NCBI RefSeq assembly: GCF_006715785.1
Contig: NZ_VFNX01000005.1
Coordinates: 1-64,000, forward strand
DNA from: Streptomyces puniciscabiei
GTDB taxonomy: Bacteria; Actinomycetota; Actinomycetes; Streptomycetales; Streptomycetaceae
Length of the DNA stretch: 64,000 nucleotides
Direction of reading: 5' to 3'
Part shown: piece by piece, positions 1 through 64,000 of the stretch
How positions within the stretch are numbered: the first letter of the stretch is position 1
How the letters are laid out: the number at the start of each line of letters is the position of its first letter
Notes under the pieces: generated by a model
Databases searched by the model: none
The model's input: the letters and a program-made list of their open reading frames with translations, nothing else
Told to the model about the DNA's origin: nothing
Program-made: the position numbers and the translations under genes

Positions 1-299
1 GTCGCGTTGCGGCCCGTGGGCACCTTGTTCGGGCCGTCGACGATCTTCCCGCCGTGGGCCGTCAGGAGCGCGGGCAGCCCGTCCAGGTCGTCCACGAGCA
101 CCGTGCTCTGCACCTCACGGAACGGGGCGAGGGCCTGCTCGTCCCCCGCGACGAGCAGGAAGCCGCCGAGGCTCGCGACCTCCACGCCACCGTGGGAGAA
201 GCGGGTGCGGACGTCCTGGCCCGTCAGCGCGCGCAGTGCGGGCAGCGCCTCGTCCAGGTCGTACACGTAGAGCCGGGCGAGCGTCGCCAGTGCCTTCAT
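1..299 (-). CDS. VOC-family (glyoxalase-like) protein, 3'-truncated by window edge
   Basis: The first 99 codons of a gene that runs off the left edge. It begins MKALATLARLYVYDLDEALP and alternates short strands in the way of a glyoxalase/bleomycin-resistance (VOC) fold, including a stretch reading GGFLLVAGDE and the end KIVDGPNKVPTGRN. VOC proteins are small metal-dependent enzymes or binding proteins; the substrate cannot be told here. The start lies 37 bp downstream of the AAA ATPase stop on the same strand, so the two may be co-transcribed. The family call is an inference from general pattern and the C-terminus is missing. Confidence 0.6.
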   Translation of the reverse strand, partial: MKALATLARLYVYDLDEALPALRALTGQDVRTRFSHGGVEVASLGGFLLVAGDEQALAPFREVQSTVLVDDLDGLPALLTAHGGKIVDGPNKVPTGRNA

Positions 300-336
300 G
301 ACCGAAATCCTCCAGGAAGCGTGTGCGGCCGGACGC

Positions 337-2775
337 TCAGGGCAGCTCCGGCAGGTCCTCGGCGAAGAGCAGGGTCAGGTCGTCGGTGCTCGGGTCCGCC
401 AGCTGGGCGACGCGGCTCGCGTGCCGCTCCACCATCGCCTCGAAGGTCTGCCGGGCGGTGCGGCCGTTGCCGAACGCCGGGCCCTTCGGGATGGCCGTGA
501 AGTACTTCAGCAGCGCCTCGGCGGCGCCCGGCGCCAGCCGGTACTCGTGCTCGTCTGCCTGCTGCTCCACGATCCTCAGCAGCTCCTCGGGGCCGTAGTC
601 GCCGAAGGTGATGGTGCGGGAGAAGCGGGAGGCCACACCGGGGTTGACGGACAGGAAGCGCTCCATCTCGGCCGTGTAGCCGGCGACGATCACCACCACC
701 GCGTCCCGGTGGTCCTCCATCAGCTTCACCAGCGTGTCGATGGCCTCCTTGCCGAAGTCGCGCCCGGCGTCCTGCGGGGAGAGCGCGTACGCCTCGTCGA
801 TGAACAGCACACCGCCGCGCGCCTTCTCGAACGCCTCCTGGGTGCGGATCGCCGTCGAACCGATGTGCTCGCCCACCAGGTCCACCCGGGAGACCTCCAC
901 CAGGTGGCCCTTCTCCAGCACGCCGAGGGAGGCGAGGATCTCGCCGTAGAGGCGGGCGACCGTCGTCTTGCCGGTGCCCGGGGAGCCGGTGAAGACCAGA
1001 TGCCGCTTGACCGAGGCCGCCTTCAGCCCCGCCTGCTGCCGGCGCCGGCCCACCTCGATCATGTCCGTCAGCGCGCGCACCTCGCGCTTGACGCTCTCCA
1101 GGCCCACCAGCGCGTCGAGTTCTCCGAGCACGTCCTTCGACGTCCGCACCGGCTTCGCCGGCTGGGCGGGGGCGATCAGCGGCTCCTGCTCCGTGCTGCG
1201 CTGCCCGGGGATCGAACCGAGCAGCCCGGGGGAGGGCGACATGGTCTGTACGGAGGTCTCGCGGACCGTGGGCGGCCGCATGCCGCCGCTCTCGTCGCTG
1301 GTGCAGTCCTCCACGACCGGACCCGTGCCGGACGCGGTGTCCGGGCCCGCGTCGGCGAACTCGTAACCGCCGCGCGCACAGCGCTCCGTACGGCACTTGC
1401 GCAGGGTCGCCCGGCAGCCGTCGATCACATGGAAGCCGTAGCCGCCGCTGCCGCTGACCCGGCAGTTCAGGAAGCTGCCGCGGCCGCCGGCCGAGACGTA
1501 GAACCCGGCCTCGGCGGGGGAGTCGACCGTGCAGCGCTCGATGGTCGGGTCGGCTCCCTTGGTGACGATCACGCCGGTCTGCGTGCCGTCCAGGGTGCAG
1601 TTGTTCAGCGTGCCGCCGCTGCCGTGGTCGCGGAACCACGCTCCGGTCGCCGCCTCGCGGATCCGGCAGTCGTCGAGCTGCGCGGTCGCCCCGTCGCTCA
1701 CCGACACCGCTGTGTTGCGCACCTGCGACAGATCGCTGTCCACGACGTCCGCGCGCGAACCGCGGTCCAGCACGAACAGCGCGTCCGGTACGTCGTGCAC
1801 CCGGCAGGAGTCGAGGACGGCGGTGGCGCCGTCGCTGACCCACACCGCCGGATAGTCGCCGGTGCTGTCGAAGATCTCGCACTGGTGGGCGTCCACCCGG
1901 GTCCCCGGGTCCCACACCGACAGGCCGTTGCGCCCGAACTGACGGACCGTCGTCCGGGTCAGCGTGAGCACCGAACGGGAGCGCAGGTCGACGGCGTTCT
2001 CCGGGATGTCGTGCAGGTGGCAGTCGGCGAGGGTGAGGACGGCGTCCGTGTCCAGGGTGACGCCGTCGGCGGTGGTGCGGTGCACGTCGCAGTCGGTCAG
2101 CTGCGCGGTCGCCCGCTGGGTCACCTGCACGCCGGAGCCGCGGACCTCGTAGATCTCACAACCCACCGCCTCCAGCGCGGAGTTCTCGCCCGTCACGGTC
2201 ACCCCGGTGCCCGAGGCGTGGTGCAGCCGGCAGCGCTCCAGGCGCGGATGCCCACCGCCCCGGACGGCCACGCCCGCCTGCCCGGCCGCGACGACCTCGC
2301 ACTCCTCGAACACCCCGCCCCCGCCGTCGAGTACGGCGATGCCGATGCCGGCCGGGTTGTCGACGGTGCAGCGACGCACGGTCGGGCGGGCGCCACCGCG
2401 CACCTCGATGCCTGCGGCGGACCGGGTCACGATCCGCACGTCCATCAGCTCGGGTGTGCCCTCCTCGACCAGCAGCGCGGGTGCCGCCGCGTCCTGGCCC
2501 TCCACGTGCAGGTCCTGCACTACGGCCGAGGCGCGCACGGTGAGCGGCACACCGTCCACGGGCGCGATCCGAACCGAGCCGGGGGAGCCCTCGGGGCCAC
2601 GGAGTGTCACCGCCCGCTGGACCACGAGGTTTTCCCGGTAGGTGCCCGGGGCGATGGTGAGGACGTCGCCGTCGGTGGCGGCCTCCAGGGCGGCGGCGAG
2701 CGACGCGTACTCGCCTGTGCGGCGCCGCCACCGCGACGTACCGGTGTGCGTCACCTGGACCGTGCCCTGTGCCAT
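337..2775 (-). CDS. Right-handed beta-helix repeat protein fused to a CbbX/SpoVK-type AAA ATPase
   Basis: An 812-residue two-part protein. Residues about 25-480 are a run of short degenerate repeats of the pectate-lyase-like parallel beta-helix type, opening with a segment that contains APGTYRENLVV. Residues about 540-812 are a AAA+ module with Walker A GSPGTGKT near 595, Walker B LFIDEA near 655 and an arginine-finger stretch SRFSRTITF near 718, the pattern of CbbX/SpoVK-like ATPases. AAA+ proteins of this kind remodel partner proteins; the helix could serve as a binding scaffold, which is inference. No signal peptide is visible, so it is probably cytoplasmic. The substrate is unknown. Confidence 0.85.
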   Translation of the reverse strand: MAQGTVQVTHTGTSRWRRRTGEYASLAAALEAATDGDVLTIAPGTYRENLVVQRAVTLRGPEGSPGSVRIAPVDGVPLTVRASAVVQDLHVEGQDAAAPALLVEEGTPELMDVRIVTRSAAGIEVRGGARPTVRRCTVDNPAGIGIAVLDGGGGVFEECEVVAAGQAGVAVRGGGHPRLERCRLHHASGTGVTVTGENSALEAVGCEIYEVRGSGVQVTQRATAQLTDCDVHRTTADGVTLDTDAVLTLADCHLHDIPENAVDLRSRSVLTLTRTTVRQFGRNGLSVWDPGTRVDAHQCEIFDSTGDYPAVWVSDGATAVLDSCRVHDVPDALFVLDRGSRADVVDSDLSQVRNTAVSVSDGATAQLDDCRIREAATGAWFRDHGSGGTLNNCTLDGTQTGVIVTKGADPTIERCTVDSPAEAGFYVSAGGRGSFLNCRVSGSGGYGFHVIDGCRATLRKCRTERCARGGYEFADAGPDTASGTGPVVEDCTSDESGGMRPPTVRETSVQTMSPSPGLLGSIPGQRSTEQEPLIAPAQPAKPVRTSKDVLGELDALVGLESVKREVRALTDMIEVGRRRQQAGLKAASVKRHLVFTGSPGTGKTTVARLYGEILASLGVLEKGHLVEVSRVDLVGEHIGSTAIRTQEAFEKARGGVLFIDEAYALSPQDAGRDFGKEAIDTLVKLMEDHRDAVVVIVAGYTAEMERFLSVNPGVASRFSRTITFGDYGPEELLRIVEQQADEHEYRLAPGAAEALLKYFTAIPKGPAFGNGRTARQTFEAMVERHASRVAQLADPSTDDLTLLFAEDLPELP

Positions 2776-3005
2776 GGCGTTGCTGTGCCCCCACCTCGTC
2801 GTACTGATGGCTCGCTCCCACGGGGACTGCCGCCGGTGCCGGGACCACGACCGTGCTCAGCCCCTGGGGCTGGTACGCGTTCGCGCTCCCGGAAACCTGC
2901 GCGCGCCCCTGCGGTTCGCTCACCCGCGGGTTGTCGCCGAATGCGCTTCGGCCGGTCCACCGTAGCGTGTGCGTGCACGGTGGACTGACCAGAGCCGGAA
3001 GGCCG

Positions 3006-3611
3006 TCAGCAGCCGGTGCCCGCCTTGCCCCAGTCCGGGCCCGCCCGGTCCCAGGCCTGCTCCCAGCGTGCGTACCGGCCGCGGACCATGCGCCACACCG
3101 TGAGCCGCCTGCCGCCTTCGACCAGGCCCGCGGTCAGCAGGGCCGCGCCCATCCCGGCGAGCACCGCGTGTGTCGTGGCGGTGGCGGAGTCCAGCGGGCG
3201 GGTCGTTATTCGGCCGTGCGGGTCCGTCCAGAGTCCGAAGTGGGCGCCGGTGTGCGGGAACTTGAGATTCGCCAGGGCCGGGCCGTGCCGGGGGGTGCCG
3301 TCCGGTGCGGTCCAGTCGGCGAGGACGCGCCTGCGGATCTCGCGCGCCGGGGTGGTGTCGGGGTCGGTCTCCAGGGGGACCTCGCCCAGGTCGCGCAGCA
3401 CCGTGGCCGTGACGAGGTGACGCGTGTGCCGCTGTTCGCGCACGGACCGCTGCAGCGAGTCCTGGGCGGCGGTGCCGACGAGGCAGCCGACCACGGGCGC
3501 GGCAACGGCGATCAGCACCAGCGCCACGAGGGCGACCCATGCCTCGGCCAGGTCGGTCGGGCGGCGCAGCGGATTGTGCCGCCAGCGCCACAGGCCACTG
3601 ATTGCCCCCAT
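3006..3611 (-). CDS. Rv1733c-family two-helix membrane protein
   Basis: About 201 residues from the ATG at 3611, opening MGAISGLWRWRHNPLRRPTD. The Trp/Arg-rich start and the two transmembrane segments, one near residues 22-45 and one near 145-165, flanking an extracytoplasmic loop fit the Rv1733c family of actinobacterial membrane proteins. Their biochemical function is unknown. An in-frame upstream ATG at 3710 would add 33 residues of poor quality; the 3611 start matches the family N-terminus better and has a purine-rich stretch just ahead of it. No operon partner is evident. Confidence 0.75.
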   Translation of the reverse strand: MGAISGLWRWRHNPLRRPTDLAEAWVALVALVLIAVAAPVVGCLVGTAAQDSLQRSVREQRHTRHLVTATVLRDLGEVPLETDPDTTPAREIRRRVLADWTAPDGTPRHGPALANLKFPHTGAHFGLWTDPHGRITTRPLDSATATTHAVLAGMGAALLTAGLVEGGRRLTVWRMVRGRYARWEQAWDRAGPDWGKAGTGC

Positions 3612-3796
3612 CTCCCCACCCCCTTTCGCTCCGTCATAACCCCCGCCACGGGAGCGCATCCGCAACCCGAAGCAAGAGAGAGCGACATCACGTCCACCGC
3701 GGACGGTCACGCACGCGGCTTCTCACGAAAGTCTCATGCCCTCCCAACGAGCGGGACCCGCCCCTGGTTCCCCGGCCGCCGTACCGGCGCCGCGCG

Positions 3797-4621
3797 CTAC
3801 TCCAGCACCCGCACCGGGTCGCCGATCCTGATCGTGCCGCGCGAGAGGGGCACGAGGTTCTGGCCGAAGAGCAGCCTCGAGCCGGCCCTGCGGTGGCGTG
3901 CCAGGGTGCGCAGGGGCTCTTTGCCGCGTACGGCGGTGTCCTGGTCGACGGTGGTGACGACACAGCGTCCGCTCGCCTTCGCGACGCGGAAGACCACCTC
4001 GCCCATGGAGAGTCGGGACCAGTGGTCCTCGGCCCAGGCCTCGGTGCCCGCGACGACGACGTTCGGCCGGAAACGGTTCATCGGCAGCGGGCCCTCGGCG
4101 GCGTGCGCACCGTCGGCGATCAGCGAGTTCAGGGCGTCGAGGGAGGCCGTCGTGGTGACCAGCAAGGGGTAGCCGTCGGCGAAGCTCACCGTCTCGCCGG
4201 GCAGGGCGTACTCGGGATCGACGGGGCGGCGGGTGGCCGGATCGTCCATGTGGACCAGGCGCACGTCCGCCCCCAGATAGGCACTGCACCAGGCGTGCGC
4301 GGCAGCGGCGGCCGGTACCGCCTCGACTTTCGTGCCGAAGACGTCCACCGGCACGGTCCCGGCGGGCTCGGGCACGGACACCGTCAAGGGCGCCTGGCCG
4401 GGCGCGGACAGAAGTACGCCGCCGCCGGCCCGAGGCTCGGCGGCGGCCAGCGCGAGGCGCGGCTGCTCGCGCTGTGTGACGACCTTTCCCCCGTTGTCGA
4501 TCAGCGTCCAGCGCCGGTCTCCGGCCAGGCCCCAGGGCTCCACCACAGCCTCCCGGGGTGCGTGACCCCGGAACGCCTTGACCGGATGTACGTGGATCGA
4601 CCGCAATTCGGCGTTTCCCAT
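3797..4621 (-). CDS. MOSC domain-containing protein (YcbX-like)
   Basis: 274 residues starting MGNAELRSIHVHPVKAFRG. The N-terminal beta-barrel (residues 1-115) and the C-terminal MOSC domain give the YcbX/MOSC layout. MNRFRPNVVV and the conserved Cys in SGRCVVTTVD, the likely molybdenum-cofactor ligand, are both present. Relatives carry the molybdenum cofactor and reduce N-hydroxylated compounds or transfer sulfur; the substrate here is unknown. The gene stands alone, with 43 bp separating it from the DUF6643-like gene. The start is supported by the family N-terminus. Confidence 0.88.
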   Translation of the reverse strand: MGNAELRSIHVHPVKAFRGHAPREAVVEPWGLAGDRRWTLIDNGGKVVTQREQPRLALAAAEPRAGGGVLLSAPGQAPLTVSVPEPAGTVPVDVFGTKVEAVPAAAAAHAWCSAYLGADVRLVHMDDPATRRPVDPEYALPGETVSFADGYPLLVTTTASLDALNSLIADGAHAAEGPLPMNRFRPNVVVAGTEAWAEDHWSRLSMGEVVFRVAKASGRCVVTTVDQDTAVRGKEPLRTLARHRRAGSRLLFGQNLVPLSRGTIRIGDPVRVLE

Positions 4622-4664
4622 GCCGCCATCCTGCCAGCAGGCACCGACAGCGACCGGTGGCCGG

Positions 4665-5096
4665 TCAGTAGCCGCGGTACTGCTGGTTGTTGTACGGGTC
4701 CTGGTAGGGAGCCGGCGTGGGCCGCGGGGCGGCCGGGCGCATGGCCTCGTAACCCGTGCCCATGGGGCGCTGCTGCTGCGGGGCCTGCGGGCCGGGGTAG
4801 CCCCGCGGGGCGGCGGCCTGCTGCGGGATGTACGCCGTGGGTGCCTGCTGCAGCGGGGCGGGCTGCGGCGTCTGCGGGTAGCCGTAGGCCGGGGCCTGCG
4901 GGGAGGGCGCCGCCGGGAGGGCGGGCAGGGCCGACGGCAGGGCGGGCAGGCTGCTGCCCGTGTCGTAGGCGGCGGGGACCCGGATCGGGGCGATCTGCGG
5001 AGTACCGCGCTCGGCGACGAGCGAGTCGTAGATCGGGGTGTCCGGGAAGGAGGCGGAGTAGTAGCCGCCACCATAAGTGGAGCGGGGGGAGGTCAT
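4665..5096 (-). CDS. DUF6643-like Pro/Gln/Tyr-rich protein
   Basis: 143 residues starting MTSPRSTYGGGYYSASFPDT. After a conserved N-terminal segment ending near PQIAPIRVP, the rest is low-complexity Pro, Ala, Gln and Tyr, ending QYRGY. I recognise the N-terminus as that of a short Streptomyces family, DUF6643, from memory. No enzymatic motif, signal peptide or membrane segment is visible, and the protein is probably disordered. It is transcribed divergently from the TerD-family gene across a 286-bp intergenic region. Confidence 0.7.
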   Translation of the reverse strand: MTSPRSTYGGGYYSASFPDTPIYDSLVAERGTPQIAPIRVPAAYDTGSSLPALPSALPALPAAPSPQAPAYGYPQTPQPAPLQQAPTAYIPQQAAAPRGYPGPQAPQQQRPMGTGYEAMRPAAPRPTPAPYQDPYNNQQYRGY

Positions 5097-5382
5097 GGCA
5101 CATAAGTTAAGCCCACGATGTGCTCGTTGGGGAGACCGATAAGAGGGTTGTTTTCCGTGTCCGCAGTGACGCGGGATCCCCAATCCGAGCGAACTTGGCA
5201 AAAAAGGACGTCCGTGCGCGCTTTAATCGTGTAAAGAGCGAGGTCCTGCGGGGTTACCGCCAGTTGACCGGCGATCCTCCCGCAGTGGTCGGGGAGTTCG
5301 CCGACACCGGCGAACAGGTTCTGCGGGTAGGGATGACCTGGACGACCGAGGGTGTACGAAGCCGACACGGATGGGGGTGGGC

Positions 5383-6732
5383 ATGTCCATGCTGAAAGGG
5401 GCGAACACGCCGGTGCCGACCACGGCGCTGCGCGTCGAAATGGGGTGGCGCTCCGGGCCCGGCGTGCCCGACGCGGACGCCTCCGCGCTGCTGCTCGCCA
5501 CCGGGAAGGTCCGCTCCGATGACGACTTCGTCTTCTACAACCAGCCCGTCCATCCCTCCGGTGCGGTGCGCCACGCGGGCAAGAGGACGGCCGACGCAGG
5601 TGTCACCGACACCGTCGTCGTGGACCTCGCGCGCGTGGAGGGCACGATCGAGCGGATCGTCCTCGCCGCCTCCGCCGACGGCGGGACCTTCGGGCAGGTC
5701 CCGGGCCTCTACATCGAGGTGACCGACACCGGGACCGGCCAGGCGGTCGCCCGCTTCGACAGCCCCGGCGCGACCGTGGAGACGGCCTTCGTGCTCGGCG
5801 AGTTCTACCGCCGCCAGGGCGGCTGGAAGTTCCGCGCCGTCGGCCAGGGCTACAGCAGCGGACTCGAGGGCCTGGCAACGGACTTCGGCATCACCGTGGA
5901 CGAACCCCAGCATGCCGCGCCGCCCCCGGTGACCCCGCCTCCGCCTCCCGTACCGGCCCGCGTGACGCCGCCTCCGCCTCCCGTACCGGCCCGCGTGACC
6001 CCGCCCCCGCCCCCCGCGCCGACCCCCGTACCGCCGCCACCACCGACCATGCCGACTGCACCCAGGCCGTCCGCGCCCGCGACCCCTCCGGCGCCACAGC
6101 CCGTCCGCCTGTCCAAGGTCACCCTCACCAAGACGGCGCCCTCGGTCTCGCTCGCCAAGCAGGGCGGTACCTCCGGTGTCATGCGGGTGAACCTCAACTG
6201 GCAGATGCGCAAACATCTTTCCGGCTGGGGCGGCCGGTGGGGAGGCGGGCGGGGCGAGCTCGACCTGGACCTGTGCGCCCTGTACGAGCTCGCCGACGGC
6301 CGCAAAGGGGTCGTACAGGCCCTCGGCAACGCCTTCGGTTCGCTGCACCGGCCGCCGTACATCCACCTCGACGGCGACGACCGCACGGGTGCCGTGGCGA
6401 GCGGTGAGAACCTCACCGTCAACCTGGACCACAGGCAGGACTTCCGGCGCATCCTCGTCTTCGTCACGATCTACGAGGGCGCCAGTTCCTTCGCCGACCT
6501 GCACGCCACCGTCACCCTGCAACCGCAGCACGGCGCCCCGATCGACTTCTCGCTCGACGAGTGCACCGTGCCGTCCACGGTGTGCGCGCTCGCCCTGATC
6601 ACCAACACCGGCGGCGATCTCCTGGTGCAGCGAGAGGCGCGCTATCTCGTGCCGGAGCGCGGAGTGAGCCCGCAGCGGACCATAGACCGCGCCTACGGAT
6701 GGGGCATGGACTGGACGCCCGGCCGCAAGTGA
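5383..6732 (+). CDS. TerD-family tellurium-resistance/stress protein with Pro-rich linker
   Basis: 449 residues from the ATG at 5383, which has GGGGGTGG just upstream; the in-frame ATG at 5371 is an alternative. The N-terminal 180 residues are a TerD-like beta-sandwich with the acidic Ca-binding pattern [13 protein letters not shown] Pro-rich linker with a perfect 33-bp duplication (residues about 183-250) leads to a second, TerA-like sandwich containing [14 protein letters not shown]. Ter proteins are linked to membrane stress and tellurite tolerance; the molecular role is unclear. It is convergent with the glycosyltransferase gene, with only 6 bp between the stops. Confidence 0.88.
5929..5994 (+). 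repeat. Two perfect 33-bp tandem repeats inside the TerD-family gene
   Basis: Starting at a GTGAC, a 33-bp unit occurs twice in frame and begins a third time, encoding the peptide period [11 protein letters not shown]. The repeat keeps frame and sits in the flexible linker, so length variation here would alter linker length without breaking the protein. Confidence 0.85.
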
Positions 6733-6738
6733 CCGGGC

Positions 6739-7914
6739 TCAGCCCTCGTCGGGCACGGCATCGGGACGCGCGTACGTGCGGCCCTTCCAGGCGGCCCCGC
6801 GCCCCCGGTAGTGCTGCACGGCCGAGTCGACCGTCATCAGCAGATAGAGCGACGCGGTGAACGGCAGCAGCGGAGCGAGCCACAGCGGCTGCCGGTAGTA
6901 GCGCAGCATCGGCACGTACGTCCCGGCCATCACCGCCCACGCCACAGCGCCGACGGCCGCCGTCGCCGCGGCGCCGCCCGCCGCTGCGACCACCACCGTG
7001 GCGGGCGGCACCAGGTACACCAGGGCCAGCCCGGCGACCGTGCCGAGGAGCAGCAGCGGGTTGTGCCGCAACTGGGCGTAGGCGCTGCGCGAGACCATCC
7101 GCCACAGGTCGTGCAGCCGCGGATACGGCCGCACGCTGTCGACCCGGTCGGCCAGTCCCAGCCAGACGTGCCCGCCGGCGCCCTTCACCGCGCGCGCGAG
7201 CGCCACGTCGTCGATGACGGCATGCCGGATGCCGTCGGGGATGCGCGCCTTCTCCGCCATCCCGGCGCGCAACAGGACGCAGCCGCCCGCCGCCGCGGCC
7301 GTACGCGATCCCTTCCGGCCGATCCACCGGAAGGGATACAGCTGCGCGAAGAAGTAGACGAAGGCCGGGACCACCAGGCGCTCCCACGCGCTCTCCACCC
7401 GCAGCCGCGCCATCTGCGACACGACGTCGAAGCCCCCCGCGTGTGCCGCCGCCACCAGCGTGCGCAGGCTGTCCGGCGCGTGCGCGATGTCCGCGTCCGT
7501 GAGCAGCAGATACTCGGGGTCACGCGCGCGTGCCAGGCCGATGCCGTGCCGCACCGCCCACAGCTTCCCCGTCCAGCCCGCCGGCGGCTCGCCCGGCGAG
7601 GTCACGGTCAGCGGCAGCCCGCCGTGCCGCCGGGACAGTTCGCGGGCCAGGTCCCCGGTGCCGTCGGTGCTCCCGTCGTCCACCAGGAAGACCTCCGCCC
7701 GCCCCGGATAGTCCTGCGCCAGCAGCGACGGCAGGCTCGCGGGCAGCACCGCGGCCTCGTCACGGGCCGGTACGACCACTGCGACCGACGGCCATGCGTT
7801 CGGTTCCCGGCGCGGCGGCAGCCGGACGTCCGTGCGCCAGAAGAAGCCCTGGCCCAGCAGCAGCCAGCACCAGGCGGCCAGCGACACGACGGTGATCCAC
7901 AGCAGGGCGCTCAC
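6739..7914 (-). CDS. Family 2 glycosyltransferase, HpnB-like
   Basis: 391 residues from the GTG at 7914. An N-terminal membrane segment (residues 3-20) precedes a GT-A domain with VDDGSTDGT and the metal-binding TDADIAH; three or so helices follow after residue 290. The layout and the phrase PPAGWTGKLWA match hopene-associated glycosyltransferase HpnB and its relatives. These are membrane-bound and are thought to glycosylate lipids, possibly hopanoids, but no hopanoid gene is next to it here, so the acceptor is open. The racemase-like gene diverges from it 57 bp away. Confidence 0.85.
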   Translation of the reverse strand: MSALLWITVVSLAAWCWLLLGQGFFWRTDVRLPPRREPNAWPSVAVVVPARDEAAVLPASLPSLLAQDYPGRAEVFLVDDGSTDGTGDLARELSRRHGGLPLTVTSPGEPPAGWTGKLWAVRHGIGLARARDPEYLLLTDADIAHAPDSLRTLVAAAHAGGFDVVSQMARLRVESAWERLVVPAFVYFFAQLYPFRWIGRKGSRTAAAAGGCVLLRAGMAEKARIPDGIRHAVIDDVALARAVKGAGGHVWLGLADRVDSVRPYPRLHDLWRMVSRSAYAQLRHNPLLLLGTVAGLALVYLVPPATVVVAAAGGAAATAAVGAVAWAVMAGTYVPMLRYYRQPLWLAPLLPFTASLYLLMTVDSAVQHYRGRGAAWKGRTYARPDAVPDEG

Positions 7915-7971
7915 GCCCGCAGTCTGCCCCACCGGAGGGGTCCCCAAGGCCCCATCGTCTATCGTGGCCGG

Positions 7972-8757
7972 GTGAAGATCGCGCTCATGGACTCCGGAAT
8001 CGGCCTGCTTCCCGCCGCCGCCGCGGTACGGCGGCTGCGACCCGACGCGGATCTCGTGCTCTCCTGGGACCCGGACGGGATGCCCTGGGGGCCGCGCACC
8101 CCTCAGGACATCACCCAGCGGGCCCTCGCCGTGTGCGAGGCCGCCGCCGCCCATGAGCCGGACGTCCTGATCGTCGCCTGCAACACCGCCTCCGTGCACT
8201 CCCTGCCGGTGCTGCGGGCCCGCTTCGAACCGGACCTGCCGATCATCGGCACCGTCCCGGCGATCAAGCCGGCCGCCGCCGGCGGCGGGCATGTCGCGAT
8301 CTGGGCGACCCCCGCCACCACCGGCAGCGCCTACCAGCGGAACCTGATCGAGCAGTTCGCCGCCGGTGTCGGCGTCACCGAGGTCCCCTGCCCCGGTCTC
8401 GCGGACGCGGTGCACCACGCGGACGAGGCCGCGATCGACGCCGCGATCGCCTCGGCCGCCGCCCGCACTCCCGAGGACGTCACCACCGTCGTCCTCGGCT
8501 GCACCAACTACGAGCTGGTCGGCGAGCGCATCCGGGCGGCCGTCCAGCGGCCCGGCCGTCCGCCGCTCGCGCTGCACGGCTCCGCGGGCGCGGTGGCCGC
8601 GCAGGCCCTGCGCCGGATCGGCGTGGAGCCGGCTCCGGCCGCCGTCGCCGACACCACGCTCACCGTGCTGCTCAGCGGTCGCGAGGCCACGCTCCCGGAC
8701 ACGGCGCTGTCCTACCAGGAAGGCCGTTTCCTGCAGGCGGTCAGCCCCGTCCGCTGA
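7972..8757 (+). CDS. Glutamate/aspartate racemase family protein (MurI-like)
   Basis: 261 residues from the GTG at 7972, starting MKIALMDSGIGLLPAA. The two catalytic Cys motifs of glutamate racemase are present: ACNTAS (residues about 65-70) and LGCTNYEL (about 178). MurI makes D-glutamate for peptidoglycan using these two cysteines as acid and base. The sequence diverges in places from the usual MurI, for example SWDPDGMPWGP where MurI has its YxGDTARxPYG region, so it may be a paralogue with another role. The family is clear; the exact substrate is not. Confidence 0.82.
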   Translation: MKIALMDSGIGLLPAAAAVRRLRPDADLVLSWDPDGMPWGPRTPQDITQRALAVCEAAAAHEPDVLIVACNTASVHSLPVLRARFEPDLPIIGTVPAIKPAAAGGGHVAIWATPATTGSAYQRNLIEQFAAGVGVTEVPCPGLADAVHHADEAAIDAAIASAAARTPEDVTTVVLGCTNYELVGERIRAAVQRPGRPPLALHGSAGAVAAQALRRIGVEPAPAAVADTTLTVLLSGREATLPDTALSYQEGRFLQAVSPVR

Positions 8758-8864
8758 GCGGCCCGCGACGACGCTCCGCCTCGGTCACAAGCCCTGGCCC
8801 ACCCGGGTCAGTCACGCTCCGCGACTCCCTACCCGCGCAGCGAAACCTGAGTAACCTCATAAAC

Positions 8865-9410
8865 ATGAGGGACCACCCCCACGCCGACGACAGCCAGAAC
8901 CCCGATGTCTGGACCGGGCGCGCCACCAACCGGGTCCAGTGGCTGCTGGCGCTGGTCGGTGCGGCCTGCATGGCCCTCGGTATCGAGCTGGCCGTGGACT
9001 CGGCCTGGACCTCCGGCGTCGCCCCGCTGGTGATGTCCGTCGTGGGCTGCATCGCCGCCGGTCTGCTGGTCCTCTTCGGCACGCTCGCCTTCGTGCACGT
9101 CGACCTCAGGCTCGACAAGGAGTGCGTCGAGGTGCGCTGCGGCCACATGGGGCTGCCGCGCCGCCGTATCCCGCTCTCCCATGTGGCCGGCGCCGACTTC
9201 ACCGCCCTCGTCACACCACGGAACTGGGGCGGCTGGGGCTACCGGTGGCGACCGGAGAAGGGCACGGCCGTGGTCGTACGCCGGGGCGAGGGCGTCGTGC
9301 TGCGCCTGTGGGACGGCCACACCTTCACGATCACCGTGGACAACGCCGAGTCGGCGGTCCGGGTCATCAGGGACCGGCTGCGGACGATCACTCCGGGATC
9401 GGCCCGCTGA
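8865..9410 (+). CDS. Membrane protein with C-terminal PH-like domain
   Basis: 181 residues. Two membrane segments (residues about 27-47 and 53-77) are followed by a soluble beta-rich region with a PH-like pattern: VEVRCGHMGLPRRRIPL, a Trp-rich loop WGGWGYRW, then GTAVVVRRGEGVVL. Similar proteins are widespread in Streptomyces and have no assigned function. It starts at an ATG 107 bp downstream of the racemase-like gene and may form a loose transcription unit with it. Confidence 0.75.
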   Translation: MRDHPHADDSQNPDVWTGRATNRVQWLLALVGAACMALGIELAVDSAWTSGVAPLVMSVVGCIAAGLLVLFGTLAFVHVDLRLDKECVEVRCGHMGLPRRRIPLSHVAGADFTALVTPRNWGGWGYRWRPEKGTAVVVRRGEGVVLRLWDGHTFTITVDNAESAVRVIRDRLRTITPGSAR

Positions 9411-9446
9411 GGCCGCGCCTCGCGCGGCACGCGGGGAATCCGCAGT

Positions 9447-10523
9447 TCAGCTCCGGGGTTCCGCGCCGTCGCGCGCCCACGGCCGCGCCGTCGCCCATCC
9501 GGCCAGCAGTCCGGCGCCCACGGTCACCGGGGTGAAGCTCAGCGCGTTGCTCGCCGCGGCCAGCACGGCCAGTGCCGTCAGGGCCGTGCCGGCGGTCAGG
9601 GCGACCGGGGTGGAGCGGGGAGAGCGCCAGAGCGCGTGCAGCAGCCAGCAGAACGCGGCGCCGAAGAGGAGTACCCCGACGACGCCCTGCTCCGCCGCCA
9701 GCTGGAGCAGGGCCGAGTGCGGCTTGCCGTCGGCGGACACCGTCTGCGCGGCCGTGCCGTCCACCTCTGCGAACCGTCCCGGACCGACCCCGAGCCCCCG
9801 GTTCCGCCCCGCCAGACGCAGGGCGTCCTGCCACAACGCAACCCGGTGCGCGCTCAGCCGGCCTTCCAGCACCCGGGCGAGTTTGCCCGGCAGCGCATCG
9901 GCGGCGAGCGCCCAGGCCGTTCCGGCCGCCAGCGCCGCCGCCGTCGCCAGGCCCAGCAGACAGGCGCCCCGTCGGGACACCGAGCCCGCGGCGAGCGAAC
10001 ACAGCAGTACAGCCGCACTCGCCACGCACCCGGCCGCCGACCCCAGCACGGCCCCGGCCAGCACGAGCCCGAGGGCCGGCAGCCGCAGCACCAGCCTCAA
10101 CTCCGGTACGCGCGACGCCCAGGCGGCGCAGCACGCGGCACCCGTGGCCAGCGTCAGCAGGGCGGCCGTGCCACCGGCGTGGCCGAGCGGGGCGGCGTAC
10201 CGGGGACCTGCGGCGAGACCGGGCAGGGCCACGGCGAGCGTCAGGCCGGCCGCCGCACCGGCGCATGGCGCGGCCACCGGCAGCAGCGCCCCGGACATCC
10301 GGCCGACGGCATGGCCGGCGGCCACGGCGAGCACCGCGAGCAGCACGCCCTCGGGCCGCCCGTCGTGTGCCGCCGCGGTGATCAGCGACCAGCCGGCGCA
10401 GGCGCCCAGAAGGATCATGCCCGCCCCGTCGGAAACGTTTCGCCTGACGTCGGCCGCGCCCGCGGCCATCCCGTTCGCGGACCTCGTTCTCCCGGCCGCA
10501 GACCTCGTCCCCGTCGACCCCAC
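9447..10523 (-). CDS. Polytopic membrane protein, O-antigen ligase/polymerase-like
   Basis: 358 residues from the GTG at 10523, which has GAGGGG seven bases upstream and so is preferred over the internal ATG at 10469. About ten hydrophobic segments flank a large loop with RVALWQDALRL, GLGVGPGRFAEVDG and KPHSALLQLAAEQGVVG. This loop is the signature of Wzy_C/O-antigen ligase-like proteins, which join glycans at the outer face of the membrane. The glycan in this organism is unknown and no neighbouring polysaccharide genes are visible. It lies divergent from lnt. Confidence 0.8.
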   Translation of the reverse strand: MGSTGTRSAAGRTRSANGMAAGAADVRRNVSDGAGMILLGACAGWSLITAAAHDGRPEGVLLAVLAVAAGHAVGRMSGALLPVAAPCAGAAAGLTLAVALPGLAAGPRYAAPLGHAGGTAALLTLATGAACCAAWASRVPELRLVLRLPALGLVLAGAVLGSAAGCVASAAVLLCSLAAGSVSRRGACLLGLATAAALAAGTAWALAADALPGKLARVLEGRLSAHRVALWQDALRLAGRNRGLGVGPGRFAEVDGTAAQTVSADGKPHSALLQLAAEQGVVGVLLFGAAFCWLLHALWRSPRSTPVALTAGTALTALAVLAAASNALSFTPVTVGAGLLAGWATARPWARDGAEPRS

Positions 10524-10833
10524 CGCTGCCCCTCGTCCCCGGTCCCCGACCCCAGTTCCAAGTCATCCCCGGTCCCCGACCCTTGTTTCAGGCCTGCTCA
10601 CGGTAGCGGCTGATGACCGGTTTGGGCACGAGATGCGGCGGAAGGTCGCGGTGGGGCGGGCCGAACGACGTGGCGCCCAGTCGGTGCCGAGGCGCGTGCT
10701 CGTCCCGTGACGGGGCCGGCGCGCCGGCCGGCCGGGACGGGCGGCGACCAGGGACGACCCCGGTCCGCGGTGCCGGTCCCGGCCCGCGAACCGCGCTGTC
10801 GGCGGCCCAGGTGGCCGCCGTACACTCACCCGG
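10524..10833. other. Intergenic region between divergent membrane-protein gene and lnt
   Basis: 310 bp without a convincing gene. It contains a short imperfect direct repeat (CCGGTCCCCGACCC near 10538 and again near 10567). It should hold the promoters for both flanking genes, but I see no clear -10/-35 pair. Confidence 0.5.
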
Positions 10834-12444
10834 GTGACCGTCACCGCAACTTCCGTGGACCAGCCGGACCAGCTCCAGCCGTCCCCCGCGCCCAGCGCGT
10901 TCCGCGGCCGCCTGCTGCGCCTGGTCCCGGCCGTCGCCTCCGCGCTCTGCGGAGTGCTGCTCTACGTCAGCTTCCCGCCGCGCACCCTGTGGTGGCTGGC
11001 GCTGCCCGCCTTCGCCGGTTTCGGCTGGGTGCTGCGCGGGCGTGGCTGGAGGGCGGCCCTCGGCCTCGGCTACCTCTTCGGGCTCGGCTTCCTGCTGCCG
11101 CTGCTGGTGTGGACCGGCGTGGAGGTGGGGCCCGGTCCCTGGCTGGCCCTCGTCGCCATCGAGGCGGTCTTCGTCGCCCTGGTCGGCGTCGGTGTCGCCG
11201 CCGTCTCCCGGCTGCCGGCCTGGCCGGTGTGGGCGGCCGCCCTCTGGATCGCGGGCGAAGCGGTACGCGCGCGTGTGCCCTTCCGGGGCTTCCCCTGGGG
11301 CAAGATCGCGTTCGGGCAGGCGGACGGCGTCTTCCTGCCGCTCGCCGCGGTGGGCGGCACGCCCGTGCTCGGCTTCGCGGTCGTCCTGTGCGGATTCGGC
11401 CTGTACGAGGCCGGCCGGCTGCTCGCCGAGCGGCGCCGGACCGGGGACGTGCGCCGGGGCGCGGCGGCCGCCGCGCTGCTGAGCGTCGCCGTCCCGGTCG
11501 CGGGTGCGGTCGCCGCCCGGCCGCTGGTGAGTGACAGGGCCGAGGACGGCACCCGGACCGTCGCGCTCATCCAGGGCAACGTGCCGCGCTCCGGTCTGGA
11601 GTTCAGCGCCCAGCGACGGGCCGTGCTCGACTTCCACGTGCGCGAGACGCTCAGGCTCGCCGCCGACATCAAGGCGGGCAGGACCCCGAAGCCCGACTAT
11701 GTCCTGTGGCCGGAGAACTCCTCCGACATCGACCCCTTCAGCAATCCGGACGCGGCCGCCGTCATCGACGGCGCCGCCAAGGCCGTCGGCGTGCCCATCT
11801 CGGTCGGCGGAGTCGTCGAGAAGGACGGCAAACTGCTCAACGAGCAGATCCTGTGGGACCCGGTCGAGGGACCGACGCAGACCTACGACAAGCGGCAGAT
11901 CCAGCCGTTCGGCGAGTACCTCCCGCTGCGCGGGCTCGTCGGCGCGGTCAACAAGAACTGGACCGGTATGGTCCGCCAGGACTTCAGCCGCGGCAGCACT
12001 CCGGGCGTCTTCGACATCGACGGCGCCAAGGTGGGCCTCGCCACCTGCTACGAGGCCGCCTTCGACTGGGCCGTGCGGGACACGGTCACCCATGGCGCGG
12101 AGATGATCTCCGTGCCGAGCAACAACGCGACCTTCGACCGCAGCGAGATGACCTACCAGCAGCTGGCCATGTCCCGGATCCGCGCCGTCGAGCACAGCCG
12201 CACCGTCACCGTGCCGGTGACCAGCGGCGTCAGCGCGATCATCATGCCGGACGGGAAGATCACCCAGCGGACCGGCATGTTCGTGCCCGCCTACCTCGTC
12301 CAGAAGGTGCCGCTGCGCACGTCCAAGACCCCCGCGACCGAGCTCGGCATCCTCCCGGAGATCGCTCTGGTGCTGGTCGCCGCGGGCGGTGTCGGCTGGG
12401 CGATCGGGTCCGGGCTGCGCCGTCGGCGCGCCGGTGGCGCCTAG
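10834..12444 (+). CDS. lnt: Apolipoprotein N-acyltransferase
   Basis: 536 residues from the GTG at 10834. Six or so N-terminal membrane segments are followed by a nitrilase-like domain with the catalytic triad in place: Glu in WPENSSD (about 292), Lys in DKRQIQPFGEYLP (about 352) and Cys in TCYEAAF (about 404). A final membrane helix precedes the Arg-rich tail. Lnt transfers an acyl chain from phospholipid to the N-terminal Cys of lipoproteins at the outer face of the cytoplasmic membrane. Streptomyces often has more than one Lnt, so this may be one of two. A strong hairpin follows the stop. Confidence 0.93.
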   Translation: MTVTATSVDQPDQLQPSPAPSAFRGRLLRLVPAVASALCGVLLYVSFPPRTLWWLALPAFAGFGWVLRGRGWRAALGLGYLFGLGFLLPLLVWTGVEVGPGPWLALVAIEAVFVALVGVGVAAVSRLPAWPVWAAALWIAGEAVRARVPFRGFPWGKIAFGQADGVFLPLAAVGGTPVLGFAVVLCGFGLYEAGRLLAERRRTGDVRRGAAAAALLSVAVPVAGAVAARPLVSDRAEDGTRTVALIQGNVPRSGLEFSAQRRAVLDFHVRETLRLAADIKAGRTPKPDYVLWPENSSDIDPFSNPDAAAVIDGAAKAVGVPISVGGVVEKDGKLLNEQILWDPVEGPTQTYDKRQIQPFGEYLPLRGLVGAVNKNWTGMVRQDFSRGSTPGVFDIDGAKVGLATCYEAAFDWAVRDTVTHGAEMISVPSNNATFDRSEMTYQQLAMSRIRAVEHSRTVTVPVTSGVSAIIMPDGKITQRTGMFVPAYLVQKVPLRTSKTPATELGILPEIALVLVAAGGVGWAIGSGLRRRRAGGA

Positions 12445-12458
12445 CCGTACGACCGGGA

Positions 12459-12482
12459 TACGCACCCTTGAACCGGTGCGTA
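12459..12482 (+). terminator. Hairpin terminator after lnt
   Basis: A perfect 8-bp stem, TACGCACC with GGTGCGTA, and an 8-base loop lie 15 bp after the lnt stop. There is no U tract, as is common for high-GC actinobacterial terminators. Confidence 0.7.
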
Positions 12483-12534
12483 CGCCCGCTGAACAGCCAG
12501 GAGTTCATGGGTCCGGCCCGTTAGGGTCGGGCCC

Positions 12535-13014
12535 ATGGCTACTCCTGACTTCATCCGCACGCTCCGCTCCTCCGCCGGCCGGCAACTGCTCTGGCTCCCC
12601 GGAGTCACCGCGATCGTCTTCGACGACGAGGGCAGAGTGCTGCTGGGCCGGCGGGCCGACACCCGCAAGTGGTCGGTGATCGGCGGCATCCCGGAGCCGG
12701 GCGAGCAGCCCGCGGCCTGTGCCGTGCGGGAGGTCTTCGAGGAGACGGCGGTGCGCTGCGTGGCCGAGCGGGTCGTCCTCGTCCAGGCCCTGGAGCCGGT
12801 CACCTACCCCAACGGCGACCAGTGCCAGTACATGGACATCACCATCCGCTGCCGCGCCGTGGGCGGCGAGGCCCGGGTCAACGACGACGAGTCCCTGGAG
12901 GTGGGCTGGTTCACGGTGGACGCGCTGCCCGAGCTCCATCAGTTCGGCCTGCTCCGGATCAAGCAGGCCATGTCCGAGGCACCCACATGGTTTGACCCTG
13001 CGACTGCCGACTGA
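12535..13014 (+). CDS. NUDIX hydrolase
   Basis: 159 residues. The Nudix box is clear: GGIPEPGE, then REVFEETAV, giving the GX5EX7REUXEEXGU pattern (residues about 45-70) with Ala in place of the usual final Gly. A conserved GVTAIVF strand precedes it. NUDIX enzymes hydrolyse a nucleoside diphosphate linked to another group; substrate cannot be read from sequence. It sits between lnt and the regulator gene with no evident operon partner. Confidence 0.92.
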   Translation: MATPDFIRTLRSSAGRQLLWLPGVTAIVFDDEGRVLLGRRADTRKWSVIGGIPEPGEQPAACAVREVFEETAVRCVAERVVLVQALEPVTYPNGDQCQYMDITIRCRAVGGEARVNDDESLEVGWFTVDALPELHQFGLLRIKQAMSEAPTWFDPATAD

Positions 13015-13189
13015 AGTATGGGCGGCGACCACAGGTAGTGATGGAGGGCGGATCGTCAATGGGTCCAACGTCCGTGGTCTGCGCGCCTCCGCCGTCACGT
13101 CCGCAGATGTGTGAAGCGCCCGGTATCGCCCGGCCCAGGAGTTTTCCACAGCCTGACCAGCCGGGCGGCCGATGCGGAATCCTGTGACC

Positions 13190-15109
13190 ATGTCTCGCGA
13201 TCACCTTCAGCCGGCACCCGGCGGCAGCATCGAGGCCCCCTTCCTCGAGCTGCTGGCCCGCGACGCCTCCGTGGAGGCGTACGAGCAGCCGGTGCTGCTC
13301 GCCCGCGCCGAGGGCGGACCGGCCGACCGCATCGCCGCGCTGGAGCGGGCCAAGCTGCTCGCCCTGCGCGTCCGGGCCGAGCTGGAGGGGCGCCGGCGCC
13401 GCGAGGCGGAGCTGTCCGCGCTGTTCGAGACCGCCCACGACCTCGCGGGTCTGCGCGACCTCGACGCCGTCCTGCAGGCCATCGTGCAGCGCGCCCGGTC
13501 CCTGCTCGGCACGGACGTCGCCTACCTCACCCTCAACGACCCGGCGCGCGGCGACACCTACATGCGGGTCACCGAGGGCTCGGTCTCCGCCCGCTTCCAG
13601 CAGCTGCGCCTCGGCATGGGCGAGGGCCTCGGCGGACTGGTCGCCCAGACCACACGGCCGTACGTCACGGAGGACTACTTCAAGGACGCCCGCTTCCAGC
13701 ACACCCTCACCATCGACGCCGGCGTCCGTGACGAGGGCCTGGTCGCCATCCTCGGCGTCCCCCTCATGCTCGGCCCGCACGTCATCGGCGTCCTCTTCGC
13801 CGCCGACCGCAGGGCGCGCGTCTTCGAACGCGCGCAGATCGCCCTGCTCGGCTCCTTCGCCGCCCTCGCCGCGGCCGCGATCGACAGCGCCAATCTGCTC
13901 ACCGAGACCCGCGCCGCCCTGGCCGGCCTGGAGCGGGCCAACGAGATCATCCGGGACCGCAGCGCGGCCATCGAGCGCGCCTCCGACGTGCACGACCGGC
14001 TCGCCGAACTCGTCCTGCGCGGCGGCGGGGTGCACGACGTGGCCGCCGCCGTCTCCGAAGTCCTCGACGGCACCGTGGAGTTCGGCGAGGCCGACGCGGC
14101 GCCGGCCGCCGCGCTGGAGGCGTCCCGCGCCGAGGGCCACGCGGTACGGCACGGCGACGACTGGATCGCCGCGGTCGCCGCGGGCGGCGAACTCCTCGGC
14201 GCGCTGGTGCTGTGCGGACATCCCGGCCTCGACCCCGTCGACCAGCGCACCCTGGAGCGCGCCGCGATGGTCACCTCCCTCCTCCTGCTCGCCCGCCGTT
14301 CGGCGGCCGAGGCCGAACAGCGGGTGCGGGGCGAACTGCTGGACGACCTGCTGGACGCCCGCGACCGCGATCCGCGCCTGCTGCGCGAACGCGCCGCCCG
14401 GCTGCACGCCGATCTGGACGCCACCCATGTCGTCCTCGCCGCGCGCCTTGACGGCCCGGCCGCCGACGCCGACGAGGAGGCCGCGGCCCGCCGCCGGCTG
14501 TGGTCGGCCGCCTCCCACCTCGCCGCGACCGGGCACGGCCTGGCCGCCGCACGTGACGGCGGCACCGTCCTTCTGCTGCCGCTCGCCGCCGGCGACACCG
14601 CCACGGACCTGGCCCGTCGCACCGCCCGCCAGCTGGGTACGGCCGTCCACCAGCCCGTCACCGTCGGCGCCTCCGCCCCGGTCGGCGACCTCGCCACCCA
14701 CCCGGAGACCGTCGCCACCGCCTACGCCGAGGGTCGCCGCTGCCTGGAAGCGCTGCATCTGCTCGGCCGGGCCGGGGACGGGGCGGCGGCCGAGGACCTC
14801 GGCTTCCTCGGCCTGCTCCTCGCGGGCGAGCGGGACATCGCCGGCTTCGTCGACCGCACCATCGGCCCGGTCGTCTCCTACGACGAGCGACGCGGCACGG
14901 AACTGCTGCGCACCCTCGACGCGTACTTCGCCTGCGCGATGAGCCCGGCCCGGACCAAGGACGCGCTGCACGTCCACGTCAACACGGTCGCCCAGCGGCT
15001 GGAGCGGGTGGGCCGGCTGCTGGGCGACGACTGGCAGACCCCGGCCCGCGCCCTGGAGATCCAACTCGCCCTGCGTCTGCACCGGTTGGCGGCCCCGGAC
15101 AGACGCTGA
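13190..15109 (+). CDS. GAF-domain PucR/CdaR-type transcriptional regulator
   Basis: 639 residues from the ATG at 13190 (an in-frame ATG at 13172 is an alternative). Residues about 70-215 are a GAF domain beginning AELSALFETAHDLAGL; a central CdaR-like region follows; the last 60 residues are a PucR helix-turn-helix with LHVHVNTVAQRLERVGRLLG. Such proteins bind a small ligand through GAF and regulate catabolic or developmental genes. No obvious target gene is adjacent. A perfect 10-bp hairpin sits immediately after the stop. Confidence 0.88.
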   Translation: MSRDHLQPAPGGSIEAPFLELLARDASVEAYEQPVLLARAEGGPADRIAALERAKLLALRVRAELEGRRRREAELSALFETAHDLAGLRDLDAVLQAIVQRARSLLGTDVAYLTLNDPARGDTYMRVTEGSVSARFQQLRLGMGEGLGGLVAQTTRPYVTEDYFKDARFQHTLTIDAGVRDEGLVAILGVPLMLGPHVIGVLFAADRRARVFERAQIALLGSFAALAAAAIDSANLLTETRAALAGLERANEIIRDRSAAIERASDVHDRLAELVLRGGGVHDVAAAVSEVLDGTVEFGEADAAPAAALEASRAEGHAVRHGDDWIAAVAAGGELLGALVLCGHPGLDPVDQRTLERAAMVTSLLLLARRSAAEAEQRVRGELLDDLLDARDRDPRLLRERAARLHADLDATHVVLAARLDGPAADADEEAAARRRLWSAASHLAATGHGLAAARDGGTVLLLPLAAGDTATDLARRTARQLGTAVHQPVTVGASAPVGDLATHPETVATAYAEGRRCLEALHLLGRAGDGAAAEDLGFLGLLLAGERDIAGFVDRTIGPVVSYDERRGTELLRTLDAYFACAMSPARTKDALHVHVNTVAQRLERVGRLLGDDWQTPARALEIQLALRLHRLAAPDRR

Positions 15110-15134
15110 CCCCGTACGGACGTGCCGTACGGGG
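15110..15134 (+). terminator. Hairpin terminator after PucR-type regulator
   Basis: CCCCGTACGG and CCGTACGGGG form a perfect 10-bp stem with a 5-base loop starting directly after the stop codon. It lies between convergent genes and could work in both directions. Confidence 0.75.
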
Positions 15135-15195
15135 GCCGCGCGTGCGGAGTCCGGCAGCGCGCCGGTCGGACCGTTCCGGCGAGGTGTCCGGTGGA

Positions 15196-15870
15196 TCAGC
15201 CTCGGACGACGAACGTCCTGTTCCTGCCGGAGCGGCTGGAACAGGACCGCTTCTCCTCGGTGGTCATCTTCCTGGACTTGACGACCACCGCGTTGCTCCG
15301 GCCGTCCGTCCCGTTCGGAGCAGGCCCGGTGATGACGTCGGGGACGAACCAGAAGTAGTGCCCCCACTTCCGGTCGTCGTAATGGGTCTGCCAGGTGCCG
15401 GAGACGGTCTGCATCACCTGCGCACGGGAGATCCAGCCGACCTCACCCGGTTTCACCGTCATGTTGACGGAGCTGGTCTCCGAGTGCGTGCTCGACCAGG
15501 AGTGGCTGTAGGTCGCTGTCACGCTGAAGTCGATGATTCCCGCTATCTTGCCGCCGGCGGTCACGGACACGCCCGCCGAGTCCGTGGAACCGACCGTGTC
15601 GGACCAGGTCATCGACTGGGTGGCGGGCGAGGTGCTGCAGTTGTAGAGCGAGTCGGAGACGCGGTGGAAGTCTCCGAGATACGCCTGGCCCAGCTGCGGG
15701 TCGTTGAAGGTGCACTTGCCTTCGCCGGAGTCGCAGTCGGCCATGATCTGCGCCCGGGTGGGCTGGTCGTCGGCCGCGGCCGGAACGGCTGTCGCCGCGA
15801 CCGCGCCCAGGACAGCCACTGAGAGCGCCAGCGTGCGCCCGCCGTGGCGCGTCCTGCGGTTGTTCGCCAT
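15196..15870 (-). CDS. Secreted protein with aerolysin-like (ETX/MTX2-type) sequence pattern
   Basis: 224 residues. A Sec signal peptide is clear: MANNRRTRHGGR, a hydrophobic stretch, and AVPAAADD as cleavage region (residues about 28-35). The mature part has long Ser/Thr-alternating strands, including SVTATYSHSWSSTHSETSS followed by VNMTVKPGEVGWI. That alternation, ending at a Pro-Gly turn, resembles the pore-forming module of aerolysin/ETX-MTX2 proteins, though the family link is inference. Two Cys (DCDSGEGKC) may form a disulfide. The basic C-terminus RSGRNRTFVVRG is unusual. The gene appears monocistronic. Confidence 0.7.
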   Translation of the reverse strand: MANNRRTRHGGRTLALSVAVLGAVAATAVPAAADDQPTRAQIMADCDSGEGKCTFNDPQLGQAYLGDFHRVSDSLYNCSTSPATQSMTWSDTVGSTDSAGVSVTAGGKIAGIIDFSVTATYSHSWSSTHSETSSVNMTVKPGEVGWISRAQVMQTVSGTWQTHYDDRKWGHYFWFVPDVITGPAPNGTDGRSNAVVVKSRKMTTEEKRSCSSRSGRNRTFVVRG

Positions 15871-16085
15871 ACATGTGCCTTTCGCTGTGCATGAGGGGGG
15901 TCGGCGATCGCGGGAAGAGTGACCGAAAGTGCCGTGATCACCGCCTGTTGCGCTTGAGGACTCGCAACAACTGACCTATCTACACCACCAGTTGACGAAA
16001 TCCCAGCCGTGAGTGACCTTCTGCCCGTAAGTGATCGGCGAGACCCGCTGCGCCTCCGCGACGGCATGCCGTCGGCGACCTGTGC

Positions 16086-16091
16086 TATCGT
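16086..16091 (+). promoter_or_regulatory. Extended -10 promoter candidate for the cold-shock gene
   Basis: TGCTATCGT forms an extended -10 element (TATCGT with a TG one base upstream) about 130 bp ahead of the csp start, which would give a long untranslated leader typical of cold-shock genes. No good -35 is visible. The leader (about 16098-16216) is clearly AT-richer than its surroundings and can form a hairpin between GCGCC near 16128 and GGGCGC near 16155. Confidence 0.4.
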
Positions 16092-16216
16092 GTTGGCGTT
16101 GCAGTTTTGGTACCCATGAACCCATGTGCGCCTGACGGGAATGTTTCTCCTTCGGGCGCATTGTTGTTTGCCGGCATCTCCGGAATGGGGCCTCTGCCTA
16201 CAGAACGGAGAAGAAA

Positions 16217-16420
16217 ATGGCACAGGGAACCGTGAAGTGGTTCAACTCTGAAAAGGGTTTCGGTTTCATCGCGCAGGACGGCGGCGGCCCCGACGTCTTC
16301 GCCCACTACTCGAACATCGCGACCCAGGGCTTCCGTGAGCTCCAGGAGGGTCAGCGGGTCTCCTTCGACGTCACGCAGGGCCAGAAGGGCCCGCAGGCGG
16401 AGAACATCCTCCCCGCCTGA
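16217..16420 (+). CDS. Cold-shock protein, CspA/CspB type
   Basis: 67 residues, the usual length. RNA-binding motif RNP1 (KGFGFI) and RNP2 (VFAHY) are both present, after the invariant [17 protein letters not shown] opening. Csp proteins bind single-stranded RNA and melt structure, acting as RNA chaperones in the cytoplasm. The start has an ideal GGAG seven bases upstream. A long AT-rich leader and an adjacent RNA helicase gene on the same strand fit a cold-response pair. Confidence 0.97.
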
Positions 16421-16442
16421 TCGCCGGACGCGTATCCGCTCA

Positions 16443-16475
16443 CCGGGGTCCGCACCGTCAGGGTGCGGACCCCGG
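16443..16475 (+). terminator. Perfect 14-bp hairpin between csp and helicase
   Basis: CCGGGGTCCGCACC and its exact reverse complement flank a 5-base loop, followed by TTTGT. It lies 22 bp after the csp stop and 33 bp before the helicase start, so it may act as a terminator or as a processing point that sets different transcript levels for the two genes. Confidence 0.85.
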
Positions 16476-16507
16476 TTTGTGCTGTTTCCAGAAAGGCAGA
16501 CAACCGC

Positions 16508-18151
16508 ATGTCCCGCAGGCCCCAGAAAACGAACCGGCGCGCCTCGTCACCCCGACCGTCGGCGTCGTCGCCGAGGGAATTCCGGCTGCCGGAAAGCACG
16601 ACACCCGCCCTTCCCGCCGTCGAGGAATTCGCCGCTCTGGACATGCCCGCGGAGCTGCTGAAAGCCCTCACCACGCAGGGCGTGACCACTCCCTTCCCCA
16701 TCCAGGCCGCCACGCTGCCCAACTCGCTCGCAGGCCGTGACCTGCTGGGACGAGGGCGCACCGGCTCCGGCAAGACCCTCGCCTTCGGGCTGGCCCTCCT
16801 GGCCCGCACGGCCGGACTGCGAGCGGAGCCCAAGGCGCCCCTGGCTCTCGTGCTGGTGCCCACCCGGGAGCTCGCCCAGCAGGTGGCGGACGCGCTCACC
16901 CCCTACGCGACGGCGGTGAACCTCCGTCTGGCCACCGTGGTCGGCGGGCTGTCGATCACCAAGCAGGCCGGTGCGCTCCGGCGCGGTGCCGAGGTACTCG
17001 TGGCGACGCCCGGCAGGCTCAACGACCTGGTGGAGCGCGGAGACTGCGAGCTCACCGGCGTACGCATCACGGTGCTGGACGAAGCCGACCAGATGACCGA
17101 CATGGGCTTCCTGCCGCAGATCACCAAGCTGATCCAGCAAGTACGGCCCGACGGACAGCGCATGCTGTTCTCCGCCACCCTGGACCGCAACATCGACCGC
17201 TTGGTGCAGCGGTTCCTGACAGACCCCGTGGTGCACTCCGTGGACCCGTCCGCGGCAGCGGTGAGCACCATGGAGCACCATGTGTTCCACGTCCAGGACG
17301 AGACCGACAAGAAGGCCGTCACCACGCGGATCGCGGCCCGTGACGGGCGGGTCATCCTCTTCCTCGACACCAAGAGGTCCGCCGACCGGCTCGCCAAGCG
17401 GCTCCTGTCCGTCGGTGTCCGCGCGGCGGCACTGCACGGCGGCCGCTCCCAGCCGCAGCGCAACCGCACCCTGGAGCAGTTCAGGAACGGGCAGGTCACC
17501 GCCCTGGTGGCGACGAACGTCGCGGCCCGGGGCATACACATCGACGACCTCGACCTCGTCGTGAACGTCGATCCCCCCACCGATCACAAGGACTACCTCC
17601 ACCGGGGCGGCCGCACGGCCCGCGCCGGTGGCTCCGGCAGCGTGGTCACGCTGGTCCTGTCCGACCAGAAGCGGGACGTGAACCGGCTCATGTCGGACGC
17701 GGGCATCCGCCCCCGAACGGCCCGCATCACGTCGAGCGACCCGGAACTGGCCACCATCACCGGCGCCCGCGAACCTTCCGGTGTGGCCGTCACCATCGAG
17801 GTGCCCCAGCCGGCGACGCCGACGGCGTCCCGCCCGGACCGGAAGAACGGTACGGAGCCCGGAAGGCGATCCGGCCGCCGCCGCCGAAACGGCGGCGGAG
17901 CCAGGGCGGCGACAGGTACTGCGGCCAGGACGGACAGCGGGGGCTCCGACCGCCGGTCCGGGGCCGGGGCGACAGCGACCGGTGGCGCCCCCGCAGCCGG
18001 CGGGCGCGGTTCCGCCCGCCGAGCGGGATCCGGCGGGGCCGCGGGAGGCGCCACCGGAGCGGGCGGCCGCGGTTCCGACCGCCGGCCGGCGACCGGCGCT
18101 GCCTCCGGCAAAGCCGTCCGCGGATCCGGCCGCCGCAGCTCTGCCACCTAG
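16508..18151 (+). CDS. DEAD-box ATP-dependent RNA helicase
   Basis: 547 residues from the ATG at 16508. Helicase motifs occur in order: Q motif around TPFPIQAATLP, motif I GRTGSGKT (about 82), PTRELA, TPGR, DEAD (about 191), SAT, then HGGRSQPQRNR, TNVAARGIHIDDL and HRGGRTARAG. From about residue 430 the tail is low-complexity Gly/Arg/Ala/Ser with repeated GRGS-type units, likely an RNA-binding region. Such enzymes unwind RNA in the cytoplasm, and the position after csp suggests a role in cold-stress RNA remodelling. Confidence 0.93.
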   Translation: MSRRPQKTNRRASSPRPSASSPREFRLPESTTPALPAVEEFAALDMPAELLKALTTQGVTTPFPIQAATLPNSLAGRDLLGRGRTGSGKTLAFGLALLARTAGLRAEPKAPLALVLVPTRELAQQVADALTPYATAVNLRLATVVGGLSITKQAGALRRGAEVLVATPGRLNDLVERGDCELTGVRITVLDEADQMTDMGFLPQITKLIQQVRPDGQRMLFSATLDRNIDRLVQRFLTDPVVHSVDPSAAAVSTMEHHVFHVQDETDKKAVTTRIAARDGRVILFLDTKRSADRLAKRLLSVGVRAAALHGGRSQPQRNRTLEQFRNGQVTALVATNVAARGIHIDDLDLVVNVDPPTDHKDYLHRGGRTARAGGSGSVVTLVLSDQKRDVNRLMSDAGIRPRTARITSSDPELATITGAREPSGVAVTIEVPQPATPTASRPDRKNGTEPGRRSGRRRRNGGGARAATGTAARTDSGGSDRRSGAGATATGGAPAAGGRGSARRAGSGGAAGGATGAGGRGSDRRPATGAASGKAVRGSGRRSSAT

Positions 18152-18181
18152 GTCCTGTCGTCGAACTCCCGCCGTGGGGGT

Positions 18182-18204
18182 CCCCCCGGCCGAAGGCTGG
18201 GGGG
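18182..18204. repeat. Streptomyces-type intergenic palindrome
   Basis: CCCCCC, GGCCGAAGGCT and GGGGGG form a strong hairpin with a GAA loop. Elements of this sequence type, with a C-run, a GC-rich core and a G-run, recur between genes in many Streptomyces genomes. It lies between convergent genes and could serve as a bidirectional terminator. Confidence 0.7.
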
Positions 18205-18305
18205 TTCGGCGACGGGGCCTGGGCCGCACCGGACGAGGCCGGCCCTGGTGACGACGTCCCTGGCGAGGTCGTAGGGCGGGAACAAGCCGCCCTCGCGCCC
18301 ACCCT

Positions 18306-19325
18306 TCACGTCCGCGACGCACTCCGGTGCGCGCGCACTTCCGCCAGCGCGGTCAGCACCGTGTCGTTGGCGTTCCGGTTGCCGACGGTGAGCCGGAGTC
18401 CCTCACCGGGGTAGTGGCGCGTCTGGACACCGGCTTCCGTGAGTGCCGCCGCGCCCGCATCGATCGGATCGGGCGCGGCGAGCCAGACGGAATTGGCGTG
18501 GCCGGGGCGTACGCGCCAGCCGAGGGACGCCAGTTCGCGCCGGAGCCGTTCACGTTCGGCGACGACGGTGTCCACGCGGAGGCGCAGCTCGCTCTCGGCC
18601 CGCAGTGATGCCTGCACCGCCGCCGTTGCCACCGCGTTGATCCCGAAGGGCAGCTGCTGCCGGCGGATCCGCTCCACCAGCTCGGAGGAGCCGAGGCCGT
18701 AGCCCACCCGCAGGGCGGCGAGGCCGTAGGCCTTGGAGAAGGTGCGCAGGACCAGCAGGTTGGGGTGTGCGTCCAGGAGCGCGGGTGAATCCGGCAGATC
18801 GGTGTCGCGGGCGAACTCCACGTACGCCTCGTCGAGGAGCACGGTGATGTGTCGAGGGACCCGGCGCAGGAACGCCGACAGCGCGTCGGCGGTGACGAGG
18901 CTGCCGGTGGGGTTGTGCGGATTGCACAGCACCACGACGCGGGTGCGGTGGTCGAGCGCCGCGAGCAGGGCGCCCGGGTCCTGGTGTCCGTCCGGCGACA
19001 GGGGGACGGGGACAGGCTGAGCGCCGGCCATGCCGGCCAGGAGAGGATAGGCGTCGAAGGTGCGCCAGGCGTGTACCACCGCGTCACCGGGCCGGACCAC
19101 TGCCTGGAGCAACTGGAGGGCCACGCCGACCGATCCGCTGCCGACCGCGACGCGGTCGGGGGGCACCCGGCACCATGCGGCGATCCGCTCGGTGAGGTCG
19201 TCGGGGTGGAACGGCGGGTAACGGTGAGCCTCTGCGACGGCCCGCTGCATCGCCTCGCGTACCGAGGGCAGCGGGGGATAGGGGCTCTCGTTCAGGGCGA
19301 GCCGGTGCAGCACGGGGATGTCCAT
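18306..19325 (-). CDS. HisC-like class I/II PLP aminotransferase
   Basis: 339 residues. The fold-type I motifs are present: CNPHNPTG, DEAYVEF and the PLP-Lys segment RTFSKAYGLAALRVGYG, closest to histidinol-phosphate aminotransferase and its aromatic-amino-acid relatives. It is the last gene of a five-gene operon, starting 3 bp after the KAS III-like stop. In this setting it more likely makes or consumes an aryl- or alkyl-pyruvate for the ThDP enzyme than serves histidine synthesis, which is inference. It is slightly short for the family but complete. Confidence 0.88.
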   Translation of the reverse strand: MDIPVLHRLALNESPYPPLPSVREAMQRAVAEAHRYPPFHPDDLTERIAAWCRVPPDRVAVGSGSVGVALQLLQAVVRPGDAVVHAWRTFDAYPLLAGMAGAQPVPVPLSPDGHQDPGALLAALDHRTRVVVLCNPHNPTGSLVTADALSAFLRRVPRHITVLLDEAYVEFARDTDLPDSPALLDAHPNLLVLRTFSKAYGLAALRVGYGLGSSELVERIRRQQLPFGINAVATAAVQASLRAESELRLRVDTVVAERERLRRELASLGWRVRPGHANSVWLAAPDPIDAGAAALTEAGVQTRHYPGEGLRLTVGNRNANDTVLTALAEVRAHRSASRT

Positions 19326-19328
19326 GGC

Positions 19329-20348
19329 TCAGCCCCGTCCGCCGTGCCAGCGCACGGCGACGGCACCGGCGAAGTCGCCCGCGTGGGCGAATCCCCCCAG
19401 CACCACCAGGTCGCCGTCCGTCACCCGTCCGGAGTCGATCGCGCGGTCCAGGGTGATCGGGATCGCCGATCCGAAGAGGTTCCCGTACTCGTCGAAGGTG
19501 TTCAGGTGCCGTTCGGCAGGCAGTTGCAGCGCCTCTCGCCAGTTCCGCAGGAAGGTGCGGTTGGGCTGGTTGGTGATGAGGACGTCGATGTCGGTGCTCG
19601 CCACGCCGAGCCGCCGGCACAGGGCCGTGACCACTTCGGGGACGAGGCGGTTCCCGCGTGCCAGGACCTTGGCGACACTGGCGTCGGTGAACCCGATCCG
19701 CAGCTGGGACTCGCCCGGCTCCCAGTACTTACGGCCGTCGTCGACGGCCACGGTCATGTCGCCGGCGTACTCGCCGATGTGCCTGGTCTCCACGTCGAGG
19801 ACCGGCGACTGCGCCGACGTCGTCACGTACCCCACACCGCAGCCGTCCCCCGGGATCGCCGCCTGGGCGAGTTTGCGCACCTCGGACTGGGTGAACCACT
19901 GTCCCGCGGCGCTTTGCGCATTGCATATCAGCGCCGTCTTCGCGTCGGTGGAGGTGAGGATCTGCCGGGCCAGCTTCACCATGTGCACGAACGACGCACA
20001 GCCCGCGTTGGCCACATCGACGAGCCACTCCGGGTTCAGACCCAGCCGACGCGCCACCTCGGTCCCGGCGCCCACGAACGGCAGGTCCGGCAGCTGGCTG
20101 TGCACCAACAGCACGTCGACGCCACGGATTTCCTTCATGCCGTGCCGTTCGACGAGAGGTTGTACGGCGCGCTCGACCATGTCGGCGTTGGTCTCGTCCC
20201 TGGCCACGTGGTGCCGTAACGGCGGCACCTTGAACATGGGGTGGTTGCGGAGCTTGTCCTCGGCTCCGGGGAAGTCCGTGTAGAACTCCGCGGGGACCGG
20301 CTCGCCGGGCAGGTAGCTCGCCACGTCGGTGAGGCTGACCGTGGTCAC
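19329..20348 (-). CDS. KAS III-like (FabH-like) enzyme with His-to-Asn change in the active site
   Basis: 339 residues from the GTG at 20348, overlapping the previous stop by 4 bp. The thiolase-fold Cys is present in DVANAGCASF and the Asn in YGNLFGSAIP, but the catalytic His of FabH (HQAN) is replaced: the sequence reads TNQPN. KAS III enzymes load an acyl group on Cys and condense it with malonyl-ACP; loss of His, which supports decarboxylation, argues for an acyltransferase or a non-decarboxylating reaction. The operon context (ThDP enzyme, SRPBCC protein, aminotransferase) suggests a small-molecule pathway, not fatty acid synthesis. Confidence 0.85.
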   Translation of the reverse strand: MTTVSLTDVASYLPGEPVPAEFYTDFPGAEDKLRNHPMFKVPPLRHHVARDETNADMVERAVQPLVERHGMKEIRGVDVLLVHSQLPDLPFVGAGTEVARRLGLNPEWLVDVANAGCASFVHMVKLARQILTSTDAKTALICNAQSAAGQWFTQSEVRKLAQAAIPGDGCGVGYVTTSAQSPVLDVETRHIGEYAGDMTVAVDDGRKYWEPGESQLRIGFTDASVAKVLARGNRLVPEVVTALCRRLGVASTDIDVLITNQPNRTFLRNWREALQLPAERHLNTFDEYGNLFGSAIPITLDRAIDSGRVTDGDLVVLGGFAHAGDFAGAVAVRWHGGRG

Positions 20349-20998
20349 GGAGCCACCGCCCTCGCCGGCGCCGAATTGACCGGCAGGCCGCCCCGGTGCC
20401 GGTGTTCCAGGATGGCCTTGAGGTTGTGCATCTCCACGGTGTGCCCCGCGTAGAAGAGGTCCCAGTAGTCGCCCACCCAGGGCCGGTCGGGGCGGGGCGC
20501 CAGGCCGGGGTGCGGGTTGTCGTCGTAGTAGGGGTGCCGGCAGTTGGTCCAGGTGATCACCGAACCCGGCTTGTCGAGGACCAGTCGGGCCGGCACGACC
20601 CGCATCAGGTAGATCATCCACAGCTTCTCGCCCTGGTCCCAGGAGCAGTGGTAGTCCACGGTCATGGCCTCTGGGTTCGCGATCACCCTGCAGTAGATCC
20701 GGGTGTCGTCCTCCAGCCGGTCATGACCGACCCACAGCCCCGGTGTGCCGGTGGGCGCGAAGTCCCGCAGGCTGCAGGTCCACTCCTCCAGGTGGTGCCC
20801 CTGGCGCAGGTAGTCGTAGGCCTGCTCCGGCGGGCAGTCGACGTACTCGTGGATGGTGCAGTACTGCCCGTAGACCTGATGGTGGGGGTAGACCGCGTGG
20901 GTGAGCTCCATGCAGTGGGCGGTCAGTTCCTCCTTGCCGGTGTTCTCGATCCGGACCAGACCGGGGATGTCAGCCAACGTGGACAACGGCTCGCTCAT
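20345..20998 (-). CDS. SRPBCC (START/polyketide cyclase-like) protein
   Basis: 217 residues from the ATG at 20998, which has AGGAG ten bases upstream. The helix-grip pattern is suggested by EYVDCPPEQAYDYL near residue 50, followed by DYHCSWDQGEKLWMIYLMRV and a His/Tyr-rich loop. SRPBCC proteins enclose a hydrophobic ligand and often act as cyclases, aromatases or binding proteins in biosynthesis. It overlaps the ThDP gene by 29 bp and the KAS III-like gene by 4 bp, so translation is probably coupled. The substrate is unknown. Confidence 0.75.
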   Translation of the reverse strand: MSEPLSTLADIPGLVRIENTGKEELTAHCMELTHAVYPHHQVYGQYCTIHEYVDCPPEQAYDYLRQGHHLEEWTCSLRDFAPTGTPGLWVGHDRLEDDTRIYCRVIANPEAMTVDYHCSWDQGEKLWMIYLMRVVPARLVLDKPGSVITWTNCRHPYYDDNPHPGLAPRPDRPWVGDYWDLFYAGHTVEMHNLKAILEHRHRGGLPVNSAPARAVAP

Positions 20999-22733
20999 CC
21001 GAACTCTCCTTGCTCTCGGCGGCTTTGGTGAAGGACTGGAACGGAAGGAACGGGGGGATCTCCCGTGGGTCGCACTCCACCGAGACGAACGCCGGGCCGG
21101 CGCCGGCATTGCTGCGCAGCAGTGCCGTGCGCAGGTGCGCCGCGTCGGCGGCCTCCGTGACCTGCAGGGACGGGAAGGCGGCGGCCACTCCGGCGGCGAG
21201 GTCGGTCCGGGCGAACAGGTCGTCGCTGCGGACGCCACCCTGGAAGAACTCCTCCCGCATCGCGCACATGGCGTGGGCGTTGTTGTTGAAGATCACGAAG
21301 GTCACGGGTGCGTCGTACTCCACGGCGGTGTGCACCTCCATGCCGTGCATGAAGAAGGCCCCGTCGCCCGCGAGGACGTAGGTGCGCCGGCCGGTGGCGA
21401 GCGCGGCGCCGATGCCGGCACCGAAGGTGTAGCCCATGCCGCCCATGCCGACCGCCACCACGAAGCGGCCGTGTCGCGGTGCCGGGAGGAGATGGATCGC
21501 GCCGGCCCCGGTGTTGCCCGCGTCCACGAAGACGTGCGCGTCCTCGGGGAGGGCCGCCTCCACGGCGGCGACCGCCTGGGCGTGGGCAACCGTTCGCCCT
21601 CGGGTCCCGACGAGCGCACCCGGGACGGCAGCGGGCAGGGGGCCGGCGTGCGGCGGGCAGGGGCGTCGGTGCGGGGGCAGCCGGGCGGTCACCGCGCGCA
21701 GCGCGTCCCGCAGGTCCCCGCCCAGTGCGGTGCCTGCCACGAACGGCGGTTCGGGGCAGAGGCTGATGACGTCGGTGGCGGCCAGGGCCCGGTCGAGGCC
21801 ACCGCGCGCCAGGAGCGGCAGCCGGGTACCGACCAGCAGGCACAGATCGGCCCGGCGCAGACAGTCCTCGACGTTGGCATGGCCCATTACCCCGGCCACT
21901 CCCGCGAATCGGGGATCACGGTTGTCGAAGACGTCCTTGGCGTCCGGGGTGACCGCCACCCATGCCCCGAGGCGCCGGGCCAGTTCGGCCAGTTCCCCAC
22001 GTGCGCCGGCCGTGGCGACGCCCTCACCGGCGATGACGAGGACGCGACCGGCCGCGCGAAGGGCGTCCGACACGGCGCTGACGGCAGCTGTGTCGCGCCG
22101 CGCCGTGGTTGTCGTGGCGGGGCCGGCCGGTGTCGGGGCCGCACCGCGGGCGGGCACCCGGATCCGCGCCTGCTGCACATCCTTGGGCAGCAACAGCACG
22201 GCCGGTCCGCGTGGCTCGGCCTGTGCCGCCGCGACCGCCCGGGGCAGCAACTCCACGAACGAGTCCGCTTCATCGACCCGGGCGCAGAACCGGGAGAGGG
22301 GTGCGAAGACCTCACGTGCGTCGAAGGAGCCCGCCCTGCCGCTGGAGTCCTGGAACGCCCCGTGCCCTTCCTGGCCGGTCGGCGGCTGGCCCACCAGGGC
22401 CAGCACGGGTACCCGGGAGGCGTACGCCTCCGCCAGACCCGGTACGAGATTCATCGCCCCACCGCCCGAGGTGGCGGCAACAACCCCCAGGCGGCCGGTG
22501 GTACGCGCGTATCCGTCGGCCATGGTGACGGCGGAGAACTCGTGTTTGGCGACGACGCCCCGGACGGCGCCGCCGCGGTGCACCGCGTCGTACAGGTCCT
22601 CGATGTTCGCGCCGCCGACGCCGAACATGTGGGTGACGCCGGCCCCGGCGAGTTCGCCGGCCAGCCAGTCGACCAGACGTACCGTTTCTCCGTCGGCTTC
22701 CCCCGTGTGTGATTCCGAGGTCGTGATGGTCAT
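20970..22733 (-). CDS. ThDP-dependent acetolactate synthase-like carboligase
   Basis: 587 residues. The three domains of the acetolactate synthase/pyruvate decarboxylase superfamily are present: activating Glu in VVAKHEFSAVTMADGYAR (about 63), a central domain, and the ThDP motif starting GDGAFFMHGME (about 456) and ending FNNN. Such enzymes decarboxylate a 2-oxo acid and join it to a second carbonyl compound. In an operon with an aminotransferase and a KAS III-like enzyme it is a candidate acyloin synthase, though plain acetolactate or phosphonopyruvate-type chemistry is not excluded. The start overlaps the regulator stop by 4 bp. Confidence 0.9.
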   Translation of the reverse strand: MTITTSESHTGEADGETVRLVDWLAGELAGAGVTHMFGVGGANIEDLYDAVHRGGAVRGVVAKHEFSAVTMADGYARTTGRLGVVAATSGGGAMNLVPGLAEAYASRVPVLALVGQPPTGQEGHGAFQDSSGRAGSFDAREVFAPLSRFCARVDEADSFVELLPRAVAAAQAEPRGPAVLLLPKDVQQARIRVPARGAAPTPAGPATTTTARRDTAAVSAVSDALRAAGRVLVIAGEGVATAGARGELAELARRLGAWVAVTPDAKDVFDNRDPRFAGVAGVMGHANVEDCLRRADLCLLVGTRLPLLARGGLDRALAATDVISLCPEPPFVAGTALGGDLRDALRAVTARLPPHRRPCPPHAGPLPAAVPGALVGTRGRTVAHAQAVAAVEAALPEDAHVFVDAGNTGAGAIHLLPAPRHGRFVVAVGMGGMGYTFGAGIGAALATGRRTYVLAGDGAFFMHGMEVHTAVEYDAPVTFVIFNNNAHAMCAMREEFFQGGVRSDDLFARTDLAAGVAAAFPSLQVTEAADAAHLRTALLRSNAGAGPAFVSVECDPREIPPFLPFQSFTKAAESKESSDERAVVHVG

Positions 22734-23752
22734 GCGGGGTTCCTCTCCCTCTCGTGGTGCCGGTCGATGAGGCCGGACGGCGAGATGACCTGAAAGCGGT
22801 GCCGGTATTCCTTGGGGGTGAGTCCCAGGGTCCGTCCGAAGGAGCGGAAGAACGTCTCGGTGGCGGCGAATCCGCAGCGGCCGGCTATCTGGCTGATCGT
22901 CAGGTCCGTGGTCTCCAGCAGTTCGCGTGCGCGGGCGATACGCGTCCGCTCGACGTACTGTCCGGGTGTCGTGCCCACCTCGCGCCGGAAGACCCGGGCG
23001 AAGTTGCGCTGACTCATGTTGGCCCGCCGCGCGATCTCGGCCACGGGCAACGGGCTGTCCAGGTTCTCCAGGATCCACTCCTGCGCGGCCCGGATCGGCG
23101 GATGGTCGGCCAACTGCGCGTCGAGGACGGCGCTGTACTGGGACTGGCCTCCGTGCCGCTTGAGGAACAGCACCAGGAACCGTGCCGTCTGCAGCGCGAG
23201 CGCGGATCCGTGATCGGCCTCCACCAGAGCCAGCGCCATGTCGATGCCCGTGGACACGCCGGCGGAGGTCACGAACGGGCCGTCCCAGACGAAGATCGGC
23301 TCGGCGTCCACCGTCACGTCCGGATAGCGGGAGGCCATCGCCTCGCTGTACGCCCAGTGCGTGGTGGCGCGCCTGCCGTCGAGGAGGCCCGCCTCGGCCA
23401 GCAGAAAGGATCCGCCGCAGACGGAGGCGACCCTGCGCGACCGGGCCGCTGCCCGGCCGATCCAGGGCACGAGTTCCTCGTCCCGCAGTGCGCTGTCGAG
23501 ACTCCACCCGCCCGGTACGAGGAGTGTGTCGATGGGGCCCTGCCCTGCCTCCAGTGGTGATGCCTCGACCACCATCCGCGAACTCATGCGCACCAGCGGT
23601 GCGTCGGCGGAGACGAACTCGGTCCGGTAGGGGATGCCCGAGGGGCCGAGGAGGCGGTTCGCGGTATCGAACACTTCGATCGGTCCGGTGATGTCCAGGG
23701 CCATCGCGCCCCCGTACACCACCACAACAACACGTCGCTCCAACACGGTCAC
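22730..23752 (-). CDS. GlxA-family regulator (DJ-1/PfpI domain plus AraC HTH)
   Basis: 340 residues from a GTG at 23752 (a second GTG lies at 23746). Residues 1-190 are a DJ-1/PfpI-like domain with VCGGSFLLAEAGLLDGR; residues about 220-335 are a double AraC helix-turn-helix with RRANMSQRNFARVFRREVG and ISQIAGRCGFAATETFFRSF. GlxA regulators sense small molecules and activate adjacent genes. It is the first gene of the five-gene operon, so it probably controls its own operon. The N-terminal start is not certain. Confidence 0.88.
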   Translation of the reverse strand: MTVLERRVVVVVYGGAMALDITGPIEVFDTANRLLGPSGIPYRTEFVSADAPLVRMSSRMVVEASPLEAGQGPIDTLLVPGGWSLDSALRDEELVPWIGRAAARSRRVASVCGGSFLLAEAGLLDGRRATTHWAYSEAMASRYPDVTVDAEPIFVWDGPFVTSAGVSTGIDMALALVEADHGSALALQTARFLVLFLKRHGGQSQYSAVLDAQLADHPPIRAAQEWILENLDSPLPVAEIARRANMSQRNFARVFRREVGTTPGQYVERTRIARARELLETTDLTISQIAGRCGFAATETFFRSFGRTLGLTPKEYRHRFQVISPSGLIDRHHERERNPA

Positions 23753-24032
23753 AGCCTGTATCGGATCTCGCACTGGCTGCAATGACAGATTACTGACGCA
23801 TCCGGCCAACGCGCGGCGCCACAGGGGCGGGCAAGGCGCTGGCAAGGCAGTTCGTGTACCGGGCGGCCGGCGCTGCGTGAGGCAGCTCACAGGGCGTCGG
23901 TGCGGCCGTGCACGTGCTCGGCCGAAGCCGCCGAACACGTCAGGATGCAGGCATGAGAATGCCTGTCGGCCGTCCGAGCCTGCGCCCGTATCTCCCGTAC
24001 CGGCAGCGCCCGATGACGAGCGACCCCCCAGC

Positions 24033-24349
24033 GACGGGTTCGTCACCCGGCCGGGGATGCTTCGCGTCGCCCTGGGCAGGATCGCGCCCGACCGGTCTCT
24101 GGTGCGTGCCACGATCGACCGGCTGCGGGTGAGGAGCCTGGCCGCGGTGTTCTGCGCCCACTCCCACTACGATCACGCGCTCGACGCGCCGGTGTGGCAC
24201 TGGAGACCGGCGCGGAGCTGGTCGGATCGCCCTCCACCGCGAACATCGGCCGCGGCCTGGGAGTGCCGGAGTCGCGCTTGCCCGTGGTCGGGGACGGGGG
24301 GACCGTCTCCTACGGCCGCTTCGACCTCACCTTCCTGGACTCTCCGTGA
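24033..24349 (+). pseudogene. Frameshifted, truncated MBL-fold metallo-hydrolase
   Basis: Reading from 24033, the frame gives DGFVTRPGMLRVALGRIAP and then AVFCAHSHYDHALDAPV, the HxHxDH signature of the metallo-beta-lactamase fold. Near 24190 the coding sense moves to another frame, where it continues ALETGAELVGSPSTANIGRG and ends at a stop at 24347-24349 after LTFLDSP. Both ends of a normal MBL hydrolase are missing, so this is a fossil. Its 3' end abuts a second fragment of a different gene. Confidence 0.75.
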
Positions 24350-24495
24350 AGTCGCCCGCAGCGGACACGTCCATGTGAGCACCGTCCGCTACCGCCTGCG
24401 CCGTTTCGAGGAGCTCACCGGCACCAGCCTGCACGCCCCGGAAACCGTGGTGGAGCTCAACTGGCCCTTGGCAGCACGCGAGTTGGAACCCCAGG
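24350..24495 (+). pseudogene. C-terminal fragment of a PucR-type regulator
   Basis: About 48 codons encode the PucR-type helix-turn-helix end: HVHVSTVRYRLRRFEELTG, followed by LHAPETVVELNWPLAARELE. No upstream regulator domain is present; the fragment joins directly to the MBL remnant, marking a deletion scar between two former genes. No start codon or ribosome site fits, so it is unlikely to be expressed as a protein. Confidence 0.7.
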
Positions 24496-24551
24496 GCGGG
24501 CTACGGCGGCGGCGTCGAGGCCGCGTGCGCAGCCCGCCCGGGCGGATGCGG

Positions 24552-26168
24552 TCATTCGGCCGCGGCCAGCAGCCGTGCCTCGCTCTCCTCGTACAGCCGT
24601 CGGCTCTCGTGGCTGTCGGCGGCGCGGCGCCGCTGCTCCCAGCGGCTGCCCAGCCAGCCCGCCAGATAGCCGAACGGCACGGAGACCAGGCCGGTGGACT
24701 GCATGGGAAACCAGTGGAAGTCAGCGTTCGGGAAGACCGCCGAGGGCGTGCCCGAGACGGCCTTGGAAAAGATCATCAGCACCAGGGCACAGGCCGCACC
24801 GCCGTAGAGGCTCGCGAGCAGGCCCGTCCGTGTGAAGCCCCGCCAGAACAGGGAGTACGTCAGTGCCGGGGCCACGGCCGACGCGCCGATGCAGATCGCC
24901 AGCGTGGTCAGTACGGCGACGTCCCAGTTCTGCACCAGGGTGGAGAGCGCGATGGCCACGGTTCCCACGGCCACGCTCGTCCACGCCGCCACCGTCATCT
25001 CCGTACGCGGCTCCGCCCGTCCCCGCCGCACGGTGTGGGCGAACAGGTCGTGGGCGAGCGACGAGGCCGCGGCCAGGGTCATTCCCGCGACCGAGGACAG
25101 CAGCGTGATGAACACCGTGCCCGCCATGGCCGCGTAGAGAACCGTGGTGCCCACCGAACCGGCGCCACCGCCGAGCGCCCGGGACAGCATGAGCACGGAC
25201 GTCCTTCCGTGGGGGTCGGCCGCGGTGATGTACTGCGATCCCACCAGCGCGGCCGCGCCCGTACCCATGATGATCACGAGCAGGCAGAACGTGGTGACCG
25301 TGCCGACCGCCCACGACATGGAGCGACGAATGGCCGGCACGTCCCGCGCGGAGTACAGACGCATCGTGATGTGGGGCAGGCAGGCGGCGCCGAGGATCAC
25401 GGTGATCTGAAGACTGGCGAAGTCCAGCCGGTCGACGGCCGAGGTGCCCAGCTGCAGGCCCTGCCGGAAGAAGGCGGGGCCCGCTCCGCTGCCGCGCCGG
25501 GCCGCCTGGAGCACGGCGTCCGGGCTCCAGTCGAAGCGGTTCAGGACGAGGACGGCGACGGTGGCGCTGGTGCCGAGCAGGAGCACGATCTTGATCATCT
25601 GAATGAGCGCGGTTCCTCGCATACCGCCGAGCGCCGCGTAGATGATCATCAGGCTGCCGACGAGGACGATGCACGTCGTCCTGGCGCCGGCCAGATGCGG
25701 GATGCCCAGGATGAAGGTGAGCAGGGACCCGGCTCCGGAGAGCTGGACGACCAGGAAGGGCAGGGTCGCGCCGAGCGTCACCACGCAGGAGGCGACACGG
25801 ACCGCGCGCCCCGGCATGGTGCGGGCCAGGACGTCGCCCATGGTGAAACTGCCCGCGTTGCGCAGCGGTTCGGCCAGCAGGAACATCAGCAGCACCAGCG
25901 AGAGGGCGGTGCTGACCGTCAGGACGTATCCGTCGTATCCGGCGAGCGCGATGATGCCGGTGGTGCTCAGCACCGTGGCCGCCGAGATGTAGTCGCCCGC
26001 GATCGCCAGGCCGTTCTTCAGGGGCGTGAGCGAGCGGTAGCCGGTGTAGAAGTTCGTCAGGTCGTCGCGGTCCGGTCCCGCCATCACGCACATCAGCAGG
26101 GTGAGGGTCACCAGGGTGGTGAACAGGACCAGGACGACGGCCTGTGTCCCCGTGCCGAAGTCGTTCAT
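24552..26168 (-). CDS. SSS-family sodium:solute (acetate/monocarboxylate-like) symporter
   Basis: 538 residues with about 13 membrane segments. The sodium:solute symporter pattern is clear: FYTGYRSLTPLKNGLAIAGD, an ActP-like GGMRGTALIQMIKIVLL, and VGTVAIALSTL. ActP-like transporters import acetate and short-chain acids with Na+. The paired upstream DUF485-like gene, overlapping by 4 bp, is the usual ActP partner. The substrate here could be acetate, pyruvate or another monocarboxylate. Confidence 0.9.
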   Translation of the reverse strand: MNDFGTGTQAVVLVLFTTLVTLTLLMCVMAGPDRDDLTNFYTGYRSLTPLKNGLAIAGDYISAATVLSTTGIIALAGYDGYVLTVSTALSLVLLMFLLAEPLRNAGSFTMGDVLARTMPGRAVRVASCVVTLGATLPFLVVQLSGAGSLLTFILGIPHLAGARTTCIVLVGSLMIIYAALGGMRGTALIQMIKIVLLLGTSATVAVLVLNRFDWSPDAVLQAARRGSGAGPAFFRQGLQLGTSAVDRLDFASLQITVILGAACLPHITMRLYSARDVPAIRRSMSWAVGTVTTFCLLVIIMGTGAAALVGSQYITAADPHGRTSVLMLSRALGGGAGSVGTTVLYAAMAGTVFITLLSSVAGMTLAAASSLAHDLFAHTVRRGRAEPRTEMTVAAWTSVAVGTVAIALSTLVQNWDVAVLTTLAICIGASAVAPALTYSLFWRGFTRTGLLASLYGGAACALVLMIFSKAVSGTPSAVFPNADFHWFPMQSTGLVSVPFGYLAGWLGSRWEQRRRAADSHESRRLYEESEARLLAAAE

Positions 26169-26629
26169 CTCGCCACCCCGGCTTCCTGGTCCGGCCGCCG
26201 GACCGTCTGCTCTCGCACGGCCCGCGCCAGTGGGTCCACGGAGCGTCGGGCGCTGCGGCCGTACCAGAGGACCGCCGCGAAGGTGACGACGAGCTGGAGG
26301 ACCCCCAGGGCCATGCCCAGGCTCAGTTCACCGGTGATCCGGGAACCCATCAGGTCCGGCGCGCAGCAGGACAGCACGACGTACACCACGAAGGAGCCGA
26401 GCGCGGTGAGCGTGGAGACCCGGCGGAGCACGCGGTAGGCCGAGCGCAGGGCGGCGAGGTCGCCACCGCGCCGGCCGGTCTCGGGCGCGGACGGTTCGTA
26501 CCGGGCTGCTCGGCCGTACGGCTCGTACGAGAAGACGTCGTACGCATAGTCGTACGTGTAGGGGTTGTCCTGCGGGACGCTGTGGCGGTACGACACCTGC
26601 CGTGGATCCCGCTCGTCGGGGAGTGTCAT
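26165..26629 (-). CDS. DUF485-like membrane protein, partner of the symporter
   Basis: 154 residues. A Tyr-rich soluble N-terminus (NPYTYDYAYDVFSYEPYG) precedes two membrane segments (residues about 70-90 and 105-125), with LRRVSTLTALGSFVVYVVL matching the DUF485 helix pair. DUF485 proteins are encoded with SSS symporters and probably assist them. The stop overlaps the symporter start by 4 bp, which indicates translational coupling. Confidence 0.85.
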   Translation of the reverse strand: MTLPDERDPRQVSYRHSVPQDNPYTYDYAYDVFSYEPYGRAARYEPSAPETGRRGGDLAALRSAYRVLRRVSTLTALGSFVVYVVLSCCAPDLMGSRITGELSLGMALGVLQLVVTFAAVLWYGRSARRSVDPLARAVREQTVRRPDQEAGVAR

Positions 26630-26855
26630 CGCGTGCGTGGCCTTCCGGTGCGGCTCTGATGCGGGGGCGTTGGTGGAGCTCGGGGGTGGCGGCGCACGAT
26701 ACCGACTGGTTGGAATGCCTGATAAGCCTGCTGGGCATCACGTTTCGAGTTCGATGTGGCATCCGGTCGACGGTGATCGCTCTACGGCGACGACCCCCGG
26801 ACCGTAGGCCACCGGGTGCGTGAGTGGCTTGTGGGGAATGTCACACGCCCACGCG

Positions 26856-26871
26856 TACCTACTGGTCGGTA
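26856..26871. promoter_or_regulatory. TetR-type palindromic operator candidate
   Basis: TACCTACTGGTCGGTA is an imperfect 16-bp palindrome with 6 of 8 positions matched per half, 35 bp before the oxidoreductase start. Palindromes of the form TACCnACnnGTnGGTA are common TetR targets upstream of redox and acyl-CoA genes in actinobacteria. The cognate regulator is not next to it. Confidence 0.6.
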
Positions 26872-26905
26872 TGGTCGCGGGGAGCCGCGAACGACAGGAG
26901 GCGCT

Positions 26906-27913
26906 ATGTCCGCGACCAACCGGCAGATCCGTCTGGCAGCCCGCCCGGTGGGCGAAGTGAAACCCGAGGACTGGGAGCACCGTAGTGAGCCCCTGGAGGA
27001 ACCGGGCCCGGGCCGGTTCGTCGGCCGGACACGCGTCATCTCCCTGGATCCGGCCATGCGGGGCTGGCTGGACGACCGGCCCTCCTACCTGCCGCCGGTG
27101 GGCATCGGAGAGGTGATGCGCGCCGGATCGGTCGTCGAGGTCACCGCCTCCGACCACCCCGGCTTCCAACCGGGTGACCACGTGGTCGGCACCTTCGGCG
27201 TGCAGGAGTACGTGGTCTCCGACGGCCGGGGCGCGATGAAGATCGACACCTCGCTCGCCCCGCCCTCGACGTACCTGGGAGCGCTGGGCATGCCCGGCAT
27301 GACCGCGTACTTCGGCCTGCTGGACGTCGGGGCGCTGAAGGACGGCGAGACGGTCGTGGTGTCCGGGGCCGCCGGAGCCGTCGGAACCATCGCGGGCCAG
27401 ATCGCGAAGGCCAAGGGCTGCCGGGTCGTGGGCATCGCCGGAGGCCCGGAGAAGTGCGCCCTGCTCACCGGTGAACTCGGCTTCGACGCGGCGATCGACT
27501 ACCGGGCCGGCGACGTCCGGAAGGCGCTGCGCGAGCACGCCCCCGACGGCATCGACGTCTACTTCGACAACGTCGGAGGGGACATCCTCGACGCCGCGCT
27601 GACCCGGCTGGCGATGCACGCCCGCGTCGTGGTCTGCGGTGCGATCAGCCAGTACAACAACGCCACGCCGGTCAAGGGCCCCTCGAACTACCTCTCGCTG
27701 CTGGTGCGCCGCGCCCGGATGGAGGGCTTCGTCGTCTTCGACTACGCCAAGCGCTACGCGCAGGCGGCGCAGGAGATCGCCGCCTGGATCGGCGACGGCC
27801 GCATCAAGGTCAAGGAACATGTGGTGAGGGGCACCGTGGACGACTTCCCCGAGACGCTGCAGATGCTCTTCCGCGGCGAGAACGTCGGCAAGCTCGTGCT
27901 GGAGCTGGCGTGA
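26906..27913 (+). CDS. MDR-family NADP-dependent oxidoreductase (CurA/LTB4-dehydrogenase type)
   Basis: 335 residues from the ATG at 26906 with AGGAGG seven bases upstream. It lacks zinc ligands and has the leukotriene B4 12-hydroxydehydrogenase/curcumin reductase pattern: SLDPAMRGWL, LGALGMPGMTAYFGLLDVG, then the NADP-binding SGAAGAVGTIAGQIAKAKG. Such enzymes reduce alpha,beta-unsaturated ketones. It overlaps the SDR gene by 4 bp and probably acts on the same compound. The upstream palindrome points to TetR control. Confidence 0.92.
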   Translation: MSATNRQIRLAARPVGEVKPEDWEHRSEPLEEPGPGRFVGRTRVISLDPAMRGWLDDRPSYLPPVGIGEVMRAGSVVEVTASDHPGFQPGDHVVGTFGVQEYVVSDGRGAMKIDTSLAPPSTYLGALGMPGMTAYFGLLDVGALKDGETVVVSGAAGAVGTIAGQIAKAKGCRVVGIAGGPEKCALLTGELGFDAAIDYRAGDVRKALREHAPDGIDVYFDNVGGDILDAALTRLAMHARVVVCGAISQYNNATPVKGPSNYLSLLVRRARMEGFVVFDYAKRYAQAAQEIAAWIGDGRIKVKEHVVRGTVDDFPETLQMLFRGENVGKLVLELA

Positions 27914-28701
27914 CCGCCGCTGCCCCGCGGGGGGAACAGAAGGACAGCGCCGCGCTCCAGGGGAAGGTGGCGATCGTCACCGGCGCCGCCGGCGGGCTGG
28001 GCCGGGCCATGGCGCTGGCACTGGCGAGGGCGGGGGCGCGCGTGGTCGTCGCGGACCTCGACGCGCCGGGCGGCCGGGAGGTGGCCGAGATGGTCGGCGG
28101 CCACTTCCGCGCCTGCGACGTCTCCGACCTCGACGCCAACCGCGCGCTGGTGGAGTTCACCCAGGAGACGTACGGCGGGGTCGACATCGCGCTGCTCAAC
28201 GCGGGGGTGGCGACCGGATGCGGCGTCGGCGAGGACTTCGACCCCGTGCGCTACCGCCGGGCGATGGGGGCCAACCTCGACGGCGTGGTCTTCGGCACCC
28301 ACGCGGTGCTGCCGGCGCTGCGGGCCCGCGGTGGAGGGTCGATCGTGGCGACCGCGTCCCTGGCGGGCCTGGCGGCCGTGCCGCTCGATCCGCTGTACGG
28401 GGCCAACAAGCACGCGGTCGTGGGACTCGCGCGCTCCCTGGGGCCGGCTCTCGCGCCGGAGAACGTGCGCTTCAACGCGGTCTGCCCGGGGTTCGCCGAG
28501 TCGCGGATCATCGACCCCCTGCGCGGCATGCTCTCCGAGCAGGGTCTGCCGGTCATCCCGGCCGAGACCGTCGCCGGCACGGTGCTGCGGATCCTCACCG
28601 GTGACGGCTCCGGCGAGTGCTGGTTCATCCAGGCCGGCCGGGAACCGGAGCCGTTCCGCTTCCGCAACGTTCCCGGGCCGGGCAGACCCGTCGGCGTCTG
28701 A
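27910..28701 (+). CDS. SDR-family oxidoreductase
   Basis: 263 residues from the GTG at 27910. The NAD(P)-binding GAAGGLGRAMA, NAGVATG and the catalytic YGANK with an upstream Ser (TASLAG) define a classical short-chain dehydrogenase. It is coupled to the oxidoreductase by a 4-bp overlap, so the pair may reduce a double bond and a keto group, or the reverse, on one substrate. A hairpin with a T-rich tail follows. Confidence 0.9.
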   Translation: MTAAAPRGEQKDSAALQGKVAIVTGAAGGLGRAMALALARAGARVVVADLDAPGGREVAEMVGGHFRACDVSDLDANRALVEFTQETYGGVDIALLNAGVATGCGVGEDFDPVRYRRAMGANLDGVVFGTHAVLPALRARGGGSIVATASLAGLAAVPLDPLYGANKHAVVGLARSLGPALAPENVRFNAVCPGFAESRIIDPLRGMLSEQGLPVIPAETVAGTVLRILTGDGSGECWFIQAGREPEPFRFRNVPGPGRPVGV

Positions 28702-28710
28702 GACGTTTCC

Positions 28711-28740
28711 GGGGTGGGTCTGAACGACCGGGCCCACCCC
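28711..28740 (+). terminator. Hairpin terminator after the oxidoreductase/SDR operon
   Basis: GGGGTGGG and CCCACCCC form an 8-bp stem around a 14-base loop, followed by TCCTTTC. It starts 9 bp after the SDR stop. Confidence 0.7.
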
Positions 28741-28879
28741 TCCTTTCGAGGTCCGCACTCCGCATCCCGCATCCCGCATCACGTCACGACTCGCTCCACT
28801 ACGCTGCTCGGTACACGCTTCGCGTCATCAATGCGGTCGGTTCCCGGCGCCTCGGCGGTCGGACGGTCAGGGACGATGC

Positions 28880-30571
28880 ATGGACTATTACGATCTCGGC
28901 ACCTACAGCCGCCCCGTGACGACGTCCTCACCCGAGGCGCAACTCTGGTTCGACCGCGGACTGGTCTGGACGTACGCCTTCAACCACGAGGAAGCCGTCT
29001 CCTGCTTCGAAGCCGCCGCGGCGGCCGACCCCCACTGCGCCATGGCCTACTGGGGCATCGCGTACGCACTCGGCCCCAACTACAACAAGCCGTGGGCGTT
29101 CTTCGACGAGCAGGACCTCGCACGCACCGTCGCACGCACCCATGCCGCCGTGGAACTCGCCCACGAGAAGGCGGCAGCCGCCGCCACGCCCGTCGAACGA
29201 GCCCTCATCGGCGCGCTGCGTGCCCGCTATCCGCAGGCGAAGGCGGTCGACGACTGTTCCGCGTGGAACACGCCGTACGCCGACGGCATGCGCGCCGTCC
29301 ACGAACTCGCTCCGGACGACCCCGACATCGCCACCTTGTACGCCGACGCGCTGATGAACCTCACGCCCTGGCGGCTGTGGAACCTGCGGACCGGTGGACC
29401 GGCCGAAGGCGCCCGCACGCTCGAGGCGAAGGCCGTCCTCGACCGGGCGCTGGCGACCGGTGCCGGGGCGGGGCACCTTGGCGTCCTGCACATGTACATC
29501 CACCTGATGGAGATGTCCCCGACGCCCGAGGCCGCCCTGCCCGTCGCCGACCGGCTGCGCGGCCTGGCGCCCGACGCCGGCCATCTGCAGCACATGCCGT
29601 CCCACATCGAGGTACTCTGCGGCGACTACCGTCGCGTGGTGTCGGACAACCACGACGCGATCGTCGCGGACGAGAAGTTCCACGCGCGGGCCGGGGCGAT
29701 GAACTTCTACACGCTGTACCGGTCGCACAACCACCATTTCAAGATCTACGGCGCGATGTTCCTCGGCCAGTTCCGGACCGCCCTGGAGGCAGCGGCCCGG
29801 TTGGAGGCGTCCATTCCCGAGGACCTGCTGCGCGTGCAGAGCCCGCCGATGGCCGACTGGCTGGAAGGCTTCCTCGCCATGCGGGTCCATGTGCTGATCC
29901 GGTTCGGCCGATGGAGCGACATCCTCCGGCTGCCCCTGCCCGCCGACCGGGAGCTCTACAGCGTGAGCACGGCGATGCTGCACTACGCCCGGGGCATCGC
30001 ATGGTCGGCCACCGGCCGTATCGCCGAGGCCGAGGCCGAGCGACGGCTGTTCGGCGAGGCGGTCGCCCGGGTCCCGGAGACCCGCATGCTGTTCAACAAC
30101 ACCTGCGCCGACATCCTGGCGATCGCGTCGGCGATGCTCGACGGTGAACTCGCCTACCGCAAGGGCGACCACGACGCCGCCTTCGCCGCGCTGGAGCGGT
30201 CGATCGCCCTGGACGACAACCTTCCCTACGACGAGCCGTGGGGATGGATGCAGCCCACCCGGCACGCATACGGCGCCCTGCTCCTGGAGCAGGGGCGCGT
30301 CGCGGAGGCCGAGGCGGTCTACCGCGCCGACCTGGGACTCGACGACACCCTTCCCCGCGCCGTGCAGCACCCCGGCAACGTCTGGGCCCTGCACGGGCTG
30401 CACGAGTGTCTGGTCCGGCTGGGCAGGGCGGGAGAGACACAGATCGTGGCCCAGCAGTTGAGGATCGCCGCCGCGATGGCCGACGTGCCGGTCGAGGCGT
30501 CCTGCTTCTGCCGCCTCGACGCGTTCTCCGACACCGCCGGCGGAGGCGGTTGCTGCACGACGGAACACTGA
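28880..30571 (+). CDS. TPR-repeat protein with His-rich core and Cys-rich C-terminus
   Basis: 563 residues. Helical repeats of tetratricopeptide type run through most of the protein, for example EEAVSCFEAAAAADPHCAMA. The conserved core includes HMYIHLMEMS and LQHMPSHIEV, two His-rich helices that could bind metal, and the last 40 residues carry CFCR and a CC pair near the end. The combination suggests a metal or redox function, but I do not know a characterised homologue. No signal peptide is visible. The start at 28880 lacks a strong ribosome site. Confidence 0.75.
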   Translation: MDYYDLGTYSRPVTTSSPEAQLWFDRGLVWTYAFNHEEAVSCFEAAAAADPHCAMAYWGIAYALGPNYNKPWAFFDEQDLARTVARTHAAVELAHEKAAAAATPVERALIGALRARYPQAKAVDDCSAWNTPYADGMRAVHELAPDDPDIATLYADALMNLTPWRLWNLRTGGPAEGARTLEAKAVLDRALATGAGAGHLGVLHMYIHLMEMSPTPEAALPVADRLRGLAPDAGHLQHMPSHIEVLCGDYRRVVSDNHDAIVADEKFHARAGAMNFYTLYRSHNHHFKIYGAMFLGQFRTALEAAARLEASIPEDLLRVQSPPMADWLEGFLAMRVHVLIRFGRWSDILRLPLPADRELYSVSTAMLHYARGIAWSATGRIAEAEAERRLFGEAVARVPETRMLFNNTCADILAIASAMLDGELAYRKGDHDAAFAALERSIALDDNLPYDEPWGWMQPTRHAYGALLLEQGRVAEAEAVYRADLGLDDTLPRAVQHPGNVWALHGLHECLVRLGRAGETQIVAQQLRIAAAMADVPVEASCFCRLDAFSDTAGGGGCCTTEH

Positions 30572-31130
30572 GCCGTCAGCAGACGGCCCGAGGCGTCCCC
30601 CTGGGAGCGCGTCCCGCACCGGAGAGACCGTTTCCCCGCCGGGCACCCGTTCCGCGCCGCTGCCCCCTCGACCACCGTCCGGCTGAAGCCATCCCGCCAC
30701 CGCACACATCGAGCCGTAGGCCGCCAGGTCCTGGTGCGACAGCAGCAGCGCCCCGGTAACTGCAACATCCGGCAGGCCGACGGTCGCGCGCCGGGACTCG
30801 AAGCCGCACTCGATGGCAACGGCGATCAGATCGTCCTTGTCTCTCGAGCGGGACATGGGATTCGCCGAAGCCCTGCGTCGCGCGGGCGGTTCCGACCCGG
30901 TCACATGACGGCGGCGTCGACGAGACCCAGGTCGGGCAGGCCGAGCGAGCAGATTCGCTCGGCCTCGTCGGCAGACAGGCCGAAGTGCCGCAGCAGTCCC
31001 CGGACGACCAGGTCTCGCCTTCAGCCTCGGCACCTTCGACGGCCGGTGGACGTGGCGGGGCCCGGGAGTCGTATCCAGCTCCCGGGCCCCTGGGGATGCC
31101 ACCCAATTGCGCACGCCGGCGGCGTTTAAG
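30572..31130. other. 559-bp region without a convincing gene; possible small remnant
   Basis: No ORF here has both a credible start and plausible protein sequence. On the minus strand, 30901-31017 encodes about 38 codons with normal-looking composition (LLRHFGLSADEAERICSLG, ending VDAAVM) after an in-frame stop and with no start codon. It may be the end of a lost gene. The region separates the TPR gene from the tRNA-like RNAs. Confidence 0.4.
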
Positions 31131-31241
31131 AGGACGGATCAGTCATCATGCCGTCGTGTTCTTCCTTTGAACTACCGCACCGTGAGAGAGGTGCAGGCGA
31201 GAGTCGAACTCGCATCCGACGGCGTTCGTCCGGCCTCCGTC
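31131..31241 (-). ncRNA. tRNA-like RNA with circularly permuted fold, unit 2 (Y RNA/YrlA-like)
   Basis: On the minus strand the parts of a tRNA occur in permuted order. Anticodon-stem 3' strand GCCGTC (31223-31218) is followed by a 4-base variable loop, T-stem GCGAG with loop TTCGACT and CTCGC, 3' acceptor strand CTGCACC, an 8-base linker, 5' acceptor strand GGTGCGG (one G-U pair), TA, D-arm GTTC-AAAGGAA-GAAC, and finally GACGGC (31155-31150), which pairs exactly with GCCGTC. Outside this, GACGGA can pair with TCCGTC. A normal tRNA would have the acceptor 5' strand first. YrlA-type bacterial Y RNAs carry such a closed-acceptor tRNA mimic; that assignment is inference. Confidence 0.8.
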
Positions 31242-31262
31242 GATCCGGCGATCGGCGGCGAT

Positions 31263-31404
31263 GCTGAGACTGGAGCGAGAGTCTGAGATTGACCACGGCT
31301 GCCTCTGCCGAGTTGGGCTACCCCGGCCCGTTGCGGATGTGTGCCGGGGGAAGGACTCGAACCTTCACTGTCACCGTGTCTTCAGGCTGAACTTCAGTGT
31401 CAGC
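31263..31404 (-). ncRNA. tRNA-like RNA with circularly permuted fold, unit 1 (Y RNA/YrlA-like)
   Basis: A second minus-strand element with the same permuted order. CACGG (31378-31374) pairs with CCGTG (31298-31294) as the anticodon-stem equivalent. Between them lie variable loop TGACAGT, T-stem GAAGG with loop TTCGAGT and CCTTC, 3' acceptor CCCCGGC, a 15-base linker, 5' acceptor GCCGGGG (perfect 7 bp), TA, and a D-arm with GCC/GGC stem and a GG-containing loop. An outer helix pairs GCTGA-C-ACTG with CAGT-C-TCAGC, closing the RNA in the way of a Y RNA terminal stem. It lies directly downstream of the DUF7873-like gene on the same strand. Confidence 0.8.
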
Positions 31405-31455
31405 TTGCGCTCATCACGCGGACCAGGCCTCAATCCGGCCCGCGCCTGTTGCGCA

Positions 31456-31477
31456 CCCCCGCGCTCGCACGCGGGGG
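31456..31477 (-). terminator. Hairpin after the DUF7873-like gene
   Basis: CCCCCGCG and CGCGGGGG form a perfect 8-bp stem with a 6-base loop, 29 bp after the DUF7873-like stop and 52 bp before the first tRNA-like RNA. It may terminate the mRNA or separate it from the ncRNAs. Confidence 0.65.
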
Positions 31478-31505
31478 CGATCGTGGATGCTACCCGTGGC
31501 CGGTG

Positions 31506-32237
31506 TCAGCCGAGCAGGTAGCCGAACACCGCCTCGCCGACCCGCTGGTCGGTGACCTCGGAGCCGTTGGCCTCCTCGCGGGCGAACTTCACCGCCTGCT
31601 GGAGCTTCTCCACGCGCTCCACCAGCTCGTTCACCCGCCGCGCGGGGAGCGCTCCGGAGAACTTCACGGTCGTCCAGTACCCGATGGGCACGTCCTCGTA
31701 GTACACCTCGACCTGCGCCGGGTGCTTGTCGGTCGCCTCCGCCTTGACGTGGTTGCGGGGGACCTTCTTGGTGCGGATCGTGCGCACCGGGTCCGTCTTC
31801 CACCAGTCCGTGGACGGGTCGTGCGACCAGGACTCGGCGGCGTCAAGGGTGGGGAGCTTCCTGACGAACGTGTGCAGGTCGGTGAGCTGCTTCTCCAGGA
31901 AGAGGAGATAGCTGACCGGGACGTCGGTGAGGATCGTCCGGCCGTCGACCGTGACGTCCGCACGGGCCGCGCAGTTCGCCCAGTCCTTGGTGGCGGTGAC
32001 GTCGAAGAGCCGGGTCAGGGACACGGACATCTCCCGCAGCACGTCCTCGGCCTGCACCTGCACCCGCGTGGACTCGGGCGGCAGCTGCTCGCCCTCCTCG
32101 TCCTTCGGCTGGTACGTACGCGAGATACCGGCCAGCAGCGCCGGCTTCTGCACCTTGTGGTGCGCCGCGGTGATGTCCTGGAGCGACTTGCTCTTGACAC
32201 CCTTCTCGACAGCGATGATCTGGTTCAGTTTCGCCAC
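31506..32237 (-). CDS. DUF7873-like protein upstream of tRNA-like RNAs
   Basis: 243 residues from the GTG at 32237 with AAGGGGGAG seven bases upstream, starting MAKLNQIIAVEKGVKSKS. I recognise the sequence, from memory, as a conserved family (DUF7873) shared by Streptomyces and some actinophages. It is mostly alpha-helical with Trp-rich segments (ESWSHDPSTDWW) and a coiled-coil-like C-terminus (LVERVEKLQQAVKFAREEA). No catalytic motif is evident. Its position just before two tRNA-mimic RNAs on the same strand suggests an RNA-linked function, which is inference. Confidence 0.7.
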   Translation of the reverse strand: MAKLNQIIAVEKGVKSKSLQDITAAHHKVQKPALLAGISRTYQPKDEEGEQLPPESTRVQVQAEDVLREMSVSLTRLFDVTATKDWANCAARADVTVDGRTILTDVPVSYLLFLEKQLTDLHTFVRKLPTLDAAESWSHDPSTDWWKTDPVRTIRTKKVPRNHVKAEATDKHPAQVEVYYEDVPIGYWTTVKFSGALPARRVNELVERVEKLQQAVKFAREEANGSEVTDQRVGEAVFGYLLG

Positions 32238-32299
32238 TTCGGCTCCCCCTTCGAACAGGCAGGAACGTACCTCACCGGTTCGAACACGCGCACTCGCTT

Positions 32300-33118
32300 T
32301 TAGAGGTCCGCGTCGGTGCGCGGTGCGATGTGGAAGTCGAACGCGAGGGTCCCCGGATCCAGGGCCGTCGCCCCGCCGTCGACCGTGAGCACCGCACCGT
32401 TGACATAGGACGCCGCCGGGGAGAGCAACCAGCCGATCGTCTCGGCGACTTCACGCGGCTCGCCCGGCCGGCCCATGGGCAGCGGCCTGGTCGCCTCCGC
32501 GTAGGCGGAGTCCACATCGCCGTCCCCCAGCCCCGCCTCCCGGGCGAAACGCGCCATGCGCCGGTCGGCCATCTCGGTCCTCACCCAGCTGGGGCACACC
32601 ACGTTGGCGCGCACCCCCGCGCGCCCGTAGTCGACGGCCACGGAACGGCACAGCGACAGCAGGGCGGCCTTGGACACGGCGTACGGGGCGTTGCCCGGGC
32701 CGTTGAGCAGGGCGGAGACCGACGCGACGGCCACGACGGCACCGCGCGCCCGCAGCAGATGGGGGATCGCCGCGCGCAGGAGCAGCATCGGGCCGGTGAC
32801 GTTGGTGCGCATCACCTCGTCCCAGTCCGCCGGCGACAGGTCCCCGACGGTTCCGCCGCGCCCGATGCCCGCGTTGAGCACGACACCGTCCAGCCGGCCG
32901 TGGGCGTCGAGGGCCGTACGGACAAGACCCTCGGCGGCGCCGGGGTCGCCCACGTCGGACGGGTACGCCAGTGCGCCGGTCTCCTCCTCGAGCCGTCGCA
33001 GCGGTTCCACCCGGCGCCCGGTGACCACCACCTGGTGTCCCTGCTCGCGCAGCAACCGTGCGGTGGCCTCGCCGATGCCGGAGCCGGCGCCGGTCACGAT
33101 GACAACTCGCTCGTCCAT
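32300..33118 (-). CDS. SDR-family oxidoreductase
   Basis: 272 residues, a classical short-chain dehydrogenase with GAGSGIGEATA, NAGIGRGG, a Ser in ASVSAL and YAVSK, and the C-terminal YVNGAVLTVDGGATA typical of sugar/ketone reductases of the FabG type. It stands between the DUF7873-like gene and a PucR-family regulator on the same strand. The substrate is unknown. Confidence 0.92.
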   Translation of the reverse strand: MDERVVIVTGAGSGIGEATARLLREQGHQVVVTGRRVEPLRRLEEETGALAYPSDVGDPGAAEGLVRTALDAHGRLDGVVLNAGIGRGGTVGDLSPADWDEVMRTNVTGPMLLLRAAIPHLLRARGAVVAVASVSALLNGPGNAPYAVSKAALLSLCRSVAVDYGRAGVRANVVCPSWVRTEMADRRMARFAREAGLGDGDVDSAYAEATRPLPMGRPGEPREVAETIGWLLSPAASYVNGAVLTVDGGATALDPGTLAFDFHIAPRTDADL

Positions 33119-33248
33119 CAGAGGGGTTCATCCTTCTGTTCCGGGAGCACGCGGGTAACCGATCGTAGAAGCGGCCGCACGCCCCGCCTCCCGTTACCGG
33201 CGATCTTGAGACAGGGGGGTGCGGCCGCGTCACCGGGCGCCGGACCGG

Positions 33249-34451
33249 TCAGTGCGGCGCGGGTGACCCCGGCCGGCCGCTCAGGCGTACGGCTTCGAGG
33301 GCGATGTAGAGCTCGGCGGCGGACGCGGCGTCGGTGGTGCGGCGGCCGGTCAGTTCGGCGACGCGGTTGAGGCGGTACAGGACCGTGTTCCGGTGGCAGT
33401 GCAGCCGGCCGGCCGCCGCCGTCGTCGATCCGCCGGCGGTGAACCAGGCCTGCAGGGTGTCCAGCAGGGTGGCCTGTTCCCGCGGGTGCAGGGCGAGCAA
33501 GGGGCCGAGGACCGTCCGGGCGACTTCCCGCGCCATGTCGGGGGAGGCGGCCGCCAGGAGCGATACCGGCGCGCTGCCGTACAGATGGGTGCCGCCCGTT
33601 CCGTGGGGCAGGCACTGGACGGCCAGTTGGGCCTGCCGCCAGGCCGCCGGGGCGTTCACGGGCGAGGTGAACGCGCGGCTGACCCCGACCCGGGTCAGCG
33701 CGAGGTCGGACAGCCGGTCGACGGCATGCGCGACGGCCTGTTCGTGGGGGAGGGACAGCAGACCCACCCAGGCCCCTATCGGCTGGATCCACTCGGAGCC
33801 GATGCCGGCGGCCCGCAGGCGGCTTCGCACGCTGGGCAGTGGCTCCACCCCGTCGTGGACCTCGGCGCAGACCACCAGAAAGGGGCCCTGCCGGTCGAGG
33901 TCCAGGACCCGTGCGATCTCCCATGCGCTCGCACTGGTGCCGGCCCTGCCGTCGAGCAGGGTGGTGAGCATCATGCTCCGGGCCGTGGTGTCGCGACGCG
34001 ACTGCTCCTCGAGGGTGGCCCGGTAGGCGTCGGCGGCCGCACTGGAGTAGTCGTCGATGGCCGCCCAGATGCCGGAGGCCATGTGCAGCAGCTGGACCGT
34101 GCTCTCCTCGTCCACGGCGGCCGCGAGCAGCCGGTCCCAGACGAAGCGGCCGGCCAGCCGGTAGGCATGCAGCAGTGCGGCCAGCGGGATGCCCTGTGCG
34201 GCCTTCAGCCGCCCGGCGGCGCGCGGCGCCTGAAGCGTCGTCGGCCGCCCCTGCAGCGCCGCGAACATCGTGGTCAGGTTGTCGCGCACCACAGCGCGCA
34301 GCTGTTCCCGGCCGAGCAGCGTGCTCTCGGTGTACGCGTGCTCGCCTCCGAGGATCTCGTCGGTGAGGTCCTCCGCGAGCCGGTCCACCTCGGCCAGCAG
34401 GCGGCCGACCAGTCGGACGAACCGGTCGTCGGCCCTCGGCTGCGTCGTCAC
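33249..34451 (-). CDS. PucR/CdaR-family helix-turn-helix regulator
   Basis: 400 residues from the GTG at 34451 ([14 protein letters not shown]). An N-terminal RsbRD-like helical region (residues 20-160) leads to a GGDEF-like CdaR central domain and a PucR helix-turn-helix at the end: [20 protein letters not shown]. Proteins of this layout regulate catabolic operons. It is divergent from the molybdenum hydroxylase genes across 173 bp and may control them. Confidence 0.88.
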
Positions 34452-34624
34452 GGGCGCAGTGTAGTCCGGCGGAACTGTGCGCCGGCACAGGCCGGCGCCG
34501 CCTTTTCCCGCCCCCCGCCTATGGCCGAAACCGGTGGCGGGCGGTGGAATCACCGGCGGCGCGTCCCACCGTGACCGCACGGATCGGGCATGTGCACAAC
34601 TCGTGGCGGATCGAAGGAGACCGT

Positions 34625-36934
34625 ATGGACGGTGTACCCGGAACGGCCGGGATGGGGCGGCGGCGATTCCTCGGGTATGTGCTGGCCGCCTCGACGCTGA
34701 CCGTGGCCGCCGAACTCGGTGAGGTGGCGCTCGCGCCGGACGGGGCGATGGCGGTCGTCCCCTCCGTGCCGGGTCCGGCGGAGATCTACGACCTCAACGA
34801 CATGCTCACCGACGCGGCACTGCCGACGGCGAACCTGATCACGATCCGGCTCGACAGCGACGGCACGGCCTCCTTCGCGCTGCCCCGGGCGGAGGTCGGG
34901 CAGGGCATCACGACCTCCAGCGCCATGCTGATCGCCGAGGAACTGGACCTGCCGCTGGAGCGGATCCGGGTCACGCTCGCGGACGCGCGGCCGGAGCTGC
35001 TGTTCAACCAGCTCACCGGTGGCTCCAACACCACGATCTCGACCTTCACACCGATCCGGGTGGCCGCCGCGGTGGCCCGGGGCCGGCTGATGCGGGCGGC
35101 GGCCCTGGAACTCGGGGAGGCTCTGGACACCCTGACCGCCAAGGCCGGGGTCATCACCTCGTCGGCCACCGGACGCAGTCTCACGTACGGCGAACTCGCT
35201 GAAAAGGCGGCGGCCATGACGACCAGTCAGGTCTCCGTCGCACTGAAGGAGGCCGCCGACTTCGAGGTCATCGGCACCCCGCAGGGGCGTGTCGACGCGC
35301 GGGAAGCGGTGACCGGGCGCAAGAAGTTCGCCATGGACCTGCACGTCCCCGACGCCCTGCCGACCATGGTGTGCCGGCCGCCGGCGATCAACGGCACCGT
35401 GCGCTCGGTGGAGAACCTCGCCGCGGTGCGGGCGATGCCCGGCATCACCGACGTCGTGGCCGTCTCGACCGGCGTCGCCGTCCGTGGCCGCACGTTCGGG
35501 CAGTGCATCGACGCCGTGCGCGCGCTGAAGGTCTCCTGGGGTCCCGGAACGGCCGAGGGGAAGAGCGACGACACCGTCCGCGACGAACTCCGCAAGGCGG
35601 AAGTCCCGCTTCCCGCACCGGACCTGCTGAGCAAGTCGGTCGACGCCCGGTTCACCTTCCACTTCGCGAGCAACAGCGCGCTGGAGACCAACTGCGCCAT
35701 CGCCGACGTACGGGAGGACTCGGCCGAGATCTGGGGAAGCCTGAAGTCCCCGATCACCGCCCAGGAGCAGATCGCGCTGAAGCTGGGACTGCCGGCCGGC
35801 GCAGTGAAGGTCCATGTCACCGAGGGCGGCGGCTCCTTCGGCCGAAAGCTCTTCCATGACGCCGCCGCCGAGGCCGCCGAGATCTCGAAGGCGATGGGCA
35901 AGCCGGTCAAGGTGATGTGGCACCGCACCGACGACTTCCGGCAGGGCCGCACGCACCCGATGGCCACCTCGCGCGTGCGCGCCACCTACGCGCTCGGCCA
36001 GGTGCTCACCTACGACCAGCGGCACACCTCCGTGGCCACCGACTTCGGCCACGGTGTCGGTGAGATCATCACCGCGGAGGCCGCACGGCTGCCCGTCGGC
36101 GATCTGACCTTCTCCGAGACGATCTTCGCGCTCAGTCAGCAGACGCCGTACCACTTCGGCGTCGTCACCCAGGTGCTCGGCGAGACCGACAAGGGATTCC
36201 ACACCGGCTCCATGCGCAACATCTACTCGCCCAACGTGCGCTGTGCGCAGGAACTGGTCGTGGACGAGCTGGCGAAGCGGATGGGCAAGGACCCGTACCG
36301 GTTCCGCCGGGAGTTCCTCAAGGAGGAGCGGGCGCGGGCCGTCCTCGACAAGGTGGCCGACGTCGGGCAATGGGGCCGGAGCATGCCCGCTGGCACGGCA
36401 CAGGGCATCGCGCTCCATCCCGAGTATCACGCGTACGTCGCCGTCCTCGCCGAGATCGACTGCCGGCCGGAGACCACCGGCCGCACGATCCGCGACGCCT
36501 GCACCGGACCGCGTGTCACCAAGGTGGTGTGCGCCGTCGACGTGGGTCTGGCGGTCAACCCGCGAGGACTCGAGGCGCAGATGATGGGCGGCATCATGGA
36601 CGGCATCGCGATCACCCTCACCTCCGGCCTCCATCTCGCGGGCGGCCACTTCCTGGAGGGGAGTTGGGACCACTACTTCTACACCCGGCAGTGGAACACC
36701 CCGCCCGAGCTGGAGATCGTCGTCATGCCGCCGGCCACCGGGCAGCCCGGAGGCGCGGGCGAGCTGGCCGTGGCGGGTGCGGCCGCTGCGGTGGCCTGCG
36801 CCTACGGCCGGGCCACCGGCACCATGCCGACGGACTTCCCGGTCAACCACGCCGGACCGCTCGGCTTCGAGCCGCTGCCCACCACGCCGCCGATCCCCGC
36901 GTCCCCCACCGACGGACTCGACCGCGCCTTCTAG
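34625..36934 (+). CDS. Tat-exported molybdopterin-binding hydroxylase, large subunit (IorB-like)
   Basis: 769 residues from the ATG at 34625, with GAAGGAG ahead. A twin-arginine signal ([12 protein letters not shown], residues 12-23) begins the protein. It has the xanthine-dehydrogenase-family aldehyde-oxidase folds with [13 protein letters not shown], and the GGAGE active-site Glu near the C-terminus. The single-chain two-part layout without a FAD subunit matches isoquinoline 1-oxidoreductase beta subunits, which hydroxylate N-heterocycles or oxidise aldehydes outside the cytoplasm. The small 2Fe-2S subunit follows after 8 bp. Confidence 0.9.
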
Positions 36935-36942
36935 GAGACCAT

Positions 36943-37419
36943 GTGCCCGAACACACCTTCATCCTCAACGGCAAGCGGGTGTCCGTCGACGTCGAGGACG
37001 ACGTCCGGCTGCTGTGGGTGCTCAGAGACGTCCTCGGTGTCACCGGACCGAAGTACGGCTGCGGCCTCGGCGTCTGCCAGGCCTGCACCAGCCACATCAA
37101 CGGCAAGGCCTTCAACCCCTGTTCGGTGCCGGTGAAGGACATCGGCGCCGATGACGAGATCACCACCATCGAGGGCCTGCCCGCCACCGTCGGCCGTGAC
37201 CTGCATCCGATGCAGGAGGCCTGGCTGGAGTACGACGTCGCGCAGTGCGGCTACTGCCAGCCCGGTCAGATCATGACCGCCGTCGCCAAGGTCCGCCAGG
37301 CCCGCGCGGAGGGCCGGGAGATCACCGAGGCCGACCTGGACGAGATCCGCAACGTCTGCCGGTGCGGCACCTACCACCGCATCCGGCAGGCGATCACGGC
37401 CGGCGCGAAGAAGTACTGA
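36943..37419 (+). CDS. 2Fe-2S subunit of the molybdenum hydroxylase (IorA-like)
   Basis: 158 residues from the GTG at 36943, with GGAG six bases upstream; the ATG at 36941 is in another frame. A plant-type 2Fe-2S cluster is bound by Cys 40, 45, 48 and 60 (YGCGLGVCQAC, NPC), and a second cluster by the four-helix domain with CGYCQPG and CRCGTYHRI. It passes electrons from the Mo site to an external acceptor. It has no signal peptide of its own and probably rides out of the cell with the Tat-exported large subunit. Confidence 0.95.
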   Translation: MPEHTFILNGKRVSVDVEDDVRLLWVLRDVLGVTGPKYGCGLGVCQACTSHINGKAFNPCSVPVKDIGADDEITTIEGLPATVGRDLHPMQEAWLEYDVAQCGYCQPGQIMTAVAKVRQARAEGREITEADLDEIRNVCRCGTYHRIRQAITAGAKKY

Positions 37420-37466
37420 GGCGTCGGCCGGGATGTCGCCGAGCAGCCGGTGCGGCGGCGGGCCGC

Positions 37467-38141
37467 CTAAGCGTCGTCCGCCGGTTTCAGCTGCAGCGCG
37501 TTCTCCCAGATCTTGTTGAGCGTCGTCACCAGCCGTTCGAAGGGGATCCGCTGCCCGAGCACGAACACGCTGTAGGCCATGCGGCTCACCATGCCGGACA
37601 GGGCGTGGGCCGTCACCAGCGGATCGAGAGTGGGGTCGGCCTCGCCGCTGTCCTGCAGGGCGCGGATCATCCTGGCGTTGCGCCGCGCGAAGGCGTTGCC
37701 GCGTTCGACCCGCAGCGCCAGGAAGCTGTCGTCGATGTGCGCGACCTGCTCGAAGAGGGCCATCAGGCGCGCGTTCTTCTTGTACGAGCGCAGATAGTCA
37801 CGGTTGGCCGCGTCGATGAGCTGCCGGGTGTCGGTGATGCCGGTGCGCTCGCGCAGGTGCGGATGGAGCATCTCCTCCTGCACCATGGCGACGAGCGCCC
37901 GGAAGACATCCTCTTTGTCGGTGAAGTAGGTGTAGAACGAGCCGGACGCGACATGGGCGGCCGCGGTGATGTCGGTGATCCGGGCGTCGAGATAACCGTC
38001 GCGCTCGAAGACCTCGCGCGCCGCGGCGATGAGCGCGTTTCGCGTGCGCTCGCCCCGCCGGCTGCGCGGGGCGAGCGGTTCCCGGGGTCCGTCATGAGCC
38101 GGGGCCCGGCGGCCCTTGCCCGGGTGCGGCGCCGGCTTCAC
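37467..38141 (-). CDS. TetR-family regulator
   Basis: 224 residues. The N-terminal helix-turn-helix is clear: ALIAAAREVFERDGYLDARI, DITAAAHVASGSFYTYFTDK (residues about 36-78). The C-terminal ligand domain is of general TetR type. It overlaps the hydrolase stop by 4 bp and is co-transcribed with it from the divergent region at 39.15 kb, so it probably controls that promoter. The N-terminal 30 residues are basic and Pro-rich and may be over-extended. Confidence 0.93.
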   Translation of the reverse strand: MKPAPHPGKGRRAPAHDGPREPLAPRSRRGERTRNALIAAAREVFERDGYLDARITDITAAAHVASGSFYTYFTDKEDVFRALVAMVQEEMLHPHLRERTGITDTRQLIDAANRDYLRSYKKNARLMALFEQVAHIDDSFLALRVERGNAFARRNARMIRALQDSGEADPTLDPLVTAHALSGMVSRMAYSVFVLGQRIPFERLVTTLNKIWENALQLKPADDA

Positions 38142-39088
38142 CGTCCCAGGTCCAGCGAGCCGAGGAAGCGGAGGAGCGCGGCGTTGACCTCCTCGGGGCG
38201 CTCCTGCTGGACCCAGTGGCCGGCGCCCTCCAGGACGACGTGCTCGCGCAGGTCGGTGAGGACGTCACCGAGGCGCTGCGCGGGCATGAACCTGGCGACG
38301 GGATCCCGGGAGCCGGTGAGGAAGAGGGACGGCTGCGTGAGGGGACGGCCCTCCAGGTCGCGGGTCAGCGCCCAGTTGCGGTCCATGTTGCGGTAGTAGT
38401 TGAGGCCGCCCGTGAAGCCGGTCGCCTCGAACGTCCTGACGTAATAGGCCAGTTCGTCCTCGTCGAGCCACGGCGGGGGCGCGAGTTCCGCCTCGTCGCG
38501 GGACGCCCACTCGGCGGAGTAGACCTCGCGTGCGACGAGCGTCCTGCGGACGTTCCGCGCCAGCGCCTCGTCCGCGGCTCCGGGCTCCTGGAACCACACC
38601 ATGTAGAAGTCGTCGCCCAGACGCGAACGGAGGACGGGCAGCGGCGCGACGGGGGAGCGCGGGGTGACGGGCACGCTCAGGCCGGCCACGGCCCGCACCC
38701 GTGCGGGATGCAGCCAGGCCATGTGCCATACGACGTTGGCTCCCCAGTCGTGTCCCACGAAGACCGCGTCCTCGGCGCCCACGTCGTCCAGGAGGCCCGC
38801 GAGGTCCCCGCACAGGCTCAGCACGTCGTAGGCCTCGACCTCCCGAGGCCGTGAGCTCCCTCCGTAACCGCGCATGTCGGGCGCGAGGACCCGGTAGCCG
38901 GCCTGGGCCAGGGCGAAGACCTGGTGCCGCCAGGAGAAGGCGAGCTCGGGAAACCCGTGGCACAGCACGACCGGCGGTGTGCCGGGCCGCTGCTCGCCGT
39001 GCTCGAAGACGCGCAGGGTGATGCCGTTCGTGGCGACCTCACGTGCCTCGAGGCGCTCCCAGTCCGCGAGTGAAGCCTTCGTCGTCAT
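38138..39088 (-). CDS. Alpha/beta-hydrolase, epoxide hydrolase-like
   Basis: 316 residues from the ATG at 39088. The oxyanion segment HGFPELAFSW, the nucleophile elbow GHDWGANV (Asp nucleophile) and the catalytic His in GAGHWVQQERP match soluble epoxide hydrolases and haloalkane dehalogenases. The HGFPE motif and Tyr-rich lid (ELAYYVRTFEATGF) favour epoxide hydrolase. Substrate unknown. It is the first gene of a two-gene operon with TetR and diverges from the HAD hydrolase gene. Confidence 0.9.
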   Translation of the reverse strand: MTTKASLADWERLEAREVATNGITLRVFEHGEQRPGTPPVVLCHGFPELAFSWRHQVFALAQAGYRVLAPDMRGYGGSSRPREVEAYDVLSLCGDLAGLLDDVGAEDAVFVGHDWGANVVWHMAWLHPARVRAVAGLSVPVTPRSPVAPLPVLRSRLGDDFYMVWFQEPGAADEALARNVRRTLVAREVYSAEWASRDEAELAPPPWLDEDELAYYVRTFEATGFTGGLNYYRNMDRNWALTRDLEGRPLTQPSLFLTGSRDPVARFMPAQRLGDVLTDLREHVVLEGAGHWVQQERPEEVNAALLRFLGSLDLGR

Positions 39089-39157
39089 GTGCCACCGCAC
39101 CGCCCATCGGCTGATCACCCTCGACCAACTGCCCTGGTCGACGGGAGGTTATAAGTA

Positions 39158-39186
39158 TTGAACCTGACGTTGGATTCAAATATACA
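39158..39186. promoter_or_regulatory. Divergent promoter with embedded operator palindrome
   Basis: On the plus strand TTGAAC (39158) and TATACA (39181) are separated by exactly 17 bp, a good promoter for the HAD gene. The same segment (39158-39179) is an imperfect dyad, TTGAACC ... GGATTCAA, and its minus strand offers TTGAAT as a -35 for the hydrolase/TetR operon with a weak TACTTA-like -10. A TetR bound here would cover both promoters. Confidence 0.7.
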
Positions 39187-39198
39187 GGGAGAGGGACG

Positions 39199-39897
39199 AT
39201 GCATCTCTTCGGCCGGGGCGCGGACACGACGCCCGGTACCCGCAGCGCCGTCCTGTTCGACTTCGGCGGTGTGCTCACCACCAGCGTGCACGCGGCCTTC
39301 GAGCAGCTGGGGACCGAGCTGGGCTGCGACCCGCGGCTGCCGCTGCGGCTGCTGGCCAGGGACAAGGTGAGCGGCGCCCTGCTCGTGGCGCACGAGGAAG
39401 GCCGGATCGGCGAGCTGGAGTTCGAACAGGGCTTCGCCGAGCGGCTCCGCGCCCACGGAGTGGCGATCGACCCCGCGGAGCCGGGCATCGTCCGCCGGAT
39501 CCAGCGCGCGCTGGAGCCCGACCACGCCATGATCGATCTGGTCGCGCGGGTGCGCGAGGCAGGGTACCGGGTCGGTCTGCTGTCCAACTCGCTCGGTGAC
39601 GACTGCTACGCCGGGTTCGACCTGCCGGTCATGTTCGACGCCGTCACCATCTCGGGAGAGGTGGGCGTCCGCAAGCCCTCGCGCCGGGCCTACGAGATCG
39701 CCTGCGAACGGCTGGGCGTCCGCCCGGAGGACGCGGTGATGGTGGACGACCTGGAGCAGAACATCACCGCGGCCGAACGCGCGGGTCTCGCGGGGATCGT
39801 GCACACGGACGCCTCCGCGACGGCCACGGCGCTGACCTCCGTACTCGGCCCTCGCGCACGGCGTCCGGGCCCGGGCGCGCGAGGGGCCATGGAGTGA
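39199..39897 (+). CDS. HAD-family hydrolase (subfamily IA)
   Basis: 232 residues from the ATG at 39199 with GGGAGAGGG upstream. Motif I FDFGGVLT, motif II LLSNS, the Lys in RKPSRRAYE and motif III VMVDDLEQN are all present, giving a complete HAD hydrolase with a helical cap. These act on phosphate esters, or occasionally haloacids; substrate unknown. It is divergent from the epoxide hydrolase/TetR operon and likely shares its regulation. Confidence 0.93.
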   Translation: MHLFGRGADTTPGTRSAVLFDFGGVLTTSVHAAFEQLGTELGCDPRLPLRLLARDKVSGALLVAHEEGRIGELEFEQGFAERLRAHGVAIDPAEPGIVRRIQRALEPDHAMIDLVARVREAGYRVGLLSNSLGDDCYAGFDLPVMFDAVTISGEVGVRKPSRRAYEIACERLGVRPEDAVMVDDLEQNITAAERAGLAGIVHTDASATATALTSVLGPRARRPGPGARGAME

Positions 39898-39921
39898 CGG
39901 GGCATCGCCCGCTGCGGCGGT

Positions 39922-40617
39922 TCAGCCCAGTTTCCTCAGCAGTTCCGCGGCGAGCGGGGCGGAGGAGGCGGGGTTCTGTCCGGTGATCAGGTTGCGGTCG
40001 ACGACCACGTTGGGCGCCCACGGCTCGCCGACCTGGACGTCGACGCCCGCCTCCTCGAGCCGCGTCTGCAGCAGCCACCTGGCCTTGTCGGCGAAGCCCG
40101 CCTGCGTCTCCTCGGCGTTGGTGAACGCGGCCACCCGGTAACCGGCGAAGGCGTTGGAACCGTCGCCCCGCTCGGCGGCGAGCAGCGCGGCCGGGGCGTG
40201 GCAGACCACACCCAGCGGTTTGCCCGAGCCGAGCGTGTCGATGAGGAGCCGGCCGGAGACGGCATTGACGGCGAGGTCCTCCATGGGGCCGTGGCCGCCC
40301 GGGTAGAAGACGGCGTCGTAGTCGTCCAGGCGGACGTCCTCCAGCCGGACCGGGGTCTTGATCTCGCCGATGGAGGCGAGGGCGGCGGCGATCCTGTCCG
40401 CGCCCTCCTGTCCGCCGTTGACCTCGGGCGCGAGGCTGCCGCGGTCGACGGTCGGGACGACGCCGCCGGGCGTGGCGACGACGATCTCGTGACCGGCTGC
40501 CCTGAACGCCTCGTACGGGGCGACGGCCTCCTCGGCCCAGAAACCGGTCGGGTGCTTGGTGCCGTCGGCCAGCGTCCAGTGGTCGACGCCGGTCATCACG
40601 AAGAGGATCTTCGACAT
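39922..40617 (-). CDS. DJ-1/PfpI-family type 1 glutamine amidotransferase-like protein (Hsp31-like)
   Basis: 231 residues from the ATG at 40617. The nucleophile elbow VVCHAPAALL (Cys about 140) and the substrate-side EE pair in TGFWAEEAVAPYEAF match Hsp31/glyoxalase III-like DJ-1 proteins, which detoxify methylglyoxal or act as stress chaperones. It is divergent from a LysR regulator with a perfect palindrome in the shared promoter region, which suggests it is the regulator's target. Confidence 0.9.
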   Translation of the reverse strand: MSKILFVMTGVDHWTLADGTKHPTGFWAEEAVAPYEAFRAAGHEIVVATPGGVVPTVDRGSLAPEVNGGQEGADRIAAALASIGEIKTPVRLEDVRLDDYDAVFYPGGHGPMEDLAVNAVSGRLLIDTLGSGKPLGVVCHAPAALLAAERGDGSNAFAGYRVAAFTNAEETQAGFADKARWLLQTRLEEAGVDVQVGEPWAPNVVVDRNLITGQNPASSAPLAAELLRKLG

Positions 40618-40692
40618 GGTGCTTCTTTCGGGGGAGTTGGAGAGATCGTCCTCGAACCTAGGACCCCGAGCCATGTGTTTCCAATGAGGACT

Positions 40693-40709
40693 CCAATGCC
40701 AGGCATTGG
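40693..40709. promoter_or_regulatory. Palindromic LysR-type operator
   Basis: CCAATGCC-A-GGCATTGG is a perfect 8-bp inverted repeat with a 1-bp centre, 24 bp before the LysR start. A further half-site TTCCAATG lies just upstream. This fits autoregulation by the LysR protein and control of the divergent DJ-1-like gene. Confidence 0.8.
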
Positions 40710-40733
40710 AACTTCTATGGCTACCTTTGATGC

Positions 40734-41633
40734 GTGAGCGATCTCGACCTGAACCTGCTGCGCACGTTCCTGGCGGTGTACCGATCGGGTTCGTTCACCG
40801 GTGCCGCGCAGCTGCTGGGGCTGTCGCAGCCCACGGTGACGACACAGATGCGCGCCCTGGAGCGGCAGACGGGACGGGAGCTGTTCGAGCGGCTGCCGCG
40901 AGGGGTCGCGCCGACCGCCGTGGCCGACGAACTCGCGGTACGGGTCGCCCCGGGGCTGGACCTGCTCGCCGCCGTTTCCGGCCCGGACGCGACGGAGGGC
41001 CGTACGGCCGATCCGGTGCACCTCGCCGGCCCCGCCGAGTTCCTGTGCACCGGCGTGCTGCCGGTGCTGGCGCCGCTCGTGGCGGACGGGGTGCGGCTGC
41101 GGGTGGCGGCGGGGCTGACCGACGCACTGCTCGAGGAGCTACGGGCGGGCCGCCACGACCTGGTGATCGCCACGCTCCGCCCCCAGGGCCGGACACTGTC
41201 CGCGGTGCCGCTGGCGGACGAGGAGTTCGTGCTGGTCGCGGCTCCCGTGTGGGCCGAGCGGGTGAAGGAGCCGCTCGCCACCGAGGGCCCCTCGGTCCTG
41301 CACTCGGTTCCGCTGGTGACATACGCGGAGGACCTGCCCATCGCCCGCCGCTACTGGCGTCATGTCTTCGGTCGCCGGCTCTCCTGCCCCGCCGCCGTCA
41401 CGGTGCCGGACCTGCGCGGAGTGAAGGCCGCGGTCGTGGCCGGCGCGGGCTTCACCGTGCTGCCCCGCTATCTGTGCGCCGACGAGCTCGCCTCCGGAGC
41501 CCTCGTCGTCCTGCACGAGCCCGACGACGCCCCGATCAACACCGCCTACCTGGTCCAGCGCCCGGGCGTCCCCGACAACCCGGACGTGATCCGCGTCCGC
41601 GACCACCTGCTGCACGCCCTGCGTGGCCGGTGA
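40734..41633 (+). CDS. LysR-family transcriptional regulator
   Basis: 299 residues from the GTG at 40734. The winged helix is at residues 1-60 with FLAVYRSGSFTGAAQLLGLSQ and TVTTQMRALERQTGRELFER. The rest is a substrate-binding domain with GLTDALLEELRAG. It is transcribed divergently from the DJ-1-like gene, the classical LysR arrangement. Confidence 0.95.
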   Translation: MSDLDLNLLRTFLAVYRSGSFTGAAQLLGLSQPTVTTQMRALERQTGRELFERLPRGVAPTAVADELAVRVAPGLDLLAAVSGPDATEGRTADPVHLAGPAEFLCTGVLPVLAPLVADGVRLRVAAGLTDALLEELRAGRHDLVIATLRPQGRTLSAVPLADEEFVLVAAPVWAERVKEPLATEGPSVLHSVPLVTYAEDLPIARRYWRHVFGRRLSCPAAVTVPDLRGVKAAVVAGAGFTVLPRYLCADELASGALVVLHEPDDAPINTAYLVQRPGVPDNPDVIRVRDHLLHALRGR

Positions 41634-41656
41634 CGACAGACCTGGGCGGCGGAGAC

Positions 41657-42106
41657 CTACCGGGGCAGGGCAGCAGGAGCACTCCCGTCGTCGGTCTCTC
41701 CGCGTACCGGAACCGGCTGCCGATAGCGCGTGGAGGTGTCGATCCTCGGGGCGGCCCGGCCGAGCCGCAGAGCCGTGCCCCGCGCCTCGTCGTCGTCCGC
41801 GACGGACACGGCGAGGAGCCGGAAGGGGGCCGAGGGCCGCAGTTCGACGACCACGACCGGCCTCCCGGGCCGCAGGGCCACGAAGTCCGTGCCGCCGGGA
41901 TGGCCGCGCGTGCCGACGGACCAGCCGCCCGGAACCCAGGTGCCGCGCTGCCGGGCCCCGCGCAGGGCGCGCCACCAGTCGGCCTCGACCGTCACCCGGC
42001 ACACCGCAGCCAGCGGCACCCGCACGTGACCGCGCCGGGCCGCTGCCCGTTGCCACCACGGCAGGCGTACGACCACGTCGTCCCCGTCGACGAGAATGCG
42101 TGCCAT
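41657..42106 (-). CDS. Hypothetical protein with PH-like pattern
   Basis: 149 residues from the ATG at 42106, opening MARILVDGDDVVVRLPWWQR. Alternating strands RVPLAAVCRVTVEADWW, GTDFVALRPGRPVVVVEL and a helix at the end suggest a small PH-like domain similar to other actinobacterial unknowns. No membrane segment or catalytic motif is visible. It converges on the LysR gene and is divergent from the phosphoribosyltransferase gene. Confidence 0.65.
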   Translation of the reverse strand: MARILVDGDDVVVRLPWWQRAAARRGHVRVPLAAVCRVTVEADWWRALRGARQRGTWVPGGWSVGTRGHPGGTDFVALRPGRPVVVVELRPSAPFRLLAVSVADDDEARGTALRLGRAAPRIDTSTRYRQPVPVRGETDDGSAPAALPR

Positions 42107-42391
42107 CGCTCAGCTCCTCCGTTCCATACTCGTCGCTTCCGCGCGCGGCTGCCGGACACCGCCGCGATCGGTGCCGCTCGTCACCCGGCACCGGGCCGCG
42201 GACATGCGGGCGTGTCCCGTGTCGTGGCGGTGCGGTCCGGGTACCCGGCCGGGGCGCCGGAGGGAGGTGCCCCGTGTCCGTCCGGTTGTCCGGGTGCGAG
42301 CAGGAGCACCTGCCGGGCGCGAGCCGTCGTACGACCGCACGCCGCGGCCCGGGGACGAGCCCGGCGGAGGTGTGGAAGGAGTCGACTGGGC

Positions 42392-43033
42392 ATGCGGTTT
42401 CATGATCGCGTCCACGCCGGCCGGGAGCTGGCCGAGCGGCTGCGCATCCGGCAGGAGGCGGGGGCGCTGACGCATCCGGTCGTGCTGGCCCTGCCGCGCG
42501 GCGGGGTGACGGTGGCCCGCGAGGTGGCGCGGGCGCTGGAGGCGCCGCTCGACGTGCTGGTCGCGCGCAAGATCGGCGCACCCTTCCAGGAGGAGCTGGG
42601 TGTCGGGGCGCTCGCGGGTGACGACCCCCCGCTGTTCGACGAGCGGACCCTGGACGAACTCGGCCTGGAGGAGGCGGCCCTGGACGAGGTGGTGGAGCGG
42701 GAACGGGCGGAGCTGCACCGCCGGGAGGAGCGGTACCGGCAGGGCCGTCCCGCGCCCGAGCTGCGGGACCGTACCGTCATCCTGGTGGACGACGGGGTGG
42801 CCACCGGGGCGACCGCGCGGGCGGCGCTGCGCTGGCTGCGCCGCCAGGCGCCGGAGCGGGTGGTGCTCGCGGTGCCGGTGTGTTCGCCGCAGGCGGCCGA
42901 GCTGCTGCGCGGCGAGGCCGACGAGGTGCTCTGCCTGCAGCGGCCGACCGTGTTCCTGGCCGTGGGGGAGTGGTACGAGGACTTCGAGCAGCTGACGGAC
43001 GACGACGTGCTCGCCGCGCTGCACGGGCAGTGA
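42392..43033 (+). CDS. Phosphoribosyltransferase-domain protein
   Basis: 213 residues from the ATG at 42392. The PRPP-binding loop [18 protein letters not shown] is a type I phosphoribosyltransferase motif, preceded by [17 protein letters not shown]. This group is usually annotated as phosphoribosyltransferase of unknown base; in several genera it lies in stress loci. It starts 34 bp upstream of rtcB on the same strand, so the two may be one transcript. Confidence 0.9.
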
Positions 43034-43067
43034 CCCCGGGGTACGCCGAACCGGAGCGGAGGCCGCG

Positions 43068-44480
43068 ATGGAGTTGATCGAGGAACGTTCCTTCCGCTAC
43101 CGCATCGAGCCGCACGCCGGCATGCGGGTGCCCGGGATCGTGTTCGCGTCCCGGCAGCTGCTCCGGGACGCCGAGCAGTCCCTGGAGCAGGTCGTGCACG
43201 TGGCCACCCTGCCCGGTATCGTCGCCGCCTCCTACGCCATGCCGGACATCCACTGGGGGTACGGCTTCCCCATCGGCGGGGTCGCCGCCACCGACGTGGA
43301 CGCCGGCGGGGTGGTCTCCCCGGGCGGTGTCGGCTTCGACATCTCCTGCGGGGTGCGGCTGCTGGCCGCCGACTGCGACGGCGAGACGCTCCGGCCCGCG
43401 CTGACCGCGGTGATGGACGGCCTCGACCGGGCGATCCCGCGGGGCGCCGGGCCCGGCGGCGTATGGCGGCCGGACGGCCCCGGGGAGCTGGAGCGACTGC
43501 TGGCCGAGGGCTCCCGCTACGCCGTGGAGCGGGGCCACGGGGAGGAACGCGACCTGCTGCGCTGCGAGGACGGCGGCGCGGTCGCCGACGCCGACGTGAA
43601 CCAGGTGGGCCCGCGGGCCCGGGAGCGGGGCCTCGGCCAGGTGGGCAGCCTGGGCTCCGCCAACCACTTCCTGGAGGTGCAGCAGGTGGCCGAGGTGTAC
43701 GACGGCCCGGCCGCGGCCGCCTTCGGGATCCGGCCGGGTCAGGTGTGCGTGATGATCCACTGTGGCTCGCGTGGGCTGGGGCACCAGATCTGCACCGACC
43801 ATGTGCGGCTCATGGACCGCGCCATGGCCCGCTACGGCATCTCCGTGCCCGACCGGCAGCTCGCCTGTACGCCGGTCGACTCGCCCGAGGGGCAGGCCTA
43901 TCTCGGGGCGATGGCCGCCGCCGCCAACTACGGCCGGGCGAACCGGCAGTTGCTGTCCGACGCCGCGCGGGGTGTGTTCCGGCGCGCGGCCGGAGCCCGG
44001 CTGTCGCTGGTGTACGACGTCTCCCACAACCTCGCCAAGATCGAGACCCACCCGGTGGACGGACAGCGGCGCCGGCTGTGCGTCCACCGCAAGGGCGCCA
44101 CCCGCGCCTTCCCGCCCGGCCATCCCGAACTGCCCGACGACATAAGCGGGTTCGGGCAGCCGGTACTGATCCCCGGCACCCTCGGGACGGCGTCGTACGT
44201 GCTGGCCGGCGTGGACCGGGGCGACGCCTTCCACTCCACCTGCCACGGTGCCGGCCGCACCATGAGCCGCCACCAGGCCGCGCGCAGCATCACCGGCAGC
44301 GAGCTGCGCACCCGGCTGCGGCACGCCGGCATCGCCGCGCGCCCGAAGTCCTGGCGCGGCCTGACCGAGGAGACACCGGAGGCGTACAAGGACGTCGACG
44401 CCGTCGTCGCCGCGAGCGAGGGGGCGGGGCTGTGCCGGAAGGTCGCCCGGCTGGTGCCGCTCGGGGTGGTGAAGGGCTGA
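43068..44480 (+). CDS. rtcB: RtcB-type RNA ligase
   Basis: 470 residues. Signature segments of RtcB are present: [54 protein letters not shown] (about 231), YDVSHNLAK and the guanylylated His in [10 protein letters not shown] (about 391). RtcB joins RNA 2',3'-cyclic phosphate or 3'-phosphate ends to 5'-OH ends using GTP and Mn2+, in RNA repair and, in archaea and animals, tRNA splicing. Its cofactor archease is encoded next door in the opposite direction, and two tRNA-mimic RNAs lie 12 kb away. Confidence 0.97.
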
Positions 44481-44497
44481 CCGCCGGTGGCCGGCGG
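44481..44497 (+). terminator. Short hairpin immediately after rtcB
   Basis: CCGCCGG and CCGGCGG form a perfect 7-bp stem with a 3-base loop directly after the stop, between convergent rtcB and archease genes. Confidence 0.6.
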
Positions 44498-44534
44498 ACG
44501 GGGGTTACGGCGATGGGCGCGCGCGTGTGTGTGG

Positions 44535-44993
44535 TCACACGTCCACGATCACCGTGCAGGACCAGCCGTACGCGTCCGGGCCGATGTGCAGCTCCTGCCA
44601 GGAGACACCCTTGGGCGCGGCACCGATGACGGTGACGTCCGCGAGGCGGGCGAGCGACAGCCGTACCTCCAGTCCACCGTCGTCGGTGGGCTCCGCTTCC
44701 ACGTCGACGGGGATCCGGCCCGCCACCTCCAGCCGGTAGACCACCTCGTCCAGCAGCGCGACCAGCAGGTCCGCGTCGTCGCCGGGGGCCAGACGGACCC
44801 GCTCCATGGTGGCGGGGTGGGCCTCGGACACATCGGCGAAGGCCTCGACCATGGCGCGTACGGCCTCGGTCAGACACTGTTCCCGGGTGGCGCCCCAGGC
44901 CTGCAGCCGCGTGTCCGCCGTGTGCGGCATCGAGCGGTGACCGTTCTCGCCCTCGCGTCGTGCGCGCAGCTCGTCGCTGATGTCACCCACCAT
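44535..44993 (-). CDS. Archease, RtcB cofactor
   Basis: 152 residues from the ATG at 44993; upstream in-frame starts at 45035 and 45041 lack a good ribosome site. The archease pattern is present: HTADTRLQAWGATREQCLTE with the metal-binding Asp, EVVYRLEVAG, and the C-terminal VTIIVDV-like end (CTVIVDV). Archease speeds RtcB guanylylation and turnover. It is convergent with rtcB, which is an unusual orientation but keeps the pair together. Confidence 0.9.
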   Translation of the reverse strand: MVGDISDELRARREGENGHRSMPHTADTRLQAWGATREQCLTEAVRAMVEAFADVSEAHPATMERVRLAPGDDADLLVALLDEVVYRLEVAGRIPVDVEAEPTDDGGLEVRLSLARLADVTVIGAAPKGVSWQELHIGPDAYGWSCTVIVDV

Positions 44994-45147
44994 GGCCGCC
45001 AAGATCCCTTCTCCGGCTCCCCCCTCGGGTTCCATCGTCACTCGCCGGGCCCGGCGGCGCCATGTCTGCCGGTTTGCCCGAGCCGTCCCGGGCTACGCGG
45101 GCGGGCGAGGCCGTACGCCTCACCCTTCTCGGAGCCGGAGGTGCCCG

Positions 45148-45573
45148 ATGACACGGCGGATACGTGACGTGATGTCGCCCGGCGCGGTGGCGGTGGAACC
45201 GATGACCACGGTGGAACGGGCGGCGTTCCTCATGCGGGAGCACGACATCGGTGACGTCCTGGTCGCCTACGACTGCGATCTGTTCGGTGTGCTCACCGAC
45301 CGCGACATCGTGGTGCGGACGCTCGCCGAGGGACTGGACCCGCACACCACCACGGCCGGCACGGTGTGCAGCCGGCCGCCGGTGCTGACCGTGACACCCG
45401 AGGACACCACGGACCGCGCGGTCGAGCTCATGCGAAGGCACGGGCTGCGCCGGCTCCCGGTCGTGGAACACGGCGGCTGCCCGGTCGGGTTCGTCAGCCT
45501 CGGTGACCTGGCGGCCGCCGAGGACCCGCACTCGGCGCTGGCGGAGATCAGCAGGGCGGAACCCAATCACTGA
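45148..45573 (+). CDS. CBS-domain pair protein
   Basis: 141 residues from the ATG at 45148, with GGAGGTG seven bases upstream. Two CBS motifs are visible: RIRDVMSPGAVAVEPMTTV with GVLTDRDIVVR, and TVCSRPPVLTVTPEDT with GFVSLGDLA. CBS pairs bind adenosine nucleotides and act as energy sensors. Streptomyces has many stand-alone copies. Its last 7 bp overlap the end of the convergent acyl-CoA dehydrogenase gene. Confidence 0.93.
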   Translation: MTRRIRDVMSPGAVAVEPMTTVERAAFLMREHDIGDVLVAYDCDLFGVLTDRDIVVRTLAEGLDPHTTTAGTVCSRPPVLTVTPEDTTDRAVELMRRHGLRRLPVVEHGGCPVGFVSLGDLAAAEDPHSALAEISRAEPNH

Positions 45574-46562
45574 CCCGGCGCGAGCACCCGGGCCCGGCAG
45601 GCCGACGGTGTGCCCCAGGAGGTGCGCAGCGCGCGGGCCTTGCGGATCCACAGGGACAGGTCCAGTTCCTCGGTGTAGCCGAGGGCGCCGTGCAGGTGCA
45701 GGGCGGTGCGCGCCGCGGCGTACGCCGCCTCGCAGGCGGAGACCTTCGCCGCGGCGATATCGCTTCCGCGCCCGTCGCCGCCCCGCTCCAGCGCCAGCGC
45801 GGCGGCGTGGACCAGCGGCTGGGCGAACTCCAGGGCGACGAGGGTGTCGGCCAGCCGGTGCTTGACCGCCTGGAAGGAGCCGACGGCGACCCCGAACTGC
45901 TTGCGCCGCCGGACGTGTTCGACGGTGCGGTCCAGCAGGGCGCGGCCCAGCCCGAGGGCCTGCGCTGCGGTGGTGAGCGCCGCGAGCTCGGCTGCGTGCG
46001 CGGCCGCCGCGGCGACGGCCGGCCCCTGGGCCAGTACGCCGCCGCCGAGCGGGCGGGCCGGCCGCCGCGCCGGGTCCAGCGAGTGCTGTACGGGGCCGTG
46101 CGCCCGGGCCAGGCGCAGGGTGTCGCCCTCGACGACGAACACCGCGTCGGCGGCGTCCGCGTCCAGGGCGTAGGGACTGCCGGGGGAGAGCAGGCACAGC
46201 GAGGCGACGACCTTGCCGGCGGCGATCCCCGGCAGCCAGGCCGCGGCCGACGCCGCGTCGCCCAGCCGGTCCAGCAGGGCCGCCGCCGCGACCGTCTCCA
46301 CCAGCGGTCCCGGCACCGCGTGGCGGCCCAACTCCAAGAAGGCCACGGCAAGTTCGACCGGTCGCGCACCCAATCCGTCGTAACGCTCCGGTGTCCCGAG
46401 CGCGAACACCCCGGCCTCGGCCAGCCTGGCCCACAGGGCGCGGCCGGGCCCGGTGTCCCCGGCCGCCCAGGTCCGTACGACGTCCGGTGTGCCCGCCGCC
46501 CTCAGCATGGCGTCCAGTGAGCGGGCGAAGTCGCGCTGCTCGGCGTCCAGGAGGAAGCGCAT
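45567..46562 (-). CDS. Acyl-CoA dehydrogenase, small subunit of a FadE pair
   Basis: 331 residues, starting MRFLLDAEQRDFARSLDAML. It has the acyl-CoA dehydrogenase fold with RRRKQFGVAVGSFQAVKHRLAD, but lacks an obvious catalytic Glu and is short. In heteromeric FadE pairs of steroid-degrading actinobacteria one subunit is degenerate in this way. Its start overlaps the stop of the larger partner (TGATG), and the pair lies divergent from the KstR2-type gene set, as FadE31-33 do in Mycobacterium (from memory). Confidence 0.85.
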   Translation of the reverse strand: MRFLLDAEQRDFARSLDAMLRAAGTPDVVRTWAAGDTGPGRALWARLAEAGVFALGTPERYDGLGARPVELAVAFLELGRHAVPGPLVETVAAAALLDRLGDAASAAAWLPGIAAGKVVASLCLLSPGSPYALDADAADAVFVVEGDTLRLARAHGPVQHSLDPARRPARPLGGGVLAQGPAVAAAAAHAAELAALTTAAQALGLGRALLDRTVEHVRRRKQFGVAVGSFQAVKHRLADTLVALEFAQPLVHAAALALERGGDGRGSDIAAAKVSACEAAYAAARTALHLHGALGYTEELDLSLWIRKARALRTSWGTPSACRARVLAPGQ

Positions 46563-47731
46563 CACCGGCGTCCCTTCGGCAGGCCGAGCAGCCGCTCGGC
46601 GATGATGTCGCGCTGGATCTCGTTGGTGCCCGCGTAGATGGGACCGGCCAGGGAGAAGACGTACCCCTCGGCCCAGCCGCCGTGCGCGGGCGCGTCCGCG
46701 GCGTCGTCGGCGAGGTCGCCGTAGGGGCCGAGCAGGTCGAGGGCGGTCTCGTGCAGAGCGATGTCCAGTTCGGACCAGAACACCTTGTTGAGGCTCGACT
46801 CCGCCCCGATCGAGTCTCCCGCCGCCAGGCGCGAGGCGGCCGCGTAGGCGAACAGCCGGTAGGCGCGGGTGCCGATCACCGCATCGGCCACCCGGTCGCG
46901 CAGCGCGGTGTCGCAGGGGTCGGCGACCGAGCGCCACAGGGCAGTGAGCCGGTCGGCGGCGGCCGTGAAGCGGCCGGGGCTGCGCAGGGTGAGCCCGCGT
47001 TCGCTGCCCGCCGTGCTCATCGCCACCCGCCAGCCCTGCCCGGGCTCGCCGATCACGTCCTCGTCGGGCACGAAGACCTCGTCGAGGAAGATCTCGGCGA
47101 AGGCGGGCTTGCCGTCGAGCCGGCGGATGGGCCGCACCGTCACCCCCTCCGCGTCCAGCGGGAACATCAGGTACGTCAGTCCCTGGTGGGGCCGGTCGGC
47201 GTGGGGGTCGCTGCGGAACAGTCCGAACGCGCGGTCGGCGAACGCCGCCCGCGACGACCAGGTCTTCTGGCCGCTCAGGCGCCAGCCGCCGGCCGTGCGC
47301 ACGGCCGTGGAGCGCAGCGAGGCCAGGTCGGAGCCCGACTCCGGCTCGGACCAGGCCTGGGCCCAGATCACCTCGCCGCTCGCCATGGGCGGCAGGACGC
47401 GCGCGCACTGCTGCGGTGTCCCGTGCTCGAAGAGGGTGGGCGCGAGGAGGTTGATGCCGTTCTGGCTGACCCGGCCGGGCGCACCGGCCGCGTAGTACTC
47501 CTCCTCGAAGATCAGCCACTGGAGGAGGGAGGCGCCCCGGCCGCCGTACTCATCGGGCCAGGAGACCACCGACCAGCGGTCGGCGAACAGGGTGCGCTCC
47601 CAGTCCCGGTGGGCCGCGAACCCCTCTGCCGTCTCCAGCGAGGGCAGGGGGGTGCCGGGCACATGACCGGCGAGCCAGGCCCGTGCCTCGGCGCGGAAGG
47701 CGTCGTCCGCGGCGGAGAAGTCGAGGTCCAT
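46562..47731 (-). CDS. Acyl-CoA dehydrogenase, large subunit of a FadE pair
   Basis: 389 residues. Flavin and substrate motifs of the family are present: WAQAWSEPESGSDLASL, GQKTWSSRAAFAD and GTNEIQRDIIAERLLGLPKG. It likely forms a heterotetramer with the following gene. In the KstR2 regulon such pairs oxidise CoA esters of steroid C/D-ring products (HIP). Its promoter region holds the palindrome at 47791-47810, 60 bp upstream of the start. Confidence 0.9.
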   Translation of the reverse strand: MDLDFSAADDAFRAEARAWLAGHVPGTPLPSLETAEGFAAHRDWERTLFADRWSVVSWPDEYGGRGASLLQWLIFEEEYYAAGAPGRVSQNGINLLAPTLFEHGTPQQCARVLPPMASGEVIWAQAWSEPESGSDLASLRSTAVRTAGGWRLSGQKTWSSRAAFADRAFGLFRSDPHADRPHQGLTYLMFPLDAEGVTVRPIRRLDGKPAFAEIFLDEVFVPDEDVIGEPGQGWRVAMSTAGSERGLTLRSPGRFTAAADRLTALWRSVADPCDTALRDRVADAVIGTRAYRLFAYAAASRLAAGDSIGAESSLNKVFWSELDIALHETALDLLGPYGDLADDAADAPAHGGWAEGYVFSLAGPIYAGTNEIQRDIIAERLLGLPKGRR

Positions 47732-47790
47732 CAGCCGCCCCCCTCCTCGGCACCGGTCCGCTGCATGGCGTGCGACATCCGCCCTCCTTC

Positions 47791-47810
47791 CCTAACAAGT
47801 GTTTGGTAGG
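47791..47810. promoter_or_regulatory. KstR2-like operator palindrome, copy 1
   Basis: CCTAACAAGTGTTTGGTAGG. The core AACAAGTGTTTGGT fits the KstR2 consensus I recall (AnCAAGnnCTTGnT) with one mismatch. It lies between the divergent acyl-CoA dehydrogenase pair and the FadE30-like relic/IpdF-like operon, so it would control both. Confidence 0.75.
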
Positions 47811-47855
47811 TTAACGTACGGCCCATCAGGCGTCGAGAGCCCTCCGGAGCCGCCC

Positions 47856-48275
47856 ATGAGCAGCGTCGAGGAGCCCCGCAGCGAGGTCCGCGGCCGGCTG
47901 CGGGCCGCTCCGACCGGCGAGCCGGCCGTTCTCCCCGGACGCGACGGCCCCGGTCGTGGCGCCCAGGCCGATACGCAACGCCTCGTCCACGAGTGGGACT
48001 TGGCGGCCGCGGGCCGGGCCTGTGCGGGCCGGCCGGGCGAGTACGGCGGCCGGGCCGCGAGCGCACCGGCCCCGCCGGACCACGCCGGCGGCTTCGACGT
48101 CCTGCGCATGCCGGACGGCATCGCGGCGGCCGGACCGACCGGCGGGCAGCGGCTGTTCCCCATCTCCCGCGCCGACGCCGACTGCGCCGACGCCAACCGC
48201 GCCGGCTCCGTCCGGACTCGCCGTACGACCACCGCCGAGCGCGTCCTCGGCCTGCCGAAGGAGGCCCGCCCGTGA
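47856..48275 (+). pseudogene. Collapsed acyl-CoA dehydrogenase (FadE30-like) relic with open frame
   Basis: The first 85 codons from the ATG at 47856 follow the N-terminus of a FadE30-type enzyme: MSSVEEPRSEVRG, then GPGR, and an EYGGR motif. The last 20 codons read RTTTAERVLGLPKEARP, the family C-terminus. The 280 or so residues between, including the active site, are gone, and conserved Trp are Arg (VRGRLR, CAGRPGEYGG). The frame is still open and overlaps the IpdF-like start by 4 bp (GTGA). It may be read only for coupling to the next gene. Confidence 0.75.
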
Positions 48276-49060
48276 GCATCCCCCCGCCGCCCTATGTTCC
48301 GGGTCACGCCCTCCTCCAGGGCCGTACCGCCGTGGTCACCGCCGCCGCGGGCGCCGGCATCGGCGGTGCGACCGCCCGTCGGCTGCTGGAGGAAGGTGCC
48401 CGCGTCCTGCTCTCCGACGCCCACGCCCGCAGGCTGAAGGAGTCGGAGGCGGCGCTGGCCGCGGAGTTCGGGGCGGACCGCGTCGCGGCACTGCCCTGCG
48501 ACGTCACCGACGAGGACCAGGTCGCCGCGCTCTTCGACTTCGCGGTGGAGCGGCACGGGTGCCTGGACGTCGTCGTGAACAACGCCGGACTCGGCGGCAC
48601 CGCCGACCTGGTCGAGATGACCGACGCTCAGTGGGACAAGGTCCTCGACGTCACCCTCACCGGCACCTTCCGCTGCACCCGCGCCGCGCTGCGCCGGATG
48701 AAGGCGGCGGGCGCCGGGGGCGTCGTCGTCAACAACGCCTCGGTGATCGGCTGGCGGGCGCAGCGGGGCCAGGCGCACTACGCCGCCGCCAAGGCCGGGG
48801 TCATGGCCCTCACCCGCTGCGCCGCCGTGGAGGCCGCGGAGTACGGGGTGCGGGTGAACGCCGTCTCGCCCAGCCTCGCCATGCACCCGCACCTGGTGAA
48901 GGTCACCACGCCGGAGCTGCTGCGGGAACTGACCGCCCGCGAGGCCTTCGGCCGCTGGGCCGAGCCGTGGGAGGTCGCCAACGTCATCGTCTTCCTGGCC
49001 AGCGGCTACTCCTCGTACCTGACCGGGGAGGTCCTGTCCGTCAGCAGCCAGCAGGCCTGA
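48272..49060 (+). CDS. ipdF: SDR oxidoreductase, IpdF-like (5-hydroxy-HIP pathway)
   Basis: 262 residues from the GTG at 48272. It has GAGIGGATA, NNAGLGG, a Ser in NNASVIG and YAAAK. Order next to FadE30-like and FadA6-like genes, and the rest of the set, match IpdF of Mycobacterium (Rv3559c), which oxidises the 5-hydroxyl group on the C/D-ring CoA intermediate. The symbol rests on synteny and sequence type, not on an alignment. Confidence 0.8.
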   Translation: MSIPPPPYVPGHALLQGRTAVVTAAAGAGIGGATARRLLEEGARVLLSDAHARRLKESEAALAAEFGADRVAALPCDVTDEDQVAALFDFAVERHGCLDVVVNNAGLGGTADLVEMTDAQWDKVLDVTLTGTFRCTRAALRRMKAAGAGGVVVNNASVIGWRAQRGQAHYAAAKAGVMALTRCAAVEAAEYGVRVNAVSPSLAMHPHLVKVTTPELLRELTAREAFGRWAEPWEVANVIVFLASGYSSYLTGEVLSVSSQQA

Positions 49061-49063
49061 GCC

Positions 49064-49618
49064 GGGACGACGGTGCAGCATGAGCAGCGGGACGACCGCC
49101 GCGGGGTCCTCGCCCGAGCGGCGCGAGGAACTGCCGCGGCCGCAGCCGGGGTGTCCGCCGGGCAGGGCCGCACCGCCACCACCGGCCGCCGGATCCGGCC
49201 GCCGCCCGGACACGCGCGGGCAGCGGCCGTCCTCGCCTGCGGGCGTCCGGGACGACGGTGCAGCATGAGCAGCGGGACGACCGCCGCGGGGTCCTCGCCC
49301 GAGCGGCGCGAGGAACTGCCGCGGCCGCAGCCGGGGTGTCTGCCGGGCAGGGCCGCACCGCCACCACCGGCCGCCGGATCCGGGCCGCCGCCCGGACACG
49401 CGCGGGCAGCGGCCGTCCTCGCCTGCGGGCGTCCGGGACGACGGTGCAGCATGAGCAGCGGGACGACCGCCGGGGGGCCCTCGCCCGAGCGGCGCGAGGA
49501 ACTGCCGCGGCCGCAGCCGGGGTGTCCGCCGGGCAGGGCCGCACCGCCACCACCGGCCGCCGGATCCGGGCCGCCGCCCGGACACGCGCGGGCAGCGGCC
49601 GTCCTCGCCTGCGGGCGT
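49064..49618. repeat. Three tandem copies of a 185/186-bp unit
   Basis: Copies start at 49064, 49249 and 49435 (each at GGGACGACGGTG) and are nearly identical. The first is one G shorter (near 49195), so only copies 2 and 3 are in the same frame. Each encodes a TetR-like N-terminal helix-turn-helix segment. The near identity shows recent amplification. Confidence 0.9.
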
Positions 49619-49884
49619 GGTCCCGGGGACAGCGCCTGGGACACGCGTGTCCCCCCGCCGACGCGCAGATCCGGTTCGAGCAGGGGTGGCCGGGAACGCC
49701 GGAGCACAGGACGGCCGTCGAGCTCTTCCGTGCCGGGCTCGGCGTCCGGCTCATCTGCCGCTTCGCGCGCGACACCGTGGGGTCGCCGCGTCCTGGGACC
49801 GGCCGGACGGACGGCACCGCACGCAGGAGATCGCCCGCCCGTGCCCGTCGACGGTGCCGGAGGGCACCGCGACGCCGCGCATGA
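49073..49884 (+). pseudogene. Decayed KstR2-like TetR regulator with triplicated HTH segment
   Basis: In the frame open from the GTG at 49258, each repeat reads RRGVLARAARGTAAA, GVSAGQGRTATTGRRI and RAAARTRAGS, the outline of a TetR N-terminus. After the third copy the frame continues ADAQIRFEQGWPGTPEHRTAV, LFRAGLGVRLICRFARDTV, which resembles the C-terminus of KstR2. The central ligand domain is missing. KstR2 lies at this position, between ipdF and fadA6, in Mycobacterium. A 208-residue product is possible but is unlikely to be a working repressor. Confidence 0.65.
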
Positions 49885-49919
49885 GACCGCAGACATCACC
49901 GATCCCCCAAGGAGGGGCC

Positions 49920-51077
49920 ATGGCCGAGGCATACATCGTCGAAGCGGTTCGCACGCCGGTCGGCAGGCGCGGCGGCGGGCTGGCCGCCGTCCACCCGGCC
50001 GATCTCGGCGCCCATGTGCTGAGGGCGCTGATGGAGCGCTCGGGCGTCGACCCAGCCGCCGTCGAGGACGTCGTCCTCGGCTGCCTGGACACCGTCGGCC
50101 CGCAGGCCGGCGACATCGCCCGTACCTGCTGGCTGGCCGCCGGGCTGCCCGAGGAGGTGCCGGGGGTGACCGTGGACCGCCAGTGCGGCTCCTCCCAGCA
50201 GGCCCTGCACTTCGCCGCGCAGGCGGTGCTCTCCGGCACCCAGGACCTGGTGGTCGCGGGCGGGGTGCAGAACATGTCGATGATCCCGATCGCCTTCGCC
50301 ACCCGCCAGGCGGCCGAGCCCCTGGGGCTCACCCAGGGCCCCTTCGCCGGCTCCGAGGGCTGGCGGGCCCGCTACGGCGACCGGCCGGTCAACCAGTTCG
50401 CCGGCGCCGAGATGATCGCCGACAAGTGGGGCATCTCCCGCCGGGACATGGAGGAGTTCGCGCTCCGCTCCCACCAACGGGCCGTCCGCGCCATCGACGA
50501 GGGCCGCTTCGACCGCGAACTCGCCCCCTACGGGGAGGTGACCCGCGACGAGGGGCCCCGCCGCGACACCACGCCGGAGAAGATGGCGGCGCTGAAGCCG
50601 GTGGTCGAGGGCGGCCGGCTGACGGCCGCCGTCTCCTCCCAGGTCTCCGACGGCGCCTCCGCCCTGCTGATCGCGAGTGAACGAGCCGTGCGGGAACATG
50701 GTCTGACGCCCCGCGCCCGCGTCCACCATCTCTCGGTGCGCGGCGAGGACCCCATCCGGATGCTGTCCGCGCCGATCCCGGCCACCGCGTACGCTCTGAA
50801 GAAGGCCGGGATGACCCTCGATGACATCGACCTCGTGGAGATCAACGAGGCCTTCGCCTCCGTGGTGCTCGCCTGGCTGAAGGAGACCGGCGCGGATCCG
50901 GAGAAGGTCAACGTCAACGGCGGCGCCATCGCCCTCGGCCACCCGCTGGGCGCCACCGGCACCAAGCTCATGACCACGCTGCTGCACGAGCTGGAGCGCA
51001 CCGGCGGACGCTACGGCCTGCAGACCATGTGCGAGGGCGGCGGCCAGGCCAACGTCACCATCGTCGAGCGGCTCTGA
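49920..51077 (+). CDS. fadA6: Acetyl-CoA acyltransferase, FadA6-like thiolase
   Basis: 385 residues from the ATG at 49920, with AAGGAGGGG seven bases upstream. The active-site Cys (RQCGSSQQAL), the GHPLGATG His and the CEGGGQAN Cys are all in place. FadA6 cleaves a C/D-ring beta-ketoacyl-CoA in HIP catabolism. It lies downstream of the IpdF-like gene and the decayed regulator, in the order known from mycobacteria. The symbol rests on synteny and sequence type. Confidence 0.88.
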   Translation: MAEAYIVEAVRTPVGRRGGGLAAVHPADLGAHVLRALMERSGVDPAAVEDVVLGCLDTVGPQAGDIARTCWLAAGLPEEVPGVTVDRQCGSSQQALHFAAQAVLSGTQDLVVAGGVQNMSMIPIAFATRQAAEPLGLTQGPFAGSEGWRARYGDRPVNQFAGAEMIADKWGISRRDMEEFALRSHQRAVRAIDEGRFDRELAPYGEVTRDEGPRRDTTPEKMAALKPVVEGGRLTAAVSSQVSDGASALLIASERAVREHGLTPRARVHHLSVRGEDPIRMLSAPIPATAYALKKAGMTLDDIDLVEINEAFASVVLAWLKETGADPEKVNVNGGAIALGHPLGATGTKLMTTLLHELERTGGRYGLQTMCEGGGQANVTIVERL

Positions 51078-51087
51078 CCCGCCGCTC

Positions 51088-51121
51088 CCCCGCCGTCTGT
51101 GGCCGTGCGCAGGCGGCGGGG
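51088..51121. terminator. Bidirectional hairpin between fadA6-like and ipdC-like genes
   Basis: CCCCGCCGTCTG and CAGGCGGCGGGG form a 12-bp stem with one G-U pair and a 10-base loop, between convergent operons. Confidence 0.75.
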
Positions 51122-51192
51122 TTCGTGACCTCACCGCGCCGGCCACGGCGAGGCCGGCGGGACATTGCCCGATCGAGCGCGCCGGGACAGTG

Positions 51193-52257
51193 CTACTCGG
51201 CCGACGGCAGCCCGCGGAGGACGGCCCCGGCCTCCGTCATGATCCGGTCCACGAGCCCGGCGCAGGACGGCAGGTCGTGGATCAGACCGGCGACCTGCCC
51301 GGAGGCCATCACACCGAGGTCGGTCCGGCCCTCGACCATCGACGCCCTCAGCAGCATGGGGGTGTTGGCGGCCAGCAGGACCTGACTCCAGGTCAGCTCC
51401 TTGCCGTGCCGCATGGCCAGGCCGTCCCGGACCATCCGCGCCCAGCTCGTGCCGGACAGCGCTTTGAAGGACGCCGCGTGACGTACGGCGCGCAGCAGCG
51501 CCGTCGCCCGGCCCGAGCGTTCCAGGGAGTCGACCAGTTCGGTGCGCAGCATCCGGTGGGGGAGCCCGTCGACCCTGGTCGTGACGGTCACGTCGTCCAC
51601 CGTGGCCGCCAGGTACCGGGCCTTGACCGCGTCGGGGACGGTGCTGTCGGAGGTGAGCAGGAAGCGGGTGCCCATGGCGATCCCCGCGGCACCGTAGGCG
51701 AGGGCGGCGACCAGGCCGCGGCCGTCGTGGAAACCGCCGGCCGCGACGACCGGGATGCCGACCGCGTCGACCACCTGGGGAAGCAGGACCGTGGTGGCGA
51801 CCTTCCCGGTGTGCCCGCCGCCCTCCCCGCCCTGCACCACCACCGCGTCGGCGCCCCACGCGGCGACCTTCTCCGCGTGCCGCCGGGCCCCGATGGACGG
51901 GATGACCACCACGCCGGCGTCCTTCAGCCGGGCGATCAGCTCCCGGGAGGGCGCGAGCGCGAACGAGGCGACCCGCACCCCCTCCTCGATGATGATCCGC
52001 ACCCGTTCGGCCGCGTCCGAGGCGTCGGCCCGCAGATTGACCCCGAAGGGCGCGTCGGTACGGGACTTGACCTCACGGACGGCCGCGCGCAACTGCTCCG
52101 TCGTCATGGTGGCCGAGGCGAGGATCCCGAGGGCGCCGGCCCGGGCGGTGGCCGACACCAGACGGGGACCGGCCACCCATCCCATGCCGGTCTGCACGAT
52201 CGGGTGCCGTACCCCGACGAGCTCGGTCAGCGGGGTGGCGATCGCGATGCCGGTCAC
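51193..52257 (-). CDS. ipdC: Nitronate monooxygenase-fold flavoprotein, IpdC-like
   Basis: 354 residues from the GTG at 52257, overlapping the ipdB-like stop by 4 bp. The TIM-barrel FMN motifs are clear: PIVQTGMGWVAG, VVQGGEGGGHTG and AAGGFHDGRGLVAALAYGA. IpdC in steroid degraders is a flavin-dependent reductase that acts on a C/D-ring CoA intermediate. It is the last gene of the four-gene operon echA20-ipdA-ipdB-ipdC. Confidence 0.9.
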   Translation of the reverse strand: MTGIAIATPLTELVGVRHPIVQTGMGWVAGPRLVSATARAGALGILASATMTTEQLRAAVREVKSRTDAPFGVNLRADASDAAERVRIIIEEGVRVASFALAPSRELIARLKDAGVVVIPSIGARRHAEKVAAWGADAVVVQGGEGGGHTGKVATTVLLPQVVDAVGIPVVAAGGFHDGRGLVAALAYGAAGIAMGTRFLLTSDSTVPDAVKARYLAATVDDVTVTTRVDGLPHRMLRTELVDSLERSGRATALLRAVRHAASFKALSGTSWARMVRDGLAMRHGKELTWSQVLLAANTPMLLRASMVEGRTDLGVMASGQVAGLIHDLPSCAGLVDRIMTEAGAVLRGLPSAE

Positions 52258-53027
52258 GCGGGCACCTCGCGGTCGCGCAGCGCCCCCGGGTCGATGACCT
52301 CGCGGATCAGCCGCAGCTCCGCGTCCGTGGGTTCGCGGGTGTACGGCACCTCGTCCGGGACCGTCAGCGGGAAGCCGGTGGCCTCGACGACCTGCTCGAC
52401 CGTGACCCCCGGGTGCAGCGAGCGCAGCCGCATCGTCCGCTCGGGCGTCCGGAAGTCGAAGACGCCCAGGTCGCTGACGACGTCCGCGATGTGGTGGTAC
52501 CGGGACGCGGCGGGACCGGCCGCCGCGGCACGGTCGTAGCCCACGCCGCACACCATGTCCACCCGCTCGACGAACACCCGCGTCGAGTGCCGCGGCACCC
52601 AGTAACTGGTCGGATTGTTCAGGGTGTTGGCGGGAGCGCCGCGCACACCCAGCAACTGCCGGGTGGGCCTGGCCCAGTCGCCGATGCAGGAGATGTTCTG
52701 GTTGCCGTACCGGTCGAGCTGGCTCGCGCCCATCATCACGTGCCGCCGCCCGGTCGCGACCAGGGCCAGGTGCTGCCGGAAGGGCAGCCAGCCCTCGACC
52801 ACCCCGGGCCGGGCGCCGACCGCCGGGACGTCACCGATCAGCAGTGCCTCGCCGTCGGTCAGCAGCAGGTCGGGGGAGAAGGTGAGCCTCGCCAGCCGGG
52901 CACCGATCGTCGGGACGGTCCCCATCGGGCTCGCCAGCACCTCGCCCGCGCCACGCCAGGCCTCGGCGCAGGCCACCACGCAGTACTCGGCGCGCGTCGC
53001 CCTCGTCGCCGTACGGCGGTCACTCAT
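52254..53027 (-). CDS. ipdB: CoA-transferase-fold hydrolase beta subunit, IpdB-like
   Basis: 257 residues. The class I CoA-transferase fold is indicated by MMGASQLDRYGNQNISCIGD and the C-terminal VFDFRTPERTMRLRSLHPG. IpdAB of mycobacteria and rhodococci uses this fold to hydrolyse the ring in COCHEA-CoA, not to move CoA. It overlaps the ipdA-like gene by 8 bp and the ipdC-like gene by 4 bp. Confidence 0.9.
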   Translation of the reverse strand: MSDRRTATRATRAEYCVVACAEAWRGAGEVLASPMGTVPTIGARLARLTFSPDLLLTDGEALLIGDVPAVGARPGVVEGWLPFRQHLALVATGRRHVMMGASQLDRYGNQNISCIGDWARPTRQLLGVRGAPANTLNNPTSYWVPRHSTRVFVERVDMVCGVGYDRAAAAGPAASRYHHIADVVSDLGVFDFRTPERTMRLRSLHPGVTVEQVVEATGFPLTVPDEVPYTREPTDAELRLIREVIDPGALRDREVPA

Positions 53028-53892
53028 GTGGGGCCTCCTCGTGGAACGCCGTCACCGCGGCCTGGTACGCGTCCTCGTCGCCGGACAGGAACCGCTCGGC
53101 GAAGGCCCGCCAGGCCTGCGGGTCCCGGGCCGCCCGTGCGTAGGCCCGCTGGAACGCCTCGTCACGGTCGTGGTCGGGGACGCAGGAGGTGAAGTGGGCG
53201 CCGTTCGGTGTCTCCACGACGCCGGTCACGAACGCGCGCTTGACCAGCAGGGTCTGCGGCCCGGCGTCCTTGAGCAGGTCGGCGCTGTCCACGATCCGCT
53301 CGCAGGAGACGTAGGCGGCGTCGGCGGCCTCGCAGAACAGGTCGTCGAAGTAGGGATCCGGGCCCAGGTACTGGGCGTTGCCGTGCACGTCCGCCCGGTT
53401 GAGGTGCACCAGCGCCGCGTCCAGGCGCAGGGCGGGTACGGCGACGAGTTCCTCGCCGTCCTCGTACGGCGAACGCACCGTCCGCAGCCGGGGGTTGACC
53501 GTCATCACGTCGGATCCGAGACCGGCCCGGACCGGCAGGAAGGGCAGCCGGTGCGCGGCCGCGGTGAGCCCCCACATGACCATGGCCTCGTCCAGTTCCA
53601 CCAGCTCCGGCGCGCCCCGCTGCCGGGCCGCCGTGAAGTGCGGCTCCAGGGGGATGGAGTCGAGGGTGGCGAAGGCCGCGACCAGCGTGCGGATCTTTCC
53701 CGCCGCCGCGAGCAGGCCGACGTCCGGGCCGCCGCAGGAGACGACGGTCAGGTCGGTGAGGTCCGAGCGCAGCAGCGCCCGCACCAGTGCCATCGGCTTG
53801 CGCCGCGAACCCCAGCCGCCGATGCCGATCGTCATGCCGCTGTCCAGCCGGCCGACGACCTCCTCGACGGTCATCGTCTTGTCCCTGCTCAT
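53020..53892 (-). CDS. ipdA: CoA-transferase-fold hydrolase alpha subunit, IpdA-like
   Basis: 290 residues from the ATG at 53892. It begins MSRDKTMTVEEVVGRLDSGM and has TIGIGGWGSRRKPMALVRAL, then PALRLDAALVHLNRADVHGN, the class I CoA-transferase alpha pattern. With the IpdB-like subunit it should open the last steroid ring. It overlaps the EchA20-like stop by 4 bp. Confidence 0.9.
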   Translation of the reverse strand: MSRDKTMTVEEVVGRLDSGMTIGIGGWGSRRKPMALVRALLRSDLTDLTVVSCGGPDVGLLAAAGKIRTLVAAFATLDSIPLEPHFTAARQRGAPELVELDEAMVMWGLTAAAHRLPFLPVRAGLGSDVMTVNPRLRTVRSPYEDGEELVAVPALRLDAALVHLNRADVHGNAQYLGPDPYFDDLFCEAADAAYVSCERIVDSADLLKDAGPQTLLVKRAFVTGVVETPNGAHFTSCVPDHDRDEAFQRAYARAARDPQAWRAFAERFLSGDEDAYQAAVTAFHEEAPHE

Positions 53893-54665
53893 GACCGCTG
53901 CTCCTGGTCCGTGCCGACGGACTCCCGGGCCTCGCCGAAGGTGTCGCGGACGCGGTCGGCGACGCCGGTGAGGTTGGCCTCGAAGGTGAAGCCCTGCTCG
54001 AAGCGGTAGCTGCGGCGCACGTCGACCGGGTCGATGCCGTTGATCGCAGCCTTGGCCAGGCGGATCAGGGACCCGTCCTTGGCGGCGATCTCCCGTGCCA
54101 ACTCCCCCGCCGCCTCGCGGAGTTGGGCACGCGGGACCACCCGCCACACCGAGCCGTGCCGGTGCAGCTCCTCGGCGGTGACGGTGCGCGAGGTGTAGTA
54201 CAGGGCCCGCATCAGGTGCTGGGGCACCAGCCGGGCGAGATGGGTGGCCGCGCCCAGGGCGCCCCGGTCCAGTTCGGGCAGGCCGAAGACCGCGTCGTCG
54301 GCGGCGACGATCGCGTCGGCGTTTCCCACCAGCCCGATACCGCCGCCCAGACAGAAGCCCTGTACGGCGGCGACCACCGGGACCTCGCAGTCGTACACCG
54401 CGGCGAACGCGTCGTAGCAACCGCGGTTGGCACCGACGAGGGCCGTGTGCCCGGCCGTGCGCTGCATCTCCTTGATGTCGACGCCGGCGTTGAAGCCGCG
54501 GCCCTCGGCGGCGAGCACCACGCACCGGACCTTCCGGTCGGCGCCGGCGGCGCGCACGGCGGCGGCCAGGTCGGACCAGCCCCGCACGGGAAGGGCGTTG
54601 ACCGGCGGGAAGTCCACGGTGACGACGGCGACCCCGTCTTCGGGGGCGGAGGTGGAGACACCCAT
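53889..54665 (-). CDS. echA20: Enoyl-CoA hydratase/isomerase family protein, EchA20-like
   Basis: 258 residues. The crotonase fold is shown by RGFNAGVDIKEM (oxyanion) and GFCLGGGIGLVGNADAIVA. EchA20 hydrolyses the D ring in HIP breakdown. It is the first gene of the four-gene operon, with the second KstR2-like palindrome 20 bp upstream of its start. Confidence 0.9.
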   Translation of the reverse strand: MGVSTSAPEDGVAVVTVDFPPVNALPVRGWSDLAAAVRAAGADRKVRCVVLAAEGRGFNAGVDIKEMQRTAGHTALVGANRGCYDAFAAVYDCEVPVVAAVQGFCLGGGIGLVGNADAIVAADDAVFGLPELDRGALGAATHLARLVPQHLMRALYYTSRTVTAEELHRHGSVWRVVPRAQLREAAGELAREIAAKDGSLIRLAKAAINGIDPVDVRRSYRFEQGFTFEANLTGVADRVRDTFGEARESVGTDQEQRS

Positions 54666-54684
54666 GAGCGGATCAGCTACCTTT

Positions 54685-54703
54685 CCACCAAACGTTTGTT
54701 AGG
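54685..54703. promoter_or_regulatory. KstR2-like operator palindrome, copy 2
   Basis: CCACCAAACGTTTGTTAGG, centred on AACGTT, fits the same recalled KstR2 consensus with two mismatches. It lies between the echA20-like operon and the divergent SDR pair, so it would control both. Confidence 0.75.
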
Positions 54704-54744
54704 CATGAAGGTAGCAGCGGAGCGCGCGCTGCGGGAGGTGCCCT

Positions 54745-55521
54745 TTGGCGGCGGTCATCGATCTCACCGGACGCGTCACGGTGGTCACCGGCGGCACCCG
54801 GGGCGTGGGCGCCGGCATCGCCCGGGCGTTCCTGGAGGCCGGCGCGGACGTCGTGACCTGCGCGCGCCGGCCCCCGCAGGCGCCGGTCGAGGCGGCCGGC
54901 CGGACGGCTCGCTTCCTCCCCGTCGAACTGCGCGACACCGACGCGGTCGGCGCCTTCTTCGAGCGGGTGCGGGACGAGTACGGGCGCCTCGACACCCTCG
55001 TCAACAACGCCGGGGGCACCCCCTTCCGGCTGCTCGGCGAGGGCGGGGCCGCACGGCACGCCCGGGTCGTGGAGCTGAACCTCCTCGCCCCCCTCACCGC
55101 GTCGCTCGCCGCGTACGAGGTGATGCGCGGTCAGCAGCGGGGCGGGTCGATCGTGATGATCGGCAGCGTCAGCGGAACCCGCCCCTCACCCGGCACCGCG
55201 GCGTACGGCGCGGCCAAGGCGGGCCTGGACAGCCTCGCCCGCTCGATGGCCGTGGAGTGGGCGCCGCGGGTGCGGGTCAACACGGTCGTCCCCGGCATGG
55301 TCCGTACCGAACTGTCGCACCTGCACTACGGGGACGAGGACGGCATCGCCGCCGTGGGCCGTACCGTCCCGCTCGGCCGCCTCGCCGCGCCCGCCGACAT
55401 CGGCGACGCCTGCGTCTTCCTCGCCTCCGACCGGGCCACCTACATCAGCGGGGCGAGCCTGCACGTCCACGGCGGAGGGGAGCGCCCCGCCTTCCTCGAC
55501 GCGGCAGACGTCAACAAGTGA
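54745..55521 (+). CDS. SDR oxidoreductase (Rv3549c-like)
   Basis: 258 residues from the TTG at 54745, with GGGAGGTG six bases upstream deciding this rare start. GGTRGVGAGIA, NNAGG and YGAAK give a classical short-chain dehydrogenase. Its place, divergent from EchA20, is that of Rv3549c in mycobacteria (from memory). The exact ring intermediate is not assigned. Confidence 0.88.
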   Translation: MAAVIDLTGRVTVVTGGTRGVGAGIARAFLEAGADVVTCARRPPQAPVEAAGRTARFLPVELRDTDAVGAFFERVRDEYGRLDTLVNNAGGTPFRLLGEGGAARHARVVELNLLAPLTASLAAYEVMRGQQRGGSIVMIGSVSGTRPSPGTAAYGAAKAGLDSLARSMAVEWAPRVRVNTVVPGMVRTELSHLHYGDEDGIAAVGRTVPLGRLAAPADIGDACVFLASDRATYISGASLHVHGGGERPAFLDAADVNK

Positions 55522-55555
55522 CCCGTACTCCGGCACCCACGAGAGGACCCTTCCC

Positions 55556-56467
55556 ATGACCGGACTGTGCACCGGACGCGTGGCCGCCGTCACCGGCGCG
55601 GGCCGCGGCCTGGGCCGCGCACACGCCCTGGCTCTCGCCGCCGAGGGGGCCAAGGTCGTCGTCAACGACCTCGGCGTCGGCCTCGACGGCACCGGCGGGG
55701 CCGCCGGACCGGCTCAGCAGGTCGTCGACGAGATCCGCGCGCTCGGCGGCGAGGCCGTCGCGCACGGGGGCGACATCGCCACCGCCGAGGGCGCGGCCTC
55801 GCTCGTCGCCACCGCGCTGGAGACCTACGGCCGCCTGGACACCCTGGTCAACAACGCCGGGTTCCTGCGCGACCGCATGCTCGTCAACCTCGAGGAGGAC
55901 GCCTGGGACGCGGTCGTACGCGTCCACCTCAAGGGCCACTTCCTGCCGCTCAGGCACGCCGCCGCGCACTGGCGTGCCGAGGCGAAGGCGGGCCGCACTC
56001 CCGAGGCCCGCGTGATCAACACCAGCTCCGGAGCCGGGTTGCTGGGCAGCGTCGGCCAGGGCGGCTACTCCGCCGCCAAGGCCGGGATCCTCGGCCTGAC
56101 CCTGGTCGCCGCCGCCGAACTGGCGCGCTACGGCGTCCAGGTCAACGCCATCGCCCCGGCCGCCCGGACCCGGATGACCGAGCACACCTTCGCCGAGACC
56201 ATGGCCGCGCCGGAGGACGGCGGTTTCGACGCCATGGCCCCCGAGAACGTCTCCCCGCTCGTGGTCTGGCTGGGCTCCGCCGCCTCCGCGGGTGTGACCG
56301 GCCGCGTCTTCGAGTCCGAGGGCGGCCGCATCACCGTCATGCAGGGCTGGCGCCCGGGCCCCACCATCGACAAGGGTGCCCGCTGGACGCCGGCGGAGGC
56401 GGGTGAGGCGGCCCTGAAACTCGTCGCCGAGGCGGAGCCCCCGCTGCCGGTGTACGGGGCGCAGTAG
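55556..56467 (+). CDS. SDR oxidoreductase (Rv3548c-like)
   Basis: 303 residues. GAGRGLGRAHALALA, NNAGFLRDRM and YSAAK fit the 17-beta-HSD4/MFE-type SDR group, and the C-terminal extension to PPLPVYGAQ is typical of that group. It follows the Rv3549c-like gene by 34 bp, in the order known for the KstR2 regulon. Confidence 0.88.
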   Translation: MTGLCTGRVAAVTGAGRGLGRAHALALAAEGAKVVVNDLGVGLDGTGGAAGPAQQVVDEIRALGGEAVAHGGDIATAEGAASLVATALETYGRLDTLVNNAGFLRDRMLVNLEEDAWDAVVRVHLKGHFLPLRHAAAHWRAEAKAGRTPEARVINTSSGAGLLGSVGQGGYSAAKAGILGLTLVAAAELARYGVQVNAIAPAARTRMTEHTFAETMAAPEDGGFDAMAPENVSPLVVWLGSAASAGVTGRVFESEGGRITVMQGWRPGPTIDKGARWTPAEAGEAALKLVAEAEPPLPVYGAQ

Positions 56468-56567
56468 GTCCCGGCGGTGGCGCCCACCACGGCCCGCCGC
56501 GCCGCGTGCCCCCGCTGCGAGGGCCCCGGGCAGCGCCGTACCGGGCGTGCTCGGAGACGGGTGGTGA

Positions 56568-57329
56568 TCACCGGCGGCCGGCGAGGAAGTCCACGATGGC
56601 CGTGACCAGTTCCGGCGCGCCGGCCGCCGTCCAGTGGTTTCCGGGGACGACGGTCCCGGTGGCGTGGGGCAGCGCCTCGATCAGCTCGGCGGCCGAGGCG
56701 GTGCGCGGATCGTCGGCGCCCGTCGCGACGAGCGTCGGTACGTCGATCCGGCCCATCTGCTCGGCCGGCGTGGCGACGAGCGAGTCGAGGACGTGGAGGA
56801 GCGCGACCGGATCCGCGTCGCCCGACCGGAGCCACCGTTCGGAGCGCTCCTCCGGCGATCCCGGCTCGAACGTCCCCCAGCCGGTGAGAACCGGCCGCAG
56901 GGACGCCCCCGCCCCGCCTCCCGTGCCGAGCACCTGACGCAGGCCCTGGCCCGCGACCGCGGCCCGGCCGGGTGCCGCGCCGCGCACCAGCATCCTCACC
57001 ACGATCCGGGCACCGAGCGAATACCCCCCGAGGTCGTACTCGGTCAGCCCCAGGTGGTCGAGGAGAGCGAAGCCGTCCTCGGCCGGCACGTCCGGGGGGC
57101 AGGCGGAGGCGCCCTGGGGCTTCGCGCTCCTGCCGTGCCCGCGCAGGTCCGGCAGGATCACGCGACGACCGGCTGCCGCGAGCACCTCCGCCTGGCCGTT
57201 CAGCAGCCACAGCGTCCCGTCCCCGGTGAAGCCGTGCAGCAGCACCAGCGGCCTGCCCTCGCCCAGTTCCCGGTGGGCGAGGCGCACACCGTCACGGCCG
57301 GAACAGCAGGACACGGCGGGGTTCGGCAT
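56568..57329 (-). CDS. Alpha/beta-hydrolase
   Basis: 253 residues from the ATG at 57329. HGFTGDGTLW (oxyanion), GYSLGARIVVRM (Ser nucleophile) and GNHWTAAG (His) form the catalytic set. It resembles MenH/BioH-type hydrolases. It follows the chitinase gene on the same strand, 29 bp after its stop, but a shared function is doubtful. Confidence 0.88.
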   Translation of the reverse strand: MPNPAVSCCSGRDGVRLAHRELGEGRPLVLLHGFTGDGTLWLLNGQAEVLAAAGRRVILPDLRGHGRSAKPQGASACPPDVPAEDGFALLDHLGLTEYDLGGYSLGARIVVRMLVRGAAPGRAAVAGQGLRQVLGTGGGAGASLRPVLTGWGTFEPGSPEERSERWLRSGDADPVALLHVLDSLVATPAEQMGRIDVPTLVATGADDPRTASAAELIEALPHATGTVVPGNHWTAAGAPELVTAIVDFLAGRR

Positions 57330-57358
57330 GCGGGGGAGCGCATACCTGTGGCGTTCTT

Positions 57359-59071
57359 CTAGCCGAGGGTGAAGTCGTCGGCGTGGACGTCGGACTGGCC
57401 GTACCATCCGTGGACGTAGACCGTGACCGTTCCGCTGCTTCCCGTGGTGAAGTTGACGGTCAGCTGGTTCCAGCTCGTGCTGCTGGACCAGGTGCCGGCG
57501 GTGGCGCCGCCGCTGACCCCGAGGTAGGCGTAGGGGCCCTGGACCCAACCGCTGAGCGTGTAGGCGTGGTTGGGGGACAGGGTGACGGTCTGGTCGCATT
57601 CGCCGGTCCCGCTGGAGCTCGGGGTGACCTGGAGGGCGTGGCTGCCGCTGTGGACCGGGCCGGCGACCACCGTGCTGCCGCCCGTACAGGTCCAGGGGCT
57701 CAGACCGCCGGTTTCGAAGCCGGCGTTGGTCAGCGAGCCCCCGCCGCCCCCGCCCCCGCCGCCACTGGAGGTGACGGTGAGCGTGTAGGTCGCGCTGTGG
57801 CTGCCACTGGCCGCGGTGCCGGTGACGGTGATCGGGTAGGTGCCCGCGGCCACGGAGGAGCCGGCCGTCGCCGTCAGGGTCGAGGTGCCCCCGGACGTCA
57901 CGGAGCCGGGGCTGAAGGAGACACTGACGCCGGAGGGCGCGCCGGAGGCCGAGAGGCTGACGGATTCGGCGCTGCCGGAGGTGACGGCCGTGGCGACGGT
58001 GGCGGTCGTGGAACCGCCCTGGGCGACCGTGGCGGAGCCGGGCGACAGGGACACGGAGAAGTCACTCGTCGTGCCCCCGCCGCCGCCCGAGGTGCCCTCG
58101 TACGGCACGAACGCGTCCGTGAACGCCAGGCTGTTCTGGCTGATCTCGCTGCACGTGGGCAGGGAGTTGGCGCTGCCGCTGCACGGCTGGTCGCGGTTGA
58201 CGGACCAGAACGCGAGCCGTCCGACGCCGTTCTGCGCGGCGAAGGTCTCCACGGTCCGGGCGTCGGCCAGGGTGAACGTCGAACCGTCGTCGTTCTTGCC
58301 GATCATCGGGGTGATCCCGAGATTGGCGTAGGTGTAACCGGAGTCGACGGACTGCATCTGTGCCAGCGTGGCCCTGGCCGCCTCGACCGCGCCCTGGCCC
58401 ATCTCGGTGCCCGTGCCCGCGTAGTAGTCCATGGCCATGATGTTGACCACGTCGATCCTGATGCCCGCGTTCTTGGCGGCCTTGAGGATGTTGACGCCGT
58501 CGTTGGTCAGGCCGCTGGTCAGTACCGGCAGGGTCATGGAGAACTGCAGGCCGGGGTTGGACGCCTTGAGGTCCTTCATCGCCTGCATCTGGCGGGCCGT
58601 GGCCGCGGTGTCCGCGACGGCGGCGCCCTCGACGTCGAAGTCGAGCCGGGTGACGCCGTAGTCGTTGATGAGGGCCTGGTATCCGGCGTCGATGCTGCTC
58701 TGGGTGGAACACGTCCAGGCGAGCGGCTCGCCGCTCGCCCCGCCCGAGGAGATGATGACGGAGGCGCCCTCGGACTTCGCCTTGGCGATCTCCGGGTCGG
58801 TGTAGGAGTCGTTGCCGATGGGGAGGGTGTCGCCCCAGATCTGGTTGCAGCCTTCACCGAGCACGAACGCCGCGGTGTAGGCCTTGAGTTGGTGTCCGGT
58901 GATGGCGGTGTCGAGGAGTCCTTCCTGACTGTTGGACATGTCGACGTAGGGAGCCACGGAGTAGACGCTGCTCGCCGCCGCGGCGCTGCCGGCCGGTGCC
59001 GAAGCCACGACGGCTCCGGTGGCCGCGAGCGTGAGCGCGCATGCGGAAGCCGCAAATCTTGCCAGGTGCAT
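57359..59071 (-). CDS. Secreted GH18 chitinase with Ig-like and carbohydrate-binding domains
   Basis: 570 residues. A Sec signal peptide (residues 1-33) is followed by a GH18 barrel with the catalytic segment RLDFDVEG (about 148), a YxxMDYY-type motif in IMAMDYYAG, a putative Ig-like domain (residues 345-430), a poly-Gly linker, and a C-terminal carbohydrate-binding module beginning LTNAGFETGGLSPW. It hydrolyses chitin outside the cell. DasR-like and other inverted repeats lie upstream. Confidence 0.93.
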   Translation of the reverse strand: MHLARFAASACALTLAATGAVVASAPAGSAAAASSVYSVAPYVDMSNSQEGLLDTAITGHQLKAYTAAFVLGEGCNQIWGDTLPIGNDSYTDPEIAKAKSEGASVIISSGGASGEPLAWTCSTQSSIDAGYQALINDYGVTRLDFDVEGAAVADTAATARQMQAMKDLKASNPGLQFSMTLPVLTSGLTNDGVNILKAAKNAGIRIDVVNIMAMDYYAGTGTEMGQGAVEAARATLAQMQSVDSGYTYANLGITPMIGKNDDGSTFTLADARTVETFAAQNGVGRLAFWSVNRDQPCSGSANSLPTCSEISQNSLAFTDAFVPYEGTSGGGGGTTSDFSVSLSPGSATVAQGGSTTATVATAVTSGSAESVSLSASGAPSGVSVSFSPGSVTSGGTSTLTATAGSSVAAGTYPITVTGTAASGSHSATYTLTVTSSGGGGGGGGGSLTNAGFETGGLSPWTCTGGSTVVAGPVHSGSHALQVTPSSSGTGECDQTVTLSPNHAYTLSGWVQGPYAYLGVSGGATAGTWSSSTSWNQLTVNFTTGSSGTVTVYVHGWYGQSDVHADDFTLG

Positions 59072-59136
59072 GACAGTTCCCCTTCTGGGGGTGCCTCGGG
59101 CGTGGAGGGGTGGGTGGTGGTGCCGTGCGAGCCGAG

Positions 59137-59150
59137 TTGGTACATACCAA
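59137..59150. promoter_or_regulatory. Inverted repeat upstream of chitinase
   Basis: TTGGTACATACCAA is a perfect 6-bp palindrome with a 2-bp centre, 66 bp before the chitinase start. Short repeats of the GGT/ACC type are common in Streptomyces chitinase promoters. Confidence 0.55.
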
Positions 59151-59174
59151 AGCGCCGGTGGGTCACCCCGTCAA

Positions 59175-59190
59175 GAGGACTAGACCAACT
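59175..59190. promoter_or_regulatory. DasR-responsive element candidate
   Basis: On the minus strand AGTTGGTCTAGTCCTC resembles the DasR site I recall (AGTGGTCTAGACCACT) in 12 of 16 positions. DasR represses chitin and GlcNAc genes until glucosamine-6-phosphate rises, which fits a chitinase target. Confidence 0.6.
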
Positions 59191-59350
59191 CGATCCATCC
59201 GGATTCCCGATGCCCGGACCCGCGTGCGGATCGGGCAGAAGGTTCGCGGACAGGGGCGAAGGCCGGACGAGCGTGGGCCGTATTAGGCTGGGTGACCATG
59301 GAACCGGCACGTCCACGACCGCGCCGGGCTCGAGCTTCAGGGAGTGACCG

Positions 59351-59872
59351 ATGACCGTGGGAACCGAGCGGGCCGTCCTGGCGGGCGGTTGTTTCTGGGG
59401 CATGCAGGATCTGATCCGCAAGCAGCCGGGCGTGGTCTCCACTCGCGTCGGCTACAGCGGCGGTGACACACCGAACGCGACGTACCGCGATCACGGCGAC
59501 CACGCCGAGGCCATCGAGATCCTCTTCGATCCCACGGTGACGAGCTACCGCGACATCCTGGAGTTCTTCTTCCAGATCCACGATCCGACCACGCGGGACC
59601 GCCAGGGCAACGACATCGGGCGCAGCTACCGGTCCGCCATCTTCTACGGCGACGAGGAACAGCACCGCGTCGCCCTGGACACGATCGCGGACGTCGAGGC
59701 GAGCGGGCTGTGGCCGGGGAAGGTGGTCACGGAGGTGGAACCCGTGGGCGACTTCTGGGAGGCGGAGCCCGAGCACCAGGACTACCTGGAGCGCTACCCC
59801 AACGGCTACACCTGCCACTTCCCGCGACCGAACTGGAAGCTGCCGAAGCGGGAGTCGTCCACGACGGACTGA
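59351..59872 (+). CDS. msrA: Peptide-methionine (S)-S-oxide reductase
   Basis: 173 residues. GCFWG (residues 13-17, catalytic Cys), the Glu/Tyr substrate site and HDPTT are present. MsrA repairs oxidised methionine in proteins in the cytoplasm. The start is the ATG at 59351 with AGGGAG six bases upstream. It is divergent from the chitinase gene; I see no operon. Confidence 0.95.
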
Positions 59873-60012
59873 CCCGGTGACCGCGTGAGGCGCCGGCGGG
59901 GGGCATGAGCGCGGCGCGGGGCCGGGATCCCGTCGCGCACCCCGCCCAAGAGGACGGCTGCGAACGGCTGTTGACCGGTGTGTGGGCTGTGGGTTCCCAC
60001 CGCCCCCGGTTC

Positions 60013-61086
60013 TCAGGACAGCCGACGCCCCTCCTCGGGAGCCGGGGGCAGCGCGAGGTGGGCCAGGTCGCCCGGCCGGGGTGAGGTGATGGGCCACAGG
60101 GGAGCGGCCTTCCCGTCGGCTAGCGCGGCAGGCGCGTCCGTGAGGTTCATCCGCTCGCGCAGCCGGCCGTAGAAGTCCATCGGGCCCAGCCGGACCGCCT
60201 TCAGCCGGCGTGGCGCGGCGTACACGCCGATCCAGTCCCCGGGGCCGAGCACGCCGCGCAGCTGACCGTCGATGCTGACGGCGGCCTGTCCCGACCGGTC
60301 CAGGACCCGCAGGGCGATGGGCTCGTCGGGCGCGGCCACGACCGAGCGGTTGAACACCATGTGCGGCGCGACCGGAGTGAAGACCAGCCCCTCCGCGCGC
60401 GGCGAGACCACCGGGCCGCCGGCGGCGAAGCTGTACGCGGTGGACCCCGTCGGCGTGGCCACCAGGAGCGCGTCGGCGGAGTAGCTGGCCAGCAGCCGGC
60501 CGGCCAGATACACCCCCACCGACACCTGCCGGTCCCTGGCGAGCTTCTCCACGACGACGTCGTTGAGAGCCGTGACGTTGAGGGCGACGCCCCAGTCGTC
60601 ACCGACCTCGCACTCCGACCGCACGCGGGGCGGCGGCAGCATCGGCCCGCGGCCGTACCGCAGCAGCGCCTCCATCTGCGCGGGCACCTCCAGCCGGCAG
60701 GACGCCCGCATGGTGAGGAGCATCCGGCTCTCCACGGTGATCCGCTCGGACCGGACCGCGTCCAGCGCCGTGCGCACCGCCGAGGCCGGGACCTCGGTGA
60801 GGAAGCCGACGCGCCCGAGGTCGACGCCGAGGACCAGGGCGTCGTTCTCGGCCGCCATCCGGGCGCCGCGCAGAAAGGTGCCGTCCCCGCCGAGGGTGAC
60901 GATGAGGTCGGGATCGCCCGCCGCGTCGACCTCCTCCCGGGCGCTGTGCCGCGCCCCCTCCCGCCACACGTCGATGTCCGCGCACCCCACGGCGTGCTCC
61001 GCGCACCACTCGCGCACCACTTGCGCGGCGGCCACGGCCTCGGCCCGGCCGCCGTGCACCACCAGGCCGATCCGCTGCACCGTCAT
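60013..61086 (-). CDS. nadK: NAD kinase
   Basis: 357 residues from the ATG at 61086, which has GGGAGG five bases upstream; the GTG at 61092 would sit on the ribosome site. The invariant LGGDGTFL and LNDVVVEKL, PTGSTAYSFAAGGP motifs are present. It phosphorylates NAD to NADP. The C-terminus (about 60 residues after SIDGQ) extends beyond the minimal family length. Confidence 0.93.
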   Translation of the reverse strand: MTVQRIGLVVHGGRAEAVAAAQVVREWCAEHAVGCADIDVWREGARHSAREEVDAAGDPDLIVTLGGDGTFLRGARMAAENDALVLGVDLGRVGFLTEVPASAVRTALDAVRSERITVESRMLLTMRASCRLEVPAQMEALLRYGRGPMLPPPRVRSECEVGDDWGVALNVTALNDVVVEKLARDRQVSVGVYLAGRLLASYSADALLVATPTGSTAYSFAAGGPVVSPRAEGLVFTPVAPHMVFNRSVVAAPDEPIALRVLDRSGQAAVSIDGQLRGVLGPGDWIGVYAAPRRLKAVRLGPMDFYGRLRERMNLTDAPAALADGKAAPLWPITSPRPGDLAHLALPPAPEEGRRLS

Positions 61087-61306
61087 ACCCACCTCCCAGC
61101 CGGCTGCTCCCGCCCGCCATCCTCACCGCCGCCCGCTCCCGCGCCGAACGCGCCACGCCGCGCCGGGTGGGCGTGCGTGTGAACGTGCGTACCGCCTACC
61201 CGGGCCGCCGCACTCCGGACCACGCGACCGCGCACAGGGGCGCGACAGCCGTCCGCGCGGGCGGTACGGCGCCGGCGGGCGGGGCTGTAACCGCACGCCG
61301 TCGTTC

Positions 61307-61978
61307 GTGAAGCTGTCGCTGGTCGTGGTGTGCCGCTCGGTCGTGTTCATCGGGCTGAGCAGCTTTCTCTCCCTGTACGCCGGGCAGCGCCTCGGAGGAA
61401 GCGCGGCCGCCGGCACCGCCGCGCTGTTCGTGCTCCATCTCGGCGGCGCCGTCGGCTCCGTGCTGGGCGGCGCGCCGGCGGAGCGGTGGGACCGGGTCAC
61501 GGTGTGCCGCTGGTCCTACCTGGTCTCCGTAGCGGCGGTCGCGGGTGTGGTGTTCGTCGCTGGTCCCGCGCTGTACGCGTGCGTGGCGCTGACCTCCGCC
61601 GGCCTGTACGTGCCGTTCTCCCTCCGGGTCACGCTCGGCCAGGACTGTCTGCGCGCCCGCGTCGGTACGGCGGGAGGCATCACCCTGGGCCTGGCCGTCA
61701 GCGTCGGCGGTCTCGCGAGCCCGCTCATCGGCAGGCTCGCCGACGCCACCACCCCGCGGACCGCCCTGACCCCGCTCATCCTCATGCCGGCGCTGAGCCG
61801 GCTCCTGCTGCGCACCCTGCCCGAGCCGGCCACCGCGCGGAAGGCCACCGAGAAGGAAGCGGAAGGCCACCGGGAAGGAAGGGGAAATGCACCCGCACCC
61901 GACGGCCCCGCGCCGGTGACCAGCGGCGATCCCCCTCAGCATGTCCGCCGTCGTAAAGGAGGCGAAACGGCGCAGTAA
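61307..61978 (+). pseudogene. C-terminal half of an MFS (fosmidomycin-resistance-like) transporter
   Basis: 223 codons from a GTG encode about six membrane segments with SVVFIGLSSFLSLYAGQRLG, LHLGGAVGSVLGGAPAERW and GLASPLIGRLADATTPRTAL, the C-terminal half of a 12-helix Fsr-type MFS exporter. The first six helices are absent; the preceding 200 bp has no coding remnant I can recognise. The tail after residue 180 is charged and Pro-rich, unlike a normal end. It is probably not a working transporter. Confidence 0.75.
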
Positions 61979-62048
61979 TGACGCGGCGCGAACCTTCCCT
62001 GCAACGCCTCGGGGCCACCGAGGCGGACCGCAGGAAGAGGGAGCAGCC

Positions 62049-63746
62049 GTGACGGAGACCGTCGACAATCAGGCGCCGCCAGCCCCGCCGTCCTCCCCGG
62101 GCGCCCGGACGTACAACGGGTGGACGCAGAACGACACCCTGGAGGACTACTCGCTGCGCTACGCGCCCAAGTCCTTCCGCCGCTGGACGCCGTACGTCGT
62201 GGCCACCACGGCCCTCGGCGGCATCGCCTATCTCGCGGACTTCGCCATCGGCGGCTCGATCGCCGTCTCCCACGGCTTCGCCAGCGCCATGGTGGCGATC
62301 CTGACCGCGGCGGTGGTCATCTTCCTCACCGGCATCCCGATCTCGTACTACTCGGCGAAGTACTCCATCGACATGGACCTGCTGACCCGGGGCGCCGGAT
62401 TCGGATATCTGGGCTCGACGCTGACCTCGGTGATCTACGCGAGTTTCACCTTCATCTTCTTCGCCCTGGAAGGCTCGATCATGGCGCAGGCGCTCGAACT
62501 GGGCCTGCACATACCGCTGCCCGTGGGCTACGTCATCTGCTCGCTGATCATCCTGCCGCTCGTCGTGTACGGCATGACCGCGCTGTCGAAGATGCAGGTG
62601 TGGACCCAGCCGGTCTGGCTGGTGCTGATGGTCGCGCCGTTCGTGTCCATCGCGATCCAGGAGCCCGGGAAGTTCGCCGAGTTCACGCATTTCGCGGGCA
62701 ACTCGCCCACCGGGTCGAGCATCAGCATGCTCGGGGTCGGGGCGGGCGCCGGCGTCGCCCTGTCGCTGATCGCGCAGATCGGGGAGCAGGTCGACTACCT
62801 GCGCTTCATGCCCGACAGGACGGCCGGCAACGGCAGGCAGTGGTGGGCCGCGGTCCTCGGTGCCGGGCCCGGGTGGGTGGTGCTGGGCGCGCTGAAGCAG
62901 ATCGGCGGCGCCTTCCTCGCCTTCTGCATCGCCTCGAGCGTGGGGCTGGCCAAGGCCAACGAGCCGATCCAGCAGTACGTCCACGGGTTCGGGACCTTCG
63001 CCGCGCCCGTCGCCCTGGGGCTGGCCACCTTCTTCGTCATCCTCTCCCAGGTGAAGATCAACTCCACGAACGCCTACTCCGGTTCGCTGTCCTGGTCGAA
63101 CTTCTTCTCCCGGCTGACCCACCGTCACCCCGGCCGCGTCGTCTACATCTTCCTCAACGTGGGCATCGCCCTCGCCCTGATGGAGGGCGGCGTCTTCGGC
63201 TTCCTCAACACCGTCCTCGGGTTCTACTCCAACGTGGCGATCGCCTGGATCGGCGCGGTCGTCGCCGACCTGGTCATCAACAAGCCGCTGAAGCTGAGCC
63301 CGTCGTACATCGAGTTCAAGCGGGCCCACCTGCACCACTTCAACCCGGTCGGCTTCGGTTCCATGCTGATCGCGTCGGCGGTGTCCATCGCCGCGTACTT
63401 CGACGCCTTCGGCAAGGCGTTCTCCCCCTTCATCGCGCTGTTCCTCGCCATGGTGCTCTCGCCGCTGTTCGCCGTGCTCACGAAGGGCAAGTACTACATC
63501 GCCCGCGCGGACGTTCTGGACGAGCCGCTGCTCGGACCCGACGGGCTGCCCTCGGCGGCCACCCTGACCTGCTCGGTGTGCGCGACCGGCTTCGAACGGC
63601 CGGACATGGCCGGCTGCCCCTTCCACCACGGCGCGATCTGCTCGCTGTGCTGCAGCCTGGAGAAGGACTGCCACGACACGTGCAAGGCCGGGGGCGCCGC
63701 CGGCCCGGTCGCCCTGGGCCTGCCCGCCGTGCGCGCGCAGGACTGA
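62049..63746 (+). CDS. NCS1-family permease with C-terminal Cys-rich domain
   Basis: 565 residues from the GTG at 62049. Residues about 50-510 form a 12-helix NCS1/purine-cytosine permease-like transporter with NDTLEDYSLRYAPKSFRRW before helix 1. The last 45 residues hold eight Cys and two His: CSVCATGF, GCPFHHGAICSLCC, DCHDTC, a zinc-binding cytoplasmic tail. Such tails are not typical of nucleobase permeases and suggest a sensor or docking role. A perfect 14-bp hairpin follows. Confidence 0.87.
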   Translation: MTETVDNQAPPAPPSSPGARTYNGWTQNDTLEDYSLRYAPKSFRRWTPYVVATTALGGIAYLADFAIGGSIAVSHGFASAMVAILTAAVVIFLTGIPISYYSAKYSIDMDLLTRGAGFGYLGSTLTSVIYASFTFIFFALEGSIMAQALELGLHIPLPVGYVICSLIILPLVVYGMTALSKMQVWTQPVWLVLMVAPFVSIAIQEPGKFAEFTHFAGNSPTGSSISMLGVGAGAGVALSLIAQIGEQVDYLRFMPDRTAGNGRQWWAAVLGAGPGWVVLGALKQIGGAFLAFCIASSVGLAKANEPIQQYVHGFGTFAAPVALGLATFFVILSQVKINSTNAYSGSLSWSNFFSRLTHRHPGRVVYIFLNVGIALALMEGGVFGFLNTVLGFYSNVAIAWIGAVVADLVINKPLKLSPSYIEFKRAHLHHFNPVGFGSMLIASAVSIAAYFDAFGKAFSPFIALFLAMVLSPLFAVLTKGKYYIARADVLDEPLLGPDGLPSAATLTCSVCATGFERPDMAGCPFHHGAICSLCCSLEKDCHDTCKAGGAAGPVALGLPAVRAQD

Positions 63747-63771
63747 GCCCGGCCGCGTGTGCGCGGAACGC

Positions 63772-63804
63772 GCGGTGGCCGGGGCGAGGTGCCCCGGCCA
63801 CCGC
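63772..63804. terminator. Bidirectional terminator hairpin
   Basis: GCGGTGGCCGGGGC and its exact reverse complement flank the loop GAGGT, between the permease gene and the convergent partial gene. Confidence 0.85.
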
Positions 63805-63817
63805 ACACCGCGGCCGG

Positions 63818-64000
63818 TCATTCGTTCTGGAAGACGGCCTTGCTCACCTCGGCGGGGTTCTGGAACTCCTTCTTCCCGAGGTGCGCGATGCGCTCGGTGA
63901 CCTCCTTGGACGCGTGGTTCTTCTCGGCGACCTTCCGAAGCTGGTCGGAGTTCGCCGGGTACTCCGCGCCGGACAGCGCTTTCTGCAGGTCAGGGGGGTT
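63818..64000 (-). CDS. DUF2795-like protein, 5'-truncated by window edge
   Basis: The last 60 codons of a gene that enters from the right edge. The sequence reads NPPDLQKALSGAEYPANSDQ, then LRKVAEKNHASKEV and ends FQNPAEVSKAVFQNE. The alternation and the YPA/LGKKEFQNPAEV phrases match DUF2795, a small helical domain of unknown function common in actinobacteria. The start is outside the window. Confidence 0.75.
   Translation of the reverse strand, partial: NPPDLQKALSGAEYPANSDQLRKVAEKNHASKEVTERIAHLGKKEFQNPAEVSKAVFQNE

Follow-up and report, generated by a model that had tools for sequence, protein, structure and literature searches.

RESULTS

A DUF7873 gene is followed by a locus with two closed tRNA-like domains

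The window analyzed here, a 64-kb stretch of a Streptomyces puniciscabiei contig, carries on its minus strand a gene for a DUF7873 protein. Next to the gene lies a predicted RNA of ~370 nt (about 31430-31057 on the same strand, with ends estimated from sequence) that contains two tRNA-like domains, units 1 and 2 (Table 1). A sequence-only reading of the window had described a complete tRNA core in circularly permuted order on the minus strand at 31131-31241, the region of unit 2. Parsing of the parts bears this out, and the anticodon-stem equivalent pairs as described, over 7 bp rather than the 6 bp given there. The further helix that had been seen beyond the anticodon end corresponds to the outer stem of unit 2, followed by the closing stem P1.

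Table 1 Features of the DUF7873 locus.
Feature	Position	Strand	Remarks
DUF7873 protein gene, 243 aa	31506..32237	minus	Pfam PF25283, E 3.9e-122; directly upstream of the RNA
Scaffold helix round unit 1	31263..31404	minus	RNAalifold
Unit 1	31276..31389	minus	closed permuted tRNA-like domain; YrlA 26.4 bits, E 0.002
T-arm, unit 1	31366-31350	minus	
Acceptor, unit 1	31349-31343 / 31327-31321	minus	7/7 pairs
D-arm, unit 1		minus	3-bp stem
Unit 2 with outer stems	31114..31250	minus	closed permuted tRNA-like domain; YrlA match, covariation
P1 closing stem	CGCCGG 31250-31245 / CCGGCG 31119-31114	minus	encloses outer stem of unit 2
Outer stem, unit 2	GAGGCCGGA 31237-31229 / TCCGTCCTC 31138-31130	minus	one C-T mismatch in window sequence
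Anticodon-stem equivalent, unit 2	GCCGTCG 31223-31217 / CGACGGC 31156-31150	minus	7 bp
T-arm, unit 2	31213-31197	minus	
Acceptor 3' strand, unit 2	CTGCACC 31196-31190	minus	8-nt linker before 5' strand
Acceptor 5' strand, unit 2	GGTGCGG 31181-31175	minus	
D-arm, unit 2	GTTC-AAAGGAA-GAAC 31172-31158	minus	
Conserved 3' sequence around CTTAAACG	31120..31134	minus	unpaired in consensus (alignment)
Hairpin with GGAUA loop	31057..31090	minus	probably near RNA 3' end

The Rfam YrlA model aligned to unit 2 (31243-31128) over its full model length, with 31.8 bits and E values of 5.3e-5 in a 601-base stretch and 1.8e-4 in a whole-genome search. YrlA gave the strongest Rfam match in that stretch two times, and the six other matches had E values of at least 0.5. 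The resemblance to YrlA proposed by the sequence-only reading is visible in both units, but 31.8 and 26.4 bits are below the YrlA gathering score of 69. At gathering thresholds, no Rfam family was reported anywhere in the 64-kb window, and ARAGORN called neither a tRNA nor a tmRNA in it. Covariance model R1 gave unit 2 151.6 bits, which is partly a self-match as the model includes the window sequence. The fold of the single sequence was only slightly better than those of shuffled sequences (z = -1.72), so the case for this structure rests on comparison and not on folding energy.

The two units are set in a conserved scaffold. Around unit 1, GCTGA (31404-31400) and CTGA (31397-31394) pair with TCAGC (31267-31263) and the CCAG stretch preceding it. 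Among 80 named genome loci (79 from Streptomyces, S. echinatus and S. diastatochromogenes included, and one from Kitasatospora), a strict CTTAAACG-type pattern follows the last unit in 64; the viral count is 10 of 22. The GGAUA-loop hairpin lies 3' of the last unit in 66/113 loci, including 48 of the 80 from genomes, and its frequency among background windows was 20/1251. No such hairpin was seen in loci of Klebsiella, Rhizobium or Vibrio phages. All ten single-unit loci inspected have a short insert in place of unit 1 and keep the scaffold sequence, indicating that the unit 1 head is a module. Among the loci compared, unit 2 is the more constant arm, and unit 1 is an accessory arm that has been lost in some Streptomyces.

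Covariation supports both units and the scaffold

A MAFFT alignment of 37 homologous stretches was built from sequence alone. RNAalifold recovered both T-arms, both acceptor stems, the outer stem of unit 2, P1 and the scaffold helix round unit 1. In a structure of 67 pairs taken from the window and RNAalifold, 92.5% of 2447 cells were paired. The corresponding values were 80.4% for shuffles and 39-45% for slid versions. None of 500 shuffles and no slid version matched the observed pairing; because the rows are related, and mostly from Streptomyces, the shuffles, unlike the slid control, overstate the evidence.

At least one change on both sides was seen in 50 of the 67 pairs. Compensatory change across homologous loci, by which the sequence-only reading had proposed to judge the fold, is present in the helices of unit 2: two-sided changes occur in 7/7 acceptor pairs, 4/5 T-stem pairs, 6/7 pairs of the anticodon-stem equivalent, 8/9 outer-stem pairs and 2/4 D-stem pairs. 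All seven acceptor pairs of unit 1 also show such changes, as do five of the nine pairs of the scaffold helix, where 94.9% of cells are paired. For unit 1, support for the anticodon-stem equivalent is weak, with about 60% of cells paired, and the D-stem had no two-sided change among the 37 rows.

The two heads are of different tRNA types and encode CCA in many relatives

Units were classed by the D-stem, which has 3 bp in type 1 and a fourth pair in type 2. Of the 80 genome loci, the 54 in which two units were parsed all have the order 1-2, and the remaining 26, with a single parsed unit, have type 2. Beyond the 80 loci, 20 of 21 two-unit loci (the window counted) follow the same order; in the exception, L176, the second unit lacks the fourth D-stem pair. 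The types also differ in the base that follows the acceptor. In type 1 this is A in 43/49 distinct units of the 80 loci and 21/28 elsewhere, and in type 2 it is T or G in 63/63 and 22/26, respectively. Compared by T-arm, D-arm and discriminator, type 1 most resembles tRNA-Leu (23/31 distinct units of the 80 loci, 18/28 others) and type 2 tRNA-Gly (21/40 in the 80 loci, mixed elsewhere), a likeness that serves only as a hint since the method was right for 88 of 172 real tRNAs. Taken across loci, the two units are consistently of different tRNA types.

Of the 54 distinct units that come from beyond the 80 loci, and that include the two of the window, 26 encode CCA immediately after the discriminator; each other single offset has CCA in none or one of them. 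The corresponding figures for the 80 loci are 17/49 distinct copies of unit 1 and 0/63 of unit 2, and neither unit of the window encodes it. The encoded CCA is consistent with descent from a tRNA 3' end or with a function there. It does not simply follow tRNA-gene habit, since it is present where neighboring phage tRNAs mostly lack CCA (Mimi, GodonK, NiceHouse).

With CCA encoded in so many relatives, the acceptors may be opened by tRNA-end enzymes. RNase P and tRNA 3' enzymes would then remove the linker and leave a multi-piece RNA with CCA-bearing tRNA-like ends, as in permuted pre-tRNAs and two-piece tmRNA. These ends might be aminoacylated, and unit 1, Leu-like and with A73, would be a candidate substrate for LeuRS. 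An extract of PMC3978253 provides the precedent, in which RNase P and tRNase Z excise the intervening sequence of permuted pre-tRNAs. The position of the CCA, the Leu likeness of unit 1 and the wide range of acceptor linkers (4 to 78 nt) are consistent with such processing. The absence of CCA from unit 2 in the 80 loci and from both window units, its presence beside phage tRNAs that mostly lack it, and the lack of an anticodon speak against it, and we regard an opened RNA as unlikely.

The RNA is linked to DUF7873

DUF7873 was present in 32 of 61 genomes, in 33 copies. A covariance model built from unit 2 and the scaffold was run on these 61 genomes and matched 146-263 nt downstream of all 33 copies on the same strand. 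The scores exceeded 100 bits at 31 copies and were 58.9 and 44.7 bits at the other two (the latter match ends at a contig end), partly by construction, because the model contains the window and probably some of the searched genomes. Away from DUF7873 there were many weaker matches in the 61 genomes, none above 51.3 bits. Ten of these were examined: tandem tRNA-Asn genes account for four, the TACTTC motif of Y RNAs is present at five, and one (G045) lies ~1 kb from a TROVE gene.

The linkage also shows in the T-arm motif. It occurs within 500 nt downstream of DUF7873 in 80/80 genome loci (two copies in 55, one in 25), compared with 11 occurrences in 607 kb of remaining sequence on that strand. 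DUF7873 itself recurs in 80/80 loci and the other neighbors of the window locus in 0/80. The AlphaFold2 model of the DUF7873 protein has a mean pLDDT of 91.2, and structure comparisons found no clear fold match, so RNA binding by this protein is a guess from linkage.

The constant downstream, same-strand position at 33/33 copies would suit a cis-acting 3' UTR element that controls or stabilizes the DUF7873 mRNA, for example via trimming by tRNA enzymes. In viral locus L054 (5947-6244, minus), the sole such case noticed, the RNA is ~1.2 kb from DUF7873 and on the opposite strand. This shows that the RNA need not belong to the DUF7873 mRNA and favors its existence as a free RNA. The retention of two complete tRNA cores across phages also seems more than a UTR would need, and we consider a cis-acting role improbable.

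The RNA differs from Ro60-associated Y RNAs

Bacterial Y RNA (YrlA, RF02553) shares with the DUF7873 RNA the permuted T-, acceptor and D-arms, the closed acceptor and the placement on an outer stem. According to an extract of PMC8394870, the basal stem of YrlA holds the Ro60-like protein, and its tRNA-like arm, which DusA and TruB modify, reaches PNPase. The partner is Ro60 there and DUF7873 here. Unlike YrlA, the DUF7873 RNA joins two domains in one molecule, has another scaffold, and in many relatives encodes CCA at the acceptor.

A TROVE gene elsewhere in the genome had been named as something to look for, and one TROVE match was found, on contig C1 (L039:8283-9887), with two Y-like RNAs just upstream (L039:7880-8250); the DUF7873 RNA is on C5. 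Those TROVE-linked Y RNAs score 32.1 and 31.1 bits with the YrlA model, also below the gathering score, so failure to reach that score says little. A divergent YrlA that binds the genome's Ro60 in trans would be compatible with these data, with the full-length YrlA model matches and with the weak detection of Y RNAs by R1. The motif TACTTC 5' of the T-arm separates the two groups: it is present in 13 of 14 Streptomyces TROVE-linked units (one weaker case lacks it) and in 0 of 188 DUF7873-linked units. In a hand count of the 61 genomes, 23 have both protein families, nine DUF7873 only, 11 TROVE only and 18 neither. Since 9 of 32 DUF7873 genomes are without a TROVE match, DUF7873 does not require TROVE, although gaps in draft assemblies may conceal a few TROVE genes; conversely, 11 of 34 TROVE genomes are without DUF7873. 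By these comparisons the DUF7873 RNA is not an ordinary YrlA, and service to Ro60 in trans appears quite improbable. Of the earlier assignment to YrlA-like mimics, the closed permuted structure is supported; membership among the Ro60-binding Y RNAs is not.

TROVE lies on the same contig as DUF7873 in 4 of 23 viral records, and on viral contigs L052 and L059 within a few kb of it. In relatives, several TROVE-linked Y RNAs have acceptors closed by a short loop, for example TTCGG. L252, L253, L254, L255 and L261 carry TACTTC Y-type RNAs with no TROVE match on their contigs, possibly orphan Y RNAs or cases of a missed Ro60 gene. Extracts of two other sources mention predicted yrlA in some mycobacteria (PMC9569102) and, for a small number of jumbo phages, TROVE together with a tRNA-like partner (PMC7824862).

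Comparison with permuted tRNA genes, tmRNA and other structured RNAs

Circularly permuted tRNA genes also place the 3' half before the 5' half, separate the acceptor strands by an intervening sequence and sometimes encode CCA. In the account given in an extract of PMC3978253, they occur in six algae and one archaeon and are joined at BHB motifs. The sequence-only reading had offered as its alternative a gene of this kind, cut and ligated into a translating tRNA. The order of parts and the CCA agree with this. The DUF7873 RNA, unlike such genes, has no anticodon loop, is set in a larger conserved RNA in bacteria and phages, and its anticodon ends run into conserved, covarying scaffold helices. 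A role in translation is very hard to credit for this RNA, given also the narrow distribution and BHB joining of the known cases.

Permuted (two-piece) tmRNA resembles the DUF7873 RNA in acceptor strands linked next to CCA and in a long helix that replaces the anticodon end. The DUF7873 RNA differs in its complete D-stems and its two tRNA domains, and neither ARAGORN nor Rfam (at gathering score) gave a tmRNA match at it. GOLLD, HEARO and others are large structured RNAs of phages and bacteria, some of them near tRNA arrays, and the likeness to them is that of large structured phage RNAs. Neither at the window's RNA nor at the units of 13 phage and plasmid loci did any Rfam family reach its gathering score.

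Tandem or decayed tRNA genes can be dismissed almost completely as the source of the pattern, even though tandem real tRNAs do yield false matches, because ARAGORN found no tRNA in the window and the two acceptor strands of a unit pair mutually and covary. One such tandem array (L040:6642-7044; G000:C1 near 4842665) is the genome's best YrlA match, at 40.9 bits, and tandem tRNA-Asn genes likewise give false matches in L256-L259, a warning for searches for permuted mimics. In Gordonia phage GodonK (L173:1384-1912), an Rfam tmRNA match of 90.3 bits covers an annotated tRNA-His.

The gene and RNA are also carried by phages, and the gene by plasmids

In tblastn searches, DUF7873 was found in 73 of 50,697 phage records (Vibrio 29, Gordonia 12, Rhizobium 12, Klebsiella 7, Serratia 6, Arthrobacter 3, Pseudanabaena 2, Rhodococcus 1, Microcoleus 1) and 4 of 72,556 plasmid records. 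Among 296 genomes sampled across the phylum it was found in six, all of them Streptomyces, the genus of the window. The six phage proteins scanned were DUF7873 with E values of 1.8e-64 or better.

Closed units were parsed in 11 of 12 phage loci examined and in 20 of 22 distinct IMG/VR loci, with L054 added by covariance model; the parse requires at least six of seven acceptor pairs and is therefore no independent test of pairing. Only one unit was parsed in 13 of the 31 IMG/VR and phage loci that have a closed unit. The parse found no unit in viral locus L048, and the Vibrio phage locus has one unit of uncertain type. In Microcoleus phage locus L177, a HEARO RNA (4950-5159) lies directly 3' of DUF7873, where the tRNA units would be expected, and no clear unit was seen. 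The RNA region is mostly unannotated in the phage records examined, with small reading frames over parts of it in some. In Klebsiella phage FBKp24 (L183:4018-4097), a 'tRNA-Sup-TTA' annotated inside the DUF7873 RNA region is probably a misread tRNA-like unit.

As judged from these searches, the gene and RNA pair is common to Streptomyces and to phages of actinobacteria, cyanobacteria and proteobacteria. Its recurrence, both in relatives and in viruses whose hosts are very different bacteria, makes it probable that the pair is a real and widespread tRNA-imitating machine.

DISCUSSION

Sequence comparison establishes the structure of the DUF7873 RNA, its conservation, its two D-arm types and its linkage to DUF7873. 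Based on these data, we consider it fairly probable that the locus encodes a noncoding ~370-nt RNA in which a conserved scaffold holds two closed, circularly permuted tRNA-like domains, and that this RNA forms with DUF7873 a ribonucleoprotein (RNP) that recruits tRNA-handling enzymes. In this proposed mechanism, DUF7873 would bind the scaffold, perhaps at the GGAUA hairpin, to form the RNP. The tRNA-like arms, closed at the acceptor and unable to act as plain tRNAs, would then recruit tRNA-binding enzymes that modify, process the ends of, or degrade their targets. Such docking is modeled by analogy on the tRNA-like arm of YrlA, which brings partners to the Ro60 RNP in the account excerpted from PMC8394870. 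Phages and bacteria would use this RNP to redirect tRNA-handling enzymes.

A bolder possibility, which we regard as speculative and rather unlikely, is a third tRNA-mimic system of bacteria and phages beside tmRNA and the Ro60 Y RNAs. Here tRNA-end enzymes would open both of the different heads at their NCCA ends. The product would be an RNA in several pieces carrying at most two acceptor ends, of which one would be Leu-type. DUF7873 would hold the pieces together and use this RNA, perhaps for aminoacyl transfer or to sense, during infection, what state the tRNA machinery is in.

The name DUF7873 was absent from the literature searched, and no description of its pairing with a tRNA-mimic RNA was found in the titles and abstract openings covered by the searches. 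In the passages of papers that were compared, including excerpts of PMC10085705 and PMC7790460, closed tRNA mimics are tied to Ro60. The RNA, which escapes every Rfam family at gathering score, is apparently undescribed.

For the fairly probable RNP described above, the same trick of a closed mimic would be at work with an unrelated protein, in doubled form, in both Streptomyces and phages. DUF7873, a Pfam family of unknown function, gains with this RNA its first testable partner, and the phages that carry the pair offer material for asking what tRNA mimics are for.
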